A stretch of DNA of 64,000 nucleotides from the NCBI RefSeq assembly GCF_020180945.1, contig NZ_JAIPUL010000001.1:1-64000 (forward strand), in the 5' to 3' direction. Below the pieces are notes generated by a model, which saw only the letters and a program-made list of their open reading frames with translations, did no database searches and was not told where the DNA came from. A program made the position numbers and the translations under genes. Source of the stretch: Lacticaseibacillus kribbianus (lineage in GTDB: Bacteria > Bacillota > Bacilli > Lactobacillales > Lactobacillaceae). Within the stretch, counting starts at the first letter, position 1. Each line of letters begins with the position of its first letter. Positions 1 to 64,000 of the stretch are shown one piece after another.

Positions 1-64
1 GTCGCTTGGAGCGAAGAACGGGTGCTAGATGGTGCCCTTTTATTTTGCGCTGTTATTGAAAAAA

Positions 65-122
65 GGTCTACACTCTCGGCGTTGGAATTCTCCAACACCA
101 GAAAGTGTAGACCCCTTTTTTT
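65..122 (+). terminator. Intrinsic terminator upstream of ctsR
   Basis: The arms GGTCTACACT (65-74) and AGTGTAGACC (104-113) pair perfectly. A second short inverted repeat (GTTGGA/TCCAAC) lies inside, and a run of T follows to 122. An A run precedes the stem, so it could act in both directions. It probably ends the gene left of the window. Confidence 0.85.
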
Positions 123-125
123 GCG

Positions 126-175
126 TTCGCTTTTTGCGCGGGGGTTGGCTATAATAAAAGTCAAGATTAGTCAGA
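126..175 (+). promoter_or_regulatory. ctsR-clpC promoter with CtsR box
   Basis: A perfect -10 TATAAT is at 150-155, with a weak -35 (TTCGCT, 126-131) 18 bp upstream. Directly downstream, AGTCAAG (159-165) and AGTCAGA (169-175) form a heptad direct repeat with a 3-bp spacer. This matches the known CtsR operator (two RGTCAAA-like heptads, 3 nt apart). Its position over the transcription start fits autorepression by CtsR. Confidence 0.8.
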
Positions 176-197
176 CTGCATCTGGGGAGGTGAACGC

Positions 198-665
198 ATG
201 CAGGGTCAAAACATGTCGGACGTGATCGAGCAGTACCTCAAGGCGATGCTGGCCGCCCAGCGCCAGGTCGAGATCTCGCGCGCAGAGGTGGCCGACCAGT
301 TCAACTGCGTCCCGTCGCAGATCAACTACGTCATCAAGACGCGGTTCACGCCGGAGCGCGGCTACGTGGTCAAGAGCAAGCGCGGCGGGGGCGGCTACAT
401 CCGCATCCACAAGGTCAGCAAGCTGTCGGACCAGTCGCTGGTGTGCCTGATGGCCGACGCGATGCCCGAACGGCTCACCGCGGCCGAGGGCCAGGGCATG
501 CTCCAGCAGCTGTACGAGGCCGGGGTGATCAGCCGCCAGACCGGCACCGCGATGCTGAACGTGCAAAGCGACCACACCTTGGCGCAGGCCGATGCCGGCG
601 CCACGGCACGGCTGCGGGCGCGGGTGATGCTTGCATTCCTCGACAGTTTGCGGTATGACAGATAG
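198..665 (+). CDS. ctsR: CtsR, transcriptional repressor of class III heat-shock genes
   Basis: This 155-residue protein has the usual CtsR length. The N-terminal winged helix-turn-helix region (DVIEQYLKAML, then the SQINYVIKTRFT recognition segment and a glycine-rich wing RGGGG) is clear. CtsR represses clp genes in low-GC Gram-positives by binding heptad repeats, and one such repeat lies in its own promoter. The ATG at 198 is preferred because GGGGAGG lies 7 nt upstream; an in-frame ATG at 213 has no Shine-Dalgarno. The gene is followed after 43 bp by clpC with no terminator between, so the two form an operon. The mcsA and mcsB genes found here in Bacillus are absent, as in other lactobacilli. 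Confidence 0.95.
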   Translation: MQGQNMSDVIEQYLKAMLAAQRQVEISRAEVADQFNCVPSQINYVIKTRFTPERGYVVKSKRGGGGYIRIHKVSKLSDQSLVCLMADAMPERLTAAEGQGMLQQLYEAGVISRQTGTAMLNVQSDHTLAQADAGATARLRARVMLAFLDSLRYDR

Positions 666-708
666 AACAATTTCGCCAATCGATCCCAGTGATCAAAGGA
701 GCTAGCAG

Positions 709-3185
<2,477 letters not shown>

Positions 3186-3189
<4 letters not shown>

Positions 3190-3215
3190 CAAACAAACAC
3201 CGAATCTGGTACCAT
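3186..3215 (+). promoter_or_regulatory. rpoBC promoter overlapping the clpC stop codon
   Basis: TTGACA (3186-3191) is a consensus -35, followed by an 18-bp spacer and TACCAT (3210-3215) with an extended TG (TGg). The clpC stop codon (3187-3189) sits inside the -35. Transcription would begin near 3222 and leave a leader of about 180 nt before rpoB. Confidence 0.7.
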
Positions 3216-3221
3216 TAGTGC

Positions 3222-3402
3222 AATTGCATTTCGGTTAGGATGTGGCTGCGTCGATCTATTGTCCGGCGTAGCGCAAATAAAAACGCAAAAGTAACGGCGA
3301 ACGCGCTTACTTTTCGTTTTTTTTTGCTCAAAACGCCGCCCAACCAGCAGATGTAACCTAACTGTAATATTTGACGGTAAATTCTATGAGGGGTGAACAA
3401 AC
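3222..3402 (+). promoter_or_regulatory. rpoB 5' leader, candidate Lacto-rpoB RNA region
   Basis: This is the untranslated leader between the predicted start site and the rpoB TTG codon. It carries a terminator-like hairpin (separate entry). A conserved structured RNA called Lacto-rpoB is known upstream of rpoB in lactic acid bacteria. Position and size fit, but I could not fold or align the leader, so membership is inferred from context. Confidence 0.4.
3279..3325 (+). terminator. Terminator-like hairpin in the rpoB leader
   Basis: AAAAGTAA (3287-3294) pairs with TTACTTTT (3307-3314). The stem extends outward through A/T pairs with one bulge, and T9 follows (3317-3325). It ends clpC read-through, but it also lies downstream of the rpoB promoter and could attenuate rpoBC. 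Confidence 0.75.
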
Positions 3403-6400
3403 TTGGTAGGACACTTAGTGAATTACGGCAAGCACCGCACCCGCCGTTCCTATTCCCGGATCAAAGAAGTACTCGATCTGCCCAACCTGATCGAGATCCA
3501 GACCAACTCATACCAGTGGTTTTTAGATGAAGGCCTGAAGGAAATGTTCGACGACATCATGCCGATCGAGGACTTCCAGGGCAACCTGTCGCTCGAATTC
3601 GTCGATTACCAGCTGCTTGAGCCGAAGTACACGGTCGAAGAGGCGCGCCAGCACGACGCGAACTACTCCGCGCCGCTGCACGTGACGCTGCGTCTGACCA
3701 ACCACGAAACCGGCGAGATCAAGTCCCAGGACGTCTTTTTCGGCGACTTCCCGCTGATGACCAAGCAGGGGACCTTCATCATCAACGGCGCGGAGCGTGT
3801 CATCGTCTCCCAGCTGGTCCGCTCCCCTGGCGTGTACTACAGCAGCGAGACCGACAAGAACTCCCGCGTGACGTTCGGCACCACCGTGATCCCGAACCGC
3901 GGCGCGTGGCTTGAATACGAAACCGACGCCAAGGATCTGGCCTACGTGCGCATCGACCGCACCCGCAAGATTCCTTTGACGGAGCTCGTGCGCGCGCTGG
4001 GCTTTGGCGCCGACCAGGACATCATCAACATCTTCGGCGACAACGACTCGCTGATGCTGACGCTTGAAAAGGACGTGCACAAAAACACGGACGACTCCCG
4101 CACCGACGAGGCCCTGAAGGACATCTATGAGCGCCTACGCCCAGGCGAGCCGAAGACCGCGGACTCCTCCCGGTCCCTGCTGTACGCGCGCTTCTTCGAT
4201 CCAAAGCGCTACGACCTGGCCAACGTCGGCCGCTACAAGGTCAACAAGAAGCTCAGCCTGAAGACCCGCCTGCTCGGCCAGACTTTGGCCGAGACCCTGG
4301 CCGACCCCGAAACCGGTGAGGTCATCGCCGCCAAGGGCGACAAGATCGACCGCCACGTGATGGACACGCTGGGCGGCTACCTCGACCAGCCGGACTTCAA
4401 GACCGTGACGATCCAGCCTTCCGACCAGGGCGTCGTCACCGACCCGATGACCATCCAGGTGATCAAGGTTTACTCCCAGGTCAACCCGGAGAAGGAAATC
4501 AACCTGATCGGCAACGGCCACATCGACAAGAAGGTCAAGTACCTGACCCCGGCCGACATCATCGCCTCCATGAACTACTTCCTGAACTTCCAGGAGGGCC
4601 TGGGCGCGACGGACGACATCGACCACTTGGGCAACCGTCGCATTCGCTCGGTCGGCGAGCTGCTTCAAAACCAGTTCCGCATCGGGCTGTCCCGCATGGA
4701 GCGTGTCGTGCGCGAGCGCATGTCGATCCAGGACACCGCGACCATCACGCCGCAGCAGCTGATCAATATTCGGCCGGTTGTTGCCTCCATTAAGGAATTC
4801 TTCGGTTCCTCCCAGCTGTCCCAGTTCATGGACCAGACCAACCCGCTGGGCGAGCTGACGCACAAGCGTCGCCTGTCCGCCCTTGGGCCTGGTGGGCTGA
4901 CGCGTGACCGCGCGGGCTACGAAGTGCGAGACGTGCACTACACCCACTACGGCCGCATGTGCCCGATCGAAACGCCTGAAGGCCCGAACATCGGGCTGAT
5001 CAACAGCCTCGCGTCCTACGCGGTGGTCAACCCGTACGGCTTCATCGAGACCCCGTACCGCCGTGTGTCTTGGACCGATCACAAGGTCACCGACAAGATC
5101 GACTACCTGACCGCCGACGAGGAAGATAACTACGTCGTGGCCCAGGCCAACGCGCCGTTGACCGACGACGGGGCCTTCGCCGAGGAGACCATCCTGGCTC
5201 GTAAGAAGGATGAAAACATCGAGACCACGGCCGACCACATCGACTACATGGACGTGTCGCCAAAGCAGGTAGTCGCGGTCGCGACCGCCTGCATCCCGTT
5301 CCTCGAAAACGACGACTCCAACCGTGCCCTGATGGGGGCCAACATGCAGCGCCAGGCGGTGCCTTTGGTCAACCCGCACGCGCCGCTTGTCGGCACCGGC
5401 ATGGAGTACAAGGCCGCCCACGACTCCGGGATCGCCGTTTTGGCCGAGCACCCGGGGACCGTTGAGTACGTCGACGCCAAGGAGATTCGCGTTCGCCGCG
5501 ACGATGGCGCGCTCGACAAGTACAAGCTGATGAAGTTCCGCCGGTCTAACGCCGGCAAGAACTACAACCAGCGTCCGATCGTCCGCCTGGGCGACAAGGT
5601 CGACGCCGACGAGATCATCGCCGACGGCCCGGCGATGGAGAACGGCGAGCTGGCCCTGGGCCAAAACCCAATCATCGCCTTCATGACCTGGAACATGTAC
5701 AACTACGAAGACGCGATCGTGCTGTCCGAGAAGCTGGTCAAGGAAGACGCCTACACCTCGATTCACATCGAGGAGTACGAATCAGAGGCCCGCGACACCA
5801 AGCTCGGCCCTGAGGAGATCACCCGCGAGATCCCGAACGTCGGCGACGACGCCCTGAAGGACCTCGACGAGTTCGGCATCATCCGCATCGGCGCCGAGGT
5901 CCGCGACGGCGACATCCTGGTCGGCAAGGTCACCCCTAAGGGCGTCACCGAGCTGTCCGCCGAGGAACGCCTGCTGCACGCCATTTTCGGCGAAAAGGCC
6001 CGCGAAGTCCGCGACACCTCGCTGCGTGTGCCTCACGGCGGCGGCGGCATCATCCAGGACGTGCGTATTTTCACCCGCGAGGCCGGCGACGAGCTGGCAC
6101 CTGGCGTGAACATGATGGTGCGCGTCTACATCACCCAGAAGCGCAAGATCCAGGTCGGCGACAAGATGGCCGGCCGTCACGGCAACAAGGGGACCGTCTC
6201 CGTCGTTGTGCCGGAAGAGGACATGCCGTTCCTGCCTGATGGCACCCCGGTCGACATTCTGCTGTCGCCAATGGGTGTGCCGTCCCGTATGAACATCGGG
6301 CAGGTGCTCGACCTTCACCTCGGGATGGCCGCCAAGAAGCTGGGCATCCACGTGGCAACGCCGGTCTTCGACGGGGCCAACGATGACGACCTGTGGGCCA

Positions 6401-6984
6401 CCGTCAAGGAGGCCGGCATGGCGTCCGACGGGAAGTCCGTCCTGTACGACGGCCGCACCGGCGAGCCGTTCGAAAACCGCGTGAGCGTCGGCGTCATGTA
6501 CTACATGAAGCTCGCCCACATGGTCGACGACAAGCTGCACGCCCGCTCCATCGGGCCTTACTCTCTGGTTACGCAGCAGCCGCTGGGTGGTAAAGCCCAG
6601 TTCGGTGGCCAGCGCTTCGGGGAAATGGAAGTTTGGGCCCTGGAAGCCTACGGTGCCGCCTACACCCTGCAGGAAATCCTGACCTACAAGTCCGATGACG
6701 TCGTGGGCCGTGTGAAGACCTACGAGGCGATCGTCAAGGGCGAGCCGATTCCTAAGCCTGGCGTGCCGGAGTCCTTCCGCGTGCTGGTCAAGGAGCTGCA
6801 AGCCCTCGGCCTCGACATGAAGGTCCTGGACGCCGCCAAGAACGAGATCGAACTGCGCGACATGGACGACGAGGACGACGATGTGGTATCCGTCGATGCC
6901 CTGGCCAAGTTCGCCGCCCAGCAGGAAGAGAAAAAGGCCCAGGAGGCTGCCACAGCCGCTTCCGAGCAACACGACGAACACTAG
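3403..6984 (+). CDS. rpoB: DNA-directed RNA polymerase subunit beta
   Basis: The 1193-residue beta subunit carries half of the RNA polymerase active-site cleft and the rifampicin pocket. The rifampicin region motifs [13 protein letters not shown] and [12 protein letters not shown] are intact, as is the C-terminal [24 protein letters not shown] segment (split here: [24 protein letters not shown]). A short acidic tail follows, as usual in lactobacilli. Translation starts with TTG at 3403, supported by GAGGGGTG 7 nt upstream and by the conserved beginning [16 protein letters not shown]. It is the first gene of rpoB-rpoC; rplJ and rplL are not upstream, as is normal for this family. Confidence 0.98.
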
Positions 6985-6996
6985 GAGGTTAGCCCT

Positions 6997-10674
<3,678 letters not shown>

Positions 10675-10682
10675 GCAGCACT

Positions 10683-10717
10683 AGAGGCATCACCCCGACT
10701 GGGGTGATGCCTCTTTG
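10683..10717 (+). terminator. rpoC terminator
   Basis: Inverted repeat AGAGGCATCACCCC / GGGGTGATGCCTCT (10683-10714) with loop GACT. The following T tract is short (TTT), so termination may be partial. A second, stronger hairpin follows at 10754. Confidence 0.8.
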
Positions 10718-10753
10718 CGTTGCGCGGGGCCCGACGCGGCCGGTCGGTCACAC

Positions 10754-10800
10754 AAAAGCGAGCCACCGATCACGTTTTGTGATCGGTGGCTCGCTTTGCT
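10754..10800. terminator. Bidirectional terminator between rpoC and pncA
   Basis: A 19-bp perfect stem (10755-10773 with 10779-10797) surrounds a 5-nt loop. T-rich sequence follows on the plus strand and A-rich sequence precedes it. The two flanking genes are convergent, so it can serve both. Confidence 0.85.
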
Positions 10801-10866
10801 TTGTTCTGACGCGATGCTGACGGGCGCGTGCCGGATGTGGTCTGGGTCGGTTGACCCTGCAGCGCC

Positions 10867-11412
10867 TCACGCGATGGTCGCGTTCAGGCAGGTCTTGAAG
10901 TGGTCCAGCGCCCACTCTTGGCCGCCGGGCTTGAAGGTCGCCACGGCGTCTTGGTGGATGGTCAGCGGGTAGTTCAGGTTGTAGGCGTCCACGGCGGTGT
11001 GCAGCACACAGATGTCGGTGCAGACGCCGACCAGGTGCACCTCGGTGACGTCGCGCTCGCGCAGCCACAGGTCAAGCGGGGTGCCGGCGAAGCTGGAGTA
11101 GCGGGTCTTGTCAAACAGCACGACGTTGGCGCCCTGGTGTTCGGCGTACCACGGGGCAAGCGGGCCAAAGAGCTCACGGCCCCAGCTGCCGCGGACGTTG
11201 TGCGGCGGGAACAGCTTGCTTTCTGGGTGGTAGGGGTCGTGGGGCGTGTGCACGTCGGTCGGCAGGTAGACGAAGTCGTGAGCCGTTACGAACTGCGAAG
11301 CCAGCTCGACGATGCGCGGCGCGATCGCCTGCGCGGGGGCACCGGCGGTCAGGGCGCCGGTCGGGGCGACGAAGTCATTGGTGTAATCGATGATCAACAG
11401 GGCTTTGGGCAT
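10867..11412 (-). CDS. pncA: Nicotinamidase / isochorismatase-family hydrolase
   Basis: This 181-residue protein should convert nicotinamide to nicotinate in NAD salvage. The catalytic triad of the family is visible: Asp in LLIIDYTNDF near the N-terminus, Lys in FDKTRYSSFAGT, and Cys in VGVCTDICVLHTA. The start is the ATG at 11412, where homologues begin (MPKALLIIDY) and an AGGTGTT-type Shine-Dalgarno precedes it; longer upstream readings are spurious. It is transcribed alone, against rpoC and divergently from the S10 operon. Isochorismatase-like relatives of other specificity cannot be fully excluded. Confidence 0.85.
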   Translation of the reverse strand: MPKALLIIDYTNDFVAPTGALTAGAPAQAIAPRIVELASQFVTAHDFVYLPTDVHTPHDPYHPESKLFPPHNVRGSWGRELFGPLAPWYAEHQGANVVLFDKTRYSSFAGTPLDLWLRERDVTEVHLVGVCTDICVLHTAVDAYNLNYPLTIHQDAVATFKPGGQEWALDHFKTCLNATIA

Positions 11413-11434
11413 GGTGTAACACCTCCATGGCCCA

Positions 11435-11462
11435 ACTGTAGCAGAATCGGGCGGGATGTCAA
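11435..11462 (-). promoter_or_regulatory. pncA promoter
   Basis: On the minus strand TTGACA (11457-11462) is followed by a 16-bp spacer and TACAGT (11435-11440) with an extended TGC. The start codon lies about 25 bp further on. Confidence 0.7.
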
Positions 11463-11564
11463 GACAGATGAAACACGTGAAAGCGTGCGCAAGTGAGGCG
11501 GGGCCAAAGCCCGGCGCGGCGGCATTTTGCGCGTGAAAAAAGTTGCCTGACGGGCGAATTTTCC

Positions 11565-11593
11565 TTGCGTTTTGAGGCGCAAGTCTGTATACT
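11565..11593 (+). promoter_or_regulatory. Promoter of the rpsJ (S10) operon
   Basis: TTGCGT (11565-11570), a 17-bp spacer and TATACT (11588-11593). It is the main candidate promoter for the ribosomal cluster and leaves a leader of about 165 nt. Confidence 0.75.
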
Positions 11594-11764
11594 ATCAAGA
11601 GTGCTGTGTAATCTATGGGTTACTATGCACTTCTGGCTCGTGTTGAGTCACGGTAGCGTGGATGTGAGAGGTTGCGACACGCCCGGCCGCTTTGCCACGG
11701 CGGCGTGGCGGAAATTTTCACGGAGCTAGTCTACTAACTGATAATAGACGAAGGAGGTCACACA
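11594..11764 (+). promoter_or_regulatory. S10 operon leader
   Basis: The leader precedes rpsJ and has no open frame of note. It contains at least one stem, CACGCC (11678-11683) with GGCGTG (11702-11707). Autoregulatory leaders are common for such operons, but I recognise no named motif here. Confidence 0.35.
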
Positions 11765-12073
11765 ATGGCAAAACAAAAGATTCGGATCCGGTTGAAGGCT
11801 TACGAACACCGCATCCTTGATCAATCCGCAGATAAGATCGTCGAGACAGCCAAGCGCACAGGTGCTACTATCTCTGGTCCGATCCCTCTGCCGACGGAGC
11901 GCACGCTTTACACGGTGCTGCGTTCCCCGCATAAGTACAAGGACTCTCGGGAACAGTTCGAAATGCGCACCCACAAGCGCCTGATCGACATCATCAACCC
12001 GACGCCCAAGACCGTTGACGCGCTGATGAAGCTCGATCTGCCAAGCGGCGTTGACATCGAAATCAAATTATAA
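11765..12073 (+). CDS. rpsJ: 30S ribosomal protein S10
   Basis: The 102-residue S10 is a head protein of the small subunit and, as NusE, a partner of NusB in antitermination. The family start [19 protein letters not shown] (residues 4-22) is obvious. AAGGAGG lies 8 nt before the ATG. It opens the long ribosomal operon that runs to adk. In many relatives rpsL-rpsG-fusA come before it; here pncA lies on that side instead. Confidence 0.98.
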
Positions 12074-12096
12074 TTCATAGTATTGGAGGTGTACCC

Positions 12097-12732
12097 ATGA
12101 CACGTAAAGGAATCTTAGGTAAGAAAATTGGCATGACGCAAGTTTTCACCGCTAACGGCGAACTCGTTCCCGTTACCGTGATCGACGTTACCCCAAACAT
12201 CGTCCTGCAGGTCAAGACCGTTGAATCCGACGGTTACGAAGCAGTTCAGCTGGGCTACGGCGACAAGCGTGAAATTCTTAGCAACAAGCCAAGCGTCGGT
12301 CACGCCAAGAAGGCGGATACGACCCCTAAGCGCTTCATTAAGGAAATCCGTGATGTAGCGCTTAGCGAATACGAAGTGGGCAAAGAAGTCAAGGCTGACG
12401 AATTTGCCGCTGGCGACATCGTGGATGTCACCGGTACTTCCAAGGGCCACGGTTACCAAGGTAACATCAAGAAGGATGGCCAATCCCGCGGTCCTATGGC
12501 CCACGGCTCTCGCTACCACCGTCGTCCAGGTTCTCTTGGCGCCATCATCAACAAGGTGTTCAAGGGCAAGAAGCTGCCTGGCCGGATGGGTAACCACACC
12601 CGCACCATGCAAAACCTGACCGTCATCTCGACCGACCTGGAGCACAACGTCATCCTGATCAAGGGTAACGTCCCAGGCGCCAACAAGTCGTTCGTGACGA
12701 TCCGTTCCGCTGTTAAGTCAGCGACCAAGTAA
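12097..12732 (+). CDS. rplC: 50S ribosomal protein L3
   Basis: This 211-residue protein is L3, an early-assembling protein near the peptidyl transferase centre. The signature region [20 protein letters not shown] and the GRMGNHTRT segment are conserved. GGAGGTG precedes the ATG. It follows rpsJ by 23 bp. Confidence 0.98.
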
Positions 12733-12754
12733 TACGAAGGGAGGACATTAACTA

Positions 12755-13378
12755 ATGGCAAACGTTACTTTATACAAGCAAGATGGCTCCGAGAACGGCA
12801 CCGTTGAACTGAACGATGCAATCTGGGCGATCGAACCAAACGAAAACGTCGTGTTTGACGCAGTTGTGATGCAACGCGCTTCCCTTCGTCAAGGCACTTC
12901 TAAAGTTAAGAACCGCCACGAAGTTTCCGGCGGTGGCCGCAAGCCATGGCGCCAAAAGGGGACTGGCCGTGCGCGTCAGGGCTCGATCCGCAGCCCACAG
13001 TGGCGTGGCGGTGGGATCGTCTTTGGCCCACACCCGCGTTCCTACGCTTACCGCATCAACAAGAAGGCTTACCGCCTGGCGATCAAGTCCGTTCTGTCTC
13101 AGAAGGTTACCGATGCTGAGCTCGTCGTCGTTGACGCTTTGAGCTTCGACGCACCGAAGACCAAGGACTTTGCAGCAGCGCTGTCCGCGCTGAACGTGAA
13201 CGAAAAGGCCCTGGTGGTTCTTGAGGCCGGCAACGACAACGCAGCCCTGGCTGCGCGCAACCTGCCGAACGTCAAGGTTATCGCCGCCGACGGGGTCAAC
13301 GTCCTGGACGTTGTCAACTCCGGCAAGCTGATCGTGACCCAATCCGCACTCTCAAAGATTGAGGAGGTGCTCGCATAA
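12755..13378 (+). CDS. rplD: 50S ribosomal protein L4
   Basis: The 207-residue L4 lines the peptide exit tunnel. The conserved [15 protein letters not shown] loop is present. In E. coli L4 is the autogenous regulator of the S10 operon; whether that holds here cannot be seen. Its stop overlaps the start of rplW (TAATG), implying coupled translation. Confidence 0.98.
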
Positions 13379-13662
13379 TGGAAGCACGCGACATCGTTTT
13401 ACGCCCAATCGTGACCGAGCAATCCATGGCTGCCATGGACGACAAGAAGTACACCTTCGAAGTTGCCCAGCACGCCGAGAAGACCGCCGTTCGCCGCGCC
13501 GTTGAAGAAATCTTCGACGTCAAGGTGGCCAGCGTCAACATTGCCAACGTCAAGGGCAAGAAGAAGCGCCAAGGCAACTACGTGGGCTACACCCGCAAGC
13601 GCCGCAAGGCCATTGTGACCTTGACCGCCGATTCCAAAGAAATCAAGATCTTCGAAGACTAG
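13378..13662 (+). CDS. rplW: 50S ribosomal protein L23
   Basis: The 94-residue L23 sits at the tunnel exit and docks trigger factor and SRP. It has the family start [14 protein letters not shown] and the [16 protein letters not shown] extension loop. Translation is coupled to rplD by a 1-nt overlap, and GAGGAGG lies within the rplD end. Confidence 0.97.
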
Positions 13663-13692
13663 TTCAAATAATAAGCATAGGAGGGAACAAGC

Positions 13693-14532
13693 GTGGGGAT
13701 TATTAAGTACAAACCTACCAGCAATGGTCGGCGCAACATGTCTGGCTCTGATTTCGCTGAAATCACCAAGACGCGTCCTGAAAAGACGCTGCTTGAAAGC
13801 CAGAGCCACACGGCTGGCCGCAACTCATACGGTCACATCACGGTTCGTCACCGTGGCGGCGGCCACAAGCAATTCTACCGTACGATCGACTTCAAGCGTC
13901 AAAAAGACGGTGTCGTCGCAACGGTTAAGGCGATCGAATACGATCCAAACCGGACCGCGAACATCGCACTGCTTCACTACGAAGACGGGGTCAAGACCTA
14001 CATTCTGGCACCTAAGGGCCTGAACGTCGGCGACAAGATCGTCTCCGGTGAAGAAGTCGACATCAAGGTCGGCAACGCGATGCCACTGAAGAACATCCCG
14101 GATGGGACGACGATTCACAACATCGAGCTCAAGCCTGGCAAGGGCGGCCAACTGGCCCGTTCCGCCGGCGCCTCCGCTCAGCTGCTGGGTAAGAACGACG
14201 ACGGCAAGTACGTCACGGTTCGCCTGGCCTCCGGTGAAGTGCGCATGGTCCTCGCGGTTAACCGCGCGACCATCGGCGCTGTCGGCAACGAACAGCACGA
14301 ACTGATCAGCATCGGTAAGGCCGGCCGCAAGCGCTGGCTCGGCTTCCGTCCGACCGTTCGTGGTTCTGTCATGAACCCTAACGATCACCCGCATGGTGGT
14401 GGTGAAGGTAAGGCACCTATCGGCCGTCCATCTCCACTTTCTCCATGGGGTAAGAAGACCCTCGGCAAGAAGACCCGTGATCACAAGGCCAAGTCCGAGA
14501 AGTTCATCGTTCGTCACCGTAAGACGAAGTAA
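13693..14532 (+). CDS. rplB: 50S ribosomal protein L2
   Basis: The 279-residue L2 is needed for subunit association and peptidyl transfer. The C-terminal signature [14 protein letters not shown], with its functionally important histidine, is intact. Translation starts with GTG at 13693 after an AGGAGGG site. Confidence 0.98.
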
Positions 14533-14571
14533 TTCATTTACTGAATCACATCCAATAAAGGAGGTCACACA

Positions 14572-14853
14572 ATGGGTCGCAGTCTTAAAAAAGGACCTTT
14601 CGCCGATGCTCATCTGATGAAGAAGATCGAAGCGCAGGCGGACAGCGACAAGAAGACGGTCATCAAGACCTGGTCTCGTCGCTCTACCATTTTCCCAAGT
14701 TTCATCGGTTACACCATCGCCGTTTACGATGGTCGCAAGCACGTCCCAGTTTATGTTTCCGAAGACATGGTTGGTCACAAGCTGGGCGAATTCGTCCCAA
14801 CCCGCACCTTCCGTGGTCATGCTAAGGACGACAAGAAGACCAAAGGGCGCTAG
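14572..14853 (+). CDS. rpsS: 30S ribosomal protein S19
   Basis: A 93-residue S19 that binds the 16S rRNA head with S13. The start [14 protein letters not shown] and the motif [16 protein letters not shown] are diagnostic. AGGAGG precedes the ATG. Confidence 0.98.
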
Positions 14854-14867
14854 AAAGGAGCATATTC

Positions 14868-15221
14868 ATGGCTGAACAAATTACGTCTGCAACCGCAACG
14901 GCCAAGACGGTTCGGATCGCTGCTCGCAAGGCGCGTCTGGTAATCGACTTGATCCGTGATCGCGACGTTGCCGAAGCACTGGCAATCTTGGACTTCACGC
15001 CACGCGCGGGTTCCCCGCTCGTCGAGAAGGTTCTCAAGTCCGCCATTGCGAACGCCGAACACAACTTTGACTTAGATGCGCAAAACCTTTACGTCAAGGA
15101 AGCCTACGTTAACGAAGGCCCAACCTTGAAGCGGTTCCGTCCGCGCGCCAAGGGTTCTGCATCACCGATCAACAAGCGCACCAGCCACATCACCGTGGTT
15201 GTTGCGGAAAAAGAAGCATAA
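14868..15221 (+). CDS. rplV: 50S ribosomal protein L22
   Basis: The 117-residue L22 extends a hairpin into the exit tunnel, the site of some macrolide-resistance changes. The hairpin region ([20 protein letters not shown], about 85-104) is normal. AAGGAG lies 8 nt before the ATG; the gap to rpsS is 14 bp. Confidence 0.98.
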
Positions 15222-15234
15222 GGAGGGATAACGC

Positions 15235-15897
15235 GTGGGTCAGAAAATTAATCCAAACGGTTTCCGTGTTGGCGTCATTCGTGACTGGGAATCCAAGTGG
15301 TACGCAGACAAAGACTTTGCTAAGTACCTTCACGAAGACATCAAGATCCGTTCATTCATCAACGGCAAGCTTGCGGAAGCCTCCGTTTCGACCATCGAAA
15401 TCGAGCGCGCGGCTAACCGCGTGAACATTTCCATTCACACTGCCAAGCCTGGCATGGTGATCGGCAAGGGCGGCGCCCAGGTTGAAAGTCTGCGCAAGCA
15501 GCTCAACGACCTGACCGGCCGCAAGGTTCACATCAACATCGTCGAGATCAAAAAGCCTGATCTGGACGCCAAGCTCGTCGGCGAAAGCATCGCCGCTCAG
15601 CTTGAACAGCGCGTGGCCTTCCGTCGTGCCATGAAGCAAGCAATGCAGCGCACCATGCGTGCCGGTGCCAAGGGTGTTAAGACCCAGGCTGCCGGTCGTC
15701 TGAACGGTGCCGACATTGCCCGTCGTGAGCACTACTCCGAAGGTACCGTGCCTCTGCACACCCTGCGTGCCGACATCGACTACGCATGGGAAGAAGCGAC
15801 GACGACTTACGGTCAGATCGGGATCAAGACCTGGATTTACCGGGGCGAAGTTCTCCCAGATCGGCCTAACCGTCCTCAAGCGAAAGGAGGGAAATAA
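15235..15897 (+). CDS. rpsC: 30S ribosomal protein S3
   Basis: The 220-residue S3 forms part of the mRNA entry channel. An N-terminal KH domain contains the [14 protein letters not shown] motif. It starts with GTG at 15235 ([17 protein letters not shown]) behind AGGAGGG. The normal C-terminal domain is present. Confidence 0.98.
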
Positions 15898-15900
15898 CCG

Positions 15901-16335
15901 ATGTTAGTACCTAAGCGTGTTAAGCACCGCCGCGAATTCCGCGGTAAGATGCGTGGTGCCGCTAAGGGTGGCAAGGAAGTCAGCTTTGGCGAATTCGGTC
16001 TTGAAGCTTTGGAATCCCACTGGATCTCCAACCGTCAGATCGAAGCTGCCCGTGTTGCAATGACCCGTTACATGAAGCGTGGCGGTAAGGTTTGGATCCG
16101 CATTTTCCCTCAAAAGTCCTACACCTCTAAGGGTGTTGGGGTCCGCATGGGTAATGGTAAGGGTGCACCGTCCGGCTGGGTCGCAGTTGTTAAGCGCGAA
16201 AAGATCATGTTCGAAGTCGCAGGGGTGCCTGAAGAAGTCGCAAAGGAAGCTTTGCGTCTCGCCTCCACCAAGCTGCCGGTTCGCACCAAGATCGTGAAAC
16301 GCGAGGAAGTAGGTGAGCAATCTAATGAAGGCTAA
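15901..16335 (+). CDS. rplP: 50S ribosomal protein L16
   Basis: The 144-residue L16 organises the A-site tRNA region of the 50S subunit. It begins [19 protein letters not shown] and carries the family motif [22 protein letters not shown] lies at the end of rpsC. Its last 11 nt overlap rpmC. Confidence 0.98.
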
Positions 16336-16519
16336 GGAAATTACGGCATTAAGCGCTGCTGAGATGCTCGAAAAGGAAAAGCAGTACAAAGAAGAACTTT
16401 TCAACCTGCGCTTCCAACAAGCAACTGGTCAGCTTGAAAACACTGCTCGCTTGAAGCAAGTGCGCCACAACATCGCACGGATCAAGACGGTCCTTCGGCA
16501 GCAAGAACTCAACAAATAA
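16325..16519 (+). CDS. rpmC: 50S ribosomal protein L29
   Basis: This 64-residue L29 lies at the tunnel exit. I place the start at ATG 16325 ([15 protein letters not shown]), with AGGTGAG 7 nt upstream. An in-frame GTG at 16313 would add four residues not seen in relatives and is too close to a Shine-Dalgarno. The C-terminal [17 protein letters not shown] helix is typical. It overlaps rplP, so translation is probably coupled. Confidence 0.95.
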
Positions 16520-16539
16520 TCGGAAAGGAGACAATCACC

Positions 16540-16803
16540 TTGGAAGAACGTAATTCTCGTAAAGTTTATCAAGGCCGCGTCGTATCAGACAAAATGGACA
16601 AGACCATTACCGTCGAAGTGAAGACGACTAAGACTCACCCGGTATACGGCAAGCGGGTCAAGTACTCGAAGAAGTACTACGCCCACGATGAGGAAAACAC
16701 CGCTAAGACCGGCGACTTGGTCCGCATCATGGAAACTCGTCCGATGTCTCGCAACAAGCGTTTCCGTTTATTGAACGTTGTCGAAAAGGCAGTTCGTATC
16801 TAA
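16540..16803 (+). CDS. rpsQ: 30S ribosomal protein S17
   Basis: An 87-residue S17, an early 16S rRNA binding protein with an OB fold. It has the motif [16 protein letters not shown] and the C-terminal [16 protein letters not shown]. It starts with TTG at 16540 after GGAAAGGAG. Confidence 0.97.
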
Positions 16804-16833
16804 TCGAGATCGAGACGAAAGGAGGACCAACCC

Positions 16834-17202
16834 GTGATTCAACAAGAAAGTCGTCTTAAAGTGGCGGACAACTCCGGTGCCCGCGAATTACTGGTCATCA
16901 AAGTGCTTGGCGGTTCCTACCGCAAGACCGGTAACATCGGTGACATCGTTGTCGCAACCGTAAAACAAGCTACACCAGGTGGCGTTGTCAAGAAGGCTGA
17001 TGTCGTGAAGGCTGTCATCGTCCGCACCAAGTCCGGTGCGCGTCGTGTCGACGGCTCCTACATCAAGTTCGACGAGAACGCGGCTGTCATCATCAACGCC
17101 GACAAGAGCCCAAAGGGGACTCGTATCTTTGGACCAGTCGCACGTGAGCTGCGTGACGGCGATTTCATGAAGATCGTTTCCTTAGCGCCCGAAGTTCTGT
17201 AA
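16834..17202 (+). CDS. rplN: 50S ribosomal protein L14
   Basis: The 122-residue L14 contributes to an intersubunit bridge. It begins [20 protein letters not shown] and ends in the expected [13 protein letters not shown]. The start is GTG at 16834, with AAAGGAGG upstream. Confidence 0.98.
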
Positions 17203-17226
17203 TCTGACCTATAGGAGGTGCGAAAC

Positions 17227-17538
17227 ATGAAAATCAAAACTGGTGACAAAGTGCGGGTCATGCGCGGTAAAGACGCCGGCAAGACCGGGACGGTGACCAA
17301 GGTTCTGCTCAACACAGACAAGGTGATCGTCGAAGGCGTCAACATGATCAAGAAGCACCAAAAGCCAAGCAATGCCAACCCTCAGGGCGGCATTGTCGAC
17401 AAGGAAGCAGCGATTCACGTGTCCAACGTGATGCTGCTCGACCCGGAAACCGACAAGCCTACGCGCATCGGCACCGAGATCAAAGACGGTAAAAAAGTGC
17501 GGATCGCCAAGAAGTCTGGTTCCGCAATCGAAAAGTAA
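17227..17538 (+). CDS. rplX: 50S ribosomal protein L24
   Basis: The 103-residue L24 is an assembly initiator with a KOW domain ([20 protein letters not shown]). The ATG at 17227 is chosen; a GTG nine bases upstream is part of the Shine-Dalgarno GGAGGTG itself. Confidence 0.97.
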
Positions 17539-17561
17539 TCAGAAAGGAGGACTAAACTCGC

Positions 17562-18104
17562 ATGACCAACCGTTTACAAGAACGCTACAACACTGAGATC
17601 GCGCCCGCTCTGGTTGAGAAATTCAGCTACAAGAGCACGATGCAGACCCCGAAGGTCGAAAAGATCGTCCTGAACATGGGTGTCGGCGACGCGACCCAAA
17701 ACGCCAAGAACCTTGACGAAGCCGTTGCCGAGCTGAAGCTCATCTCCGGCCAGCAGCCTTTGATCACCAAGGCCAAGAAGTCCATCGCGAACTTCCGCCT
17801 GCGTGAAGGCATGGCCATCGGCGCCAAGGTGACCCTGCGCGGTGAACGCATGTACGATTTCCTTGACAAGCTGATCAACGTTTCCCTGCCTCGAGTTCGT
17901 GACTTCCACGGTATCTCCGCGAAGTCCTTCGACGGGCGCGGCAACTACACGCTTGGGGTCAAGGAACAACTGATCTTCCCTGAAGTGGATTACGACAAGG
18001 TAAACCGCGTTCGGGGCCTGGACGTTGTCATCGTTACGACGGCTAACACCGATGAAGAAGCACTCGAGCTGCTTTCCAAGCTTGGGATGCCATTCGCCAA
18101 ATAA
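17562..18104 (+). CDS. rplE: 50S ribosomal protein L5
   Basis: The 180-residue L5 binds 5S rRNA and the P-site tRNA. Conserved parts include [25 protein letters not shown] and [15 protein letters not shown] precedes the ATG. It is followed 12 bp later by rpsN. Confidence 0.98.
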
Positions 18105-18116
18105 GGAGGGACACAC

Positions 18117-18302
18117 TTGGCTAAGAAGTCAATGATCGTGAAGAACAATCGGCCTGCAAAGTTCGCAGTGCAAGAATACACACGCTGCCAACGCTGTGGC
18201 CGTCCGCATTCCGTCTACCGTAAATTCAAACTCTGCCGGATTTGCCTTCGTGAATTAGCACATGCCGGTCAAATCCCAGGTATGCGCAAAGCTAGCTGGT
18301 AA
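18117..18302 (+). CDS. rpsN: 30S ribosomal protein S14, zinc-binding type Z
   Basis: A 61-residue S14 with four cysteines at 24, 27, 40 and 43, which mark the zinc-containing form. Many Firmicutes also carry a longer zinc-free S14 elsewhere; it is not in this window. The start is TTG at 18117, with AAGGAGG upstream. Confidence 0.97.
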
Positions 18303-18331
18303 ACCAGTACAAGTCAAAGGAGGTTAAATCA

Positions 18332-18730
18332 ATGGTCTTGACCGATCCAATCGCAGATTACTTGACCCGGATTCGCAACGCCAACATGGTTCGTCACGAA
18401 TCCCTGGTCGTACCTGCATCTAAGATGAAAATCAACATTTCCGAGATCCTTAAGTCTGAAGGCTTCATTCGTGATTACGAAGTCATCGAAGACGACAAGC
18501 AAGGCGTGATCCGTCTCTTCCTGAAGTACGGGAAGAACAACGAACGCGTCATCTCCGGTTTGAAGCGGATCTCCAAGCCGGGTCTGCGTTCATACGTGAA
18601 GGCGAACGAAGTGCCGAAGGTATTGAACGGCCTGGGCATCGCGATCCTTTCCACTCCAGAAGGCGTTATCACCGACAAAGAAGCCCGCGCGAAGAACGTC
18701 GGCGGCGAAGTGCTCGCGTACATCTGGTAA
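18332..18730 (+). CDS. rpsH: 30S ribosomal protein S8
   Basis: The 132-residue S8 is a primary 16S rRNA binder. It has the [14 protein letters not shown] start region and the C-terminal [22 protein letters not shown] (residues 111-132). In E. coli S8 regulates the spc operon; not testable here. AAAGGAGG precedes the ATG. Confidence 0.98.
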
Positions 18731-18760
18731 TCTAAAACACTTAAAAGGAGGTGCCTACAA

Positions 18761-19291
18761 GTGAGTCGTATTGGTAATAAATCCATCACCGTCCCAGCGG
18801 GTGTCACCATCACCGCAGACGGCGAGAACATCACCGTTAAGGGTCCTAAGGGCGAATTGACTCGCCACTTTGCGCCTGAAATCGAAATGCACCAGGAAGG
18901 CGCGGAGATCACATTCACCCGCCCAGATGATTCCTGGAAGGCCATGCACGGCACGATGCGTGCGAACCTGAACAACATGATCGTCGGCGTGACCGATGGC
19001 TTCGTCAAGAAGCTTAAGCTCGTCGGGGTCGGCTACCGTGCCCAGAAGCAGGGCGAAAAGCTCGTCCTGGCCGTCGGTTACTCCCACCCCGTTGAGATGG
19101 AAGCACCGGCCGGCGTAACCTTCGAGGTTCCAAGCAACACCGAGATCAACGTGGCTGGGATTTCCAAGCAGGTTGTCGGTCAGTTTGCAGCCGAGATTCG
19201 TGCCGTTCGTTCCCCAGAACCTTACAAGGGTAAGGGTATCCGTTACGTCGATGAAGTTGTTCGTCGTAAGGAAGGTAAGACCGGTAAGTAG
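18761..19291 (+). CDS. rplF: 50S ribosomal protein L6
   Basis: The 176-residue L6 lies near the factor-binding site. Two L6 repeats are present, and the C-terminal signature [20 protein letters not shown] is intact. The start is GTG at 18761, after AAAGGAGGTG. Confidence 0.98.
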
Positions 19292-19321
19292 TCGTTAACA
19301 CACTAACAAGAGGTGAACATT

Positions 19322-19681
19322 GTGATTTCTAAGCCAGATAAAAACAAAACTCGGCAGCGGCGTCACGCGCGTGTCCGGGGTAAGATTTCTGGTACGAGCG
19401 AGCGCCCACGCTTGAACGTTTTCCGTTCTAACAAGAACATCTACGCGCAATTAATTGATGACGTAGCGGGTGTGACGCTAGCAAGTGCCTCCACTCTTGA
19501 TAAAGAAATTGCCGCAACTGACAACAAGACCGCCCAGGCAACCGCCGTTGGTGAACTGATCGCCAAGCGCGCCGTAGCCGCCGGTCACAAAGACGTGGTC
19601 TTTGACCGTGGTGGTTACCTCTATCATGGTCGCGTGCAGGCTTTAGCTGAAGCTGCGCGTGAAAACGGCCTCGAATTCTAA
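19322..19681 (+). CDS. rplR: 50S ribosomal protein L18
   Basis: The 119-residue L18 binds 5S rRNA with L5. I start it at GTG 19322 ([20 protein letters not shown]), 6 nt after AAGAGGTG. An in-frame GTG at 19313 overlaps that Shine-Dalgarno and gives a non-family extension. The C-terminal [20 protein letters not shown] is typical. Confidence 0.96.
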
Positions 19682-19702
19682 TCAAAGGAGGATAACCAAC
19701 AC

Positions 19703-20206
19703 ATGGCATCATACATCGATCCAAACCAACTCGACTTGGAAGACCGCGTCATCGCGATCAACCGCGTCACCAAAGTTGTCAAAGGTGGTCGCCGTCTGCG
19801 TTTCGCAGTCATCGCGGTCGTTGGCGATAAGCACGGTCACGTCGGCTTCGGTACCGGTAAGGCGCAGGAAGTGCCTGAAGCGATCCGTAAGGCCGTCGAA
19901 GACGCCAAGAAGAACCTGATCGAAGTGCCGGTCGTCGGCACCACGATTCCTCACGAAGTCATCGGCCATTTCGGCGCCGGCGAAGTACTGCTGAAGCCTG
20001 CCGTTGAAGGGTCCGGGGTCGCTGCTGGGGGCGCGGTTCGTGCCGTCATGGAACTCGCCGGTATCGCAGACGTTACCAGCAAGTCCCTCGGCCGTAACAC
20101 GCCGATCAACATGATCCGCGCGACCGTCGCTGGGCTCAAGCAGCTCAAGACGATTGAGGAAACCGCCGATCTTCGCGGCGTGTCCGTTTCTCACTTACAA
20201 GACTAG
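19703..20206 (+). CDS. rpsE: 30S ribosomal protein S5
   Basis: The 167-residue S5 takes part in decoding accuracy. It has the double-stranded RNA-binding-like N-terminal part ([16 protein letters not shown]) and a normal C-terminal fold ([20 protein letters not shown]). AAAGGAGG lies before the ATG. Confidence 0.98.
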
Positions 20207-20217
20207 GAGGGCACATA

Positions 20218-20403
20218 ATGGCTCAAGTAAAAATTACGCTGACCAAGAGTGCTGCTCACCGGTTGCCTAAGCAACGTACGATTGTGAAGGAACTCGGTCT
20301 TGGTCGGGTTAACAGCTCGGTTATCAAACCCGACAACGCAGCCACCCGTGGTGCGATTTTCCAGATTTCCCACTTGGTTTCCGTTGAAGAGATCAAGGAC
20401 TAA
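20218..20403 (+). CDS. rpmD: 50S ribosomal protein L30
   Basis: A 61-residue L30, with the typical pattern [20 protein letters not shown] and a C-terminal beta strand. It is 11 bp after rpsE, with AGGAGGG before the ATG. Confidence 0.96.
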
Positions 20404-20432
20404 AACTACACGAAACGGAGGTGTCCTAGAGT

Positions 20433-20873
20433 ATGAAGTTGCATGAATTAAAGCCAAGCGAGGGCTCTCGCCAGCACGGCAAGCGCCTCGGTCGCGGTAC
20501 GTCCAGCGGCCAGGGTAAGACGGCCGGTAAGGGTCAAAAGGGCCAACTGGCACGTCAGGGCGGCAAGACCCGTCTCGGGTTCGAAGGTGGCCAGATGCCA
20601 CTGTTCCGTCGCATGCCGAAGCGTGGGTTCAAGAACATCAACCGCAAGGACTTTGCTGTGATCAACTTGAAGGATCTCAACAAGTTCGAAGACGGGACCG
20701 AAGTCAACCCAGCACTGCTGATCGAAAGCGGCCTTGTCAAGGACGCAAAGGACGGCATCAAGCTGCTGGCTGACGGTCAACTCGACAAGAAGCTGACCAT
20801 CAAGGTCAACAAGGCGTCCGAAGCTGCAGTTGAGGCGGTTAATGCCGCAGGCGGTTCGATCGAGGTGATCTAA
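20433..20873 (+). CDS. rplO: 50S ribosomal protein L15
   Basis: The 146-residue L15 is a late assembly protein. Its glycine-rich basic N-terminus ([20 protein letters not shown]) is diagnostic. The stop overlaps the secY start by 1 nt (TAATG), so secY translation is coupled. Confidence 0.98.
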
Positions 20874-22186
20874 TGCTGAAGACCCTCATTAACGCGCTCA
20901 AAGTCAAGGAGATCCGCAACAAGATCCTCTTCACCTTAGGCGTATTACTGGTTTATCGGTTAGGTTCTCAGATCTCGGTTCCGGGCGTCGATGCCTCGGC
21001 GTTGACCAAAATCAGTGAGAGTGGCTTGATCCCGTTACTTGACACTGTCAGTGGTGGCGGCCTTTCGAACTACTCGATTTTCTCCATGGGGGTTTCACCA
21101 TACATCACGGCGCAGATCGTGGTCCAGCTGTTGCAGATGGACATCGTGCCGAAGTTCGTCGAATGGAGCAAGCAGGGTGAAGTGGGGCGGCGCAAGCTGA
21201 ACCAGGTCACCCGCTACCTGACCATCGGCCTTGGATTCTTCCAGGCGATCGGGATCACGGCCGGGTTCCAAACCCTGTCGGTCTACGGTCTGGTCAAGAA
21301 CCCAAACATTCAGACCTACGTCGTGATTGGGATCATCCTGACCGGTGGGACCATGCTGTTGACCTGGATGGGTGAGCAGATCACCGATAAGGGGATCGGC
21401 AACGGCGTGTCGATGATCATCTTTGCCGGGATCATCGCCCGCCTCCCAAGTGGCTTCCAGGAGTTGTTCACCGATAACATCACGAACAACGACCCGAGCG
21501 ACCTGTGGAAGGGCATCCTGTTCCTGGTTGCGCTGGCCGTGCTGCTGATCGCAGTCGTGACCTTCGTCACCTGGGTTCAACAGGCCAACCGCAAGATTCC
21601 GATCCAGTACACGCGCCGCGTCACCGCGGCCGGCAGCAATTCCTACCTGCCGTTGAAGGTCAACGTCGCCGGGGTTATCCCGGTCATCTTCGCCAGCTCG
21701 TTCATCGTGACGCCGCAGACCATCCTGATGGCCTTCCAGGCCAAGCACGCGGGCGACGGCTGGTACCAGGTGATGACGAACATCTTCAACATGCAAAAGC
21801 CGGCCGGGACCGCGATTTACACCCTGCTGATCGTCGTCTTCACGTTCTTTTACGCCTTCGTCCAGGTCAACCCGGAGAAGGTGGCCGAGAACCTGACCAA
21901 GCAGGGGAGCTACATCCCAGGCGTCTGGCCGGGTAAGGAGACCGAAAAGTACATGTCCGGTGTGCTGATGCGCCTGTCAACGGTCGGCGCCCTGTTCCTT
22001 GGGGTTGTCGCCTTGATGCCGCAGCTGGCCGCCAACATCTGGGGCCTGCCACAGTCCATCGGGCTGGGCGGCACGAGCCTTCTGATCGTGGTCATGACCG
22101 CCGTTGAGCTGGTTCGCCAGCTGGACGGGCTGCTCATGAAGCGCGAGTACGTCGGCTTCATCCAGGACGATCTCATCGCAGACTAG
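20873..22186 (+). CDS. secY: Protein translocase subunit SecY
   Basis: The 437-residue protein forms the membrane channel of the Sec translocon with SecE and SecG. About ten hydrophobic segments are visible. Conserved parts include [15 protein letters not shown] near the plug side and the cytoplasmic loop [11 protein letters not shown] that contacts ribosome and SecA. Its position between rplO and adk is the standard one. Confidence 0.97.
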
Positions 22187-22208
22187 TCAATATCGAGGAG
22201 GATGCAAC

Positions 22209-22865
22209 GTGAATCTCATTTTAATGGGACTTCCCGGTGCAGGTAAGGGGACGCAGGCCGAGAAAATCGAGGCCGAGTACCCCATTGCCCACATCAGTAC
22301 AGGGGATATGTTCCGCGCGGCCATGGCGGCCGGCACGGAGCTGGGGCTCAAGGCCAAGTCCTACATGGACGCCGGGACCTTGGTTCCCGACGAGGTGACC
22401 GAGGCCATCGTGAAGGAACGCCTAGGCGAGTCCGACACCGATGCCGGTTACATGCTGGACGGCTTCCCACGCACCATCGCGCAGGCCGAAGCGCTCGAGA
22501 CCATCACGACGGACCTGAACAAGCCCGTCGAGGCAGTGATCAACATCGCCGTTGAACCAGAGGTCCTGGTGGATCGGCTTTCCGGCCGCTTCATCTGCAA
22601 GACCTGCGGGGCGACCTACCACAAGCTCTACCACCCGACGAAGGTGGCGGGCACGTGCGATCGCTGCGGCGGCCACGAGTTCTTCCAGCGCGAGGACGAT
22701 AAGCCCGCAACGGTGAAGAATCGCCTCAAGGTCAACATCGAGATGAACACGCCGCTGCTTGACTTTTACCAGTCGCGCAACCTGCTGTTCACCGTCAACG
22801 GCGACCAAGACATCGACCTGGTCTTTGCTGAGGTCCAGGCGATCCTGAAGAAGATCGCGAAGTAA
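22209..22865 (+). CDS. adk: Adenylate kinase
   Basis: The 218-residue enzyme interconverts AMP and ATP with two ADP. The P-loop [10 protein letters not shown] spans residues 7-16, and the DGFPRTI segment is normal. The LID domain carries four cysteines at 130, 133, 150 and 153, the zinc-bound form usual in Gram-positives. The start is GTG at 22209, with GAGGAGG upstream. It is the last gene before a new internal promoter. Confidence 0.97.
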
Positions 22866-22894
22866 GCACCGCCTTTTGCAAACACCCCTGACTG

Positions 22895-22923
22895 TTTTCA
22901 AAAACTTGTTTTTATGGTACAAT
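22895..22923 (+). promoter_or_regulatory. Internal promoter for infA-rplQ
   Basis: TTTTCA (22895-22900), 17 bp, then TACAAT (22918-22923) with extended TGg. The transcript would carry a short hairpin GGTGAG (22938-22943) / CTCACC (22954-22959), followed by TTTT, before infA. Confidence 0.7.
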
Positions 22924-23000
22924 ATCGCGGTATGTGCGGTGAGTGCCAGTGGCCTCACCCTTTTCGCGCGTAGCACCAGACATTTAGGAGGAAAATCTTA

Positions 23001-23219
23001 GTGGCAAAAGACGATGTAATCGAGATTCAAGGCACCGTGGTCGATACCTTACCGAACGCGATGTTCCAAGTCGAGCTTGAGAACGGGGCGACCATCCTGG
23101 CCCACGTCTCCGGCAAGATCCGGATGCACTACATCCGCATCCTGCCCGGTGACCGGGTGACCGTGGAGCTGTCGCCGTACGATCTGACCAAGGGCCGGAT
23201 CACGTACCGCTTCAAGTAG
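23001..23219 (+). CDS. infA: Translation initiation factor IF-1
   Basis: A 72-residue S1/OB-fold protein that occupies the A site during initiation. The whole sequence is family-typical ([19 protein letters not shown] and [14 protein letters not shown]). It starts with GTG at 23001 after AGGAGG. Confidence 0.97.
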
Positions 23220-23260
23220 GGTGTCACAACCCCTGCCACGTGCCTGATTAGATAATACCC

Positions 23261-23277
23261 TGTGCCATTCTGGCACA
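23261..23277 (+). repeat. Small hairpin between infA and rpmJ
   Basis: TGTGCCA and TGGCACA form a perfect 7-bp stem around the triloop TTC. No T tract follows, so it is not an obvious terminator. It may be an RNA processing or stability element. Confidence 0.45.
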
Positions 23278-23295
23278 CCCAGAGGAGGCTTAATC

Positions 23296-23412
23296 ATGAA
23301 AGTACGTCCATCCGTCAAAAAGATGTGCGAGCACTGCAAAGTGATCCGCCGCAAAGGCCGTGTCATGATCATTTGCCCTGCAAACCCTAAGCATAAGCAA
23401 CGCCAAGGCTAA
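23296..23412 (+). CDS. rpmJ: 50S ribosomal protein L36
   Basis: A 38-residue protein, [16 protein letters not shown] and onward, with the zinc ribbon ligands Cys11, Cys14, Cys27 and His33. The ATG at 23296 follows GAGGAGG. It lies between infA and rpsM, the usual place. Confidence 0.97.
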
Positions 23413-23444
23413 AACCTAAAACACAAATAGGAGGTGTCCATCGT

Positions 23445-23810
23445 ATGGTTCGTATCGCTGGTGTCGACTTACCACGTGGTAAGCAAATCGTTGTTGCCCT
23501 GACCTACATTTTTGGGATCGGCAAGACCACCGCTCAGAAGATCCTCAAGGACGCAGGCGTTCCTGAAAACGTCCGCCAAGAAGACCTGACCCCAGATCAA
23601 GAAGACAAGATCCGCGCAGCCGTTGACAACATCAAGGTTGAAGGCGATCTTCGTCGCGAAGTCAGCCTGAACATCAAGCGGCTTCAGGAAATCGGTTCCT
23701 ATCGTGGGATCCGTCACCGCCGTGGTCTGCCTGTTCGCGGTCAAAACACCAAGAACAACGCACGGACGCGCAAGGGTAAGAAAGTTACCATTGCCGGCAA
23801 GAAGAAATAA
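23445..23810 (+). CDS. rpsM: 30S ribosomal protein S13
   Basis: The 121-residue S13 contacts tRNA and the large subunit. Diagnostic parts are [20 protein letters not shown] and the C-terminal [24 protein letters not shown] lies upstream of the ATG. Confidence 0.98.
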
Positions 23811-23831
23811 CTAAGAAGGAGGTAATATTCG

Positions 23832-24221
23832 ATGGCAGCACGCAAAACAACTCGTAAGCGTCGGGTGAAGAAGAACATCGAGTCCGGTGTGGCTCACATT
23901 CACTCCACGTTCAACAACACGATCGTCATGATCACCGACCCTCGCGGCAACGCGATCGCCTGGTCCTCAGCCGGTGCCTTGGGCTTCAAGGGTTCCCGTA
24001 AGTCCACGCCTTTCGCCGCCCAGATGGCAGCGGAAGCCGCAGCTAAGGAATCCATGGAGCACGGCATGAAGTCTGTTGAAGTAACCGTCAAGGGCCCTGG
24101 CTCTGGCCGTGAAGCCGCGATTCGCTCCCTCCAGGCAACTGGACTTGAAGTGACCGCGATCCGCGATGTTACACCGGTTCCGCACAACGGTTCCCGTCCT
24201 CCAAAGCGTCGTCGTGTGTAA
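23832..24221 (+). CDS. rpsK: 30S ribosomal protein S11
   Basis: The 129-residue S11 belongs to the platform of the small subunit. Typical motifs are [15 protein letters not shown] and the end [13 protein letters not shown]. It is co-transcribed with rpsM and rpoA. Confidence 0.98.
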
Positions 24222-24287
24222 TTGTTACCAGACGACTCGTCTTGGTTGACAATGTTCACTTCTCGTTTTGAAAGGGGTACAGACTAG

Positions 24288-25226
24288 ATGATCGAATTTG
24301 AAAAGCCGAACATCACCAAAGTTGACGAAAGCACCAACTACGGCAAGTTCGTGGTTGAGCCGCTCGAGCGCGGCTACGGGACCACGTTAGGTAACTCGCT
24401 GCGTCGCATCCTGTTATCCTCTTTGCCTGGTGCTGCGGTCTCCAACATCCAGATCGATGGTGTGCTCCACGAGTTCTCCACGATCGACGGCGTGCTGGAA
24501 GACGTCACCCAGATCATCCTGAACATCAAGAAGCTCGCCTTGAAGATGACGGCGGATGACGACAAAACCGTCGAAATCGACGTGACGGGGCCGGCGACGG
24601 TGACCGCCGCGGACATCGTGACGGACAGTGACGTCGAAGTGCTGAACCCTGAGCAGTACATCTGTACCGTTGCTGAGGGCGGCCGCTTCCACGTTCGGAT
24701 GACGGTTCGCACCGGTCGCGGCTATGTGCCGGCAGACCAGAACAAGAGCGACGACATGCCGATTGGGGTATTGCCTGTCGACTCCATTTTCACCCCCATC
24801 AGTCGGGTCAACTACCAGGTTGAAAGTGCACGTGTTGGGCGGCGCAACGACTTCGACAAGCTGACTTTGGATGTTTGGACCAACGGTTCGATTTCTCCGC
24901 GCGAGGCGATCAGCCTGGCCGCGAAGATCATGACCGAACACCTCGACATCTTCGTCAACTTGACCGACGAGGCCAAGAACGCCGAAATCATGGTTGAAAA
25001 GGAAGAGACCCACAAGGAAAAGATGCTCGAGATGACCATCGAAGAGCTCGACTTGTCCGTCCGTTCTTACAACTGCCTGAAGCGTGCTGGCATCAACACG
25101 GTTCAGGAACTGACCAACAAAACAGAAGCCGATATGATGAAGGTGCGCAACCTCGGCCGCAAATCACTTGAAGAAGTGAAGAACAAGTTATCCGACTTGG
25201 GCCTGGGTCTGCGCAAAGAAGATTAA
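24288..25226 (+). CDS. rpoA: DNA-directed RNA polymerase subunit alpha
   Basis: The 312-residue alpha subunit dimerises through its N-terminal domain ([17 protein letters not shown]) to start polymerase assembly. It contacts UP elements and regulators through the C-terminal domain ([20 protein letters not shown], then [12 protein letters not shown]). A charged linker ([20 protein letters not shown]) joins the two. AAAGGGG precedes the ATG; a weak stem lies in the 66-bp gap after rpsK. Confidence 0.98.
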
Positions 25227-25247
25227 TCTCGTAAAGGAGGCCAATCC

Positions 25248-25628
25248 ATGAGTTACCGGAAATTAGGGCGTACGAGCTCTCAACGTAAAGCACTGCTTCG
25301 CGATCTGACGACGGATCTGATCATCAACGAACGGATCACGACGACCGAAGCCCGCGCCAAGGAAATCCGCTCCACGACGGAAAAGATGATCACCCTGGGC
25401 AAGCGCAACGACTTGCACGCACGCCGTCAGGCTGCCGCATTCCTGCGCAACGAAATCGCGGACGTCAAGGAAGACGGCGACAAGGTTGTCGTTCAGTCCG
25501 CCCTGCAGAAGCTGTTCTCTGACGTTGCCCCACGCTACGCAGAACGCAACGGCGGTTACACCCGCACGTTGAAGACCGCGCCTCGTCGTGGCGATGCCGC
25601 ACAAATGGTCATCATCGAACTCGTCTAA
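25248..25628 (+). CDS. rplQ: 50S ribosomal protein L17
   Basis: The 126-residue L17 begins [20 protein letters not shown] and carries [15 protein letters not shown]. It is the last gene of the alpha operon. A structured 3' element follows immediately (see next entry). AAAGGAGG lies before the ATG. Confidence 0.98.
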
Positions 25629-25684
25629 GTTCGCCTGACCACTTTTTTCAAAACCGAGCCGACCCCTGTGGCCGGTTCACTTTG

Positions 25685-25813
25685 ATCATTTGATCGATGG
25701 AGCGTTACGATGTTGGCTACCTATTGGTATGGGCGTCAGCCCCAGGCCTCGGCCTGCCGAGTCTAGCTTGCGAGCACCGGGCAACCGGTGTCTCCATCTC
25801 AAATGATTTTTTT
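25685..25813 (+). ncRNA. L17 downstream element RNA (rplQ 3' UTR) with built-in terminator
   Basis: A long closing stem pairs ATCATTTGA (25685-25693) with TCAAATGAT (25799-25807), and GATGGAG (25696-25702) with CTCCATC (25792-25798). T7 follows (25807-25813). Inside lies a CACCGG-GCAA-CCGGTG hairpin with a GNRA-type tetraloop (25775-25790). A conserved RNA of unknown function, the L17 downstream element, is known immediately after rplQ in lactic acid bacteria and Listeria. The location and the folded form agree, but I could not run the covariance model. Confidence 0.7.
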
Positions 25814-25821
25814 ACATACTG

Positions 25822-25845
25822 AAGCCGGCCGCTGGTCGGCTTTTT
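25822..25845 (+). terminator. Second terminator after rplQ
   Basis: AAGCCGGCC (25822-25830) pairs with GGTCGGCTT (25834-25842) around loop GCT, with TTTTT at the end. It backs up the terminator of the L17 element. Confidence 0.85.
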
Positions 25846-25849
25846 GTGT

Positions 25850-26100
25850 TGCAGTGGGTGGGCCGCGGCCTGCGGGTCCCGGGGCGGGGCGGGCTGCGCG
25901 GCCGGGGCGAGCCGCGGTCTCGCCCCTAGATTTGACGCCGGAGCCGCGTTGCGGCTACCCCGTCGCCAAATCTGCCGGGCGCGGCAGCGCGAATGCCCCG
26001 CCAAGCCCGCGGGTCATCCGGGCCGCCGCTCCTTTCGCTGCCCGCCCCGCCCCGGAACCCTCCGGCCGCTACACAGTGGGCGATGCAGTGTGGCGGCCGG
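25850..26100. repeat. Noncoding GC-rich structured repeat, divergent family A copy
   Basis: No credible gene lies between the rplQ terminator and the promoter at 26218. The stretch holds two strong hairpins. The first pairs AGATTTG (25928-25934) with CAAATCT (25967-25973) and encloses AGCCGC/GCGGCT. The second pairs CCGGCCGC (26062-26069) with GCGGCCGG (26093-26100), plus ACAC/GTGT. The second includes CTACACAGTGG...CAGTGT, which recurs at 39810-39833, preceded in both places by a CCCGGA.C(C)CTCC.GCCGC string. Confidence 0.5.
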
Positions 26101-26217
26101 TGTTAGAGTTCTTCGGGTGGTGCGCGATGACGTGTGTGCCTGCTGCTCGCGTGTCGCGCCGTTCGGTCCGCCGGCGTGCGGCGCCCATCGTTCAAGGTCG
26201 CGCAGTGGCTTGGGGGT

Positions 26218-26246
26218 TTACTGACGAAAACCAAGCGTGTTACGAT
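26218..26246 (+). promoter_or_regulatory. Promoter of the small hypothetical gene
   Basis: TTACTG (26218-26223), a 17-bp spacer and TACGAT (26241-26246) with an extended TGt. Transcription would start about 40 bp before the ATG at 26296. Confidence 0.6.
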
Positions 26247-26295
26247 TGAAGTGATGAGAGACGCCGCTGACGCAACAACGAAAGTGGGGACGACC

Positions 26296-26598
26296 ATGAC
26301 CGAAGCACCCGTACCACGCATTGACTCGGTGGCGATGCTGCCGAACTTGTTTCTGCGCGTGACCTACAAGGACGGCGAGGTGCGCTACGTGCGCAGCCCG
26401 GTGAACAAGCAGATCGCCGCCGGGGCCTCGCGCAAGGTGACCGCCAAAAGCCTGGGGGACATGATGCAGGCCAGCGCGGCGAGCTACATTCCTGCCAACG
26501 CCATCGACATCAACCCGGACAACACGTTCGCCGTGAATTCGGTGGACTACGACGGCGACGACCTGTACCGCAACGGGCGCCGGTCGTACATGGCGTAG
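26296..26598 (+). CDS. Hypothetical protein, 100 residues
   Basis: I do not recognise this protein. It is soluble, without a signal peptide or membrane segment. It begins MTEAPVPRIDSVAMLPNLFL and contains alternating hydrophobic strands (LRVTYKDGEVRYVRSP) that suggest a small beta-rich fold. The ATG at 26296 has GTGGGGA 5 nt upstream; reading further upstream to 26254 would start at the predicted transcription start. It has its own promoter and terminator and stands as a single gene between the ribosomal cluster and the ECF transporter genes. Confidence 0.65.
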   Translation: MTEAPVPRIDSVAMLPNLFLRVTYKDGEVRYVRSPVNKQIAAGASRKVTAKSLGDMMQASAASYIPANAIDINPDNTFAVNSVDYDGDDLYRNGRRSYMA

Positions 26599-26605
26599 CG
26601 CGGCA

Positions 26606-26635
26606 AGGGGCGGCCTCCCGGTGGGGGGCCGCCTT
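26606..26635 (+). terminator. Terminator after the small hypothetical gene
   Basis: AGGGGCGGCC followed by GGGCCGCCTT forms a GC-rich stem around CCCGGTGGG, ending in TTT. Confidence 0.75.
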
Positions 26636-26744
26636 TGTGCGTCTCACGATGCCCGGCCGGATGCGCACGTTCGCGGCCAAACGGTGACAGTTCGACGGCA
26701 TTAGTGATACAGTTAGCGTTTTAGCGGCATGACAGTTGTAAATA

Positions 26745-26753
26745 TGGTATCAT
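26745..26753 (+). promoter_or_regulatory. Extended -10 promoter of ecfA1
   Basis: TGgTATCAT (26745-26753) is an extended -10 element about 30 bp before the ecfA1 ATG. No good -35 is visible, as expected for this promoter class. Confidence 0.5.
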
Positions 26754-26788
26754 GATTCCGTCATGCAAAATCGGAAAAGAGGGGCATC

Positions 26789-27625
26789 ATGGCCGAAGCG
26801 ATCACGATCGATCATTTGAATTTTCATTATCCGGATGCGGATCATCCCACGCTCAAGGACATCAGCCTGACCGTGAACCAGGGCGAGTGGGTCGCCATCA
26901 TCGGGCACAACGGATCCGGCAAGTCGACGCTCGCCAAGAACATCAACGGCCTGCTGGCGCCGGACTCGGGCACGGTGGTGGTCGGCGGGCTGACGCTGTC
27001 CGAGGAGACGGTGTGGGCGATCCGCGCGAAGGTCGGCATCGTGTTCCAGAACCCGGACAACCAGTTCGTCGGCGCCACGGTGGCCGACGATGTCGCGTTC
27101 GGACTGGAAAACCGCGGCGTGCCGCGCCCCGAGATGCTGGTGCGGGTGCAAGACGCGCTTGAGGCGGTCGGAATGAGCGAGTTTGCGACCCGCGAGCCGG
27201 CGCGGCTGTCCGGCGGCCAGAAGCAGCGCGTCGCCATCGCCGGCATTGTCGCGCAGCGCCCGGACATCATCATCCTGGACGAGGCGACGTCGATGCTGGA
27301 CCCGGCCGGGCGCGCGGAGATCGTCGCGCTGATCCAGAAGCTGCGAGAGGCCACGAACCTGACCGTGCTGTCGATCACCCACGACATCGACGAGGCGGCC
27401 AAGGCCAACCGCGTGATCCTGCTCAACGACGGCGAGATCAAGGAAACCGGGACGCCAGCCGAGATTTTTGCTTACGGCCCCGAGCTGATCTCCCTGGGGC
27501 TGGACGTGCCGTACCCGGAGAAGCTCAAGGCGGCGCTGGCCGCCCGCGGCGTTGCGATGCCGTCTCACTACCTTGACGAGGAAGGCCTGGTGGATTACCT
27601 ATGGACATTACATTCGACCATGTGA
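26789..27625 (+). CDS. ecfA1: ECF transporter ATP-binding protein EcfA1
   Basis: The 278-residue ATPase energises uptake of vitamins and other micronutrients through the shared ECF module. It works with EcfA2, the EcfT scaffold and exchangeable S components encoded elsewhere. Walker [10 protein letters not shown], signature [13 protein letters not shown] and Walker [13 protein letters not shown] are intact. GAGGGG precedes the ATG at 26789. Its last 25 nt overlap ecfA2, which implies translational coupling. The order ecfA1-ecfA2-ecfT-truA after the ribosomal cluster is usual in Firmicutes. Confidence 0.95.
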
Positions 27626-28467
27626 GCTTCACGTACCAAGCCGGGACGCCGTTCGCCGGGGTGGGGCTGAGAGACATCACCACCACGATTCGCGGCGGCG
27701 AGTACACGGCGATCATCGGCCACACCGGGTCGGGCAAGTCGACGCTGTTGCAGCACCTCAACGCGCTTTTGAAGCCGACCTCAGGCACGGTGACCATCGG
27801 CGACTTCACCATCACCGCCGAGACGTCGAACAAGAACCTGCGGCCGCTGCGTCAGAAGGTCGGGATGGTGTTCCAGTTCGCGGAGAACCAGCTGTTCGAG
27901 CAGACCGTCGCCCAAGACATCGCGTTCGGGCCCAAGAACTTCGGCGTGCCGGAGCAGGAGGCCCTCGACTTGGCGGCGAAAATGATGCCGCTGGTCGGGC
28001 TGCCAGACACGCTGCTGGACCGCTCGCCCTTCGACCTGTCCGGCGGGCAGATGCGCCGCGTGGCGATCGCCGGGGTGCTGGCGATGCAGCCGGAGGTGCT
28101 GGTGCTCGACGAGCCGACCGCGGGGCTTGACCCCGCCGGGCGCCTGGAGATGATGCAGATGTTCAACCGGCTGCACCAGGAGTCCGGGCTGACCATCGTG
28201 CTGGTCACGCACCAGATGGACGACGTGGCGGACTACGCGGACAACGTGCTGGTGATGCAAAACGGGGCCCTGGTGCGCCAGGGCGCGCCAGCAGACGTGT
28301 TCGCCGATCCCGCCTGGCTGCGCGAACACTCGCTGGGCCTGCCGAAAACCGCGGTGATGGCCGAAAAACTTGCGGCCAAGGGTTTTCGCTTCGATCCGCT
28401 GCCGCTGACCGCGGCGGCTTTGGCCGACCAGCTGGTCCCGCAGATCGGGGGTGGCGCCCGTGAATAA
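27601..28467 (+). CDS. ecfA2: ECF transporter ATP-binding protein EcfA2
   Basis: The 288-residue second ATPase of the ECF module has Walker [10 protein letters not shown], signature [14 protein letters not shown] and Walker [13 protein letters not shown]. The motif [19 protein letters not shown] after the Q-loop is typical of EcfA2. The start ATG lies inside the end of ecfA1, and the stop overlaps ecfT by 8 nt. Confidence 0.95.
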
Positions 28468-29257
28468 GCTGCTGCTTGGGCGTTACCTGCCCGGCGACTC
28501 CTGGGTCCACCGGCTGGACCCGCGGACCAAGCTGATGGCGAGCTTCTACTACATCGCCATCATTTTCCTCGCCAACAACTGGCAGTCGTACCTCCTGATG
28601 TTCGCCGTCACCATGGCGATGCTCGCGGCGTCCAAAATCAAACTGGGCTTCTTCCTGCGCGGCGTGCGGCCGATGATCTGGCTGATCCTGTTCACCGTGG
28701 TGCTGCAGATCTTCTTCACCAAGGGGGGGCCGACGTACTGGTCCTTCGGGTGGCTGGCGATCACGCAGTTCGGGCTGATCAACGGGGCGTTCATCTTCAT
28801 GCGCTTCGTCTTGATCATCTTCGTCTCGACGCTGCTCACGCTGACCACGCAGCCGCTGTCTCTGGCGGACGCGGTGGAGTCGCTGCTGCGACCGCTGCGC
28901 AAGCTGCACGTGCCGGTCACGGAGCTGGCGCTGGTGCTGCAGATCGCGCTGCGCTTCGTGCCGACGTTGATGGATCAGACCACCAAGATCATGAACGCAC
29001 AGCGCGCCCGCGGGGTCGATTTTGGCTCCGGCAACCTGTTCCAGCAGATGAAGGCCGTGGTGCCGCTTCTGATCCCGCTGTTCGTGGACTCGTTCACGAT
29101 TGCCGAGGACCTCGCGACGGCGATGGACGCCCGCGGTTACCAGGGCGGGGACAACCGCACCAAGTACCGCGTGCTGCGCTACCACCGCGCCGACTGGCTT
29201 GCCGGTGCCGCGATGGTCGTGCTGACGGCGGCGTTGGTGCTGCTGCGCGCAAGATAG
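28460..29257 (+). CDS. ecfT: ECF transporter transmembrane scaffold EcfT
   Basis: A 265-residue membrane protein linking the ATPases to S components. Several hydrophobic segments are followed by the cytoplasmic coupling helices with Ala-Arg-Gly motifs ([14 protein letters not shown] and [11 protein letters not shown]). I start it at GTG 28460 ([20 protein letters not shown]), 5 nt after GGGGGTG. A GTG at 28451 lies within that Shine-Dalgarno. Confidence 0.94.
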
Positions 29258-29267
29258 GACTGCGGTC

Positions 29268-29300
29268 GGGCGGTCGCCCCCACGGGGACGGCCGCTTTTG
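29268..29300 (+). terminator. Weak terminator between ecfT and truA
   Basis: GGGCGGTCGCCCC pairs imperfectly with GGGGACGGCCGC and TTTT follows. Some read-through into truA is likely. Confidence 0.55.
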
Positions 29301-29318
29301 ACTGCCGAAAGGACGACA

Positions 29319-30089
29319 ATGACGCATTACAAACTGACGCTGGCCTACGACGGCACCAACTTCGCCGGCTACCAGGTCCAGCCGCACCAGCGCACAGTGC
29401 AGGGCGTGCTCCAAAAGGCGCTGGGCAAAATGGCCAAGTGCGAGTCGATTCACATCGACGGCTCCGGCCGCACGGACTCCGGCGTCCACGCGCTGGGGCA
29501 GGTGGTCTCCTTCGACTACCCGGGCGAGATCCCGGCGCGGTCGATGCTTCTGGCGATGAACTCGCTGATGCCCCTGGACATCGAGATCCTGAACGCCGAG
29601 ATCGTGCCGGCCAGTTTTCACGCCCGCTACTCGGCCATCGGCAAGCGCTACATGTACCGCGTGGCGCGCGGGCGCTTCACCGACCCGTTCAACCGCCTGT
29701 ACACCGGTCACTACCCGTACCCGCTGGACCTCGACTTGATTCGCGCGGCGCTGCCGGACGTGGTCGGCACGCACGACTTCACGAGCTTCGCGGCCAGCGG
29801 CGGCGTGATCGAGAACAAGGTGCGCACCATCTACGAGGCGACGGTGCGCGAGGACGCGGCGACAAACGAAATCGTGTTCGAGTTCTACGGCAACGGCTTT
29901 CTGTACAACATGGTGCGCATACTGGTGGCGACGCTGCTTGAGATTGGCAACGGCCGCCGCCCGGTGCACGACTTCCTGCGGCTGTACGAGGTCTTGGACC
30001 GCCAGCAGGCGAGGGGCACCGCCCCGGCCTCGGGGCTGTATTTGAAGGAAGTGTATTATCCGGACCAGGGCGGAGCGCGGCGGGCTTAG
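29319..30089 (+). CDS. truA: tRNA pseudouridine(38-40) synthase TruA
   Basis: The 256-residue enzyme isomerises uridines 38-40 in tRNA anticodon arms. The catalytic aspartate is in [14 protein letters not shown]. Further family motifs are [15 protein letters not shown] and [10 protein letters not shown]. The start is ATG 29319 ([19 protein letters not shown]) behind AAAGGAC; an upstream in-frame TTG gives a non-family extension. It follows ecfT in the usual order. Confidence 0.95.
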
Positions 30090-30312
30090 GACACCGTCTA
30101 GCGTAAGGCCAGCGCTTGGGCCGCACTATGGCCCGAGCGCTGGCCTTAGCTAGACGAGTGGCCGTTGCCGCGCGTAGCCCGACGACGACCAGAGGGCGAA
30201 GCAAGGCGGGTTTAGCGAATCGGCTAGCGGAAGACCCGCATTTGACGCGCACTTAGCTAGACGAACCGGCGTTGCGCCGTGTAGCCCGATGACCAGAGGG
30301 CGACTAGCCGGG
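30090..30312. repeat. Family B dispersed structured repeat, copy 1
   Basis: A near-perfect palindrome spans 30097-30154. TCTAGC, AAGGCCAGCGCT and GGGCC pair with GGCCC, AGCGCTGGCCTT and GCTAGA, around the loop GCACTAT. Two copies of a motif GTAGCCCGA...CCAGAGGGCG follow, at 30174-30198 and 30281-30302. The same palindrome core (CGCTTGGGCCGCACT) and motif recur at 48.6-48.9 kb. No open frame is present. Confidence 0.65.
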
Positions 30313-30352
30313 TACGCCTGGTAGAGTTGACGAGAAAAACGCGCCGGGCGCG

Positions 30353-30381
30353 TTGACTTCCGCGCCCATTTTTGGTATGTT
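30353..30381 (+). promoter_or_regulatory. rplM-rpsI promoter
   Basis: TTGACT (30353-30358), 17 bp, TATGTT (30376-30381) with an extended TGg. Confidence 0.7.
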
Positions 30382-30387
30382 AGTAGC

Positions 30388-30466
30388 TGGTATTGTTTGC
30401 CCCACGATAAGCCCCGGAAACTTATGACGTGTCAAACAAGCACAGAAACATTGGAGGAAACAAATC
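30388..30466 (+). promoter_or_regulatory. rplM leader, L13-leader-like structure
   Basis: TTGTTTG (30393-30399) pairs with CAAACAA (30433-30439), enclosing ATAAG (30407-30411) / CTTAT (30421-30425). A leader RNA that autoregulates rplM-rpsI through L13 is known in Bacilli. The form and position agree; the exact family match was not tested. Confidence 0.5.
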
Positions 30467-30913
30467 GTGCGTACAACATTTATGGCTAAGCCAGGCGAAA
30501 TCGAACGTAAATGGTATGTGATCGACGCAACGGACATCAGCCTTGGCCGTTTGGCTTCCGTCGTCGCTTCCATCCTGCGCGGCAAGAACAAGCCGACCTT
30601 TACCCCGCACGTTGACACCGGTGACAACGTCATCGTGATCAACGCCGCGAACCTGAAGCTGACCGGCAACAAGGCCAGCGACAAGATCTACTACCGTCAC
30701 AGCCAACATCCAGGTGGTCTGAAGCATGAAGTTGCTGGCGATCTGCTGAAGAACGACCCAGCACGCTTGGTCGAATACGCTGTCAAGAAGATGCTGCCTA
30801 CCAAGAACACTCTTGGTCACCAGCAATTCATGAAGCTTCACGTGTACGCAGGGGAAGATCACTCCCACGAAGCACAGAAGCCAGAAGTACTCGACATCAC
30901 CAACCTAATCTAA
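30467..30913 (+). CDS. rplM: 50S ribosomal protein L13
   Basis: The 148-residue L13 is an early assembly protein of the large subunit. Family segments include [20 protein letters not shown] and [14 protein letters not shown]. The start is GTG at 30467, with GGAGG upstream. rpsI follows after 13 bp. Confidence 0.97.
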
Positions 30914-30926
30914 GGAGGATACAACT

Positions 30927-31319
30927 GTGGCTCAAGTATCTTACAGCGGCACTGGTCGCCGCAAAAACTCCGTTGCCCGGGTCCGTCTGGTTCCTGGCTC
31001 CGGCAAAATCACAATCAACGGCAAGGACGTCCACGACTACCTGCCATATGAAAACCTCATCCTCGATCTGACCCAGCCGTTCGGCATCACCGAAACCACC
31101 GGTCAGTACGACGTCTTGGTTAACGCCAATGGCGGCGGCTTCACCGGCCAGACCGGTGCAATCCGTCACGGGATCTCCCGTGCGCTGCTCACCGTTGACC
31201 CAGACTTCCGCGGCCCTCTCAAGCGCGCCGGCATGCTCACGCGTGACCCTCGCATGAAGGAACGTAAGAAGCCAGGTCTGAAGAAGGCCCGTAAGGCTAG
31301 TCAGTTCTCCAAGCGTTAA
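30927..31319 (+). CDS. rpsI: 30S ribosomal protein S9
   Basis: The 130-residue S9 has a C-terminal tail ending in KR that reaches the P-site tRNA ([12 protein letters not shown]). The N-terminal segment [19 protein letters not shown] is typical. GTG start at 30927 after AAGGAGG. Confidence 0.97.
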
Positions 31320-31338
31320 TATCAATCCTATTTTCGCG

Positions 31339-31415
31339 GGTATCGTCGATTCTTCGACGATACCGGAGGCCCGGCCTACTGTAAGTTCGCTCATTATGAG
31401 CGGACTTATTTTTTT
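31339..31415 (+). terminator. Double terminator after rpsI
   Basis: The first hairpin pairs GGTATCGTCGA with TCGACGATACC (31339-31364) without a T tract. The second pairs TAAGTTCGCTCA with TGAGCGGACTTA (31382-31408), followed by T7. The sequence from 31416 to 31500 shows nothing recognisable. Confidence 0.8.
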
Positions 31416-31501
31416 GCTTTGAGAAGGCGTCCAGGGTCGCGTGAATAGGCGCTTTGCTGGCTCTGCGTTAACTGGTGGTGAAGAACAGTCTGATACTTAT
31501 T

Positions 31502-31537
31502 GGGAGTTTCGCTTTGGCCGAACTCCTTTTATTTTAT
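31502..31537 (+). terminator. Additional terminator hairpin
   Basis: GGAGTT...AACTCC with a CG/CG extension and TTTTATTTTATT afterwards. Its source transcript is unclear, since no gene lies between it and rpsI; it may insulate the next operon. Confidence 0.6.
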
Positions 31538-31608
31538 TAGGACTCAGCAGGAATTGACGCGTCTTAAGTTGCGGATAAGTAGATTACCTCCCCGTTTTTT
31601 GCTGCACG

Positions 31609-31637
31609 TTTACACTACTGAAACGGCGTAGTACAAT
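31609..31637 (+). promoter_or_regulatory. Promoter of the ABC exporter operon
   Basis: TTTACA (31609-31614), 17 bp, TACAAT (31632-31637). Confidence 0.7.
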
Positions 31638-31646
31638 CGGTAAGAA

Positions 31647-31661
31647 GTGCAAGCGCTTACG
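31647..31661. promoter_or_regulatory. cre-like site downstream of the exporter promoter
   Basis: TGCAAGCGCTTACG matches most of the CcpA cre consensus (TGWAARCGYTWNCW). Placed just after the transcription start, it would repress the operon when preferred sugars are present. Confidence 0.45.
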
Positions 31662-31701
31662 GCGGACAAATTTCGGGCGTGAGCGCGAAGGAGCGAGGAC
31701 G

Positions 31702-32955
31702 ATGGTGGGACTGGAGTGGCGCAAGTGGGTGCGCGGGCGGCGACTGTGGGCGTGCCTGCTGATTCTGGTGGCGCTGATGATCGGCTGCCTTGAGATGGAG
31801 CGGCGGCAGCAGGCCGCCGCAACGGACTGGCAGGTGCGCCAGGTCGACAAGCGACTGGCCCAGGCGCAACGCATGGCCAAGTCGGCCGACCCAACCGCGC
31901 GCCGGCTGGGGAAACAGGACCTGGCGAATCAAAAGCAGATCCGCCGGCGGATCGCGACCGGGGATGCTGCCGGCGTGCTCGCGGCGACCTGGCGCAGTTT
32001 TCAGGGCGGGACGAAGGGCGACAAACTGCCGGCCGTCGCGCCCATCGCGGACACCATGGTGACGATGCTGCACGCGGGCGAGGCCGAGGCGATGCGCGCC
32101 CAGCTGGTGTACTTGCGCCAGCACAATGTGGCGCCGATCCTGCCGCTGGCCATCCCGACCAACCCGGACACCGCGACGACCAACAACCTGGACGCCTACG
32201 ATCAGCAGTTCTTCGCCCACACGCGCCAGTACCACCCCGACGCCTGGACCCAGGTCTGGCAGTGGGCTTCAGTCGGTGGCCTGCTGGTGGCGCTGGCCGT
32301 CTTGAACCTGTTTTTGGGCGATGCCTTAGCCGAGGAGCGGCACGGCCGCGTCGACCACGTGCGGTGGCTGCGGCTTCAAAACGTGTCGTGGCGGCGGCTG
32401 GTGCTGACCAAGTTCGCCTTTCACTTCGTGGCGTCACTGGCGCTGGTGGCTGCGGCGTTCGGGCTGTTTTTAATCTACGCCGCGGTTCGCTCCGGCCTCG
32501 GCGACCTGCGCTACCCGGTTCAGACCTGGGTGGCCGGCAAGGCGGTGACGCCGCACTGGGCCTGGTCAACCGCGCGGGACGACGCCAACTTTTTCCTGCC
32601 GCTTCAGATCCAGATTGCGCCGCTGGCCCGGTACCTGGGCCGCTACGCCGGGCTGGTCGTGGCGGTTTTGGCCGCCAACAGCGCCTTAGCCATGCTGGTC
32701 AACCGCTTCTTGCCCAGCCGCATCGCCGGGCTGATGATCGGCGTGGTGGCACCGCTACTGTTCTTCGTGCTGCCGACCAGCAAGTTCAGCCCTTGGACCT
32801 ACCTGAACGGCGACTGGGTCGCCAGCAATTACCTGGCGCATGTGCTGGGCACCAGTGCGACGGTGTGGCCGTACGTGCTGGGCGGCATCATCGCGGTGGC
32901 GGCCCTGGCGCTGCTCGGGGCCTTGGTACCTGTGAAAGGACGGCGAGTCGCATGA
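31702..32955 (+). CDS. ABC-2 type transporter permease
   Basis: A 417-residue membrane protein. One hydrophobic segment lies at about 17-35, then a long extracytoplasmic stretch, then about five more from roughly residue 190 to the end. The motif LAEERHGRVDHVRWL followed by RLVLTKFAFHF after the second segment is the usual ABC-2 permease pattern. It overlaps the ATPase gene by ATGA. The substrate is unknown; antimicrobial, bacteriocin or lantibiotic-type immunity exporters share this layout, but nothing here decides it. Confidence 0.8.
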   Translation: MVGLEWRKWVRGRRLWACLLILVALMIGCLEMERRQQAAATDWQVRQVDKRLAQAQRMAKSADPTARRLGKQDLANQKQIRRRIATGDAAGVLAATWRSFQGGTKGDKLPAVAPIADTMVTMLHAGEAEAMRAQLVYLRQHNVAPILPLAIPTNPDTATTNNLDAYDQQFFAHTRQYHPDAWTQVWQWASVGGLLVALAVLNLFLGDALAEERHGRVDHVRWLRLQNVSWRRLVLTKFAFHFVASLALVAAAFGLFLIYAAVRSGLGDLRYPVQTWVAGKAVTPHWAWSTARDDANFFLPLQIQIAPLARYLGRYAGLVVAVLAANSALAMLVNRFLPSRIAGLMIGVVAPLLFFVLPTSKFSPWTYLNGDWVASNYLAHVLGTSATVWPYVLGGIIAVAALALLGALVPVKGRRVA

Positions 32956-33641
32956 CTGAGATCAGTTTGTACCAGATGAGTTTTGCTTACCGGCACCACC
33001 CCGTGTACGAGAAGGCCAGCCTGACGCTGACCCAGCCCGGGGTCTACGGGCTGGTGGGCCCGAACGGCAGCGGCAAAAGCACGCTGTTCGACCTGCTGTG
33101 CGGGCTGCTGCGGCCACAGACCGGGACGATCACGCTGGACGGCGCGGCGCCGAGTGCCGGCGTGGTTTTCAACACCATCGCCTACGGACAGGACGCGGGT
33201 GTCCTGTACCCGCGGCTGTCGGGTGCCGACCACCTGCGCTTCGTGGCCAAACAGCACGGCCGAGACGCCGCGGCCATCGCCGCCGTGTCGGCCCAGCTGG
33301 ACCTGGCCGCCTTCGTGGCCCAGCCCGTCGGCAGCCTGTCGATGGGCCAAAAGCAGCGGGTGGCGATCGCCTTGGCGCTTTTGCCGCAAACGCCGGTTTT
33401 GCTGCTGGACGAGCCGCTGAACGGTCTGGATCCGGATTCGGTGATCATCATCCGCAAGCTGCTGGTGGGGCTGCAAGACAGCGGCCGCATCGTGCTGGTG
33501 TCGTCGCACAACTTGGCGGAGCTTGAGAAGGTCACGAACCACTACCTGTTCAAGGTCGGCACCGCGCTGCAGGAGGAAGTGGTGACAACGGCGGCCGAGG
33601 CGCGGTACGAGGAGCTGTTCCACCGGGCGGCGACGGAGTAG
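32952..33641 (+). CDS. ABC transporter ATP-binding protein
   Basis: The 229-residue ATPase has Walker A GPNGSGKST, signature [13 protein letters not shown] and Walker B LLLDEPLNGLD. It starts at ATG 32952, overlapping the upstream permease stop, so the pair is translationally coupled. It drives the permeases on either side. An open frame extends upstream in the same phase but runs through the permease and is not coding. Confidence 0.88.
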   Translation: MTEISLYQMSFAYRHHPVYEKASLTLTQPGVYGLVGPNGSGKSTLFDLLCGLLRPQTGTITLDGAAPSAGVVFNTIAYGQDAGVLYPRLSGADHLRFVAKQHGRDAAAIAAVSAQLDLAAFVAQPVGSLSMGQKQRVAIALALLPQTPVLLLDEPLNGLDPDSVIIIRKLLVGLQDSGRIVLVSSHNLAELEKVTNHYLFKVGTALQEEVVTTAAEARYEELFHRAATE

Positions 33642-33743
33642 GCGCCGAGTCGGGCGGCGCCTTGGGTGCGTGATCCGGACCGGGCTGGCGGTGCGAGGCG
33701 CCTGCTCGACCCGGGTGGCGGTGCGAGGAAAGGAGTGAGGGCG

Positions 33744-34838
33744 ATGCTTGATCTGTGGTGGTGCCGGCTGCGGCGGTCCCGCCTTCTGGTGGCGCTAGCC
33801 GCGGTGGCGATGCTGCTCGGCAGCGGGGTGGCCGGTGTGACCTACTGGCGCAAGGCGCAGGAGGAGCAGGCGCTGGCGGCCAGGCTGAATCGGCAGGTGG
33901 AGGACCTGGCGCAGGAGGTGGCGCAGGCCCCGGCGAAGCCGAAGCAGCCGAAGGCAGCCGAGCGGCCGTACTGGCAGGCGCTGGCACTCAAAAAGCGGCT
34001 GGTGACCGACCAGCACCACGCGGCTTCGGCGCTTGAAGTGCGGGACTACCGAGGCTTCACCCGCAACTACGCCGCCGCCCTGACGACGACCCTGGCGCTT
34101 GAGAAGGTGCAACCCGGCAGCGGGCTGGCGCTGACCCAGACGACGCTGGCGGCGCTGAAAAGCCGGCGCCGGCGCGCCCTCAAGGTGGCGGCCAGCGGCC
34201 AGACGCTGATCTGGTCGACCTGGTCGCTGGCGCCGCGGGCACTGGCGGCGCGCTGCCTCGCCTTTTTGGCCTGGGCGCCGGTGGTCGTGTTCGTCGCAAT
34301 CGGGGCCGGGGCGCTGTGGCGGGAGCTGTTCGACACGCCGGCCTGGCGCTTCCAGCTCTTGACCACCAGGCGGCGCTTGCACCTGCAGGCCGTGGACCTC
34401 GGCGTCGGCGTGTCGCTGCTGACGGGCTTTGCCGCGGTGGCGGTCGGCGTCGCCGCGCTGTGGGGCCTGGTGCTCGGCGGCGGCGAGGTGGTGAGCTGGC
34501 GGTACCCGCTGAGCAACGACTTGACCCTGGGCCACCAGTGGCTGACGCAGCTGGCCTACTGGCTGCCGCTGGCCGTGCTTGCGGTGAGCTGGTGCCAGCT
34601 GGGGACGCTGGCCGTGCGCCAGCTCAGCGGGAGGCTGGCACTGCTTTTGGCGGTCGCCGCCGCGGCCGGGGTCGTGCCGGGGGACGCCAACCCGCTGGGG
34701 CAGCTGCAGGGGATCGTGCTGGCGCCGGCCAGAACGGCGGCGCGGTGGCCGGTCGTGGTGCTGCTCGGGCTGGCCGCGCTGGTCGCGGCCGGGTCACTGT
34801 GGCGGCTGCGCACGGCGCGCGGCAGTCGGACGGCCTGA
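33744..34838 (+). CDS. ABC-2 type transporter permease, second subunit
   Basis: A 364-residue membrane protein with a first segment at about 11-30 (LLVALAAVAMLLGSGVAGV) and a large outer domain rich in Lys, Ala and Gln. About five segments follow in the second half. Its plan matches the permease at 31702. AAGGAG lies upstream of the ATG at 33744. The 100-bp gap after the ATPase contains a short direct repeat (GGCGGTGCGAGG twice) but no terminator, so it is in the same operon. Confidence 0.75.
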   Translation: MLDLWWCRLRRSRLLVALAAVAMLLGSGVAGVTYWRKAQEEQALAARLNRQVEDLAQEVAQAPAKPKQPKAAERPYWQALALKKRLVTDQHHAASALEVRDYRGFTRNYAAALTTTLALEKVQPGSGLALTQTTLAALKSRRRRALKVAASGQTLIWSTWSLAPRALAARCLAFLAWAPVVVFVAIGAGALWRELFDTPAWRFQLLTTRRRLHLQAVDLGVGVSLLTGFAAVAVGVAALWGLVLGGGEVVSWRYPLSNDLTLGHQWLTQLAYWLPLAVLAVSWCQLGTLAVRQLSGRLALLLAVAAAAGVVPGDANPLGQLQGIVLAPARTAARWPVVVLLGLAALVAAGSLWRLRTARGSRTA

Positions 34839-34854
34839 AGCGGTCCAATACGCT

Positions 34855-34884
34855 GGCCTCGCACAGCGATTGCGAGGCCTTTTT
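34855..34884 (+). terminator. Exporter operon terminator
   Basis: GGCCTCGCA (34855-34863) pairs with TGCGAGGCC (34871-34879), followed by TTTTT. Confidence 0.9.
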
Positions 34885-34944
34885 GGCGCGCACGGGCGAC
34901 TGCGGGAGACTGGAGGCGACGCGAGACGACGGGAGGCAAAAAGC

Positions 34945-35190
34945 ATGATGAGTCTTGCAACGCAGTACCACGAGGCGCCAGCCACGGGGCGGCCGATTTT
35001 CCCTTGGGGTGGTACCCCAACCTGACGCAGGCGTGGGACCACGCGTACTTCGCGCCGCACTGGCACGAAGCCGCGGAGCTGATCGCGGTGGCGGCGGGGC
35101 GGCGCGGGTGATGAGCGCCGGTGACTGCGCGCTGATTGCACCCAACACGCTGCACGCGGCGTTCACGACCGGAGCCGATTCGGGGAATGC
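34945..35190 (+). pseudogene. Remnant of an AraC-type regulator N-terminal cupin domain
   Basis: Three reading frames each keep a recognisable piece in the right order. They are MSLATQYHEAPATGRPIF, then WYPNLTQAWDHAYFAPHWHE plus AAELIAVAAG, then SAGDCALIAPNTLHAAF. Together they resemble the sugar-sensing cupin of AraC/XylS regulators (HWHE and the GD..LI.PN..H pattern). A frameshift after the first piece and an internal deletion separate them, and no helix-turn-helix domain follows. A GGGAGG site precedes the ATG. Confidence 0.65.
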
Positions 35191-35209
35191 TGTAGCGCGA
35201 GCAGATAAG

Positions 35210-35238
35210 TTGACGGGAAATTTTACCGCGGGTACGAT
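35210..35238 (+). promoter_or_regulatory. Strong promoter without an obvious gene
   Basis: TTGACG (35210-35215), 17 bp, TACGAT (35233-35238). Transcription would start near 35245. Confidence 0.6.
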
Positions 35239-35244
35239 ACACAA

Positions 35245-35757
35245 TAGATGAGCATCGGAGTCGTGGGGCGGCAAACGCGTTGCCGGCAACACCCGCGGCT
35301 TAGGCGAACGATCCGGCGGCAAGCGCCACCAGTAGCCAACTCAGACCAGGCCCCGACTAGGCCATCGTATGCATAGGATAGTGGAACCCGCCCAGCACCA
35401 CAGCGGGAAGATGAAAAGGGTACGGATCACCATCCGCGCGTCGCACCACAGGGACGGCCTACTCGATGAGGTAGCCGCGGCGGTCCCCAGACGCGCGGCG
35501 CACGCACCGGCTGCACACATACCAGCATTGCCCCGGGCGGTTCCGGGAGGTCCTGCAGCAACAGGCCGTGCACAGCACCGCGCGCAGATTCAACTGAAGC
35601 TAATTCAATCGCGCCGAATCCGGTTCGGGGGCCACCCCGGGCCGGGTTTGGCGCGTCTTTGCGTGTCCCGGGGCGTGCGCATGCGTGACTACGTTGCAAG
35701 GCAAAGTAGCGTGCGGCATGGCCACATCTGGTCGGCGAGGCGCCGCGCGCCTGGCCG
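35245..35757 (+). other. Noncoding stretch downstream of an orphan promoter; possible RNA
   Basis: About 510 bp with no open frame that has a ribosome-binding site and sensible composition. Short inverted repeats are present, for example GTTGCCGGCAAC (palindromic, about 35280) and AGGCGC/GCGCCT near 35740. I looked for RNase P RNA, tmRNA and SRP RNA core motifs and found none. It could be an unrecognised RNA gene or decayed sequence next to the AraC remnant. Confidence 0.35.
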
Positions 35758-35786
35758 TTGAGTCGCGACACCGTTTTTGCTAAGAT
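35758..35786 (+). promoter_or_regulatory. Promoter of the paralogue pair
   Basis: TTGAGT (35758-35763), 17 bp, TAAGAT (35781-35786) with an extended TGC. The first start codon is 30 bp downstream. Confidence 0.7.
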
Positions 35787-35815
35787 TAGGCTGACTTAGT
35801 AAGGAGAGATGTGTG

Positions 35816-36658
35816 ATGGCAACGATTGACTTACCCGCAACGCTGAAGGCGATTCCCATCGACGACCTCGATGAGGACCTGTTTGCGCGAATGCAGTTCA
35901 TCTGGGAGACCATGAGCCTGCCGGCCGACACCCCGGTCACGGTGGTCGAGGGGCGGCACGTGGATGACGTCGGCTTCCGTGCGCTGCGGCCCGCGGATCT
36001 GGATCAGGATCTCGCCTGGCCCACCGATGAGGCGGCGGTTGCTTTTCTCGGGCAGTACGACGCGGATGCCCGGCATGCGACCTTCCCGCTACCGATGCCG
36101 ATGGCGCTGTGGCTGCTCGGCCAGTGGCAAGCGGGGGAGCGGGCACCGCTGCTGCCGGAGCTTTTGCACGCGATTGTGCCGGCCGATTACGATGACGCGA
36201 CCTACGACGTCGCCAGCCCGGTGATCGCGTGGAACGACGATCATCCGGTGCCGGAGACGCTGAGCGGCGTGACCCCGGATCAGATGGCCTGGTTCAAGCA
36301 CAACTTCGACCTGAGAGGGATTGCCTACCCGCTGACCGAGGTGAGCGATGGGGGGTTCATGCGGAGCAGCAGTGGCCCGCTCGATGGCCCTTACCTCAAC
36401 CGCGCCGGCCAGATGGACACATCGGGGCGTGAGCTTTACATCCAGCACAACCACGTGCCGCTGGTGCGCTATGTCATCGATGCGCATGAGCACCGTGATT
36501 GGTACACCGGTTACTTGTCGCACGGGCCGGCCGGGAAGATGACCAATCATTATTACGATGAACGTGTCTACACCGACGGGCTCTCGGCCTGGATGACGCG
36601 CAACGAGACGATTCGCGCCATTCGCGAGATTATTCGCATCGGCTACGGCAGGGACTAA
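35816..36658 (+). CDS. Hypothetical protein, first of two tandem paralogues
   Basis: A 280-residue soluble protein of unknown function, acidic, with no signal peptide or membrane segment. AAGGAG precedes the ATG at 35816; a GTG one codon upstream is also possible. Residues about 50-130 align with the next gene: VGFRAL...DLDQDLAWP, then PLPMPMALWLLGQW, then IVPADY. Histidine-rich segments (HNHVPLVRYVIDAHEHRDWY) and an NHYYDERVY motif occur near the C-terminus. It has its own promoter and forms an operon with its paralogue. I do not recognise the family. Confidence 0.65.
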   Translation: MATIDLPATLKAIPIDDLDEDLFARMQFIWETMSLPADTPVTVVEGRHVDDVGFRALRPADLDQDLAWPTDEAAVAFLGQYDADARHATFPLPMPMALWLLGQWQAGERAPLLPELLHAIVPADYDDATYDVASPVIAWNDDHPVPETLSGVTPDQMAWFKHNFDLRGIAYPLTEVSDGGFMRSSSGPLDGPYLNRAGQMDTSGRELYIQHNHVPLVRYVIDAHEHRDWYTGYLSHGPAGKMTNHYYDERVYTDGLSAWMTRNETIRAIREIIRIGYGRD

Positions 36659-36691
36659 CGAAGGCGGAGACAGAAGAAAGCGTGGGAGACA

Positions 36692-37621
36692 ATGCTACAG
36701 GTAACCTATCACGATAATTACAAAATCGTCCCGGTGCGCGGGATGAATCAGCTGCTGTTCGCGCGCATTCTTTACGCGTGGCGCACCCTGATGGTGGCTT
36801 ACGGGGCCGGCTGGGACAAGGAGGATCCCGCGGAGGCCATCGCCCGCAGCCTGCCCGACGATGAGCGGGTGGGGCTGAGCGCCGCCACGCTCGGTCAGGA
36901 CCTGGCCTGGCCGCACCAGGCGCCGTTCAGCGCCCTTTTTAACAGCTACAACTCGCACGCGGCCACCGTCACCTACCCCGTGCCGATGCCGATTGGGCTC
37001 TGGCTGGCCAGCCATTTCCAGCTCCCGACGTTCAGTCCAGACAATCCGGAGCAGGCGCTGAGCCAGGACGAAATCGGAGCCGTGGTGCCCGTCGACTACC
37101 CGACGGATGACTACACGGTGCCGGCCAAGCTGCTGAAGTGGCTCAAGCGCCACCCGCTCGACGTGGGGCCGGTCTTTCATTACCGCTCGGACGAGGAGTC
37201 GACTTGGCAGGTCGAACATTACGACCGGTACACGATGATCACCGACATCGCGGCGGCCTTCGACGAGCTGGACCCGACCGCACTGATGGCGGAGGGCCAG
37301 CAGTCGGACCTCGTGGTGATGGACACCGGCCGCCGCGCGCTGGAAGGCACCCGGGGCGCCCGGCTGCATCCGGATTACGGGCCGGCCTTCCGCTACCAGC
37401 TGGTGGCCAAAGACGGCGAGAAGCTTGCACCGCATCATGGCATTGCGGATGGCTTTTCCCTGCCGGCGCCGGGCTGGCTCACCGACCGTGAGTACGGCGA
37501 GGCGCTGCGGGCCCGCCTGGACGCGGAGTTTGTGCCGCGGCCAAAGCCTGAGAAGGTCATTGAGCCCAAGAAAAAAAAGCCCGAGACGGGCTTTTGGGCG
37601 ATGTTCAGGCATCCTGATTAG
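36692..37621 (+). CDS. Hypothetical protein, second of two tandem paralogues
   Basis: A 309-residue soluble protein. It shares with the upstream gene the block VGLSAATLGQDLAWP, PVPMPIGLWLASHFQ and VVPVDYPTDDYTV, so the two arose by duplication. Its own C-terminal part differs and ends in a lysine-rich tail (EPKKKKPETGFWAMF). That tail is encoded by a terminator hairpin serving the convergent gene. The stop codon overlaps the stop of the minus-strand gene at 37618. The start ATG 36692 is 33 bp after the first gene; its ribosome-binding site is weak (GGGAG). Function unknown. Confidence 0.65.
   Translation: MLQVTYHDNYKIVPVRGMNQLLFARILYAWRTLMVAYGAGWDKEDPAEAIARSLPDDERVGLSAATLGQDLAWPHQAPFSALFNSYNSHAATVTYPVPMPIGLWLASHFQLPTFSPDNPEQALSQDEIGAVVPVDYPTDDYTVPAKLLKWLKRHPLDVGPVFHYRSDEESTWQVEHYDRYTMITDIAAAFDELDPTALMAEGQQSDLVVMDTGRRALEGTRGARLHPDYGPAFRYQLVAKDGEKLAPHHGIADGFSLPAPGWLTDREYGEALRARLDAEFVPRPKPEKVIEPKKKKPETGFWAMFRHPD
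37570..37595 (-). terminator. Terminator for the minus-strand membrane gene, inside the opposing CDS
   Basis: AAAAGCCCG (37575-37583) pairs with CGGGCTTTT (37587-37595) around loop AGA. On the minus strand it is followed by T8. It lies within the last 20 codons of the convergent plus-strand gene, so the two transcripts overlap. Confidence 0.75.
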
Positions 37622-38001
37622 GCGTAGTAGTAGCGGAAAAACTTGAACCACAGGATACCGACAATGACGCTGACAACGAGGTCGAACCACAGCCAGCCAC
37701 CGAGGGCGATGCAGGCATAAACGACGAACGCCAGCCCGATGACCAGGCCGATTGACCAACCAACCGCGCCGCCACGGCGCAGGTCTGGCTCGCTGAAGTC
37801 CTGCCAGATGGTGCCAATCACCCACAACCAGAAGCCGACTCCGAAGACGTTGAAGATCAGCCCGAACAGCGAGAAGTGAACCAGCGAGCGCAGGACCAGC
37901 AGCGCCCAGCTCGGCAGCAGGAAACTGTTGCCGAGGCGTCCTAGGTTGCGGTACCCCTCTGCGCTGATGTCGTGTTTGAACTCTTGCTTGCGATTGTACA
38001 T
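37618..38001 (-). CDS. Small membrane protein of unknown function
   Basis: A 127-residue protein with a polar N-terminus (MYNRKQEFKHDISAEGYRNL) and about four hydrophobic segments rich in Trp and Phe (residues about 30-66 and 80-124). I do not recognise the family. The ATG at 38001 has only a weak GGGGG site. It is a single gene, convergent with the paralogue pair and divergent from fetAB. Confidence 0.65.
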   Translation of the reverse strand: MYNRKQEFKHDISAEGYRNLGRLGNSFLLPSWALLVLRSLVHFSLFGLIFNVFGVGFWLWVIGTIWQDFSEPDLRRGGAVGWSIGLVIGLAFVVYACIALGGWLWFDLVVSVIVGILWFKFFRYYYA

Positions 38002-38028
38002 GTCGCTGCCCCCGTAACGTTTTTTCTT

Positions 38029-38037
38029 AGTATAGCA
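38029..38037 (-). promoter_or_regulatory. Extended -10 promoter of the membrane gene
   Basis: On the minus strand TGcTATACT, with no recognisable -35. Confidence 0.45.
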
Positions 38038-38044
38038 TAAGTCA

Positions 38045-38091
38045 GGCCGGCGGCGGCCCCACTCGAGACAACGGTGGGGCCGACGCCGGCC
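38045..38091. repeat. Long palindrome between divergent genes
   Basis: Positions 38045-38062 and 38074-38091 form an 18-bp inverted repeat with one mismatch around an 11-nt centre. It has no T tract. It lies between the promoter of the membrane gene and that of fetA, so it could be an operator or a DNA or RNA hairpin. Confidence 0.7.
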
Positions 38092-38104
38092 GTCGTGGTC
38101 ACCA

Positions 38105-38133
38105 GTGGCAATCCCCAGGAAACCGTGTATACT
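38105..38133 (+). promoter_or_regulatory. fetAB promoter
   Basis: GTGGCA (38105-38110), 17 bp, TATACT (38128-38133). Confidence 0.6.
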
Positions 38134-38155
38134 GGAGGCAGGAGGATAATCAACC

Positions 38156-38800
38156 ATGACTAACGTGTTCGAGTTATCGCGCGTCTCGTACGCGCCGGGC
38201 GGGCAGGCAATCCTGAAGGGCATCGACCTGACCGTGCCGGCCAACGCGCTGTGGACCATCACCGGGCCGTCCGGGTCGGGCAAAAGCACGCTGCTGAGGC
38301 TTCTCGCGACGCTTTTGACCCCGACTTCCGGCACCATCACCTACAACGGCCAACCGCAGGCCGCCATCGAAAAGCCGGCCTACCGCAAGGAGGTGTCCTA
38401 CTGCTTCCAGCAGCCGAGCCTGTTCGGCGAGACCGTCCAGGACAACCTGGCCTTCCCGTTCGCAATCCGCAACCAGCCTTTCGACCGCGACCGGGCGCTG
38501 GCCGCGCTGGATTCAGTCGCGCTGGCGCCAAGCCAGCTGGACGCCAAGGTCACCGCGCTGTCCGGCGGCGAGAAGCAGCGCGTCGCCTTGATTCGCAACC
38601 TGCTTTTTCCGCCCAAGGTGCTGCTGCTCGACGAGGTGACCACCGGCCTGGACGCCGACACCAAGGCGCTGGTGCACCGGTTGATCCTGCGCCAGCACGA
38701 CGCGGGGCTGACCGTGCTGTCGGTGACGCACGACGAGACGGAGATCGCGGCCGCCGGCAAGCTGGTCACCATTCGCGGTGGGGAGGTGCAGCATGACTAA
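38156..38800 (+). CDS. fetA: FetA-like ABC transporter ATP-binding protein
   Basis: A 214-residue ATPase with Walker A GPSGSGKST, signature LSGGEKQRVALI and Walker B VLLLDEVTTGLD. With the FetB permease it forms the FetAB (YbbL/YbbM) exporter, linked in E. coli to iron efflux and oxidative-stress tolerance. The ATG has AGGAGG upstream. The last 8 nt overlap fetB. Confidence 0.8.
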   Translation: MTNVFELSRVSYAPGGQAILKGIDLTVPANALWTITGPSGSGKSTLLRLLATLLTPTSGTITYNGQPQAAIEKPAYRKEVSYCFQQPSLFGETVQDNLAFPFAIRNQPFDRDRALAALDSVALAPSQLDAKVTALSGGEKQRVALIRNLLFPPKVLLLDEVTTGLDADTKALVHRLILRQHDAGLTVLSVTHDETEIAAAGKLVTIRGGEVQHD

Positions 38801-39551
38801 CCTGATTGTGAGCCCAACGGCCCTGGCCTTCGCCGTCGTGCTGGTGCTGATCGCGCTGGGCATCAACCTGCACGAGAAGATCGGCCTGGAAAAAGACATG
38901 GTGATCGGCGTCGTCCGGGCGGTCGTGCAGCTGACCGTCGTCGGGTACGTGCTGACCTACATCATCAAGGTCGACCGGCTGTGGCTGACCGGCTTGATGG
39001 TCGCCATCATCCTCTTCAACGCCGCGCTGAACGCCAACAAGCGCGCGGCCGGCATTCCGCACGCCTTCCCAATCAGCCTGTTGGCGATCGGCACGGCGAC
39101 GATCCTGACGCTGGCGCTTCTGGTCGGCGCCGGCGCCCTGCGCTTCACGCCGAGCCAGATTGTGCCGGTGTCCGGGATGATCGCGTCCAACTCGATGGTC
39201 GCCATCGGCCTGGCCTACCGCAGCATGAACACGCAGTTTCGCGACCAGCGCCAGGCGGTGCTCGAGCGGCTGGCGCTCGGCGCCGACCTCAAACAGGCCT
39301 CGCGCGCGATCGTCCGCGAGGCGATCCGCACCGGCATGGCGCCGACCATCGACTCGGCCAAAACGGTCGGCATCGTTAGCCTGCCGGGGATGATGTCCGG
39401 CCTGATTTTCGCCGGCGTCGACCCGACCAAGGCGATCATGTACCAGATCATGGTCACGTTCATGCTGCTGGCGGCCACCAGCATCGGCTCCGTCATCGCC
39501 TGCTACCTGGCGTACCCGCGCTTCTACAACGCGGACGAGCAGCTGCGGTAG
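38793..39551 (+). CDS. fetB: FetB-like ABC transporter permease (UPF0014 family)
   Basis: A 252-residue membrane protein of the UPF0014/FetB family with about seven segments. Diagnostic parts are VRAVVQLTVVGYVL, the cytoplasmic SRAIVREAIRTGMAPTIDS and the end VSLPGMMSGLIFAGVDP. The start is ATG 38793, behind GGGGAGG inside the end of fetA. Metal specificity is inferred from the family. Confidence 0.85.
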   Translation: MTNLIVSPTALAFAVVLVLIALGINLHEKIGLEKDMVIGVVRAVVQLTVVGYVLTYIIKVDRLWLTGLMVAIILFNAALNANKRAAGIPHAFPISLLAIGTATILTLALLVGAGALRFTPSQIVPVSGMIASNSMVAIGLAYRSMNTQFRDQRQAVLERLALGADLKQASRAIVREAIRTGMAPTIDSAKTVGIVSLPGMMSGLIFAGVDPTKAIMYQIMVTFMLLAATSIGSVIACYLAYPRFYNADEQLR

Positions 39552-39560
39552 CGGTTCTGT

Positions 39561-39658
39561 GATGCCGGGCGCAGGCGTGGCCGCACCGCGGCTTCCGGCT
39601 CCGGGCCAAGATGCCGGGCGCAGGCGTGGCCGCACCGTGGCTTCCGGCTCCGGGCCAA
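39561..39658 (+). repeat. 49-bp tandem duplication
   Basis: Units at 39561-39609 and 39610-39658 differ at one base (CCGCGG versus CCGTGG). It lies just after fetB and leads into the family A element. A piece of the unit (CTTCCGGCTCCGGGCC) also matches, inverted, the outer part of the copy at 60.5 kb. Confidence 0.9.
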
Positions 39659-39833
39659 GGCGGCGGAACGCGTGCGGCTCTCCTGAGCCCGAAGTGCGGT
39701 CTCAGGACCCGCCGTTGCTGTAAACCGGCAAGTGCGGCCGGTTAACAGCAATGTCACGCTGGCTCGCCTTGGCCCGGAGCCTCCAGCCGCGGTGGGCCGC
39801 GCCGGCGCCCTACACAGTGGAGGGTGGCAGTGT
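39659..39833. repeat. Family A dispersed structured repeat
   Basis: Two hairpins in series. TCCTGAG (39681-39687) pairs with CTCAGGA (39701-39707). TTGCTGT plus AACCGGC (39715-39729) pairs with GCCGGTT plus ACAGCAA (39737-39751), with one A/A mismatch. Flanking GGCTCGCCTTGGCCCGGAGC follows. The element recurs inverted at 60398-60566 with compensatory changes in both stems. The rest, to 39961, holds the CTACACAGTGG motif shared with 26 kb and nothing coding. Confidence 0.75.
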
Positions 39834-39961
39834 TTGGTCGAGCGTGTGTGCTTCGCTGAGGCGCCTGACCCGAATCGGGTTTGGCGTTCGCGTGAAGGGT
39901 CGCGTTGCTGTGCTGGATGGACGGCAGGCACCGGCCGCGTGCCGTCTTTAGTACCACCTCA

Positions 39962-39998
39962 GTTTCGCCCGCCAGGTGGTGGGCGAAACTTTTTTTGC
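39962..39998 (+). terminator. Terminator upstream of copY
   Basis: GTTTCGCCCGCCA pairs with TGGGCGAAAC around GGTGG, followed by T8. It insulates the copper operon from upstream transcription. Confidence 0.9.
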
Positions 39999-40006
39999 TC
40001 ATTTCG

Positions 40007-40058
40007 TTGACAAACGTAAACACGATGGCTAAGATGAATCTTGTGAGTGACAGATGTA
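40007..40058 (+). promoter_or_regulatory. Copper operon promoter with two CopY boxes
   Basis: TTGACA (40007-40012), 17 bp, TAAGAT (40030-40035). GACAGATGTA (40049-40058) matches the cop box KACANNTGTA exactly. GACAAACGTA (40009-40018) matches with one change and overlaps the -35. CopY dimers at both sites would block transcription until copper is present. Confidence 0.85.
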
Positions 40059-40075
40059 AACACAGGAGGTTAACC

Positions 40076-40522
40076 ATGGCAGTTCAAGAAATGTCCCGCG
40101 CGGAGTGGGAAGTGATGCGCGTCGTCTGGACCAAGGGGGCGGCGACCAGCAACGACATCATCGCGGTGCTGGGTGAGAAGCGCGACTGGTCGGACTCGAC
40201 CGTCAAAACCCTGCTGCGCCGGCTGGTCGGCAAGGGCGCGCTGGCGACGACCAAGGACGGGCGCCAGTTCACCTACACGCCGCTGATTGGCGAGCAGGCG
40301 ACGATGCAGCAGGAGGCCCAAGACTTTTTTGCTCGGCTGTGCGACATGAAAAAAGGCGCGGTGCTGACCGCGCTGGTGCAGGACACGACGCTGAGCCTTG
40401 GCGACATCGCCAAGCTGCACGCGGTGCTGAATGCCAAGGCGCAGACGGCGCCGGAAGAGGTGCCCTGCAACTGTCTGGGCGACGCCTGCACCTGCGAGAT
40501 GAAGGAGGCAAGCCATGAGTAA
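40076..40522 (+). CDS. copY: CopY-type copper-responsive repressor
   Basis: A 148-residue winged-helix regulator of the BlaI/CopY family. The DNA-binding part (EWEVMRVVWTKGAATSNDII and DWSDSTVKTLLRRLV) is followed by a C-terminal CNCLGDACTC motif. That is the CxC-x4-CxC metal hook of CopY, which exchanges zinc for copper(I) on induction. AGGAGG lies before the ATG at 40076. It heads the operon and overlaps the first cupredoxin gene by 8 nt. Confidence 0.92.
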   Translation: MAVQEMSRAEWEVMRVVWTKGAATSNDIIAVLGEKRDWSDSTVKTLLRRLVGKGALATTKDGRQFTYTPLIGEQATMQQEAQDFFARLCDMKKGAVLTALVQDTTLSLGDIAKLHAVLNAKAQTAPEEVPCNCLGDACTCEMKEASHE

Positions 40523-40886
40523 GCTCATCGTGACTGTGGTGGCGCTGGCCCTGATCGGCTTCATTCTCTGGTGGTTCTTCGGCAAGCACCAGGTCGCAAG
40601 CGCGGCGGCGACGGTGCAGGGGACGACCCAGCACATCGACGTGAAGGTGGCCGGCGGCTACACGCCGGAGCGCGTGGTGCTGCAGGCCGGGGTGCCGGCG
40701 GTGCTGACCTTCACGCGCAGCGACCCGTCGGCCTGCCTGGACCGGGTGGTGTTCCCCGATTTTGGCATCAACCAGGCGCTGCCGCAGGGCGAGCCCGAGG
40801 CCATCACCATCGACACCAGCAAGCCCGGCACCTACACCTGGGCGTGCGGGATGGACATGTTTCACGGTCAGTTAGTCATCGAATAA
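40515..40886 (+). CDS. Membrane-anchored cupredoxin-domain protein
   Basis: A 123-residue protein with an N-terminal hydrophobic helix (residues 4-21) that should anchor it or act as a signal. A cupredoxin-like beta domain follows. Candidate copper ligands are the Cys of SACLDRVVFP and the cluster CGMDMFHGQ near the end. It probably binds copper outside the membrane and hands it to or from the ATPase. It is coupled to copY by an 8-nt overlap and is a paralogue of the next gene. Confidence 0.8.
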   Translation: MSKLIVTVVALALIGFILWWFFGKHQVASAAATVQGTTQHIDVKVAGGYTPERVVLQAGVPAVLTFTRSDPSACLDRVVFPDFGINQALPQGEPEAITIDTSKPGTYTWACGMDMFHGQLVIE

Positions 40887-40903
40887 TACCGGAGGGAATC
40901 AAC

Positions 40904-41176
40904 ATGAGTCAAGCAAGTCAAAACGTCAACATTCAAGTCGCAGGCGGCTACCAGCCGCAGATTGTCGAGCTCAAGGCCGGGGTGCCGGCCACCTTGACCT
41001 TCACCCGCACCAGCGCCCAGGGCTGTCTGGATGTCGTGCACTCCGAGCAGCTCGGGTTTGACACCGCGCTGCCGTTGAACCAGCCGCAGACCGTGACGCT
41101 GAGCACGACGGCGGCCGGCACTTACACCTTCAGCTGCGGCATGGACATGTTTCACGGCCAGGTGGTGATTCGCTGA
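40904..41176 (+). CDS. Cupredoxin-domain protein without signal peptide
   Basis: A 90-residue paralogue of the upstream protein, aligning along its whole length ([20 protein letters not shown] versus VAGGYTPERVVLQAGVPAVL). The same ligands are kept (GCLDVV and CGMDMFHGQ). It lacks any export signal, so it should be cytoplasmic and could act as the copper chaperone for the ATPase. GGAGGG precedes the ATG at 40904. The stop overlaps the copA ATG by 1 nt. Confidence 0.75.
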
Positions 41177-43104
41177 TGAGCATTCGGACACGCTTTTGGG
41201 TCGCCCTGGTGCTCAGCCTGCCGATGCTGGCCCAGATGGTGCTGATGCCACTTGGGGTGATGCTGCCGGGCGGCGACTGGCTGGCGCTTGGCCTGACCAC
41301 CGTGATCATGGCCGTCACCGCCGTGCCGTTTTGGCGCAGCGCCTGGGCCAGCTTCACCAAGCACCACGCGAACATGGACACGCTGGTCGCGCTGGGCACG
41401 GCGATCACCTACTTCTACAGCCTGTACGCGATGGCGACCGGCCGGCCGGTGTTCTTTGAAACCGCGGCGGTGGTGGTGACCTTCATCATGCTCGGCCAGG
41501 TCTTCGAGGAGCGGATGCGCGACAACGCCTCGAGCGCCGTCGCCAAGCTCGCCAACCTGCAGGCCAAGGACGCGGCGGTGGTCCGCGGGGATGACGTCGT
41601 GCGGGTGCCGGTCGACCAGATCGTGGTCGGCGAGCGCATCCGCGTGCGCCCCGGGGAGAAAATCGCCGTGGACGGCGTGATCGTCTCAGGCGCCACCAGC
41701 ATCGACGAGTCGATGGTCACCGGCGAGAGCCTGCCGGTCGAAAAAACCACCGGTGACCGCGTGATCGGCGCGACCCTCAACGGTACCGGCACCGTGGACT
41801 TCACCGCCGACAAGGTGGGGGAGGACACGATGCTCGCGCAGATCGTCGCGATGGTCAAAAACGCGCAGAACTCCCGCGCCCCGATCCAGAAGCTGACGGA
41901 CAGGGTCGCCGACGTCTTCGTGCCCGCGGTTTTGATTGCCGCCATCGCGACGTTTTGGCTCTGGTTCGTGCTGCTCGGCGCGGGGCTGGCCACCAGCCTG
42001 ATCTTCGCCGTGTCCGTTGTGGTCATCGCCTGCCCGTGTGCCTTGGGGCTGGCGACGCCGACCGCGTTGATGGTCGGCACCGGCCGGGCCGCCCGCGCCG
42101 GGATTTTGATCAAGAACGGCGAGGTGCTGGAGGCCGCCAACGGCATCGACACCGTGGTGTTCGACAAGACGGGCACCATCACCAATGGGACGCCGGTGGT
42201 CACCGATGTGATCGGCGACGAAGCGGCGGTGCTGCGCCTCGCCGCGGCGCTTGAGGGCGCGTCCGAGCACCCGCTGGCCGCCGCCATCCTGGCCAAGGCC
42301 AAGGCGCTTGACCTGAGTGCGCCGGCGCCGCGCGACTTCGCCGCCGTCGCCGGCAAGGGCGTCACCGGTACCGTCGACGGCGCGCCGGCCTTCGTCGGCA
42401 ACGCCAAGCTTGCGGCCGATTACCGCGTGCCGGCGGACTTGGCCGCCCAGGTCGCAGCGCTTCAGGACGCGGCCAAGACCGTGGTGTACGTCGGCCAGGC
42501 CGGCGCGGTCACCGGCCTGATCGCGATTCAAGACGTCGCCAAGCCGACCTCGCAGGCGGCCATCCAGGCCCTGCACGACCGGGGCCTGAAGACGGTGATG
42601 CTGACGGGCGACAACGAGCGCGTCGCCGCCGCCGTCGCGGCTTCGGTCGGCATCGACCAGGTGATCGCCGACGTCCTGCCGCAGGACAAGGCGGCCGCGG
42701 TCCAGCGCCTGCAGGAACACGGCAAGGTGGCCTTTGTCGGCGACGGCATCAACGACGCGCCGGCTTTGACCGTCGCGGACCTCGGCATCGCGATGGGCTC
42801 GGGCACGGACATCGCCATCGACGCCGGTGGCATCGTGCTGGTCAAAAACGACCTGAGAGACGTTGCGACGGCGCTGGCCCTGAGCCAGAAAACCTTCGGG
42901 CGCATCAAGCTCAACTTATTTTGGGCCTTCATCTACAACGTGCTGGGCATTCCCGTCGCGGCGGGTGTCTTCTCGGCCCTCGGCGTGGTGCTGAGCCCGG
43001 AGCTCGCCGGCCTGGCCATGGCGGCCTCGTCGCTGTCCGTGGTCACCAGCTCACTTTTGCTGAACCGCACCAGGCTCGCCAAGCGCCGCCGGGTTGCGGC
43101 GTGA
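41176..43104 (+). CDS. copA: Copper-exporting P1B-type ATPase lacking an N-terminal HMA domain
   Basis: A 642-residue P-type ATPase that should export copper(I). The CPC metal-site motif ([11 protein letters not shown]) lies near residue 285. The phosphorylated Asp is in [14 protein letters not shown] is in the actuator domain, SEHP and GDGINDAP are in the ATP-binding and hinge regions. The late-helix motifs YNVLGIP and [12 protein letters not shown] are those of Cu(I) pumps. Family members usually have one or two N-terminal HMA domains (about 730-820 residues); here the protein begins directly at the first helices. The two cupredoxins may replace them. Confidence 0.9.
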
Positions 43105-43116
43105 CGCCCCACTGAC

Positions 43117-43165
43117 GCGGGCCTCCAACCATTGTCAACTGACGATGATTGGGGGCCCGCTTGCG
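43117..43165 (+). terminator. Copper operon terminator
   Basis: GCGGGCC (43117-43123) pairs with GGCCCGC (43154-43160), with further CCAA/TTGG and GTC/GAC pairs inside. The T tract is poor, but the stem is long. Confidence 0.7.
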
Positions 43166-43180
43166 TTTGTGATGGGGTGG

Positions 43181-43789
43181 CTAGCGTGATGCCAGCCCGC
43201 TCAGGTACGCGGTGATGTCTCGCTTGGTTGCCTCAATGATTGCCTGCTTGTCGTTTTCGATCAGGTCCAGACCCTGGGCACGGATCAGGGTCATCTTGGA
43301 GAGGCCCATGAAGTTCAGGATGGTGCGCACGTACAGGGGCGCGAGGTCGGCGTTGACGTAGCGCAGGTCCTTTGAGTAGTCGCTGCCGCTGGTCTGGATG
43401 TAGGCGACGGTCTGCGTGCCGTCGAGCAGCCCGACGGAGCCGTCGTCGGTGTACTTGAAGGTCTTGTTGGCGATCAAAATGTTGTCGACGTAGGTCTTGA
43501 ACTTGGCGGTGACGTTGAAGTTGTGCAGCGGCGACAGGATCAAGATCAGCTCGGCGCGGCGCCACTGGGCGATCAGCGCGTCCTGCTGGGCCGCCACGCT
43601 GGCCGGGTCGGCCATCACCGCACCGGTGAGCTCGGGCATCGCAAGGGCCGGGTCGTACAGGTTCAGCCGCTCGACGGTGGCGCCGGGGCGAAGGCGGTGC
43701 AGCACGGAGAGGGCGTGGGCCTCCAGCTGGTTGGTGGCGCGGGCTGGGTTTTGGTAGTCGGGGTGGGCGTTGATGAGTAGAATGGTCAT
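43181..43789 (-). CDS. azoR: FMN-dependent NADH:azoreductase
   Basis: A 202-residue flavodoxin-fold oxidoreductase of the AzoR/NQO family, which reduces quinones or azo compounds with NAD(P)H. The FMN-binding LSPLHNFNVTAKFKTYVDN motif (the family has PMYNF...LK.Y.D) and an N-terminal LLINAHPDYQNPARA are visible. The start is ATG 43789, with AAAGGAC upstream. It is divergent from the MocR-like regulator with only 41 bp between starts, so that regulator is the likely controller. Confidence 0.85.
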   Translation of the reverse strand: MTILLINAHPDYQNPARATNQLEAHALSVLHRLRPGATVERLNLYDPALAMPELTGAVMADPASVAAQQDALIAQWRRAELILILSPLHNFNVTAKFKTYVDNILIANKTFKYTDDGSVGLLDGTQTVAYIQTSGSDYSKDLRYVNADLAPLYVRTILNFMGLSKMTLIRAQGLDLIENDKQAIIEATKRDITAYLSGLASR

Positions 43790-43830
43790 GAGAGAGTCCT
43801 TTCTGATTGCGTTGTGAGGGTGAGGGAAAA

Positions 43831-45243
43831 ATGCTGAGACTTGATGAGACGCTGGCGGCGCCGCTGCACCGCCAGCTGTACCTGCAGCTGCGCGCCGAAA
43901 TCGAGACCGGGGTGCGTTCGGCCGGGCAAAAGCTGCCCAGCACGCGCTTTTTGGCCCGGCAGCTGGGCGTGAGCCGCAACACGGTGGACCACGCGTACCA
44001 GGACCTGGTGGCCGAGGGCTACCTCGTCGCGCGGGCGGGGGCGGCCCACCGGGTGACCGCAACGCTTCCACTGGCGGTGCCGGCCGCCTCTGCGCTGCCG
44101 CGCCGGGAGCGCGCCTTTGCCTTCGACTTCACGGAGGGCTACGACGAGCTGCGGCTTTTTCCCGCCCAGGCCTGGCAGGCGGCGACGCAGCGCGTGCTGG
44201 CGCGCGGCATCGCGCACATTCAGCCGGCGGCCGGGGACCCCAGCTACCGCCAGCAGCTGGTGCACCTGCTGGCGCGGCTGCACGGCGTCGCCTGCGACCC
44301 AAGCCAGGTGGTGGTGACGGCGGGCTTCACGGAGGCCGCGGCGATCATCGCCCACCTGGTGCCGGCGCTTGCGCAGCGCGGCCTGGCGGTGCCGGAGCCC
44401 GTGGCGCCCAATGCCCGCGAGGTGTGGGCGACGCTGGGCGTACCGGTGGTGCCGGTGCGCGACCTGGCGCAGGTCGCCGGCGGGCTTGTCGGTGCGGGTG
44501 GGGCCGCGCTGGCACGCGGCGAGGGGACAGCGGCCGCCGCGGCCGCCGGTGGGCTGCTGCTGGCGCCGACGCACAATTTTCCTGACGGTGCCGGGCTTGA
44601 CGCCGTAACCCGGCGCGCGGTGGCCGCGCGGCTGGCCGCCAACGACCAGGTCCTGATCGAGCTGGACACCGACGGCACGCTGACCTACGACGGCCAGGCG
44701 GCGCCGGCCCTGCACCAGGCGCTCGGCGGGCGGAACGCGTTTTACTACATGAACTTCGACGAGACGCTGGGCTCGTCTTTGTGCGCCGGGGTGCTGGTGA
44801 TTCCTGCGGCGCTGGTGCCGCGCTTTGCGGCCATCTACGGCAAGCTGCCGAACCGCAACTCGCAGCTGCAGCAGCAAGTGCTCAGCCAGCTGATCGCCAA
44901 CGACGCGCTGGAGCGGTACCTGCGCCAGCTGACCATCGTCTACGCCAACCGCCGGCGCCTTCTGGTCGACACCGTGGCGGCCGCGTTCGGGCCGGCGGTG
45001 ACGCCGCTTGGCACGGCCGCCGGCAGCTTCGTGCCGCTGGCCCTGCGCACCCGGGTGCCGGTGGCGGAGCTGATCGCGCGCGCCGCCGCTGCCGGGGTCG
45101 GGCTGGTGGACCCGGACCGCTGCTGGCACGACCTGCGCCCGGCCTACCCGAGCGTCGTGCTGAGCTTTCGCCAGACCGACGACGCGGCGATCACCGGCGG
45201 CATCGCCGCGATGGCCGTGGCCTGGCAACACCTCTTAGTATAG
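43831..45243 (+). CDS. MocR/PdxR-like GntR regulator with an altered aminotransferase domain
   Basis: A 470-residue protein with an N-terminal GntR winged helix (residues about 10-72, QKLPSTRFLARQLGVSRNTV) fused to a class I aminotransferase-like domain. MocR proteins normally bind PLP through a lysine in a YxxxFSKxLxPxxR motif. Here the matching stretch reads YYMNFDETLGSSL, so the lysine is replaced. The usual HQFPTG appears as HNFPDG. It may sense something other than PLP, or none. The start is ATG 43831 (MLRLDETLAAPLHRQL). Divergent from azoR. Confidence 0.85.
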   Translation: MLRLDETLAAPLHRQLYLQLRAEIETGVRSAGQKLPSTRFLARQLGVSRNTVDHAYQDLVAEGYLVARAGAAHRVTATLPLAVPAASALPRRERAFAFDFTEGYDELRLFPAQAWQAATQRVLARGIAHIQPAAGDPSYRQQLVHLLARLHGVACDPSQVVVTAGFTEAAAIIAHLVPALAQRGLAVPEPVAPNAREVWATLGVPVVPVRDLAQVAGGLVGAGGAALARGEGTAAAAAAGGLLLAPTHNFPDGAGLDAVTRRAVAARLAANDQVLIELDTDGTLTYDGQAAPALHQALGGRNAFYYMNFDETLGSSLCAGVLVIPAALVPRFAAIYGKLPNRNSQLQQQVLSQLIANDALERYLRQLTIVYANRRRLLVDTVAAAFGPAVTPLGTAAGSFVPLALRTRVPVAELIARAAAAGVGLVDPDRCWHDLRPAYPSVVLSFRQTDDAAITGGIAAMAVAWQHLLV

Positions 45244-45341
45244 GCGTCGGGCCGCGGCGACCAAGGGCCAGTGCCGGCGAAAAAGTTGGGGCCAGTTGAC
45301 CGCCAAGGCGCGGGCCGGCCTGGAATCAGCAGACACAAAAA

Positions 45342-45415
45342 GGGACCAGTCGCCTGGTCTGCCCGCGCAGTGCATGATGGCGTTGCGCGGGCGAACCGGC
45401 GACGGTCCTTTTTTC
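45342..45415. terminator. Large bidirectional terminator
   Basis: A long stem of four blocks: GGACC/GGTCC, GTCGCC/GGCGAC, GGT/ACC and GCCCGCGCA/TGCGCGGGC. T6 follows on the plus strand, and A5 precedes it, giving T5 on the minus strand. It separates the convergent mocR-like gene and the aldo/keto reductase operon. Confidence 0.88.
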
Positions 45416-45477
45416 AGTGTGGTGCCAGTGAGACTGTGTGGCGTTGGTCGAATCGGTCGATGCGGCCACCTGCGGCC

Positions 45478-46335
45478 CTAGTCGCGCTTGCCGCTGTACA
45501 CCGGAAAGGCGCTGTCTTCGCCGTAGTCGGCGAAGTGAATGACGGTCAACGCGTCCATGTCGGCGTCGGCGATGGTGAAGTCAAGCTCGGCGTTGTCTCG
45601 GATGTGTGCCGGCGTTTGCGCCTTGGGCAGCGGCAGGAGGCCGAGCTGCTGGATGAAGCGAATCGCCAGCCGGGCGACGGAGACGCCGTAGCGCGCGGCG
45701 ACCGCGCGAATCTGCGGGTTGGCCAGCATCGCGCCGTGGGCGACGGGGGAGTAGGCCTCGGTCAGGATGCCGTGTTCGGCATCGAACGCGATGACGTCCT
45801 GCGGCAGGTTGCCGATGTGCGCGAGCACCTGGTTGACCTGCGGCACGACGCGGCCGTGGTCCAGAATGTTTTGCAGGTCCGCGGGCTCGAAGTTCGACAC
45901 TCCGATGGCGCGCAGCTTGCCGGCGGCCTGGGCGTCCTCGAGCGCGCGCCAGGCGGCAAGGTTGCCCTCGAAGTAGTGGTTGCCCGAGCGAAAATCGGCC
46001 CAGGGCTCCGGACTGTGAATCAGCATCAGGTCCAGGTAGTCCAGGCCCATCACCTCAAGCGAGCGGTCGATTGCCGCACTCGCCTCGGCGTAGTCCTTGC
46101 GCTCGGCGGCAAGCTTGGTGGTGATGAACAGCTCCTCGCGCGGCACCGCGGCCCGCCGCACGGCGCGGCCGACCCCGGCCTCGTTGCCGTACGCCTGCGC
46201 GGTGTCGAGGTGGCGGTAGCCGGCGTCAAGCGCCGTGGCCACCACGGCCTCAACCGCCGCGTCGTCGATCAGCCAGGTGCCAAGCCCCAGGGCGGGGATG
46301 CGCACGCCGTTGCTCAGCTCGTAAGTCTCAGTCAT
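45478..46335 (-). CDS. Aldo/keto reductase
   Basis: A 285-residue NADPH-dependent (beta/alpha)8 oxidoreductase. The catalytic tetrad is visible: Asp and Tyr in GYRHLDTAQAYGNE, Lys in FITTKLAAE and His in LMLIHSPEP. C-terminal NADPH-site residues are in IPKA-like LPKAQTP and NAELDFTI. It is the last gene of a MerR-headed operon and overlaps the CMD gene by 8 nt. Likely role: reduction of reactive aldehydes under stress. The exact substrate is unknown. Confidence 0.9.
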   Translation of the reverse strand: MTETYELSNGVRIPALGLGTWLIDDAAVEAVVATALDAGYRHLDTAQAYGNEAGVGRAVRRAAVPREELFITTKLAAERKDYAEASAAIDRSLEVMGLDYLDLMLIHSPEPWADFRSGNHYFEGNLAAWRALEDAQAAGKLRAIGVSNFEPADLQNILDHGRVVPQVNQVLAHIGNLPQDVIAFDAEHGILTEAYSPVAHGAMLANPQIRAVAARYGVSVARLAIRFIQQLGLLPLPKAQTPAHIRDNAELDFTIADADMDALTVIHFADYGEDSAFPVYSGKRD

Positions 46336-46657
46336 TCGCGTTGCCTCCGTAAACTTGCTTGGCCAGGTCGAAGGCGCTCCAGGCCTTGGGCCAGCCGGTG
46401 TAAAAGGCCAGCTGCGTGATCAGCGCCACCATCTCGGTTTGCGTCACGCCGTTTTGCTTGGCCATCTTCATGTGCGCTTTCAGCTGCGGGAACAGGCCCT
46501 GGGCCATCAGGGCCGAGCAGGTGATCAGGCTGCGGTCGCGCAGGGGCAGCTCGTTTTCGCGCGCCCAGACCTGGCCGAACAGCACGTCATCGTTCAGGGC
46601 CGCGAACTGCGGGGCGAAGTCGCCCAGCGCGTCGCGACCGGCGGTTTGTTTTGCCAT
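46328..46657 (-). CDS. Carboxymuconolactone decarboxylase-family protein
   Basis: A 109-residue all-helical protein of the CMD/AhpD superfamily (RDRSLITCSALMAQG, LKAHMKMAKQNGVTQTEM, AFYTGWPKAW). It has no CxxC peroxidase pair, so it is not AhpD. The histidine that often precedes the AFYAGWP motif is replaced (LITQLAFYTGWP). In lactobacilli such proteins sit with cupin and aldo/keto reductase genes under a MerR regulator. The start overlaps the cupin stop by 1 nt. Confidence 0.85.
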   Translation of the reverse strand: MAKQTAGRDALGDFAPQFAALNDDVLFGQVWARENELPLRDRSLITCSALMAQGLFPQLKAHMKMAKQNGVTQTEMVALITQLAFYTGWPKAWSAFDLAKQVYGGNAND

Positions 46658-47064
46658 TAGTCATTGTCCTCCAGTGCGTTGTAGTCGGCGTCCGAGACGG
46701 CCTCGAGCCACTCCGGGGTGCCGGCGGTGATGGCGAGGTGCGAGAACCAGGAATCCTTGGTCGCGCCGTGCCAGTGCTTGACGCCGTCGTGGGTCACCAC
46801 CACGTCGCCCGGGTGCAGCAGCCGCGCCTTTTGCCCGGCCTCTTGGTACCAGCCGGTGCCGCCGGTGACGATCAGCAGCTGGAAGCCATCGTGGTGGATG
46901 TGCCAGTGGTTGCGGCACCCCGGCTCGAAGGTCACCTCGCCGACGCCGACGCTGACTTGCGGGTCGGCGATCAGGGTCTTGAGGTAGCTGTTGCCGGTAA
47001 AAAAGCGCGCGTAGTCGACGTTGGCCGCGCCGCGCGGGTAGAGCTTGGAAATCTGTTCAGTCAT
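46657..47064 (-). CDS. Cupin-domain protein
   Basis: A 135-residue single-domain cupin. The metal-binding motif HWHIHHDGFQLLIV (with a Glu/Gln region after) and the second motif HPGDVVVTHDGVKHWHGA are intact. The start is ATG 47064 (MTEQISKLYPRGAANVDY), behind GGAGG. It lies 4 nt after the merR stop. Enzymatic role unknown; context suggests quinone or carbonyl detoxification. Confidence 0.85.
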   Translation of the reverse strand: MTEQISKLYPRGAANVDYARFFTGNSYLKTLIADPQVSVGVGEVTFEPGCRNHWHIHHDGFQLLIVTGGTGWYQEAGQKARLLHPGDVVVTHDGVKHWHGATKDSWFSHLAITAGTPEWLEAVSDADYNALEDND

Positions 47065-47068
47065 TAAC

Positions 47069-47488
47069 TTAGTCCTCCGTATGTGCAATGCGTTGCAAGT
47101 AGGCGGCGAAGCTCTCGCTGGCGGCCACGCTGCCGTCGAGCCTGCCTTGGTACCACGCGACCTTATCGTCCAGCACGGTCAGGTTGTGCTGCAGCGCGCG
47201 CAGCTGGGCCTGGGCCTCCTCCTGCACGTCCTGCAAAAGCGCCAGGCGCGCGGCGATGGTCGCGTCGCCCTGCGCGCGCAGCCGCACGTAGCGACGCAGC
47301 TGGGCCATGGTCATGCCGGTGCCCTTCAGGTGCAGCAGAAACAACAGCCAGGCCACGTCCTCCTCCGTGTAGTCGCGCTGCCCGTTGGCGTCTCTGTGCG
47401 GCGCCAGCAGGCCCTCCTTTTCGTAGTAGCGCAGCGTGTCCGCGGACAGGCCGAGCCGGGCGGCGAACTCGCCGATTCGATACGTCAT
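47069..47488 (-). CDS. MerR-family regulator
   Basis: A 139-residue MerR protein. The N-terminal helix-turn-helix and wing are clear (YRIGEFAARLGLSADTLRYY and EKEGLLAPHRDANGQRDY). A dimerising coiled coil follows. No cysteine pattern for metal sensing is seen. The start is ATG 47488. It is the first gene of the operon merR-cupin-CMD-aldo/keto reductase and should activate it from the 19-bp-spacer promoter directly upstream. Confidence 0.9.
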   Translation of the reverse strand: MTYRIGEFAARLGLSADTLRYYEKEGLLAPHRDANGQRDYTEEDVAWLLFLLHLKGTGMTMAQLRRYVRLRAQGDATIAARLALLQDVQEEAQAQLRALQHNLTVLDDKVAWYQGRLDGSVAASESFAAYLQRIAHTED

Positions 47489-47506
47489 GTGATCACCTCG
47501 AGGACT

Positions 47507-47537
47507 ACGGTACACCCTGGAGTGGACTCCAAGGCAA
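47507..47537 (-). promoter_or_regulatory. MerR-type promoter with 19-bp spacer and palindrome
   Basis: On the minus strand TTGCCT (47532-47537), 19 bp, TACCGT (47507-47512). Between them lies the inverted repeat TTGGAGT-CC-ACTCCAG. The overlong spacer with a central palindrome is the hallmark of MerR-activated promoters. Confidence 0.85.
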
Positions 47538-47570
47538 GCGTAAAAAGAAAAAAATTGCGGCAGTGGCGGT

Positions 47571-48011
47571 TTAGTCGAAGTACAGCTCGCGCACCTCACC
47601 CTTGCGGTAGGCGTCCCAGACGCCCTGGACCACGGCGTTCATCGGCGCCGCGGCGACCTGGGCGACCGGCAGCCAGCCGGTCGCGCCCTCGTTCTTGGTG
47701 CCAGGGGCCACGCGCGTGGGCAGCGGCGTCGGCAGCGTGGCCGCAAAGGGGAAGATCAGCTCCTTGTTGCCGTCTTCGCGCCTGAAGTTGACGACGCCGG
47801 CCAGCCGCCAGTCGGTGACGGTCCGGCCGCACTCCTCTTCAAGCTCGCGGGTGGCGCTTGCGGTCAGCGACTCGCCGGGCTCGCAGTGGCCGCCGGGGAA
47901 GGTGAGGCTGGGTGCGAACTCGGAGTCGGTTTTGTGCTGAACCAGGAGCTGGCCCTGGCTTTCGACGAGGCAAAAGCAGGTGAGCTCGGTGGGGTAGAAG
48001 CGATCGGTCAT
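47571..48011 (-). CDS. Nudix hydrolase
   Basis: A 146-residue Nudix protein. The full Nudix box is visible (GGHCEPGESLTASATREL, then EEECG). Family members clear oxidised nucleotides or other nucleoside diphosphate derivatives; the substrate cannot be told. The start is ATG 48011, with AGGAGGT 5 nt upstream. It lies 34 bp from the promoter of the MerR operon but has its own start region. Confidence 0.88.
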   Translation of the reverse strand: MTDRFYPTELTCFCLVESQGQLLVQHKTDSEFAPSLTFPGGHCEPGESLTASATRELEEECGRTVTDWRLAGVVNFRREDGNKELIFPFAATLPTPLPTRVAPGTKNEGATGWLPVAQVAAAPMNAVVQGVWDAYRKGEVRELYFD

Positions 48012-48143
48012 GGGGGACCTCCTAAATCGTTTTACCGTGATTTTACCACCGCGGGGCACCGCGCGCTGGTGCTTTCGCCGGTTTTGCGTGATAATATGCT
48101 TATGACATTGCGCTTTTTATTCCGGCGCATCAAGGAGGAAATA

Positions 48144-48605
48144 ATGATGGAAGAAGAACAACCTAAGGCGACGTACGCGACGCTGTACCTGGTCATCGCG
48201 ATTCTGGGGGTCATCACCTGCACGGGCTTCGGCGGCGTGGCGAACATCGCGCTGGCGCTGGTGCTGTTCGGCCTGTCGATTTACCTGCTGGTCAAGGTGC
48301 CGCGCGAGGACAAGAAGCGCCGCACCGCGCTGATCCTGTTCATCGTGGCGACGGCCCTGCAGATCGTGTTCCTGGTCATCGCCATCTCGTCGGTCGGCCG
48401 CGTGGTTGCCGACCTGAGCAACCTGGAAAAGGAGCTCGACGCGCTGTCCGACAATCAGGCGGTGCAGATGGTCGGCGGGCTCTTGGCCTCGATGATCTTC
48501 GGCTTCGCGTCCTGGGTCGTGCGCATCATCGGCACGGTCTTTGCCTTCATCGGCTACAACCGCGAGCGCAAGCTGGCCTTCGACCAGGAGAACCCGGAGG
48601 CGTAA
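48144..48605 (+). CDS. Predicted membrane protein
   Basis: A 153-residue protein with a short acidic N-terminus and about four hydrophobic segments (roughly residues 10-35, 38-46, 58-78 and 112-138). A charged stretch (DLSNLEKELDALSDN) lies between the third and fourth. No family recognised. AAGGAGG is 5 nt before ATG 48144. Confidence 0.7.
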   Translation: MMEEEQPKATYATLYLVIAILGVITCTGFGGVANIALALVLFGLSIYLLVKVPREDKKRRTALILFIVATALQIVFLVIAISSVGRVVADLSNLEKELDALSDNQAVQMVGGLLASMIFGFASWVVRIIGTVFAFIGYNRERKLAFDQENPEA

Positions 48606-48611
48606 AACCCA

Positions 48612-48860
48612 GAGCGGAGCGGGGCGCACTTAGGCCACCGATTAGCTGTGCGCTCCGGCGTTGCCTGACGTAGCTCGACGAAAACCAGGGCGGAACAACG
48701 CGAATTTAGCGGGACGCCTAGCCTAGCCGAGGCGCTTGGGCCGCACTTTGGCCCGAGTGACTTGGCGTAGCTAGCCGCTCCCGTGGTGCGCTTCGTAGCT
48801 CGACGAACCCAGGGCGAAGAAGCGCGGGTATCGCGAGACGTGTAGCGCGATGCGCTTCAA
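48612..48860. repeat. Family B dispersed structured repeat, copy 2
   Basis: The palindrome at 48717-48776 keeps the core CGCTTGGGCCGCACTTTGGC seen at 30.1 kb, with CTAGC/GCTAG at its base. Motif copies GTAGCTCGACGA...CCAGGGCG lie at 48670-48693 and 48795-48816. The stretch fills the gap between the membrane protein and the GNAT gene and codes for nothing recognisable. Confidence 0.65.
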
Positions 48861-48875
48861 CCAATCAACGTCCTT

Positions 48876-48910
48876 GGCGGCGCGTGAGTCACTCACGCGC
48901 CGCCGCTTTT
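48876..48910 (+). terminator. Perfect GC-rich hairpin upstream of GNAT
   Basis: GGCGGCGCGTGAGT (48876-48889) and ACTCACGCGCCGCC (48891-48904) are exact complements around one base, followed by GCTTTT. Confidence 0.8.
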
Positions 48911-48935
48911 GCCTCACGACCCAAAAGGAGCCCCC

Positions 48936-49448
48936 ATGATCTACGAAACCCCACGGCTGGTCGCCCGGCCGCTCACGCAGGCCGACCTGGCCAGCCTCAG
49001 CAAGACTTTGACCGATCCGCTCACCATGTACGCGTACGCCCACGGCTTCAGTCAAGCCGAGGTGCAGGCGTGGCTGGACAATCAGCTGCGCCGCTACCGC
49101 GAGGACGGCTTTGGCCTCTGGGCGCTCGAGCGCAAAGCAGACGGTCGCTTCGTCGGCCAGTGCGGCCTGACCATCCAGCAGTTCCGAGGCGAATCGGTGG
49201 TCGAGATCGGCTACCTGCTGCAGCGCGACTACTGGCACCAGGGCCTGGCCATCGAGGCGGCCCGCGGCGCCAAGGCCTACGCGTTTTCGACGCTCGGCGT
49301 GCCGCGCGTCTGGTCGATCATCCGCGACACCAACCTCGCGTCGATGAACGTCGCAATCCGCAACGGCATGCTGGTGCGCGGCCGCGACGTCAAGCGCTAC
49401 TACGGGCTGGACATGCCGCACCTCGGCTTTGCCGTGGACCGGGCCTAA
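48936..49448 (+). CDS. GNAT-family N-acetyltransferase (RimJ/RimL type)
   Basis: A 170-residue acetyltransferase. The start (YETPRLVARPLTQADLASL) and the acetyl-CoA segment (VVEIGYLLQRDYWHQGLAIE, then ARGAKAYAF) are typical of the RimJ/RimL subgroup. Target unknown. AAAAGGAG precedes ATG 48936. Single gene, between two strong terminators. Confidence 0.87.
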   Translation: MIYETPRLVARPLTQADLASLSKTLTDPLTMYAYAHGFSQAEVQAWLDNQLRRYREDGFGLWALERKADGRFVGQCGLTIQQFRGESVVEIGYLLQRDYWHQGLAIEAARGAKAYAFSTLGVPRVWSIIRDTNLASMNVAIRNGMLVRGRDVKRYYGLDMPHLGFAVDRA

Positions 49449-49467
49449 GCAGAGAAGACGACGTCAT

Positions 49468-49519
49468 AAAAAAGCTTGCGGGCATCACCTGTCACCAGAG
49501 GGATGCTCGCAAGCTTTTT
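49468..49519. terminator. Bidirectional terminator between GNAT and higA
   Basis: AAAAAGCTTGCGGGCATC pairs with GATGCTCGCAAGCTTTTT with one mismatch around a CCT...AGG loop. T runs occur on both strands. Confidence 0.88.
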
Positions 49520-49531
49520 CACATTGGGTTG

Positions 49532-49870
49532 CTAAACGGCCGAGGCCCAGTCGTAACGCTGGAGAAATTCGGTCGGGTTCTCTTGTGCAGTTGGAGTCGG
49601 CCGGGGCGTGTGATTGAGACGATAGCGAACGTCCAGTTCCAGCATCATCGCTGCGGGGATGCCGGTGACCTGCTCAATGGCCAAGGCCAGCTTAGTCGAG
49701 ACGAAGGCCTTGTGGTGCATAATTTGGGAGAGATGCTTCTGCGACACGCCAATTCGCTTGGCAAATGCGGTTTGCGTGATGCGGTGTAGCGCCAGGGTCT
49801 CCTCAATCACATCCGCGGCGGAGGTTTCTCCTGCGTCGGTCAGTGTGATTTTGTTGTTGCGATTCAGCAT
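49532..49870 (-). CDS. higA: HigA-type antitoxin (XRE helix-turn-helix)
   Basis: A 112-residue antitoxin of the HigA/VapI family. The helix-turn-helix is AKRIGVSQKHLSQIM, and the following STKLALAIEQVTGIP segment is characteristic. It neutralises the toxin encoded upstream and represses the shared promoter. ATG 49870 has AGGAGGG upstream. The gene follows higB by 10 nt, the toxin-first order normal for higBA. Confidence 0.85.
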   Translation of the reverse strand: MLNRNNKITLTDAGETSAADVIEETLALHRITQTAFAKRIGVSQKHLSQIMHHKAFVSTKLALAIEQVTGIPAAMMLELDVRYRLNHTPRPTPTAQENPTEFLQRYDWASAV

Positions 49871-49880
49871 GTTGTCCCTC

Positions 49881-50204
49881 CTAGTGGTAGTCTTCAATGC
49901 TGATGATTGAGACGGTGACAATGGCAGATGGCACGGTGGAAGGTACGTCGTGTTCATCGTAGCCTTCGATAATCATGCGCCAGTTCGGGCTGATGTCCAC
50001 GTCAAATTGATGTGCGCGGCGTCCCTGCAGCTTGTGGAGCCGCGTTGGTGGTAGGTGTGAAAGCTGTGAAAGATCGTGTGCGACGGTCATCTCTTCAAGG
50101 CGTTGCCGGATTCTGACCGCCATCGCGCGCCCATAAGCTTTGGTGCGGAGACGCTCGTTGCTCAGGATACGCGTGAGTTTGCTGGTTTCGCCAAAGTATT
50201 CCAT
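49881..50204 (-). CDS. higB: HigB-type toxin (RelE-like ribonuclease fold)
   Basis: A 107-residue RelE/HigB-like protein. Family traits are the LERLHKLQG-like LPPTRLHKLQGRRAHQFDVD and the ISPNWRMIIEGYDE strand. HigB toxins cleave mRNA at the ribosome. Start ATG 50204 (MEYFGETSKLTRILSN), with GAGGGG upstream. It is transcribed before higA from a strong promoter. Confidence 0.82.
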   Translation of the reverse strand: MEYFGETSKLTRILSNERLRTKAYGRAMAVRIRQRLEEMTVAHDLSQLSHLPPTRLHKLQGRRAHQFDVDISPNWRMIIEGYDEHDVPSTVPSAIVTVSIISIEDYH

Positions 50205-50222
50205 TGCGTCAACCACCCCTCG

Positions 50223-50251
50223 ATTATACCATTTCGGTAAAAACATGCCAA
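50223..50251 (-). promoter_or_regulatory. higBA promoter and operator
   Basis: On the minus strand TTGGCA (50246-50251), 17 bp, TATAAT (50223-50228) with extended TGg. The inverted repeat TACC-N5-GGTA (50227-50239) overlaps the -10 and is a plausible HigA site. Confidence 0.75.
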
Positions 50252-50287
50252 CCGGGCAACATCAGCGCAGCAATGATGCGACTAAAA

Positions 50288-50324
50288 TACCCCGGAGCTG
50301 ACGTTGACGTCAACTTCCGGGGTA
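50288..50324 (-). terminator. terC terminator
   Basis: TACCCCGGA (50288-50296) pairs with TCCGGGGTA (50316-50324), with TGACGT/ACGTCA inside. On the minus strand the stem is followed by TTTTAG. Confidence 0.75.
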
Positions 50325-50376
50325 TAGATGCCGTTCCGGCGGGCCTGAGCACTGATTGAGACGAACGAGGTTGCCC

Positions 50377-51147
50377 CTACCTTGGGTTCTTCGGGTGCTT
50401 GACGTGCCACCAGTGCAGCGCGAACGTCGCGACGAAGGCGACCAGCACGAACACGCTGAAGAACGTGTTGGAAATCTCGAGGTTGATCATCGGCAGGCTG
50501 AGCCCGAGCTTCAGGGCGATGAAGCCGATCAGGATGTAGGCCATGGTCAAGAGCTCCGGAATTTTGTCCAGCAGCACGATCATCGCCGAGGCGACGAAGC
50601 GCATGGCGAGGATGCCGATGCAGCCGCCGATCAGGACAATCACCGGGTTGCTGTCGATCGCCAGGGCGGTCAGGATGGAGTCGATGGAGAACACGATGTC
50701 CAGCAGGATGATCGCCGCCACCGTGCCGGCGAACGAGCGCGGCTTGGTCAGCGGCTTGGCCTCGCCGCTCGGGCGCGGCTGGTGCTGCTCGTAGAAAAAA
50801 TGCACCGACATGTACAACAGGTACGCGGCGCCGATCGCCTTGGCGGCCCAGAACTTGATCAGAAAGCTCCCGAGGCCGATGGCGATGAAGCGGAAGACGT
50901 AGGAGCCCCACAGGCCGTACATCAGGGCCATGTGCTCCTTGTGCGGCTCCTTGAGCGTGGCGGTCTGCGCAGCGAGCACCACGGCGTTGTCCACCGACAG
51001 CAGGCACTCCATGATGGCCAGCGTCAGGATGGTCGCCAGGCCGGTGCCGGTCATGACCGCGGCGTGCCACTCCGCGCCGGAGAAGAATGGGGCGTATAGG
51101 TTAATCAGCGTATTGATTCGAGGTTCTCCCTTCTGGTTCCTCCTCAT
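50377..51147 (-). CDS. TerC-family integral membrane protein
   Basis: A 256-residue membrane protein (as drawn) with about seven segments. The family signature ECLLSVDNAVVLA and the second acidic motif DIVFSIDSILTALA are intact. Both lie in helices, and the family is tied to tellurite resistance and to metal (manganese) loading of exported proteins. The start is uncertain. The ATG at 51147 is embedded in a -10-like TATAATG and is followed by AGGAGG. Homology begins near NTLINLYAPFF, where no ATG, GTG or TTG is available. A non-standard start a dozen codons downstream is possible. Confidence 0.8.
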   Translation of the reverse strand: MRRNQKGEPRINTLINLYAPFFSGAEWHAAVMTGTGLATILTLAIMECLLSVDNAVVLAAQTATLKEPHKEHMALMYGLWGSYVFRFIAIGLGSFLIKFWAAKAIGAAYLLYMSVHFFYEQHQPRPSGEAKPLTKPRSFAGTVAAIILLDIVFSIDSILTALAIDSNPVIVLIGGCIGILAMRFVASAMIVLLDKIPELLTMAYILIGFIALKLGLSLPMINLEISNTFFSVFVLVAFVATFALHWWHVKHPKNPR

Positions 51148-51221
51148 TATACTAATCCGGCGCGCGCGGCGCTCGGGGAATTGCGTTTTTTAGGCGAAAA
51201 TGATAACGGGGTTATCCGTGC

Positions 51222-51249
51222 TTGCAAGATACGAACAATTGGGTATAAT
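51222..51249 (+). promoter_or_regulatory. Promoter of the WxL operon
   Basis: TTGCAA (51222-51227), 16 bp, TATAAT (51244-51249). The leader is AT-rich and about 80 nt long. Confidence 0.75.
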
Positions 51250-51290
51250 GGATGGCGTGATAATTTTAAGAAGCGTAATAATTTATATAG

Positions 51291-51308
51291 TTATTATTAT
51301 TATTATTA
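51291..51308 (+). repeat. (TTA)6 microsatellite in the WxL leader
   Basis: Six exact TTA units between the promoter and the Shine-Dalgarno (GAGGAGA, near 51320) of the first WxL gene. It is the only simple repeat of this kind seen in the window and is striking in such GC-rich DNA. Confidence 0.85.
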
Positions 51309-51333
51309 AATAACCCATTTGAGGAGAAAAACG

Positions 51334-51972
51334 ATGACCCACAAGCTGATTGCACCCCTGACCACCGCCGCCCTGATTGCGGCCGCCACCCTGGCCACCG
51401 GCCGCCCGACCGGGGCCGCCGCCGCGCCGATAGCCGCCACCCCGGCTGCATGGACCACCACGGCCACCCCGGATGCCGCGCCGGCCGCCACCGCCGACAC
51501 GACGGCCGCCGCGGTGCAGTTCACCGCTGGCGACCTGACCCTGACCGACGTGACCCCGCGGCTGGGCTTTGCCGCCGCCACCGACCCGCTGTCCGTCGCC
51601 GGCGTCTGGCAGAAGGGCATCACCCACCTGGCCGCGGACCGCGACCTGACCGCCAAGGTGACGGACTTCCAGGGGCTCGACACCGACCGCTGGACGCTGA
51701 ACGTGACCGCCGGTGGCTGGCAGCAGGCCGACTCCGGCACGGCCGCCGGCGCGGCGGTGCTCAACGCCAACGCGCACCTGAGCGTTGCCCTGGGCGACGG
51801 GCTCGTCGATCTGCAGGACGGTGTCCAGCTCGGCGGCGGCGCGACCGGGGTGACCGCCATCGCGGCCACCACCGTGTACCTCGACGTCCCGGCCGGCACC
51901 GCGGTGAAGGCGGGCAGCTACACCAACGTGCTGGACTGGACGCTGGCGGCCGGCCCGGCCAACCCGGCATGA
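51334..51972 (+). CDS. WxL-domain cell-surface protein
   Basis: A 212-residue secreted protein. A signal peptide (residues about 1-35) is followed by an Ala/Thr-rich stretch and a WxL domain with the paired motifs DRWTLNVTAGGW and, near the C-terminus, YTNVLDWTLAAG. WxL domains bind peptidoglycan non-covalently. The start is ATG 51334 after GAGGAGA. The stop overlaps the next gene by ATGA. Together with the two following genes it forms a typical WxL locus. Confidence 0.85.
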   Translation: MTHKLIAPLTTAALIAAATLATGRPTGAAAAPIAATPAAWTTTATPDAAPAATADTTAAAVQFTAGDLTLTDVTPRLGFAAATDPLSVAGVWQKGITHLAADRDLTAKVTDFQGLDTDRWTLNVTAGGWQQADSGTAAGAAVLNANAHLSVALGDGLVDLQDGVQLGGGATGVTAIAATTVYLDVPAGTAVKAGSYTNVLDWTLAAGPANPA

Positions 51973-53033
51973 TGCGCCGGCGGCTGCGCCTACTGCTGGC
52001 GGTGGGGGTCGGCCTGGTGCTCGGCGGGGCGCTGGTGGCCTTCGCCGCCGGCAACCGTGCCCGGGCCGCGAGCCTGCCCTTTGCCGTGCGGGCCGTGACC
52101 GGCGCCGCGCAGCGCGGCGAGGCGGGCAGCTACTTCGACGTGGTGGTGGCGCCGGGCCACCGCACCGACCTAGCCGTGGTGCTGCAGAACCGCACGGCGG
52201 CGAGGGTCGAGGTCGCCGTTGCGTTTCACACCGCCGCCACCGGGGCCAACGGCCAGATCGATTACTCGGGCCACAGCCGCCCGGACAAGACGCTGACGGT
52301 GGCCGCGGCCGACTGCCTGACCGGCGCCCGCACCGTCACCCTGCCGCCGCGCGGGCGGGTGACCTACCGCGCCGGGCTGACCCTGCCCCGCCAGCCGCTG
52401 GCCGGGCTGATTGCGGGTGCCTTGACCTTTACGCCCAAGGCCGGTGACAAACAGGCCGGGCCGGGCCTTGGCATCGTTAACCGCTACCGCTACAGCATCG
52501 CCGTGGTGGCCCGCAACCGCGCCGCGACCTTCGCGCCGCGCCTGGCGGTGGGAACGGCGACCCTCGACGCGCGCGGCGGGCTGAGCGTGCCGCTGGTGAA
52601 CGTCGCGCCGACCTTTTTGAACCAGCTTGAGGTCTCGGCCACCGCGGTCAACCTGGCGACCGGCCGCCACACCCGAAGCCACGCCAGCCAGCTGCAGATG
52701 GCGCCCAACTCGCGCTTCGGCTACCGCCTGGCGCTGGCCGGCGCGGCGCCGGGGCGCTACCGCGTGACCACCACGGCGCACTACGTCAAGGATCCCGCGG
52801 GACCGTACGCCGACGCCGCCGGCACGCGCTACCGCTACCGCGCGACGCGCACCCAGGTGGTGACGCTGAGCGCGGCGACCGTGGCGGCCCAGGCCCGGCG
52901 CGTCCGCCGAGCCCGCGGCGGCGTGCCCGGGCTGGTGATCGCGGCCGTCGCGCTGGTCGGTGTGCTGCTGGTGGTGATTGCGGCGCTGGCCTGGCTGCTG
53001 GTGGCCCGGCGCCGGGAAGCGGCGCGTGATTAG
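51969..53033 (+). CDS. WxL-interacting protein (DUF916/DUF3324 type)
   Basis: A 354-residue protein with an N-terminal signal or anchor (residues about 4-33), a DUF916-like peptidoglycan-binding region (YFDVVVAPGHRTDLAVVLQN) and a DUF3324-like host-binding region. A C-terminal membrane helix (about 318-343) and RRRE anchor finish it. Such proteins link WxL proteins to the cell surface. It is translationally coupled on both sides by short overlaps. Confidence 0.83.
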   Translation: MMRRRLRLLLAVGVGLVLGGALVAFAAGNRARAASLPFAVRAVTGAAQRGEAGSYFDVVVAPGHRTDLAVVLQNRTAARVEVAVAFHTAATGANGQIDYSGHSRPDKTLTVAAADCLTGARTVTLPPRGRVTYRAGLTLPRQPLAGLIAGALTFTPKAGDKQAGPGLGIVNRYRYSIAVVARNRAATFAPRLAVGTATLDARGGLSVPLVNVAPTFLNQLEVSATAVNLATGRHTRSHASQLQMAPNSRFGYRLALAGAAPGRYRVTTTAHYVKDPAGPYADAAGTRYRYRATRTQVVTLSAATVAAQARRVRRARGGVPGLVIAAVALVGVLLVVIAALAWLLVARRREAARD

Positions 53034-54762
53034 GCGAAAAGGGGCTGGTGCCGCCGCGGGCACGCTGCTTGCGCTGACCCTTGGCCTCGCGCTGGGGCTA
53101 GCGCAGGGCGGCCGGCGGGCCTCGGTGTGGCCAGATGCGCCGAGACTGCCGTGGGCCGCCGCACCGCAGCCGGTGCAGGCCCGCGCGCCGCAGCCGGGCA
53201 AGGACGGCAGCGCACAGGCGGAACCGGGCGGATCGCAGTCGGCAAAGGGCGGCGGCTCACAGGCGGGGCCGGGCGGCAGTCCGCAGGTGGGCCCGCAGGC
53301 GGCGCCCACCGCCGCGCCGCTTCAGGCGTACGGCATTCCCGCGGCGGTGAGCGCCGTGATCCTGGACAACAGCCGCTACCCCGACGGCAGCACGCCGGCG
53401 GGGCGCGGGCAGACGCCAGCGACCTTCACGCTTGCGGACGTCGAGCGGCTGGCCGTTTTCAGCCTGGCCGAGCGCACCGCGGACGGGGCGTCGCGGCCCA
53501 GCGCCGCGGTGGCGGACTGGGTCGCCGGGCTGACCGGCGGCGCGGCGGGCTACGACGTCAGCAACGGCGTGTACGCACAGACCGCCCCCGGCGCGGCTGA
53601 GCGTGCGCTGGCTGAGGGCGCCCTGGTGTTCGACGGCCACACCGCATCCCAGCGCTACCAGCCGCCGTTCAACATGATGATGCTGGTCGCGGCCTCGGCC
53701 AAGGCGGCGCACACGGTCGACCTGACCGGCATCACGTCCCGGGTCGCCGGCTCCGCGCTCGCTCAGCGGCTGCTGTGCCTTTTTCACACACCGCGGCTGG
53801 CCGCGCTTGAGACCCTGCTGCTCGGCAGCGACCAGCTGGGCCGCCTGGACTGCGACCAGATCGAGCGCACGCTGCTGAGCGCGACGGCCGCCCAGCGCAT
53901 CGCGACGCTCGACCTGAGCGCCAACGGCATCACGCAGGTCGCGTGGAACAAGCGCTTCGCGGCGCTTGCGCACGTCACCGCGCTGAACCTGGCCGGCAAC
54001 GCCGTGGCGACGATCTCAAGCTCCCTCAACCAGATGCTGGCGACGGTGATGGCCAACGCCGGGGCGGCCGACCTCGGCGGCGCCAGCCTCAACGTCGCGG
54101 ACTGGAACACCGTGCAGGCGGCCGTGTCGCTGGTCAACATGGCGACCGGCCACCTGGCGCTCAGCAACGTCAGCGTCGGCGCGCTGGTCACCGCGACGGC
54201 CAGCGCGCACGGCGGCCTGCCGCAGCTGAACGACCGCGCCGTCACCGGCTTTTTGCCCCAGCTCGACGCGGCCGCGATCCAGAGCCTGCTGACGCACAAC
54301 CGGGTGATCTCAACGGCGGTGCGCGAGGCGCTGGGCAACCGCCTGGCCGCGCTGCAGCACCCGGGCGGGGCGCTGGCCGTCGGCGGCCGCCTCGACTTCG
54401 GAGTGCTGCGCCTCGGCGCGCCCGAGGCAGCCGTCGTGGCCACTGGCGGCCTGCAGGTCACCGCGACCCTGCCGCCCGGCGCCAGCCTGAGCGTCGCCCT
54501 GTCCGCGTGGCAAAACGCCCGCGGGGACCGCTTCACCGCGCCGCTGCTCCTGCCGGCCACGGCGGACTGGCCGCGCACGGCGCTGGGCGCGGCGCCGGTG
54601 GTGCTGGTCGCCAACCGCGGCCGCGGCGCACGCACCGTGAGCCAGGCCGTCACGGGCGTGGTGCTGCAGGCGCCGGCGTGGCCCGCCGTTCACCGGGCGG
54701 CGAGCTACCGTGCGACCGTCACGTGGCGCATCGACCACGGGGTGGGGGAGCGGGCGGACTGA
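53026..54762 (+). CDS. Large WxL-type surface protein with leucine-rich repeats
   Basis: A 578-residue secreted protein. A basic start and hydrophobic segment (about 8-30) are followed by a Gly/Pro/Gln-rich low-complexity linker (residues about 50-100). A central region has LRR-like units (IATLDLSANGITQVAW, VTALNLAGNAVATI). The C-terminal part is beta-rich and ends in YRATVTWRIDHG, a WxL-like motif. The start is GTG 53026, overlapping the upstream gene by 8 nt. A role in adhesion or co-aggregation is plausible but only inferred from the locus type. Confidence 0.75.
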   Translation: MIRRKGAGAAAGTLLALTLGLALGLAQGGRRASVWPDAPRLPWAAAPQPVQARAPQPGKDGSAQAEPGGSQSAKGGGSQAGPGGSPQVGPQAAPTAAPLQAYGIPAAVSAVILDNSRYPDGSTPAGRGQTPATFTLADVERLAVFSLAERTADGASRPSAAVADWVAGLTGGAAGYDVSNGVYAQTAPGAAERALAEGALVFDGHTASQRYQPPFNMMMLVAASAKAAHTVDLTGITSRVAGSALAQRLLCLFHTPRLAALETLLLGSDQLGRLDCDQIERTLLSATAAQRIATLDLSANGITQVAWNKRFAALAHVTALNLAGNAVATISSSLNQMLATVMANAGAADLGGASLNVADWNTVQAAVSLVNMATGHLALSNVSVGALVTATASAHGGLPQLNDRAVTGFLPQLDAAAIQSLLTHNRVISTAVREALGNRLAALQHPGGALAVGGRLDFGVLRLGAPEAAVVATGGLQVTATLPPGASLSVALSAWQNARGDRFTAPLLLPATADWPRTALGAAPVVLVANRGRGARTVSQAVTGVVLQAPAWPAVHRAASYRATVTWRIDHGVGERAD

Positions 54763-54802
54763 CGCGGCGTTTGGCGCCAGTTTAATGTTAAAATGACGTG
54801 CA

Positions 54803-54834
54803 AGCGGGGCTGACCAGTGGTGGTCGGCCCCGCT
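54803..54834 (+). terminator. WxL operon terminator
   Basis: AGCGGGGC and GACCA pair with TGGTC and GCCCCGCT around GTGG. The T tract is poor. Confidence 0.7.
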
Positions 54835-54893
54835 CTTGGCGGTGGTGAGACAGCGGTTACAAGCCGCGTCGTGCCGGGGTCCGCGGTCACAAA

Positions 54894-54925
54894 AAATTCA
54901 TTAATTGTGGTGGATAAATTCATTA
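54894..54925 (+). promoter_or_regulatory. 10-bp direct repeat with 12-bp spacer upstream of the serine hydrolase
   Basis: AAATTCATTA occurs at 54894-54903 and 54916-54925, a 22-bp period. CATAAT at 54934-54939 is a candidate -10. This arrangement is the one used by LytTR response regulators of quorum-sensing systems in lactobacilli, though no such regulator is encoded here. Confidence 0.5.
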
Positions 54926-54983
54926 GAATTCGGCATAATCATAATGATAGGCGGAACGAGTCGCCTGGTGACGGAGGAACGAC

Positions 54984-55991
54984 ATGAGAAGACAACAGCA
55001 CCGCCGCGTGCGCTGGGACCGTGTGGCCCTCGCCGCGGCCGCGATGGTTCTGGCGGTCAGCCTGCTGGGCTGGGGCCTGCACACGCTGCTCGCGCCCGAT
55101 GATGGGCTGGACGAGCCGGCCACGGCGGCCAGCGCGACCGGGGCCACGACGGCGGACACGGCCACCAGCGCGTCCGCCGGTTCGCAGGCCAAGGCGACCA
55201 AGGTGACCAAGACCACGGCGCTGACGGCGGCCCAGGTGCGAAAGCGCCAGAACGCCATCAAGACGAAACTTGCGGCCTACCTCAAGCAGGTCGGCGCGGA
55301 CGGCAACGTCGCCGTCAGCTTCTACAACCTGGCGCCCAGCGCCGACAGTGCCGCGGCCAAGTCCCGTACCGCCGCCGTGTACGCCCAGGGCAGCCTGGCC
55401 GCCAGCGTCAACGGGACCACCACCTGGACCTCGGCGAGCACCTACAAGCTGTTCATCACCGCGTACCTTTTTCACCAGGTGGAAACCGGGGCGCGCACCT
55501 GGACGGCAGAAGACGAGACCGGCTTCACCAACATGATCGTCAACTCGGCCAACGAGTACGGCGAGGCCCAGCTGTACCGCTACGGCGCCACCGCGCTCAA
55601 CGCGTACTACCAGACGCTGGGCATCGGGCCGGTGTTCGGCAACGGCATCGCCAAGACGACGGCCAACGACCTCGTGACGCTGCTGCGGCGCATCGCGCTG
55701 GCCCAGGAGCCGTTCAATGATGCCACGCTGCGCACGAAGCTGACCGGCGACATGGCGACGCAGGTCTACCGCGACGGCATTCCCGCCGCGGTCGCGAGCC
55801 TGACGCCCAAGGCCGTCGTCCAGGACAAGGTCGGCTGGCTGGGCTCGACGGACAACGACGCGGCGATCGTCACCCTGCCGAACGGCCAGCGCTACCTGCT
55901 GGCGATCCTGACCACCAACCAGGGCTACATGGACTGGGCCAAGGTGCAGGAGGTCGCCACCCGCGTGCAGGAGATCGTGTACGGGGACTGA
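54984..55991 (+). CDS. Beta-lactamase-like serine hydrolase
   Basis: A 335-residue protein with a membrane anchor (residues about 13-36), a Thr/Ala-rich linker and a class A beta-lactamase-like domain (PF13354 type). Active-site motifs are STYK (SxxK, near residue 152), SAN (SxN, near 191) and KVG in place of KTG. It is likely a cell-wall-associated hydrolase or penicillin-binding relative; true beta-lactamase activity is not implied. GGAGGA precedes ATG 54984. Confidence 0.8.
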   Translation: MRRQQHRRVRWDRVALAAAAMVLAVSLLGWGLHTLLAPDDGLDEPATAASATGATTADTATSASAGSQAKATKVTKTTALTAAQVRKRQNAIKTKLAAYLKQVGADGNVAVSFYNLAPSADSAAAKSRTAAVYAQGSLAASVNGTTTWTSASTYKLFITAYLFHQVETGARTWTAEDETGFTNMIVNSANEYGEAQLYRYGATALNAYYQTLGIGPVFGNGIAKTTANDLVTLLRRIALAQEPFNDATLRTKLTGDMATQVYRDGIPAAVASLTPKAVVQDKVGWLGSTDNDAAIVTLPNGQRYLLAILTTNQGYMDWAKVQEVATRVQEIVYGD

Positions 55992-55993
55992 AC

Positions 55994-56042
55994 GTAAAAA
56001 AACTCGGCGTGCTGCCATATAGGCAAGCACGCCGAGTTTTTT
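55994..56042. terminator. Bidirectional terminator
   Basis: AAAACTCGGCGTGCT pairs with AGCACGCCGAGTTTT around a GCC/GGC loop region, with A and T runs on the two sides. It separates the serine hydrolase from the convergent MerR gene. Confidence 0.9.
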
Positions 56043-56059
56043 AGTGGTGTGAGCTGTGG

Positions 56060-56824
56060 TTAGGCGAGCGACGCGTTGCGGCGCACCGCCGCGATCAAAA
56101 ACGCGGCGGCGCCGGCACCGGCCAGCGCGTCGTAGTGGGCGCCGAAGCGGCCGTCGCCCTCGTACAGCGCCATCAGGTTGCGGTGCATCTCCGGGTCGTA
56201 GCGGTGCCACATGATCTCAAGCCACTGGCGGTGCAGCGCGCAGGCCTCCTGACCGGCCTCGCCGGCCGGGTCGGCGCCGCCTGCGACGGCCTTGCGCAGG
56301 GCGGCGGCGAGCTGCCGCTCGAGGTCCTGGCTGCGGCGGTAGTCCGCCTCCGAGAGGCCGGCGAAGTGCCGGTCGGCGTCGCGCTTGGCCCCCTGGCCCC
56401 ACTTGGCCTCGACCTCCGCGCCGTACTCGGCGGTGTTCTTGGCGATGGCCGCCTGCTTGAAGGCGGCGAATTTTTCGGTATCCGACATTGGGTGTTCCTC
56501 CTGGTTGCTTAGTGTGGCGTCAAGCGCCGCGATGAGCTGTGCGATGCCCGCCTGCTGCGCAACCAGCTTGGCGCGCTGGTTGCGCAGCGCGGCGAGCCGG
56601 GTCGCGCGCGGGGCCGCCAGCAGCGCCGCCGTCTCGTCGAGGCTCAGCCCGAGCGCGGTGTAGAAGCGGATTAGCTGCGCCGCGTCGGCGTCAAGGCTTG
56701 TGAAAAGCCGGTAGCCGTTGGCCGCAAGCTGCGGGTGCAGCAGCCCGCGCCGGTGGTAGTAGCGCAGCGCGCGCGGCGTTAGGCCGGTTAACGCGGCAAA
56801 CTGGCTGGTGGTGTATGTGGGCAT
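56060..56824 (-). CDS. TipAL-type MerR regulator
   Basis: A 254-residue regulator of the same length as TipAL. An N-terminal MerR helix-turn-helix (YTTSQFAALTGLTPRALRYY) and coiled coil are followed by a TipAS-like C-terminal domain (about 110-245; EWLEIMWHRYDPEMH-like QWLEIMWHRYDPEMHRNLMA). TipAS domains bind thiopeptides and other multidrug ligands. GGAGGTG lies upstream of ATG 56824. Target genes are not obvious; it may regulate itself. Confidence 0.85.
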   Translation of the reverse strand: MPTYTTSQFAALTGLTPRALRYYHRRGLLHPQLAANGYRLFTSLDADAAQLIRFYTALGLSLDETAALLAAPRATRLAALRNQRAKLVAQQAGIAQLIAALDATLSNQEEHPMSDTEKFAAFKQAAIAKNTAEYGAEVEAKWGQGAKRDADRHFAGLSEADYRRSQDLERQLAAALRKAVAGGADPAGEAGQEACALHRQWLEIMWHRYDPEMHRNLMALYEGDGRFGAHYDALAGAGAAAFLIAAVRRNASLA

Positions 56825-56861
56825 TCGCTCACCTCCTGTGGGGCGCCTGGCCCCGAGGTCT

Positions 56862-56892
56862 AGGATAAGGGGTGACGTCGCGGCAGGGTCAA
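56862..56892 (-). promoter_or_regulatory. MerR-type promoter of the TipAL-like gene
   Basis: On the minus strand TTGACC (56887-56892), 19 bp, TATCCT (56862-56867). The 19-bp spacer indicates activation by a MerR protein, probably the gene product itself. The -35 overlaps the stop codon of the AraC gene. Confidence 0.7.
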
Positions 56893-57767
56893 GCCCCCGG
56901 CCGCAAGTTTTTGGCGTCGGGGCGTTTTTGCCGCCGCCACTCGGTCGGTGGCATGCCGAACCGGCGGGCGAACGCCCGCGAGAAGGCTAGCTGGTTGGGG
57001 TAGCCGACCTGGCCTGCAACCGCGCGAATCGGCGCGTCGCCAAGCGTCAGCAGCTCGCAGGCCTTGCTCATCCGGTAGCCGATCAGGAAGTCCTGCACGC
57101 CCTTGCCGTACAGCTTCTGGAAAATGGCGCCGAGGTAGCTGCGGCTCAGGTTGCACCAGCTTGCGACGTCCGCCACGCCGATCGGCTCGGCGTAGTGGCC
57201 GGCGATGAACTCGATGGCCCGCAGCGCGTAGTCCTGCTGGCGCTGGCTGCTGCGGGCGAAGTCGCGCGGCGGCTGGCCCCGCCGGCGCGTCAGCAGGTCG
57301 ACGGCCAGGTAGGTGTGGGCCAAAAGGGCGAGCGGCGAGGCGGTCGGGTGGTCGGCCAAAAACACCAGCTCGGCCTGCAGCTGAGTCACCAGCGCCGCGT
57401 CGGGGGTGCGAAAAATCGGCCGGTCCTGCCCGAGCTCGGCGAGCTGGAGCAGCCGGTACGCCTGCAGCCCGTCGAACTCCACCCACGCGTACGACCAGGG
57501 GTCCTGGCGGTCGGCGTAGTAGGTGTTGACCTGGCCCGGCACGATCAAAAAGCCGCTGCCGGCGCTCAGGTGGTAGGTGACGGTTTCGCCGGTGGTGCGC
57601 GTCGACTGCAGCGTGCCGCAGCCGGCGGTGACCAGGTGAAACAGGTAGTGGTTGCGCTTGACCGGGCCGTAGTAGTGCAGCGGCTCGCAGTCCGAGCGGC
57701 CGGCCTGGTACAGCCTGAGGTCGAGCATCTCCTCCTGCGCCAGGGTGGTGAGCGTTGCGTGTTCCAT
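56889..57767 (-). CDS. AraC-family regulator next to alpha-galactosidase
   Basis: A 292-residue regulator. An N-terminal cupin-like sensing domain (residues about 20-130) is followed by two helix-turn-helix motifs (IGVADVASWCNLSRSYLGAI and IRAVAGQVGYPNQLAFSRAF). It resembles MsmR/RafR regulators of raffinose and melibiose use. The start is ATG 57767, with GGAGG upstream. It is divergent from the alpha-galactosidase gene and is the likely activator. Confidence 0.88.
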   Translation of the reverse strand: MEHATLTTLAQEEMLDLRLYQAGRSDCEPLHYYGPVKRNHYLFHLVTAGCGTLQSTRTTGETVTYHLSAGSGFLIVPGQVNTYYADRQDPWSYAWVEFDGLQAYRLLQLAELGQDRPIFRTPDAALVTQLQAELVFLADHPTASPLALLAHTYLAVDLLTRRRGQPPRDFARSSQRQQDYALRAIEFIAGHYAEPIGVADVASWCNLSRSYLGAIFQKLYGKGVQDFLIGYRMSKACELLTLGDAPIRAVAGQVGYPNQLAFSRAFARRFGMPPTEWRRQKRPDAKNLRPGA

Positions 57768-57783
57768 GTCTTGCCTCCAGTCG

Positions 57784-57797
57784 TGTAAGCGCTTTGC
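57784..57797. promoter_or_regulatory. cre-like site at the araC transcription start
   Basis: TGTAAGCGCTTTGC matches the CcpA cre consensus at 12 of 14 positions. It covers the predicted start of the araC transcript, so glucose repression would act through loss of the activator. Confidence 0.6.
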
Positions 57798-57801
57798 TTC
57801 G

Positions 57802-57829
57802 AGTATAGCAGAATCGCCGATTTTTTCAA
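57802..57829 (-). promoter_or_regulatory. Promoter of the AraC regulator
   Basis: On the minus strand TTGAAA (57824-57829), 16 bp, TATACT (57802-57807) with extended TGC. Confidence 0.7.
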
Positions 57830-57937
57830 TTTTGCCCGGAAAAAGGCGGCGCGGTCGCCTCAAGACGCGATTCGGCCATACCATTGCGCCGCGCGGCCCG
57901 CTAGAATGGGGCCATACAACCAGAGGAGGCAATCAAC

Positions 57938-59683
57938 ATGACGGTGACTTACCACCAGGCGGATGCGACATTCCACCTGCACAACGCACAGATTAGCTAC
58001 GTGCTGGGCGTGATGCCCAACGGCCAGCTCGGCCAGATTTACTTTGGGCCACGCATTCACGACCGGGAGGGATTGGCCGACCTGATCGAGTCGCCGATGA
58101 GCTACGACCCGGCCGAGCCGGATGCCGGCCAGATGGACCAGGCGCGCCAGGAGTACCCGAGCTTCGGCACCGGCGACATGCGCACCCCGGCCTTTACGGT
58201 GGTGCAGCCCAGCGGCAGCCACGTGACCAACTTCACCTACCAGGGCCACGTGATCACGCCGGGCAAGCCGCGCCTGGCCGGGCTACCGGCGACCTACGTG
58301 GAAGACGACAGCGAGGCGACGACGCTTGCGATCACGCTGCACGACGCGGTGATCGACGCGACGCTGATGCTTCAGTACACCATCTACGAGAACCGCCCGG
58401 TGATCACGCGCAGCGCGCGCTTTGCCGCCTCCGCGACGCCCCTGACCGTCACGCGGGCCGCGAGCCTTGCGCTCGACCTGCCGGATCAGGACTACGAGCT
58501 GACCACGCTGACCGGCGCCTGGGCGCGCGAGCGGGCGGTGACCACCCGCGCCATCGTGCCCGGCATCGCCGCGATTCAGAGCCTGCGCGGCCACTCAAGC
58601 GCCCAGTTCAACCCCGCGATGATCCTGCGCCGCCCGCACACCACCGAGGACAGCGGCGCCGCCATCGGCTTTGCGCTGGTGTACAGCGGCAACTTCCAAG
58701 GGCTGGTCGACGCCGACACGATGGGCCACGCCCGCGTCGTGATGGGCATCCACCCGGACCATTTTGCCTGGCGCCTCGACCTTGACGGCGCGCTGCAGAC
58801 GCCGGAGGTCGTGATGGTGTACAGCGACCGCGGGCTCAACGCGATGAGCCAGGCCTTCCACGACCTGTTCGCCCACCGGCTGGCCCGCGGCCCGTACCGC
58901 GACGCCCCGCGCCCGATCCTTTTGAACAACTGGGAGGCGACCTACTTCGACTTCGACGAGGCCAAGCTCCTGGGCATCGCCGAGACGGCCAAAAAGGTCG
59001 GCGTCGAGCTCTTCGTCCTGGACGACGGCTGGTTCGGCGAGCGCCACGACGATACCCTGGGTCTGGGCGACTGGCAGGCCAACCGGACCAAGCTGCCCGG
59101 CGGCATCAAGGGCCTGGCGGACAAAATCACCGCGATGGACCTGAAGTTCGGCCTGTGGTTCGAGCCCGAGATGGTCAACCCGAACTCCGACCTGTTCCGC
59201 GCCCACCCGGACTGGGTGCTGCGCACGCCCGACCGTGTGGCCTCGGTGGGCCGCCACCAGTACGTGTTGGACTTCTCCAAGCCGGAAGTCGTCGACGCGC
59301 TGTACGCGCAGATGAGCGCGATTCTGGGCGGTGCCAAGGTCAGCTACGTGAAGTGGGACATGAACCGCAGCCTCACCGAGGTGTTCTCCCAGGGCACCGC
59401 GCCGGAGCGCCAGGGCAGCGTCTACCACCGCTTCATCCTCGGCGTCTACGCGCTGTACGAGCGCCTGATTCAGGCCTTTCCGCACGTGTTGTTCGAGTCC
59501 TGCGCCGGCGGCGGTTCGCGCTTTGACGCCGGCATGCTGTACTACGCGCCGCAGGGCTGGGCCTCCGACGACACCGACGCCGTGGCCCGGCAGAAAATCC
59601 AGTACGGCACGTCGATGATCTACCCGCTGTCTTCGATCGGCTCGCACGTCTCGGCCGTCCCGAACCACCAGCTGGGCGCGTGA
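57938..59683 (+). CDS. Alpha-galactosidase (GH36), catalytic part of a frameshifted gene
   Basis: 581 residues of a GH36 alpha-galactosidase that hydrolyses melibiose, raffinose and related sugars. Family motifs are DDGWFGER, WFEPEMVNPNSDL, the nucleophile Asp in KWDMNRS (near 473) and the acid/base Asp in ASDDTDA (near 543). The frame then ends at HQLGA-stop. The natural continuation (HQLGR-VTPL...) lies one base out of phase, so a C seems lost from GGCCGCGTG near 59676. GAGGAGG precedes ATG 57938. GGCCATAC repeats at 57874 and 57910 may be AraC sites. Confidence 0.9.
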   Translation: MTVTYHQADATFHLHNAQISYVLGVMPNGQLGQIYFGPRIHDREGLADLIESPMSYDPAEPDAGQMDQARQEYPSFGTGDMRTPAFTVVQPSGSHVTNFTYQGHVITPGKPRLAGLPATYVEDDSEATTLAITLHDAVIDATLMLQYTIYENRPVITRSARFAASATPLTVTRAASLALDLPDQDYELTTLTGAWARERAVTTRAIVPGIAAIQSLRGHSSAQFNPAMILRRPHTTEDSGAAIGFALVYSGNFQGLVDADTMGHARVVMGIHPDHFAWRLDLDGALQTPEVVMVYSDRGLNAMSQAFHDLFAHRLARGPYRDAPRPILLNNWEATYFDFDEAKLLGIAETAKKVGVELFVLDDGWFGERHDDTLGLGDWQANRTKLPGGIKGLADKITAMDLKFGLWFEPEMVNPNSDLFRAHPDWVLRTPDRVASVGRHQYVLDFSKPEVVDALYAQMSAILGGAKVSYVKWDMNRSLTEVFSQGTAPERQGSVYHRFILGVYALYERLIQAFPHVLFESCAGGGSRFDAGMLYYAPQGWASDDTDAVARQKIQYGTSMIYPLSSIGSHVSAVPNHQLGA

Positions 59684-60138
59684 CGCCGCTTTGCACGCGC
59701 GCCAACGTCGCGTACTTCGGCACGTTTGGCTACGAGCTGGACCTCAACAAGCTGAGTGCTGCGGAGCTTGCGGAGGTGGCGCGCCAAGTCGCCTTCATGA
59801 AGGCGCACCGTGCGCTGATCCAGTACGGCACCTTCTACCGGCTGCTCAGCCCGTTCACCGGCGACGAAACCGCCTGGCTGGTGGTCTCGGCGGACCGCCG
59901 CCACGCGCTGGTCGCCGACTACCGCGGCCTGAACCAGCCGAACCAGCCGGCGGCAAGCTACCTGCACCTGCAGGGCCTGGATCCCGATCTCGCCTACGCA
60001 ATCAACGGCGCCGGCCGTCACTACGGCTCGGAGCTGATGAACGCCGGCCTGCGCGTCGCCACCAACAACGACGTGCCGGCCTTCGACGGCACGCAGGGCG
60101 ACTTCCAGTCGCGCCTGTACGAGCTGACCGCCGAGTAG
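59680..60138 (+). pseudogene. C-terminal part of the frameshifted alpha-galactosidase
   Basis: This 152-codon stretch (TPLCTRANVAYFGTFGYELD...) is the missing end of the GH36 enzyme and includes its C-terminal beta-sandwich. Joined to the first part it gives about 733 residues, the normal family length. The GTG at 59680 overlaps the upstream TGA as GTGA, so reinitiation as a separate chain is conceivable. A sequencing error is the simplest alternative. Confidence 0.85.
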
Positions 60139-60167
60139 GCCCCACCGAGATGAATCCGCACCACCCG

Positions 60168-60202
60168 AGCAGCACGCGCGTTGAACGCCGTGCTGCTTTT
60201 TT
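60168..60202 (+). terminator. Alpha-galactosidase terminator
   Basis: AGCAGCACG (60168-60176) pairs with CGTGCTGCT (60189-60197), followed by TTTTTT. Confidence 0.9.
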
Positions 60203-60397
60203 GCGTCGGCTGGCGGAAGCGTGGGGGAATCTCATAGCAACGTTGCCTGGGTCTACATGCTTTCGAGCGGATACTAGGCCGGTGCATGCGGCTGTGCAAG
60301 GCTCGCATCGTGCGCTAGGATGGCGTGACTGGCCAGCTGTTCTGAGCCGACTGTTCGGTAGTAGATCAACCACTTGGTAGGGCGGAGGCAGGGACGC

Positions 60398-60566
60398 GGT
60401 GGTGCTGGAGGCTTCGGTTCAAGGCGAGCCAGCGTGAAATTGCACTTAGCCGGCGGTCTTGGCCGGCTTAGTGCAAGGGCGGGTCTTGAGACCGTACTTT
60501 GGGCTCAAGAGAGCCCCACGCGGACCATTGCCTTGGCCCGGAGTCGGAAGTGCCACCGCGTCCCTG
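60398..60566. repeat. Family A dispersed structured repeat, inverted copy
   Basis: This is the reverse-complement counterpart of the element at 39.6-39.8 kb. TTGCACT plus AGCCGGC (60440-60454) pairs with GCCGGCT plus AGTGCAA (60462-60476). TCTTGAG (60484-60490) pairs with CTCAAGA (60504-60510). Between 60203 and 60398 I see nothing coding, only GC-rich intergenic sequence. Confidence 0.75.
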
Positions 60567-60624
60567 CCGGAGCCCGGCTTCGCCCCAGTCGTTGGATTGC
60601 GCACGGCAACTACCTCTAGAAATC

Positions 60625-60653
60625 AAAAAGGGCCCCGCATCTCTGCGGGGCCC
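60625..60653 (-). terminator. opp operon terminator
   Basis: GGGCCCCGC (60630-60638) pairs with GCGGGGCCC (60645-60653). On the minus strand TTTTT follows. Confidence 0.92.
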
Positions 60654-60719
60654 GGCGTGCGGCCGAGGGGGCTCGGTCGTGCGCGGTTGTTTGAAGGTTG
60701 GCGGCGGGGCCGCCGGTGC

Positions 60720-61682
60720 TTAAGCCTGAATCTTGCCCTCGGCCGCCAGCTGCTTGCGGTAGCCGGCTTCTTCTTCTGCGTTGCAGTAGACGAAGTGGCC
60801 CGGGAGCAGCTCGACGAACTTCGGCTTGTCGGTCTCGTAGTGGTGCTGAGACGGGTCGTAGACGATCGGCTTGATGTGGCGGGCGATCTGCGGATCCGGC
60901 ACCGGCACCGCGGACAGCAGGGACTGCGTGTACGGGTGGATCGGGTGGCGGAACAGCTCCTCGGTCTCCGCAAGCTCCACGATGCGGCCGGAGCGGATGA
61001 CGGCGATGCGATCGGAGATGAAGCGGACGACGGACAGGTCGTGGGCGATGAAGAGGTAGGTCAGCTGGGATTCACGCTGGAACTTCTTCAGCAGGTTCAG
61101 GACCTGGGCACGGATGGAGACGTCCAAAGCGGAGATCGGCTCGTCGGCGACGACGAGGTCCGGCTTCATGATCAAGGCGCGGGCGATGCCGATGCGCTGG
61201 CGCTGGCCGCCGGAGAATTCGTGCGGGTAGCGGTACAGCTGTTCCGGCAGCAGCCCGACTTCCTCGAGCATGGTGCGGACCTTGTTGATGCGGTCCTCTT
61301 CGTTGTCGAACAGGCCGTAGTTGTAGAGGCCTTCGGAGATGATGTAGTCAACCGTGGCGCGCTCGTTCAACGAGGCGGTCGGGTCCTGGAAAATCATCTG
61401 GATCTTGCGCTCCAGGTCGTGCTTGGCCTTGCCCTTCAGGCCGCCGTTGATCTGCTGGCCCTCGAAGGTGATGGTGCCGTTGCTGGTCGGGTTGATGCCC
61501 AGAACCGCGCGGCCGATGGTGGTTTTACCGGAGCCGGATTCACCGACAAGCGAGAACGTTTCGCCCTTGTAGATGTCGAAGTTGACATCCTGGACGGCGA
61601 CGAACTTGCCGAAGGTGATCTCCAGGTCACGGAGCGATAGGAGAACTTCTTTTTCAGTCGTCAACGTGCTCACCCTTCCCAT
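60720..61682 (-). CDS. oppF: Oligopeptide ABC transporter ATP-binding protein OppF
   Basis: A 320-residue ATPase of the oligopeptide importer that feeds amino-acid nutrition. Walker [10 protein letters not shown], signature [13 protein letters not shown] and Walker [13 protein letters not shown] are intact. The C-terminal oligopeptide/dipeptide extension ([15 protein letters not shown]) is present. The gene overlaps oppD by 29 nt if it starts at ATG 61682. That ATG lacks a Shine-Dalgarno; GTG 61673 or TTG 61664, near GGGAAGGG, are alternatives. Last gene of oppBCDF. Confidence 0.94.
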
Positions 61683-62724
61683 AAGTCGTGTTTGCCAAAA
61701 GCTTCTCGTGCAGGTTCTGAATCAGTTCCGGCTTTTCAACCTTCGACGCCCGGGGATCCAGGAGCCAGGTCTTGGCGTAGTGCGTGTCGGAAACCTTGAA
61801 CATCGGCGGGTCGGCCTTGAAGTCGACCGCCATGGCCCACGGGTCACGCGGCGCGAAGGCGTCGCCCACGATGTCCTTGTACAGTGACGGCGGGGTGCCC
61901 GGGATGGAGTAGAGTGAGCCGCCGCGGGTAGCCAGTTGCGGCAGCGAAGAGAGGAGACTCCACGTGTACGGGTGCTTCGGGTCATAGAAAATTTCGTCGC
62001 AGGTGCCGACTTCGATGATGCGCCCGGAGTACATCACGGCGATGCGATCCGCGATCGAGGCGACAACGCCGAGGTCGTGGGTGATGAAGATCGTCGTGAA
62101 CTTGTACTCCGCCTGCAGCTCGCGGATCAGCTCCAGGATCTGGGCCTGGATGGTCACGTCAAGCGCGGTGGTCGGCTCGTCGCAGATCAGGATGTCCGGG
62201 TGGCAGGCCAGGGCGACCGCGATGACGATGCGCTGGCGCATGCCGCCGGAGTACTCGAACGGGTACTCGTCGTAGCGGTTCTTGGCGTTCGGGATGCCGA
62301 CCTTGTCCATCAGGTCGATGGCCATGGACTTGGCTTCCTTCTTGCTCTTGCCCTGGTGCTTGATGATGACTTCGGCAATCTGGGAGCCGATGGTCTTGAT
62401 CGGGTCCAGCGAGGTCATCGGGTCCTGGAAAATCGTGGCGATCTGCTTGCCGCGGATGCCTTCCCAGTCCCGGTCTTTCTTGAGGATTTCCAGGTGCTTG
62501 CCGCGGTACTCGATGGTGCCGCCGACAATGTCGCCGTTGCCTTCCAGCATGCCGGTGAACGTCTTGGTGAACACGGACTTGCCGGAACCGGACTCGCCGA
62601 CGAGGGCGAAGATCTCGCCTTCGTGCAGCTCCATGGAAACGTGGTGGATCGCCTTGAGAATCTTGCCGCGAACCTTGAAGTTCACGGACACGTCGTCAAC
62701 TTTAAGAATTACGTCGTCTGCCAT
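61654..62724 (-). CDS. oppD: Oligopeptide ABC transporter ATP-binding protein OppD
   Basis: A 356-residue ATPase, partner of OppF. Walker [10 protein letters not shown], signature [13 protein letters not shown], Walker [13 protein letters not shown]. The C-terminal oligopeptide-binding region with [14 protein letters not shown] is typical. GGGAGG lies before ATG 62724. Confidence 0.95.
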
Positions 62725-62757
62725 ATTATTACCTCCCTTGAGTATTGCGACTGCGTC

Positions 62758-63690
62758 TTAACGGTGCGTCCGTGGATCGGAAGCGTCGGCCAGGTTCTGA
62801 CCAACCACGTAAAGCGAGATGGTGATCAGGGCCAGCACAAGAACGGGCAGCCAGAACAGGTAAGGGTAGCTGGTGATGTACGGCGCGTACTGGGAAATCA
62901 GACGACCGAGAGACGGCACGTTTTGGCTCAGGCCGACCCCCAAGAAGGACAGGAACACTTCGTAGGAGATGAAGCCCGGCAGCTGCGTGGACGCGTTGGT
63001 CACGACGACGGAGGTCAGGTAGGGCAGGATGTTGCGGAAAATCATCCGCACGGTCGGCGTCCCGAGGGTCCGAGAGGCGATGTTGTACTCGCGGTCGCGC
63101 ATGATCATGACCTGCACACGGATGAAGTACGCCACACCGATCCAGCTGGTGACGGTCATGGCGAAAATCAGGTTCCAGAAGCCGGAGCCGAAGGTGTAAG
63201 ACAGGACGATGATGATCAGGAGGCTTGGGACGTTAGAGATAACGTTGTAGACCTCGAGCATGATGCGGTCGACGCGCTTGGAGACGCCCCAGACGGCGCC
63301 GACCAAAACACCGATGACCATGGTGATCAGGGTGCTGATCACGCCGATGGAGATCGAGGTACGGGCACCGGCCCAGATGGCGTCGAACAGCGACTTACCA
63401 TCCTTGTCGGTCCCGAACCAGTACTGGGCGGAAGGCCAGTTGAAGCGGCGGGTCAGGTCGTTGACGCCGGTCACGTCGGTCAGGCTGTAACCGGAAAACA
63501 TCGGCTGGATGAAGGACATCAGGAGCACGACAACCATGACGACCAGGACGATGATGGTGACCTTGTTGGAGAAGAATTGGCGACCAACCGAGCGCCAGTA
63601 CGAGTACTTGGGCGTGTCGATCTTTTCGCTTGCCTCCTCATCCAGCTTGACCAGCTTGAAATCGGAATCTTTGATCTCTGGATTTTCCAT
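62758..63690 (-). CDS. oppC: Oligopeptide ABC transporter permease OppC
   Basis: A 310-residue permease with a charged cytoplasmic N-terminus, one hydrophobic segment at about 45-66 and about five more. The EAA-type coupling loop is [20 protein letters not shown] use ATG 63690; a GTG three bases upstream overlaps the oppB stop (TAGTG) and is equally possible. GGAG lies upstream. Confidence 0.94.
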
Positions 63691-63692
63691 CA

Positions 63693-64000
63693 CTAATCAT
63701 CTCCTGACGTTGTAAGTTTGATACGAGGATCCACGAGGACCATCAGCAGGTCACCCAGCAGCACGGACAGCACGCCGATGGTCGTGAAGATGAAGACCAA
63801 GGCGATGACGACCGTGTTGTTGTGCGCGATGATCGAGGCCGGCAGCATCTTCCCCATCCCGGGCATCGCGAAGACTTGCTCGGTGATGGTGGCGCCGCCG
63901 ATCAGGCCGATAATCGAGCCTGGAATCCCGTTGACGATCGGGATCGACGCGTTCTTGAAGATGTGCTTGCGGTAGATCTCGCCTTCGTTCAGGCCCTTGG
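63693..64000 (-). CDS. oppB: Oligopeptide ABC transporter permease OppB, C-terminal part
   Basis: Only the last 101 codons are in the window; the rest lies beyond position 64000. The visible part has the coupling-loop end [19 protein letters not shown], a hydrophobic segment with [18 protein letters not shown], a final membrane helix ([20 protein letters not shown]) and the tail VDPRI. These are standard for OppB/DppB permeases. Confidence 0.9.

Follow-up and report, generated by a model that had tools for sequence, protein, structure and literature searches.

REP and BIME sites are intergenic and often lie close behind stop codons, and in the attC sites of integrons it is one folded strand that matters, the sequence being free while the structure and the unpaired bases are fixed. 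Earlier studies give REP elements as 20-40 bp long (PMC3733652) and describe bcr1-bcr18 of Bacillus cereus as dispersed intergenic repeats of 100-400 bp, MITE-like and in some cases with a conserved secondary structure, bcr1 having 39 copies on average and up to 130 (PMC6542083, PMC3446304). A small-RNA study of L. casei BL23 reports 3'-UTR and intergenic RNAs (PMC8220740). The repeat analyzed here, present as two inverted copies (A and B) in a 64,000-nucleotide window of the Lacticaseibacillus kribbianus genome, is of a kind already known, that of dispersed structured intergenic repeats such as REP and bcr, and differs from them in its size, its three-way junction, its family-wide fold and its missing mobilizer. 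Searches of the PMC open-access literature listed no description of it, and no Rfam model matched it in the window at the gathering score, in agreement with the original prediction, which did not recognize a named element. Over 18 loci, with E values up to 0.5, the single Rfam match was to the microRNA model RF04159 in locus L124 (40.9 bits versus a gathering score of 168), which we took for a chance match of a long hairpin.

Throughout, R is the strand carrying the GGA/GGA internal loops (minus for A, plus for B) and S is its complement. The repeat resembles GTAG REP/RAYT systems in being intergenic and high in copy number, with a hairpin of defined strand close to the ends of genes. The R-strand stem is preceded by GTAG in 57 of the 79 copies of this genome and in four loci of genomes G014 and G015; in the casei group, GTAG is not conserved at the stem foot. 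However, REPs are single hairpins, whereas this repeat extends over about 200 nt with a three-way junction, and no Y1 (IS200-like) transposase (PF01797) was found in 9 of the 18 carrier genomes of the genus, that of L. kribbianus included. With the bcr repeats, compared by their published descriptions, it shares the dispersed structured intergenic form, but they belong to another genus and the fold reported here was detected in 14 genera. It is like attC in having one folded strand with fixed structure and fixed unpaired bases, but it occurs as single copies and not in arrays. Like MITEs, it is short, non-autonomous, dispersed, devoid of an internal partner gene and present or absent among relatives; its ends pair imperfectly (they are GTGCCAAA/TTTGGCAC in the casei group) and no target duplication was recognized by eye.

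Two copies and their common fold

Copy A occupies about 39614-39820, with R on the minus strand (BLAST and comparison among copies); the core defined by the covariance model is 39637-39790 on the minus strand (173.5 bits), and the outer end lies about 23 nt before it. The copy starts about 60 bases past the stop codon of a gene that ends at 39551 and has a Pfam match to UPF0014. BLAST self-hits revealed a partial tandem duplicate of its first arm (39561..39609, plus strand, the other unit being 39610-39658). An intrinsic terminator found by pattern scan (39961..39998, plus strand) lies downstream of the copy, so that the gene ending at 39551 may, by read-through, carry copy A in its 3' UTR. 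Copy B is inverted, spans about 60370-60578 with R on the plus strand (core 60401-60554, plus, 153.1 bits), and is separated from the minus-strand gene 60720-61664 by a second intrinsic terminator from the same type of scan (60630..60653, minus strand). A scan for promoter-like sites found none at copy B and one near copy A, downstream of it toward the next gene. There is no T run directly at the ends of A or B, nor was one seen by eye at the printed ends of the 79 copies of the genome, which argues that the element is not an intrinsic terminator. Elsewhere in the window, we found a ribosomal protein L13 leader (RF00555) at 30389-30446 (51.8 bits).

Within the window, BLAST aligns A and B with 78.9% identity over 180 nt (E value of 2.2e-38). 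They share a fold composed of the same two hairpins and a long closing stem, with MFE z-scores of -7.85 for A and -9.33 for B (200 shuffles each). In copy A, hairpins P2 (39675..39714) and P3 (39715..39751, with a T.T mismatch on R) are on the minus strand and were delimited by covariation; in copy B, P3 (60440..60476) and P2 (60477..60516) are on the plus strand and come from BLAST, folding and column counts. Read on the same strand, the hairpins show five changes that involve both members of a pair, two in P2 (C:G to T:A and, at its foot, C:G to G:C) and three in P3 (T:A to A:T, G:C to C:G and A:T to G:C). The original prediction had described an element at 39.6-39.8 kb recurring as an inverted copy, with a C:G to T:A replacement in a first stem (P2) and matched changes in a second (P3), all of which we recovered. 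Its contrast of A/A versus T/T at the central mismatch, however, is not a change, since both copies are T/T on the same strand; it came from comparing opposite strands of two near-palindromic hairpins. Its interval, 39676..39781, includes the hairpins but omits the outer stem, which covaries too.

The whole repeat is about 200 nt long (about 200-300 bp overall). On R, it begins with the outer stem P1, made mostly of steps in which GGA stands opposite GGA, followed inward by the CA/GUUCC internal loop, the GCGUG/CACGC inner helix and a junction rich in A; P3, P2 and the return through P1 come next, P1 closing a three-way junction with the two hairpins. In copy A, conserved columns place the inner helix and one strand of the internal loop at 39663..39674 (plus strand, GCGGAACGCGTG; CACGCGTTCCGC on R), and the inner helix and the other loop strand at 39755..39768 (plus strand, CACGCTGGCTCGCC; GGCGAGCCAGCGTG on R); a search pattern that includes the latter motif matched 79 times across the genome. 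Copy B has a variant internal-loop strand, GGACCATTG (60522..60530, plus), found in 7 of 79 copies versus GTTCCGCCG in 65 of 79; two hybrid forms between these loop strands also occur, as if loop modules had been swapped among copies. GGA is found on the two sides of three P1 steps in 58 and 63, 62 and 68, and 35 and 56 of the 79 copies. Several unpaired positions are retained as well, among them the P3 mismatch (T.T in 65, C.T in 5 and T.C in 1, that is, unpaired in 71 of 79, with A:T in 7), an extra A in P2 (78 of 79) and the T-rich 3' side of the P3 loop (74 of 79). By eye, 19 loci of seven genera show the same layout with other stem sequences (GGCUCAG-NNRUG-AAAUU ... CANNNCGUUCCAGCC), the loop motifs recurring among them. 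Individual copies also carry additions: a GC-rich extension of about 15-17 nt in the P3 5' arm of four copies of this genome (L150, L186, L187 and L191), and an insert between core TTTCA and CGCTGGC in three copies of L. daqingensis (G001; L052, L054 and L060). This insert, which has a similar sequence at the broken copy L058, is perhaps another small insertion element.

To measure covariation, we aligned 45 copies taken from this genome, G001 and G010 with MAFFT and used the RNAalifold consensus of the same alignment as the structure. Standard pairs made up 97.7% of 2,294 cells versus 87.3% in shuffles and 35-44% when the partners were slid, the latter comparison favoring a structure taken from the tested alignment. 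Both sides change in 30 of 51 pairs (shuffle mean, 17.0) and 226 cells are doubly changed (shuffle mean, 58.0); none of 500 shuffles reached either value, and all five covariation measures were above every shuffle. Relatedness among the copies inflates this test, but we judged the size of the effect to exceed both that inflation and the self-favoring of the structure. An alignment of the 79 copies of this genome built without structure (77% mean identity) also gave Watson-Crick pairs in 3,843 of 4,100 cells. One P3 pair is T:A in 37, A:T in 36 and unpaired in 4 of 78 cells, and P2 and P3 alleles appear in many combinations, which amounts to recombination between copies or repeated paired change.

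A C.A pair on one strand is a G.T pair on the other, so an excess of either reveals which single strand stays foldable. For the 52 pairs predicted on both strands, the 4,100 R-strand cells comprised, besides the Watson-Crick pairs, 97 G.T, 57 C.A and 103 others (two-sided binomial p of 0.0016 if cells were independent events, which they are not). The excess has the same direction in all four classes of gene orientation (39:22, 29:18, 21:14 and 8:3); transcription-linked mutation should flip its sign with orientation, which is not seen. In 68 matches outside this genome (47 pairs) the ratio was 49:22, in an alignment that was fitted to the R-strand model and leans the same way. The MFE of R was lower than that of S in 70 of 79 copies with RNA parameters and in 65 of 79 with DNA parameters. 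This asymmetry points to one strand, R, being kept foldable. The original prediction had left RNA and DNA hairpins as alternatives; selection on structure is supported, and probably concerns one strand, opposite to that which the prediction read for copy A.

Copy number and apparent movement

The assembly (2.79 Mb in 11 contigs; window and fetched stretches of 64% G+C) was searched with R1, a covariance model built from 45 copies, at E values up to 0.01. With 150 of 2,425 candidates scored, we obtained 82 matches, 79 of at least 109 bits and three weak ones of 48.4, 28.9 and 28.8 bits, the weakest of which falls on the reverse strand of a true copy. Fossils are thus few, with one further match of 48 bits in this genome. 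A 21-base half-motif searched with up to 3 mismatches also gave 79 matches, 63 of them exact, against 1 for a control pattern, and its counts per contig (42, 14, 15, 5 and 3) equal those of the copies; there are no orphan halves at that stringency, and a master copy whose halves are parted by an insert was discarded on the same grounds. A second dispersed intergenic repeat was noticed outside the element in the stretches of this genome (L140-L197) through such 12-mers as CGTAGCTAGCCG, CCGCTCCCGCGT, CTTAGCGGGACG and GGGCCAAAGTGC, each of which occurs 12-15 times on the two strands together, spread over 7-11 of the 58 stretches and in some cases adjoining the element.

Beyond this genome, an exact pattern scan of named genomes returned 17 stretches, 10 in Lacticaseibacillus daqingensis, 6 in L. 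parakribbianus and 1 in an unrelated gammaproteobacterial MAG (L071, an exact 22-base match), which was taken as chance considering that the model did not match it. R1 matched 18 of 30 genomes of the genus. R2, a model from the 68 matches, taking at most 12 matches per genome, detected the repeat in 82 of 251 genomes of the family and 14 of 40 genera. A sample of 198 genomes from the whole order gave 5 with the repeat, each of them from the Lactobacillaceae; absence in these searches is a matter of model reach. Copy numbers were 79, 21 and 6 in three related species, and the genus as a whole spans from none detected to 79. A single casei-group copy used as the query matched 4 of 72,556 plasmid records, including L. 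paracasei and Levilactobacillus brevis, with no empty sites among the plasmid matches listed, and none of 50,697 phage records. The similarity therefore extends far beyond two loci and the pairing is kept in the further copies, as selection on structure had been expected to require.

Presence and absence differ between relatives. A 12.8-kb region with five copies here matches a contig of the sister species G010 that has no element match, all five sites lacking it; one site measures 55 nt there versus 366 here. For two of the six G010 copies, the site is occupied in this genome as well, with flanks 87-90% identical. The pairs at these shared sites are 75% and 79% alike, ranking 56 and 47 of 79 (five of the six G010 copies were compared), and one of these two G010 copies has a 93% identical counterpart at a different site. 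Since the copies at these two sites are not closest relatives, and hence not orthologous, the sites were refilled or rewritten, and the element seems to move. Three copies of G001 near copies of this genome gave ranks of 16, 18 and 44, two of them being broken and one maybe not at the same site.

In the casei group, the unit at site L210 of genome G009 is absent in G005, G041 and G042. At sites L215 and L216 it is absent in G005, and truncated remnants are kept in the outgroup G041, so that absence there looks like deletion. At L209 the whole intergenic stretch differs from G042, and at one casei-group site three relatives have a different sequence all the way from one stop codon to the other, which is not a simple insertion. 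No target-site duplication was recognized by eye at casei-group sites. Among the 3,081 pairs of copies within this genome, no identity exceeds 88.5% (210 columns), although nearest neighbors reach 95.5% when the core alone is compared; nothing here indicates very recent copying. Fresh duplicates and fossils would both be expected of a passive mobile element; the lack of the former and the scarcity of the latter count against one.

Gene context, candidate mobilizers and competing readings

With genes called by a custom codon-usage caller, all 79 cores are intergenic, none overlapping a gene by more than the limit of 60 nt, although at some sites the last codons of a gene run into the outer arm. 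In the S orientation, 35 copies lie between co-directional genes, 21 between convergent genes, 17 in tandem of the other sense and 6 between divergent genes. The original prediction placed both window copies downstream of gene ends, which is correct for them and for the 56 of 79 that follow an S-directed gene; in 32 of these 56 the core starts at most 46 nt past the stop codon. For relatives, with genes predicted by a casei-group model, 35 of the 38 best-scoring loci given had a gene on each side, corresponding to 33 places once two counted double were removed. There the sense bias is reversed with respect to this genome, with 18 anti/anti, 6 anti/co, 6 co/co and 3 co/anti, and an R-directed gene stands on the 3' side of R in 24 of 33. 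Terminators around the copies of this genome gave low counts in a strict custom scan and are not used as evidence. In the casei group, many copies share, by eye, a module on the 5' side of R whose terminator-like hairpin closely follows the stop codon of an R-directed gene, and the element is probably carried with this adjacent hairpin. The module, loosely shared, consists of a GTGGCTGAGTCATAATTCATAGCCAC-like stretch plus the terminator-like hairpin after the stop codon (L198, L202, L203, L205, L207, L208, L210, L215, L216 and L113, by eye).

Two classes of mobilizer were considered. RAYT/IS200 enzymes were rejected given that no Y1 transposase was found in this genome, and retromobilization (derived from a group II intron, retron or DGR) given that no reverse transcriptase (PF00078, RVT_1) was found in it; the latter was also not found in 12 of 18 carriers of the genus, and neither enzyme in 8 of 18, which makes both unlikely as obligatory residents. 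A linked autonomous gene was rejected too: among 142 neighboring proteins compared with Pfam (147 minus 5 touching the ends of the fetched stretches), no transposase appeared in the 25 most frequent of 228 families, the most frequent being ABC_tran with 6 members.

We favor, at about even odds (roughly 0.5), a non-autonomous, high-copy mobile repeat of the Lactobacillaceae selected for the fold of its R strand. Such a repeat would spread between intergenic sites, mostly behind genes, while selection would keep the R fold, that is, P1 with its GGA/GGA and CA/GUUCC loops closing the P3/P2 three-way junction. The folded R strand would be recognized as single-stranded DNA by an enzyme that copies or moves it, perhaps as REP hairpins are by RAYT transposases and attC hairpins by the integron integrase, and this enzyme need not belong to the Y1/IS200 family nor be a canonical reverse transcriptase. 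A strand-specific fold, retained unpaired positions and changing sites are what would be expected of a protein recognizing a folded single strand. The more specific proposal, a class of mobile DNA in which a non-Y1, non-RT enzyme recognizes the three-way junction and fixed loops of a folded single strand and inserts it at gene ends, is possible but tentative. As a by-product, structured 3' UTRs would arise where no terminator separates a copy from the gene that it follows.

The strand could just as well fold as RNA, and the copies are nearly all intact though diverged, which leaves room for a role in place. This would be a structured RNA acting in cis (3'-UTR stabilizer, terminator-associated or leader) or an RNA of the R strand, its fold being selected copy by copy. 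The 21-base motif is exact in 63 of 79 copies even though any two copies differ by at least 11.5% (210 columns), and the purine-rich R internal loops, the A-rich junction and the retained unpaired positions look like RNA. The copies with a core close behind the stop codon of an S-directed gene may be in its mRNA, and the R-directed genes 3' of R in relatives fit as well. However, gene orientation is inconstant, tandem copies numbering 35 versus 17 here and the reverse in relatives (18 anti/anti versus 6 co/co), and an S-directed 3' UTR would contain S, the less stably folding strand and the one poorer in wobble pairs. Copy B, moreover, lies beyond a terminator and lacks a promoter-like site, that near A lies downstream, and the sites differ between species. 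Altogether, we regard an RNA acting in place as rather unlikely.

It is improbable that the repeat is a protein-binding or architectural site (for gyrase or a nucleoid protein), kept as a cruciform for DNA topology. Intergenic cores often near stop codons recall REP/BIME, but a cruciform would lack the strand asymmetry observed, and copy number varies within one genus from none detected to 79, with copies on plasmids too. Least probable of all is quasipalindrome template switching at replication, a mechanism that PMC8794818 describes as able to create and maintain hairpins, with one arm repaired from the other and no selection on structure: multi-base paired alleles with few unpaired intermediates occur in P2 and P3, and the A:T at the P3 mismatch in 7 copies is as repair would give, but 71 of 79 copies still leave that mismatch unpaired, the extra P2 A is kept, the T-rich 3' side of the P3 loop indicates that loops are not freely inverted, loop motifs recur in seven genera and strand asymmetry is not predicted, although the process may still supply mutations.

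The repeat looks like an undescribed small mobile element, or a structured-RNA family: a highly covarying structure across a bacterial family, with dozens of copies in this genome and no match in Rfam 15, that plasmids of two food species, L. paracasei and Levilactobacillus brevis, also carry. On either reading, annotation of Lactobacillaceae genomes should mask or mark it, and existing transcriptomes should be searched for it. If it is RNA, it would be an unusually repeated structured RNA; if it is mobile, it would need a new mobilizer and would offer a handle on the movement of structured single strands.
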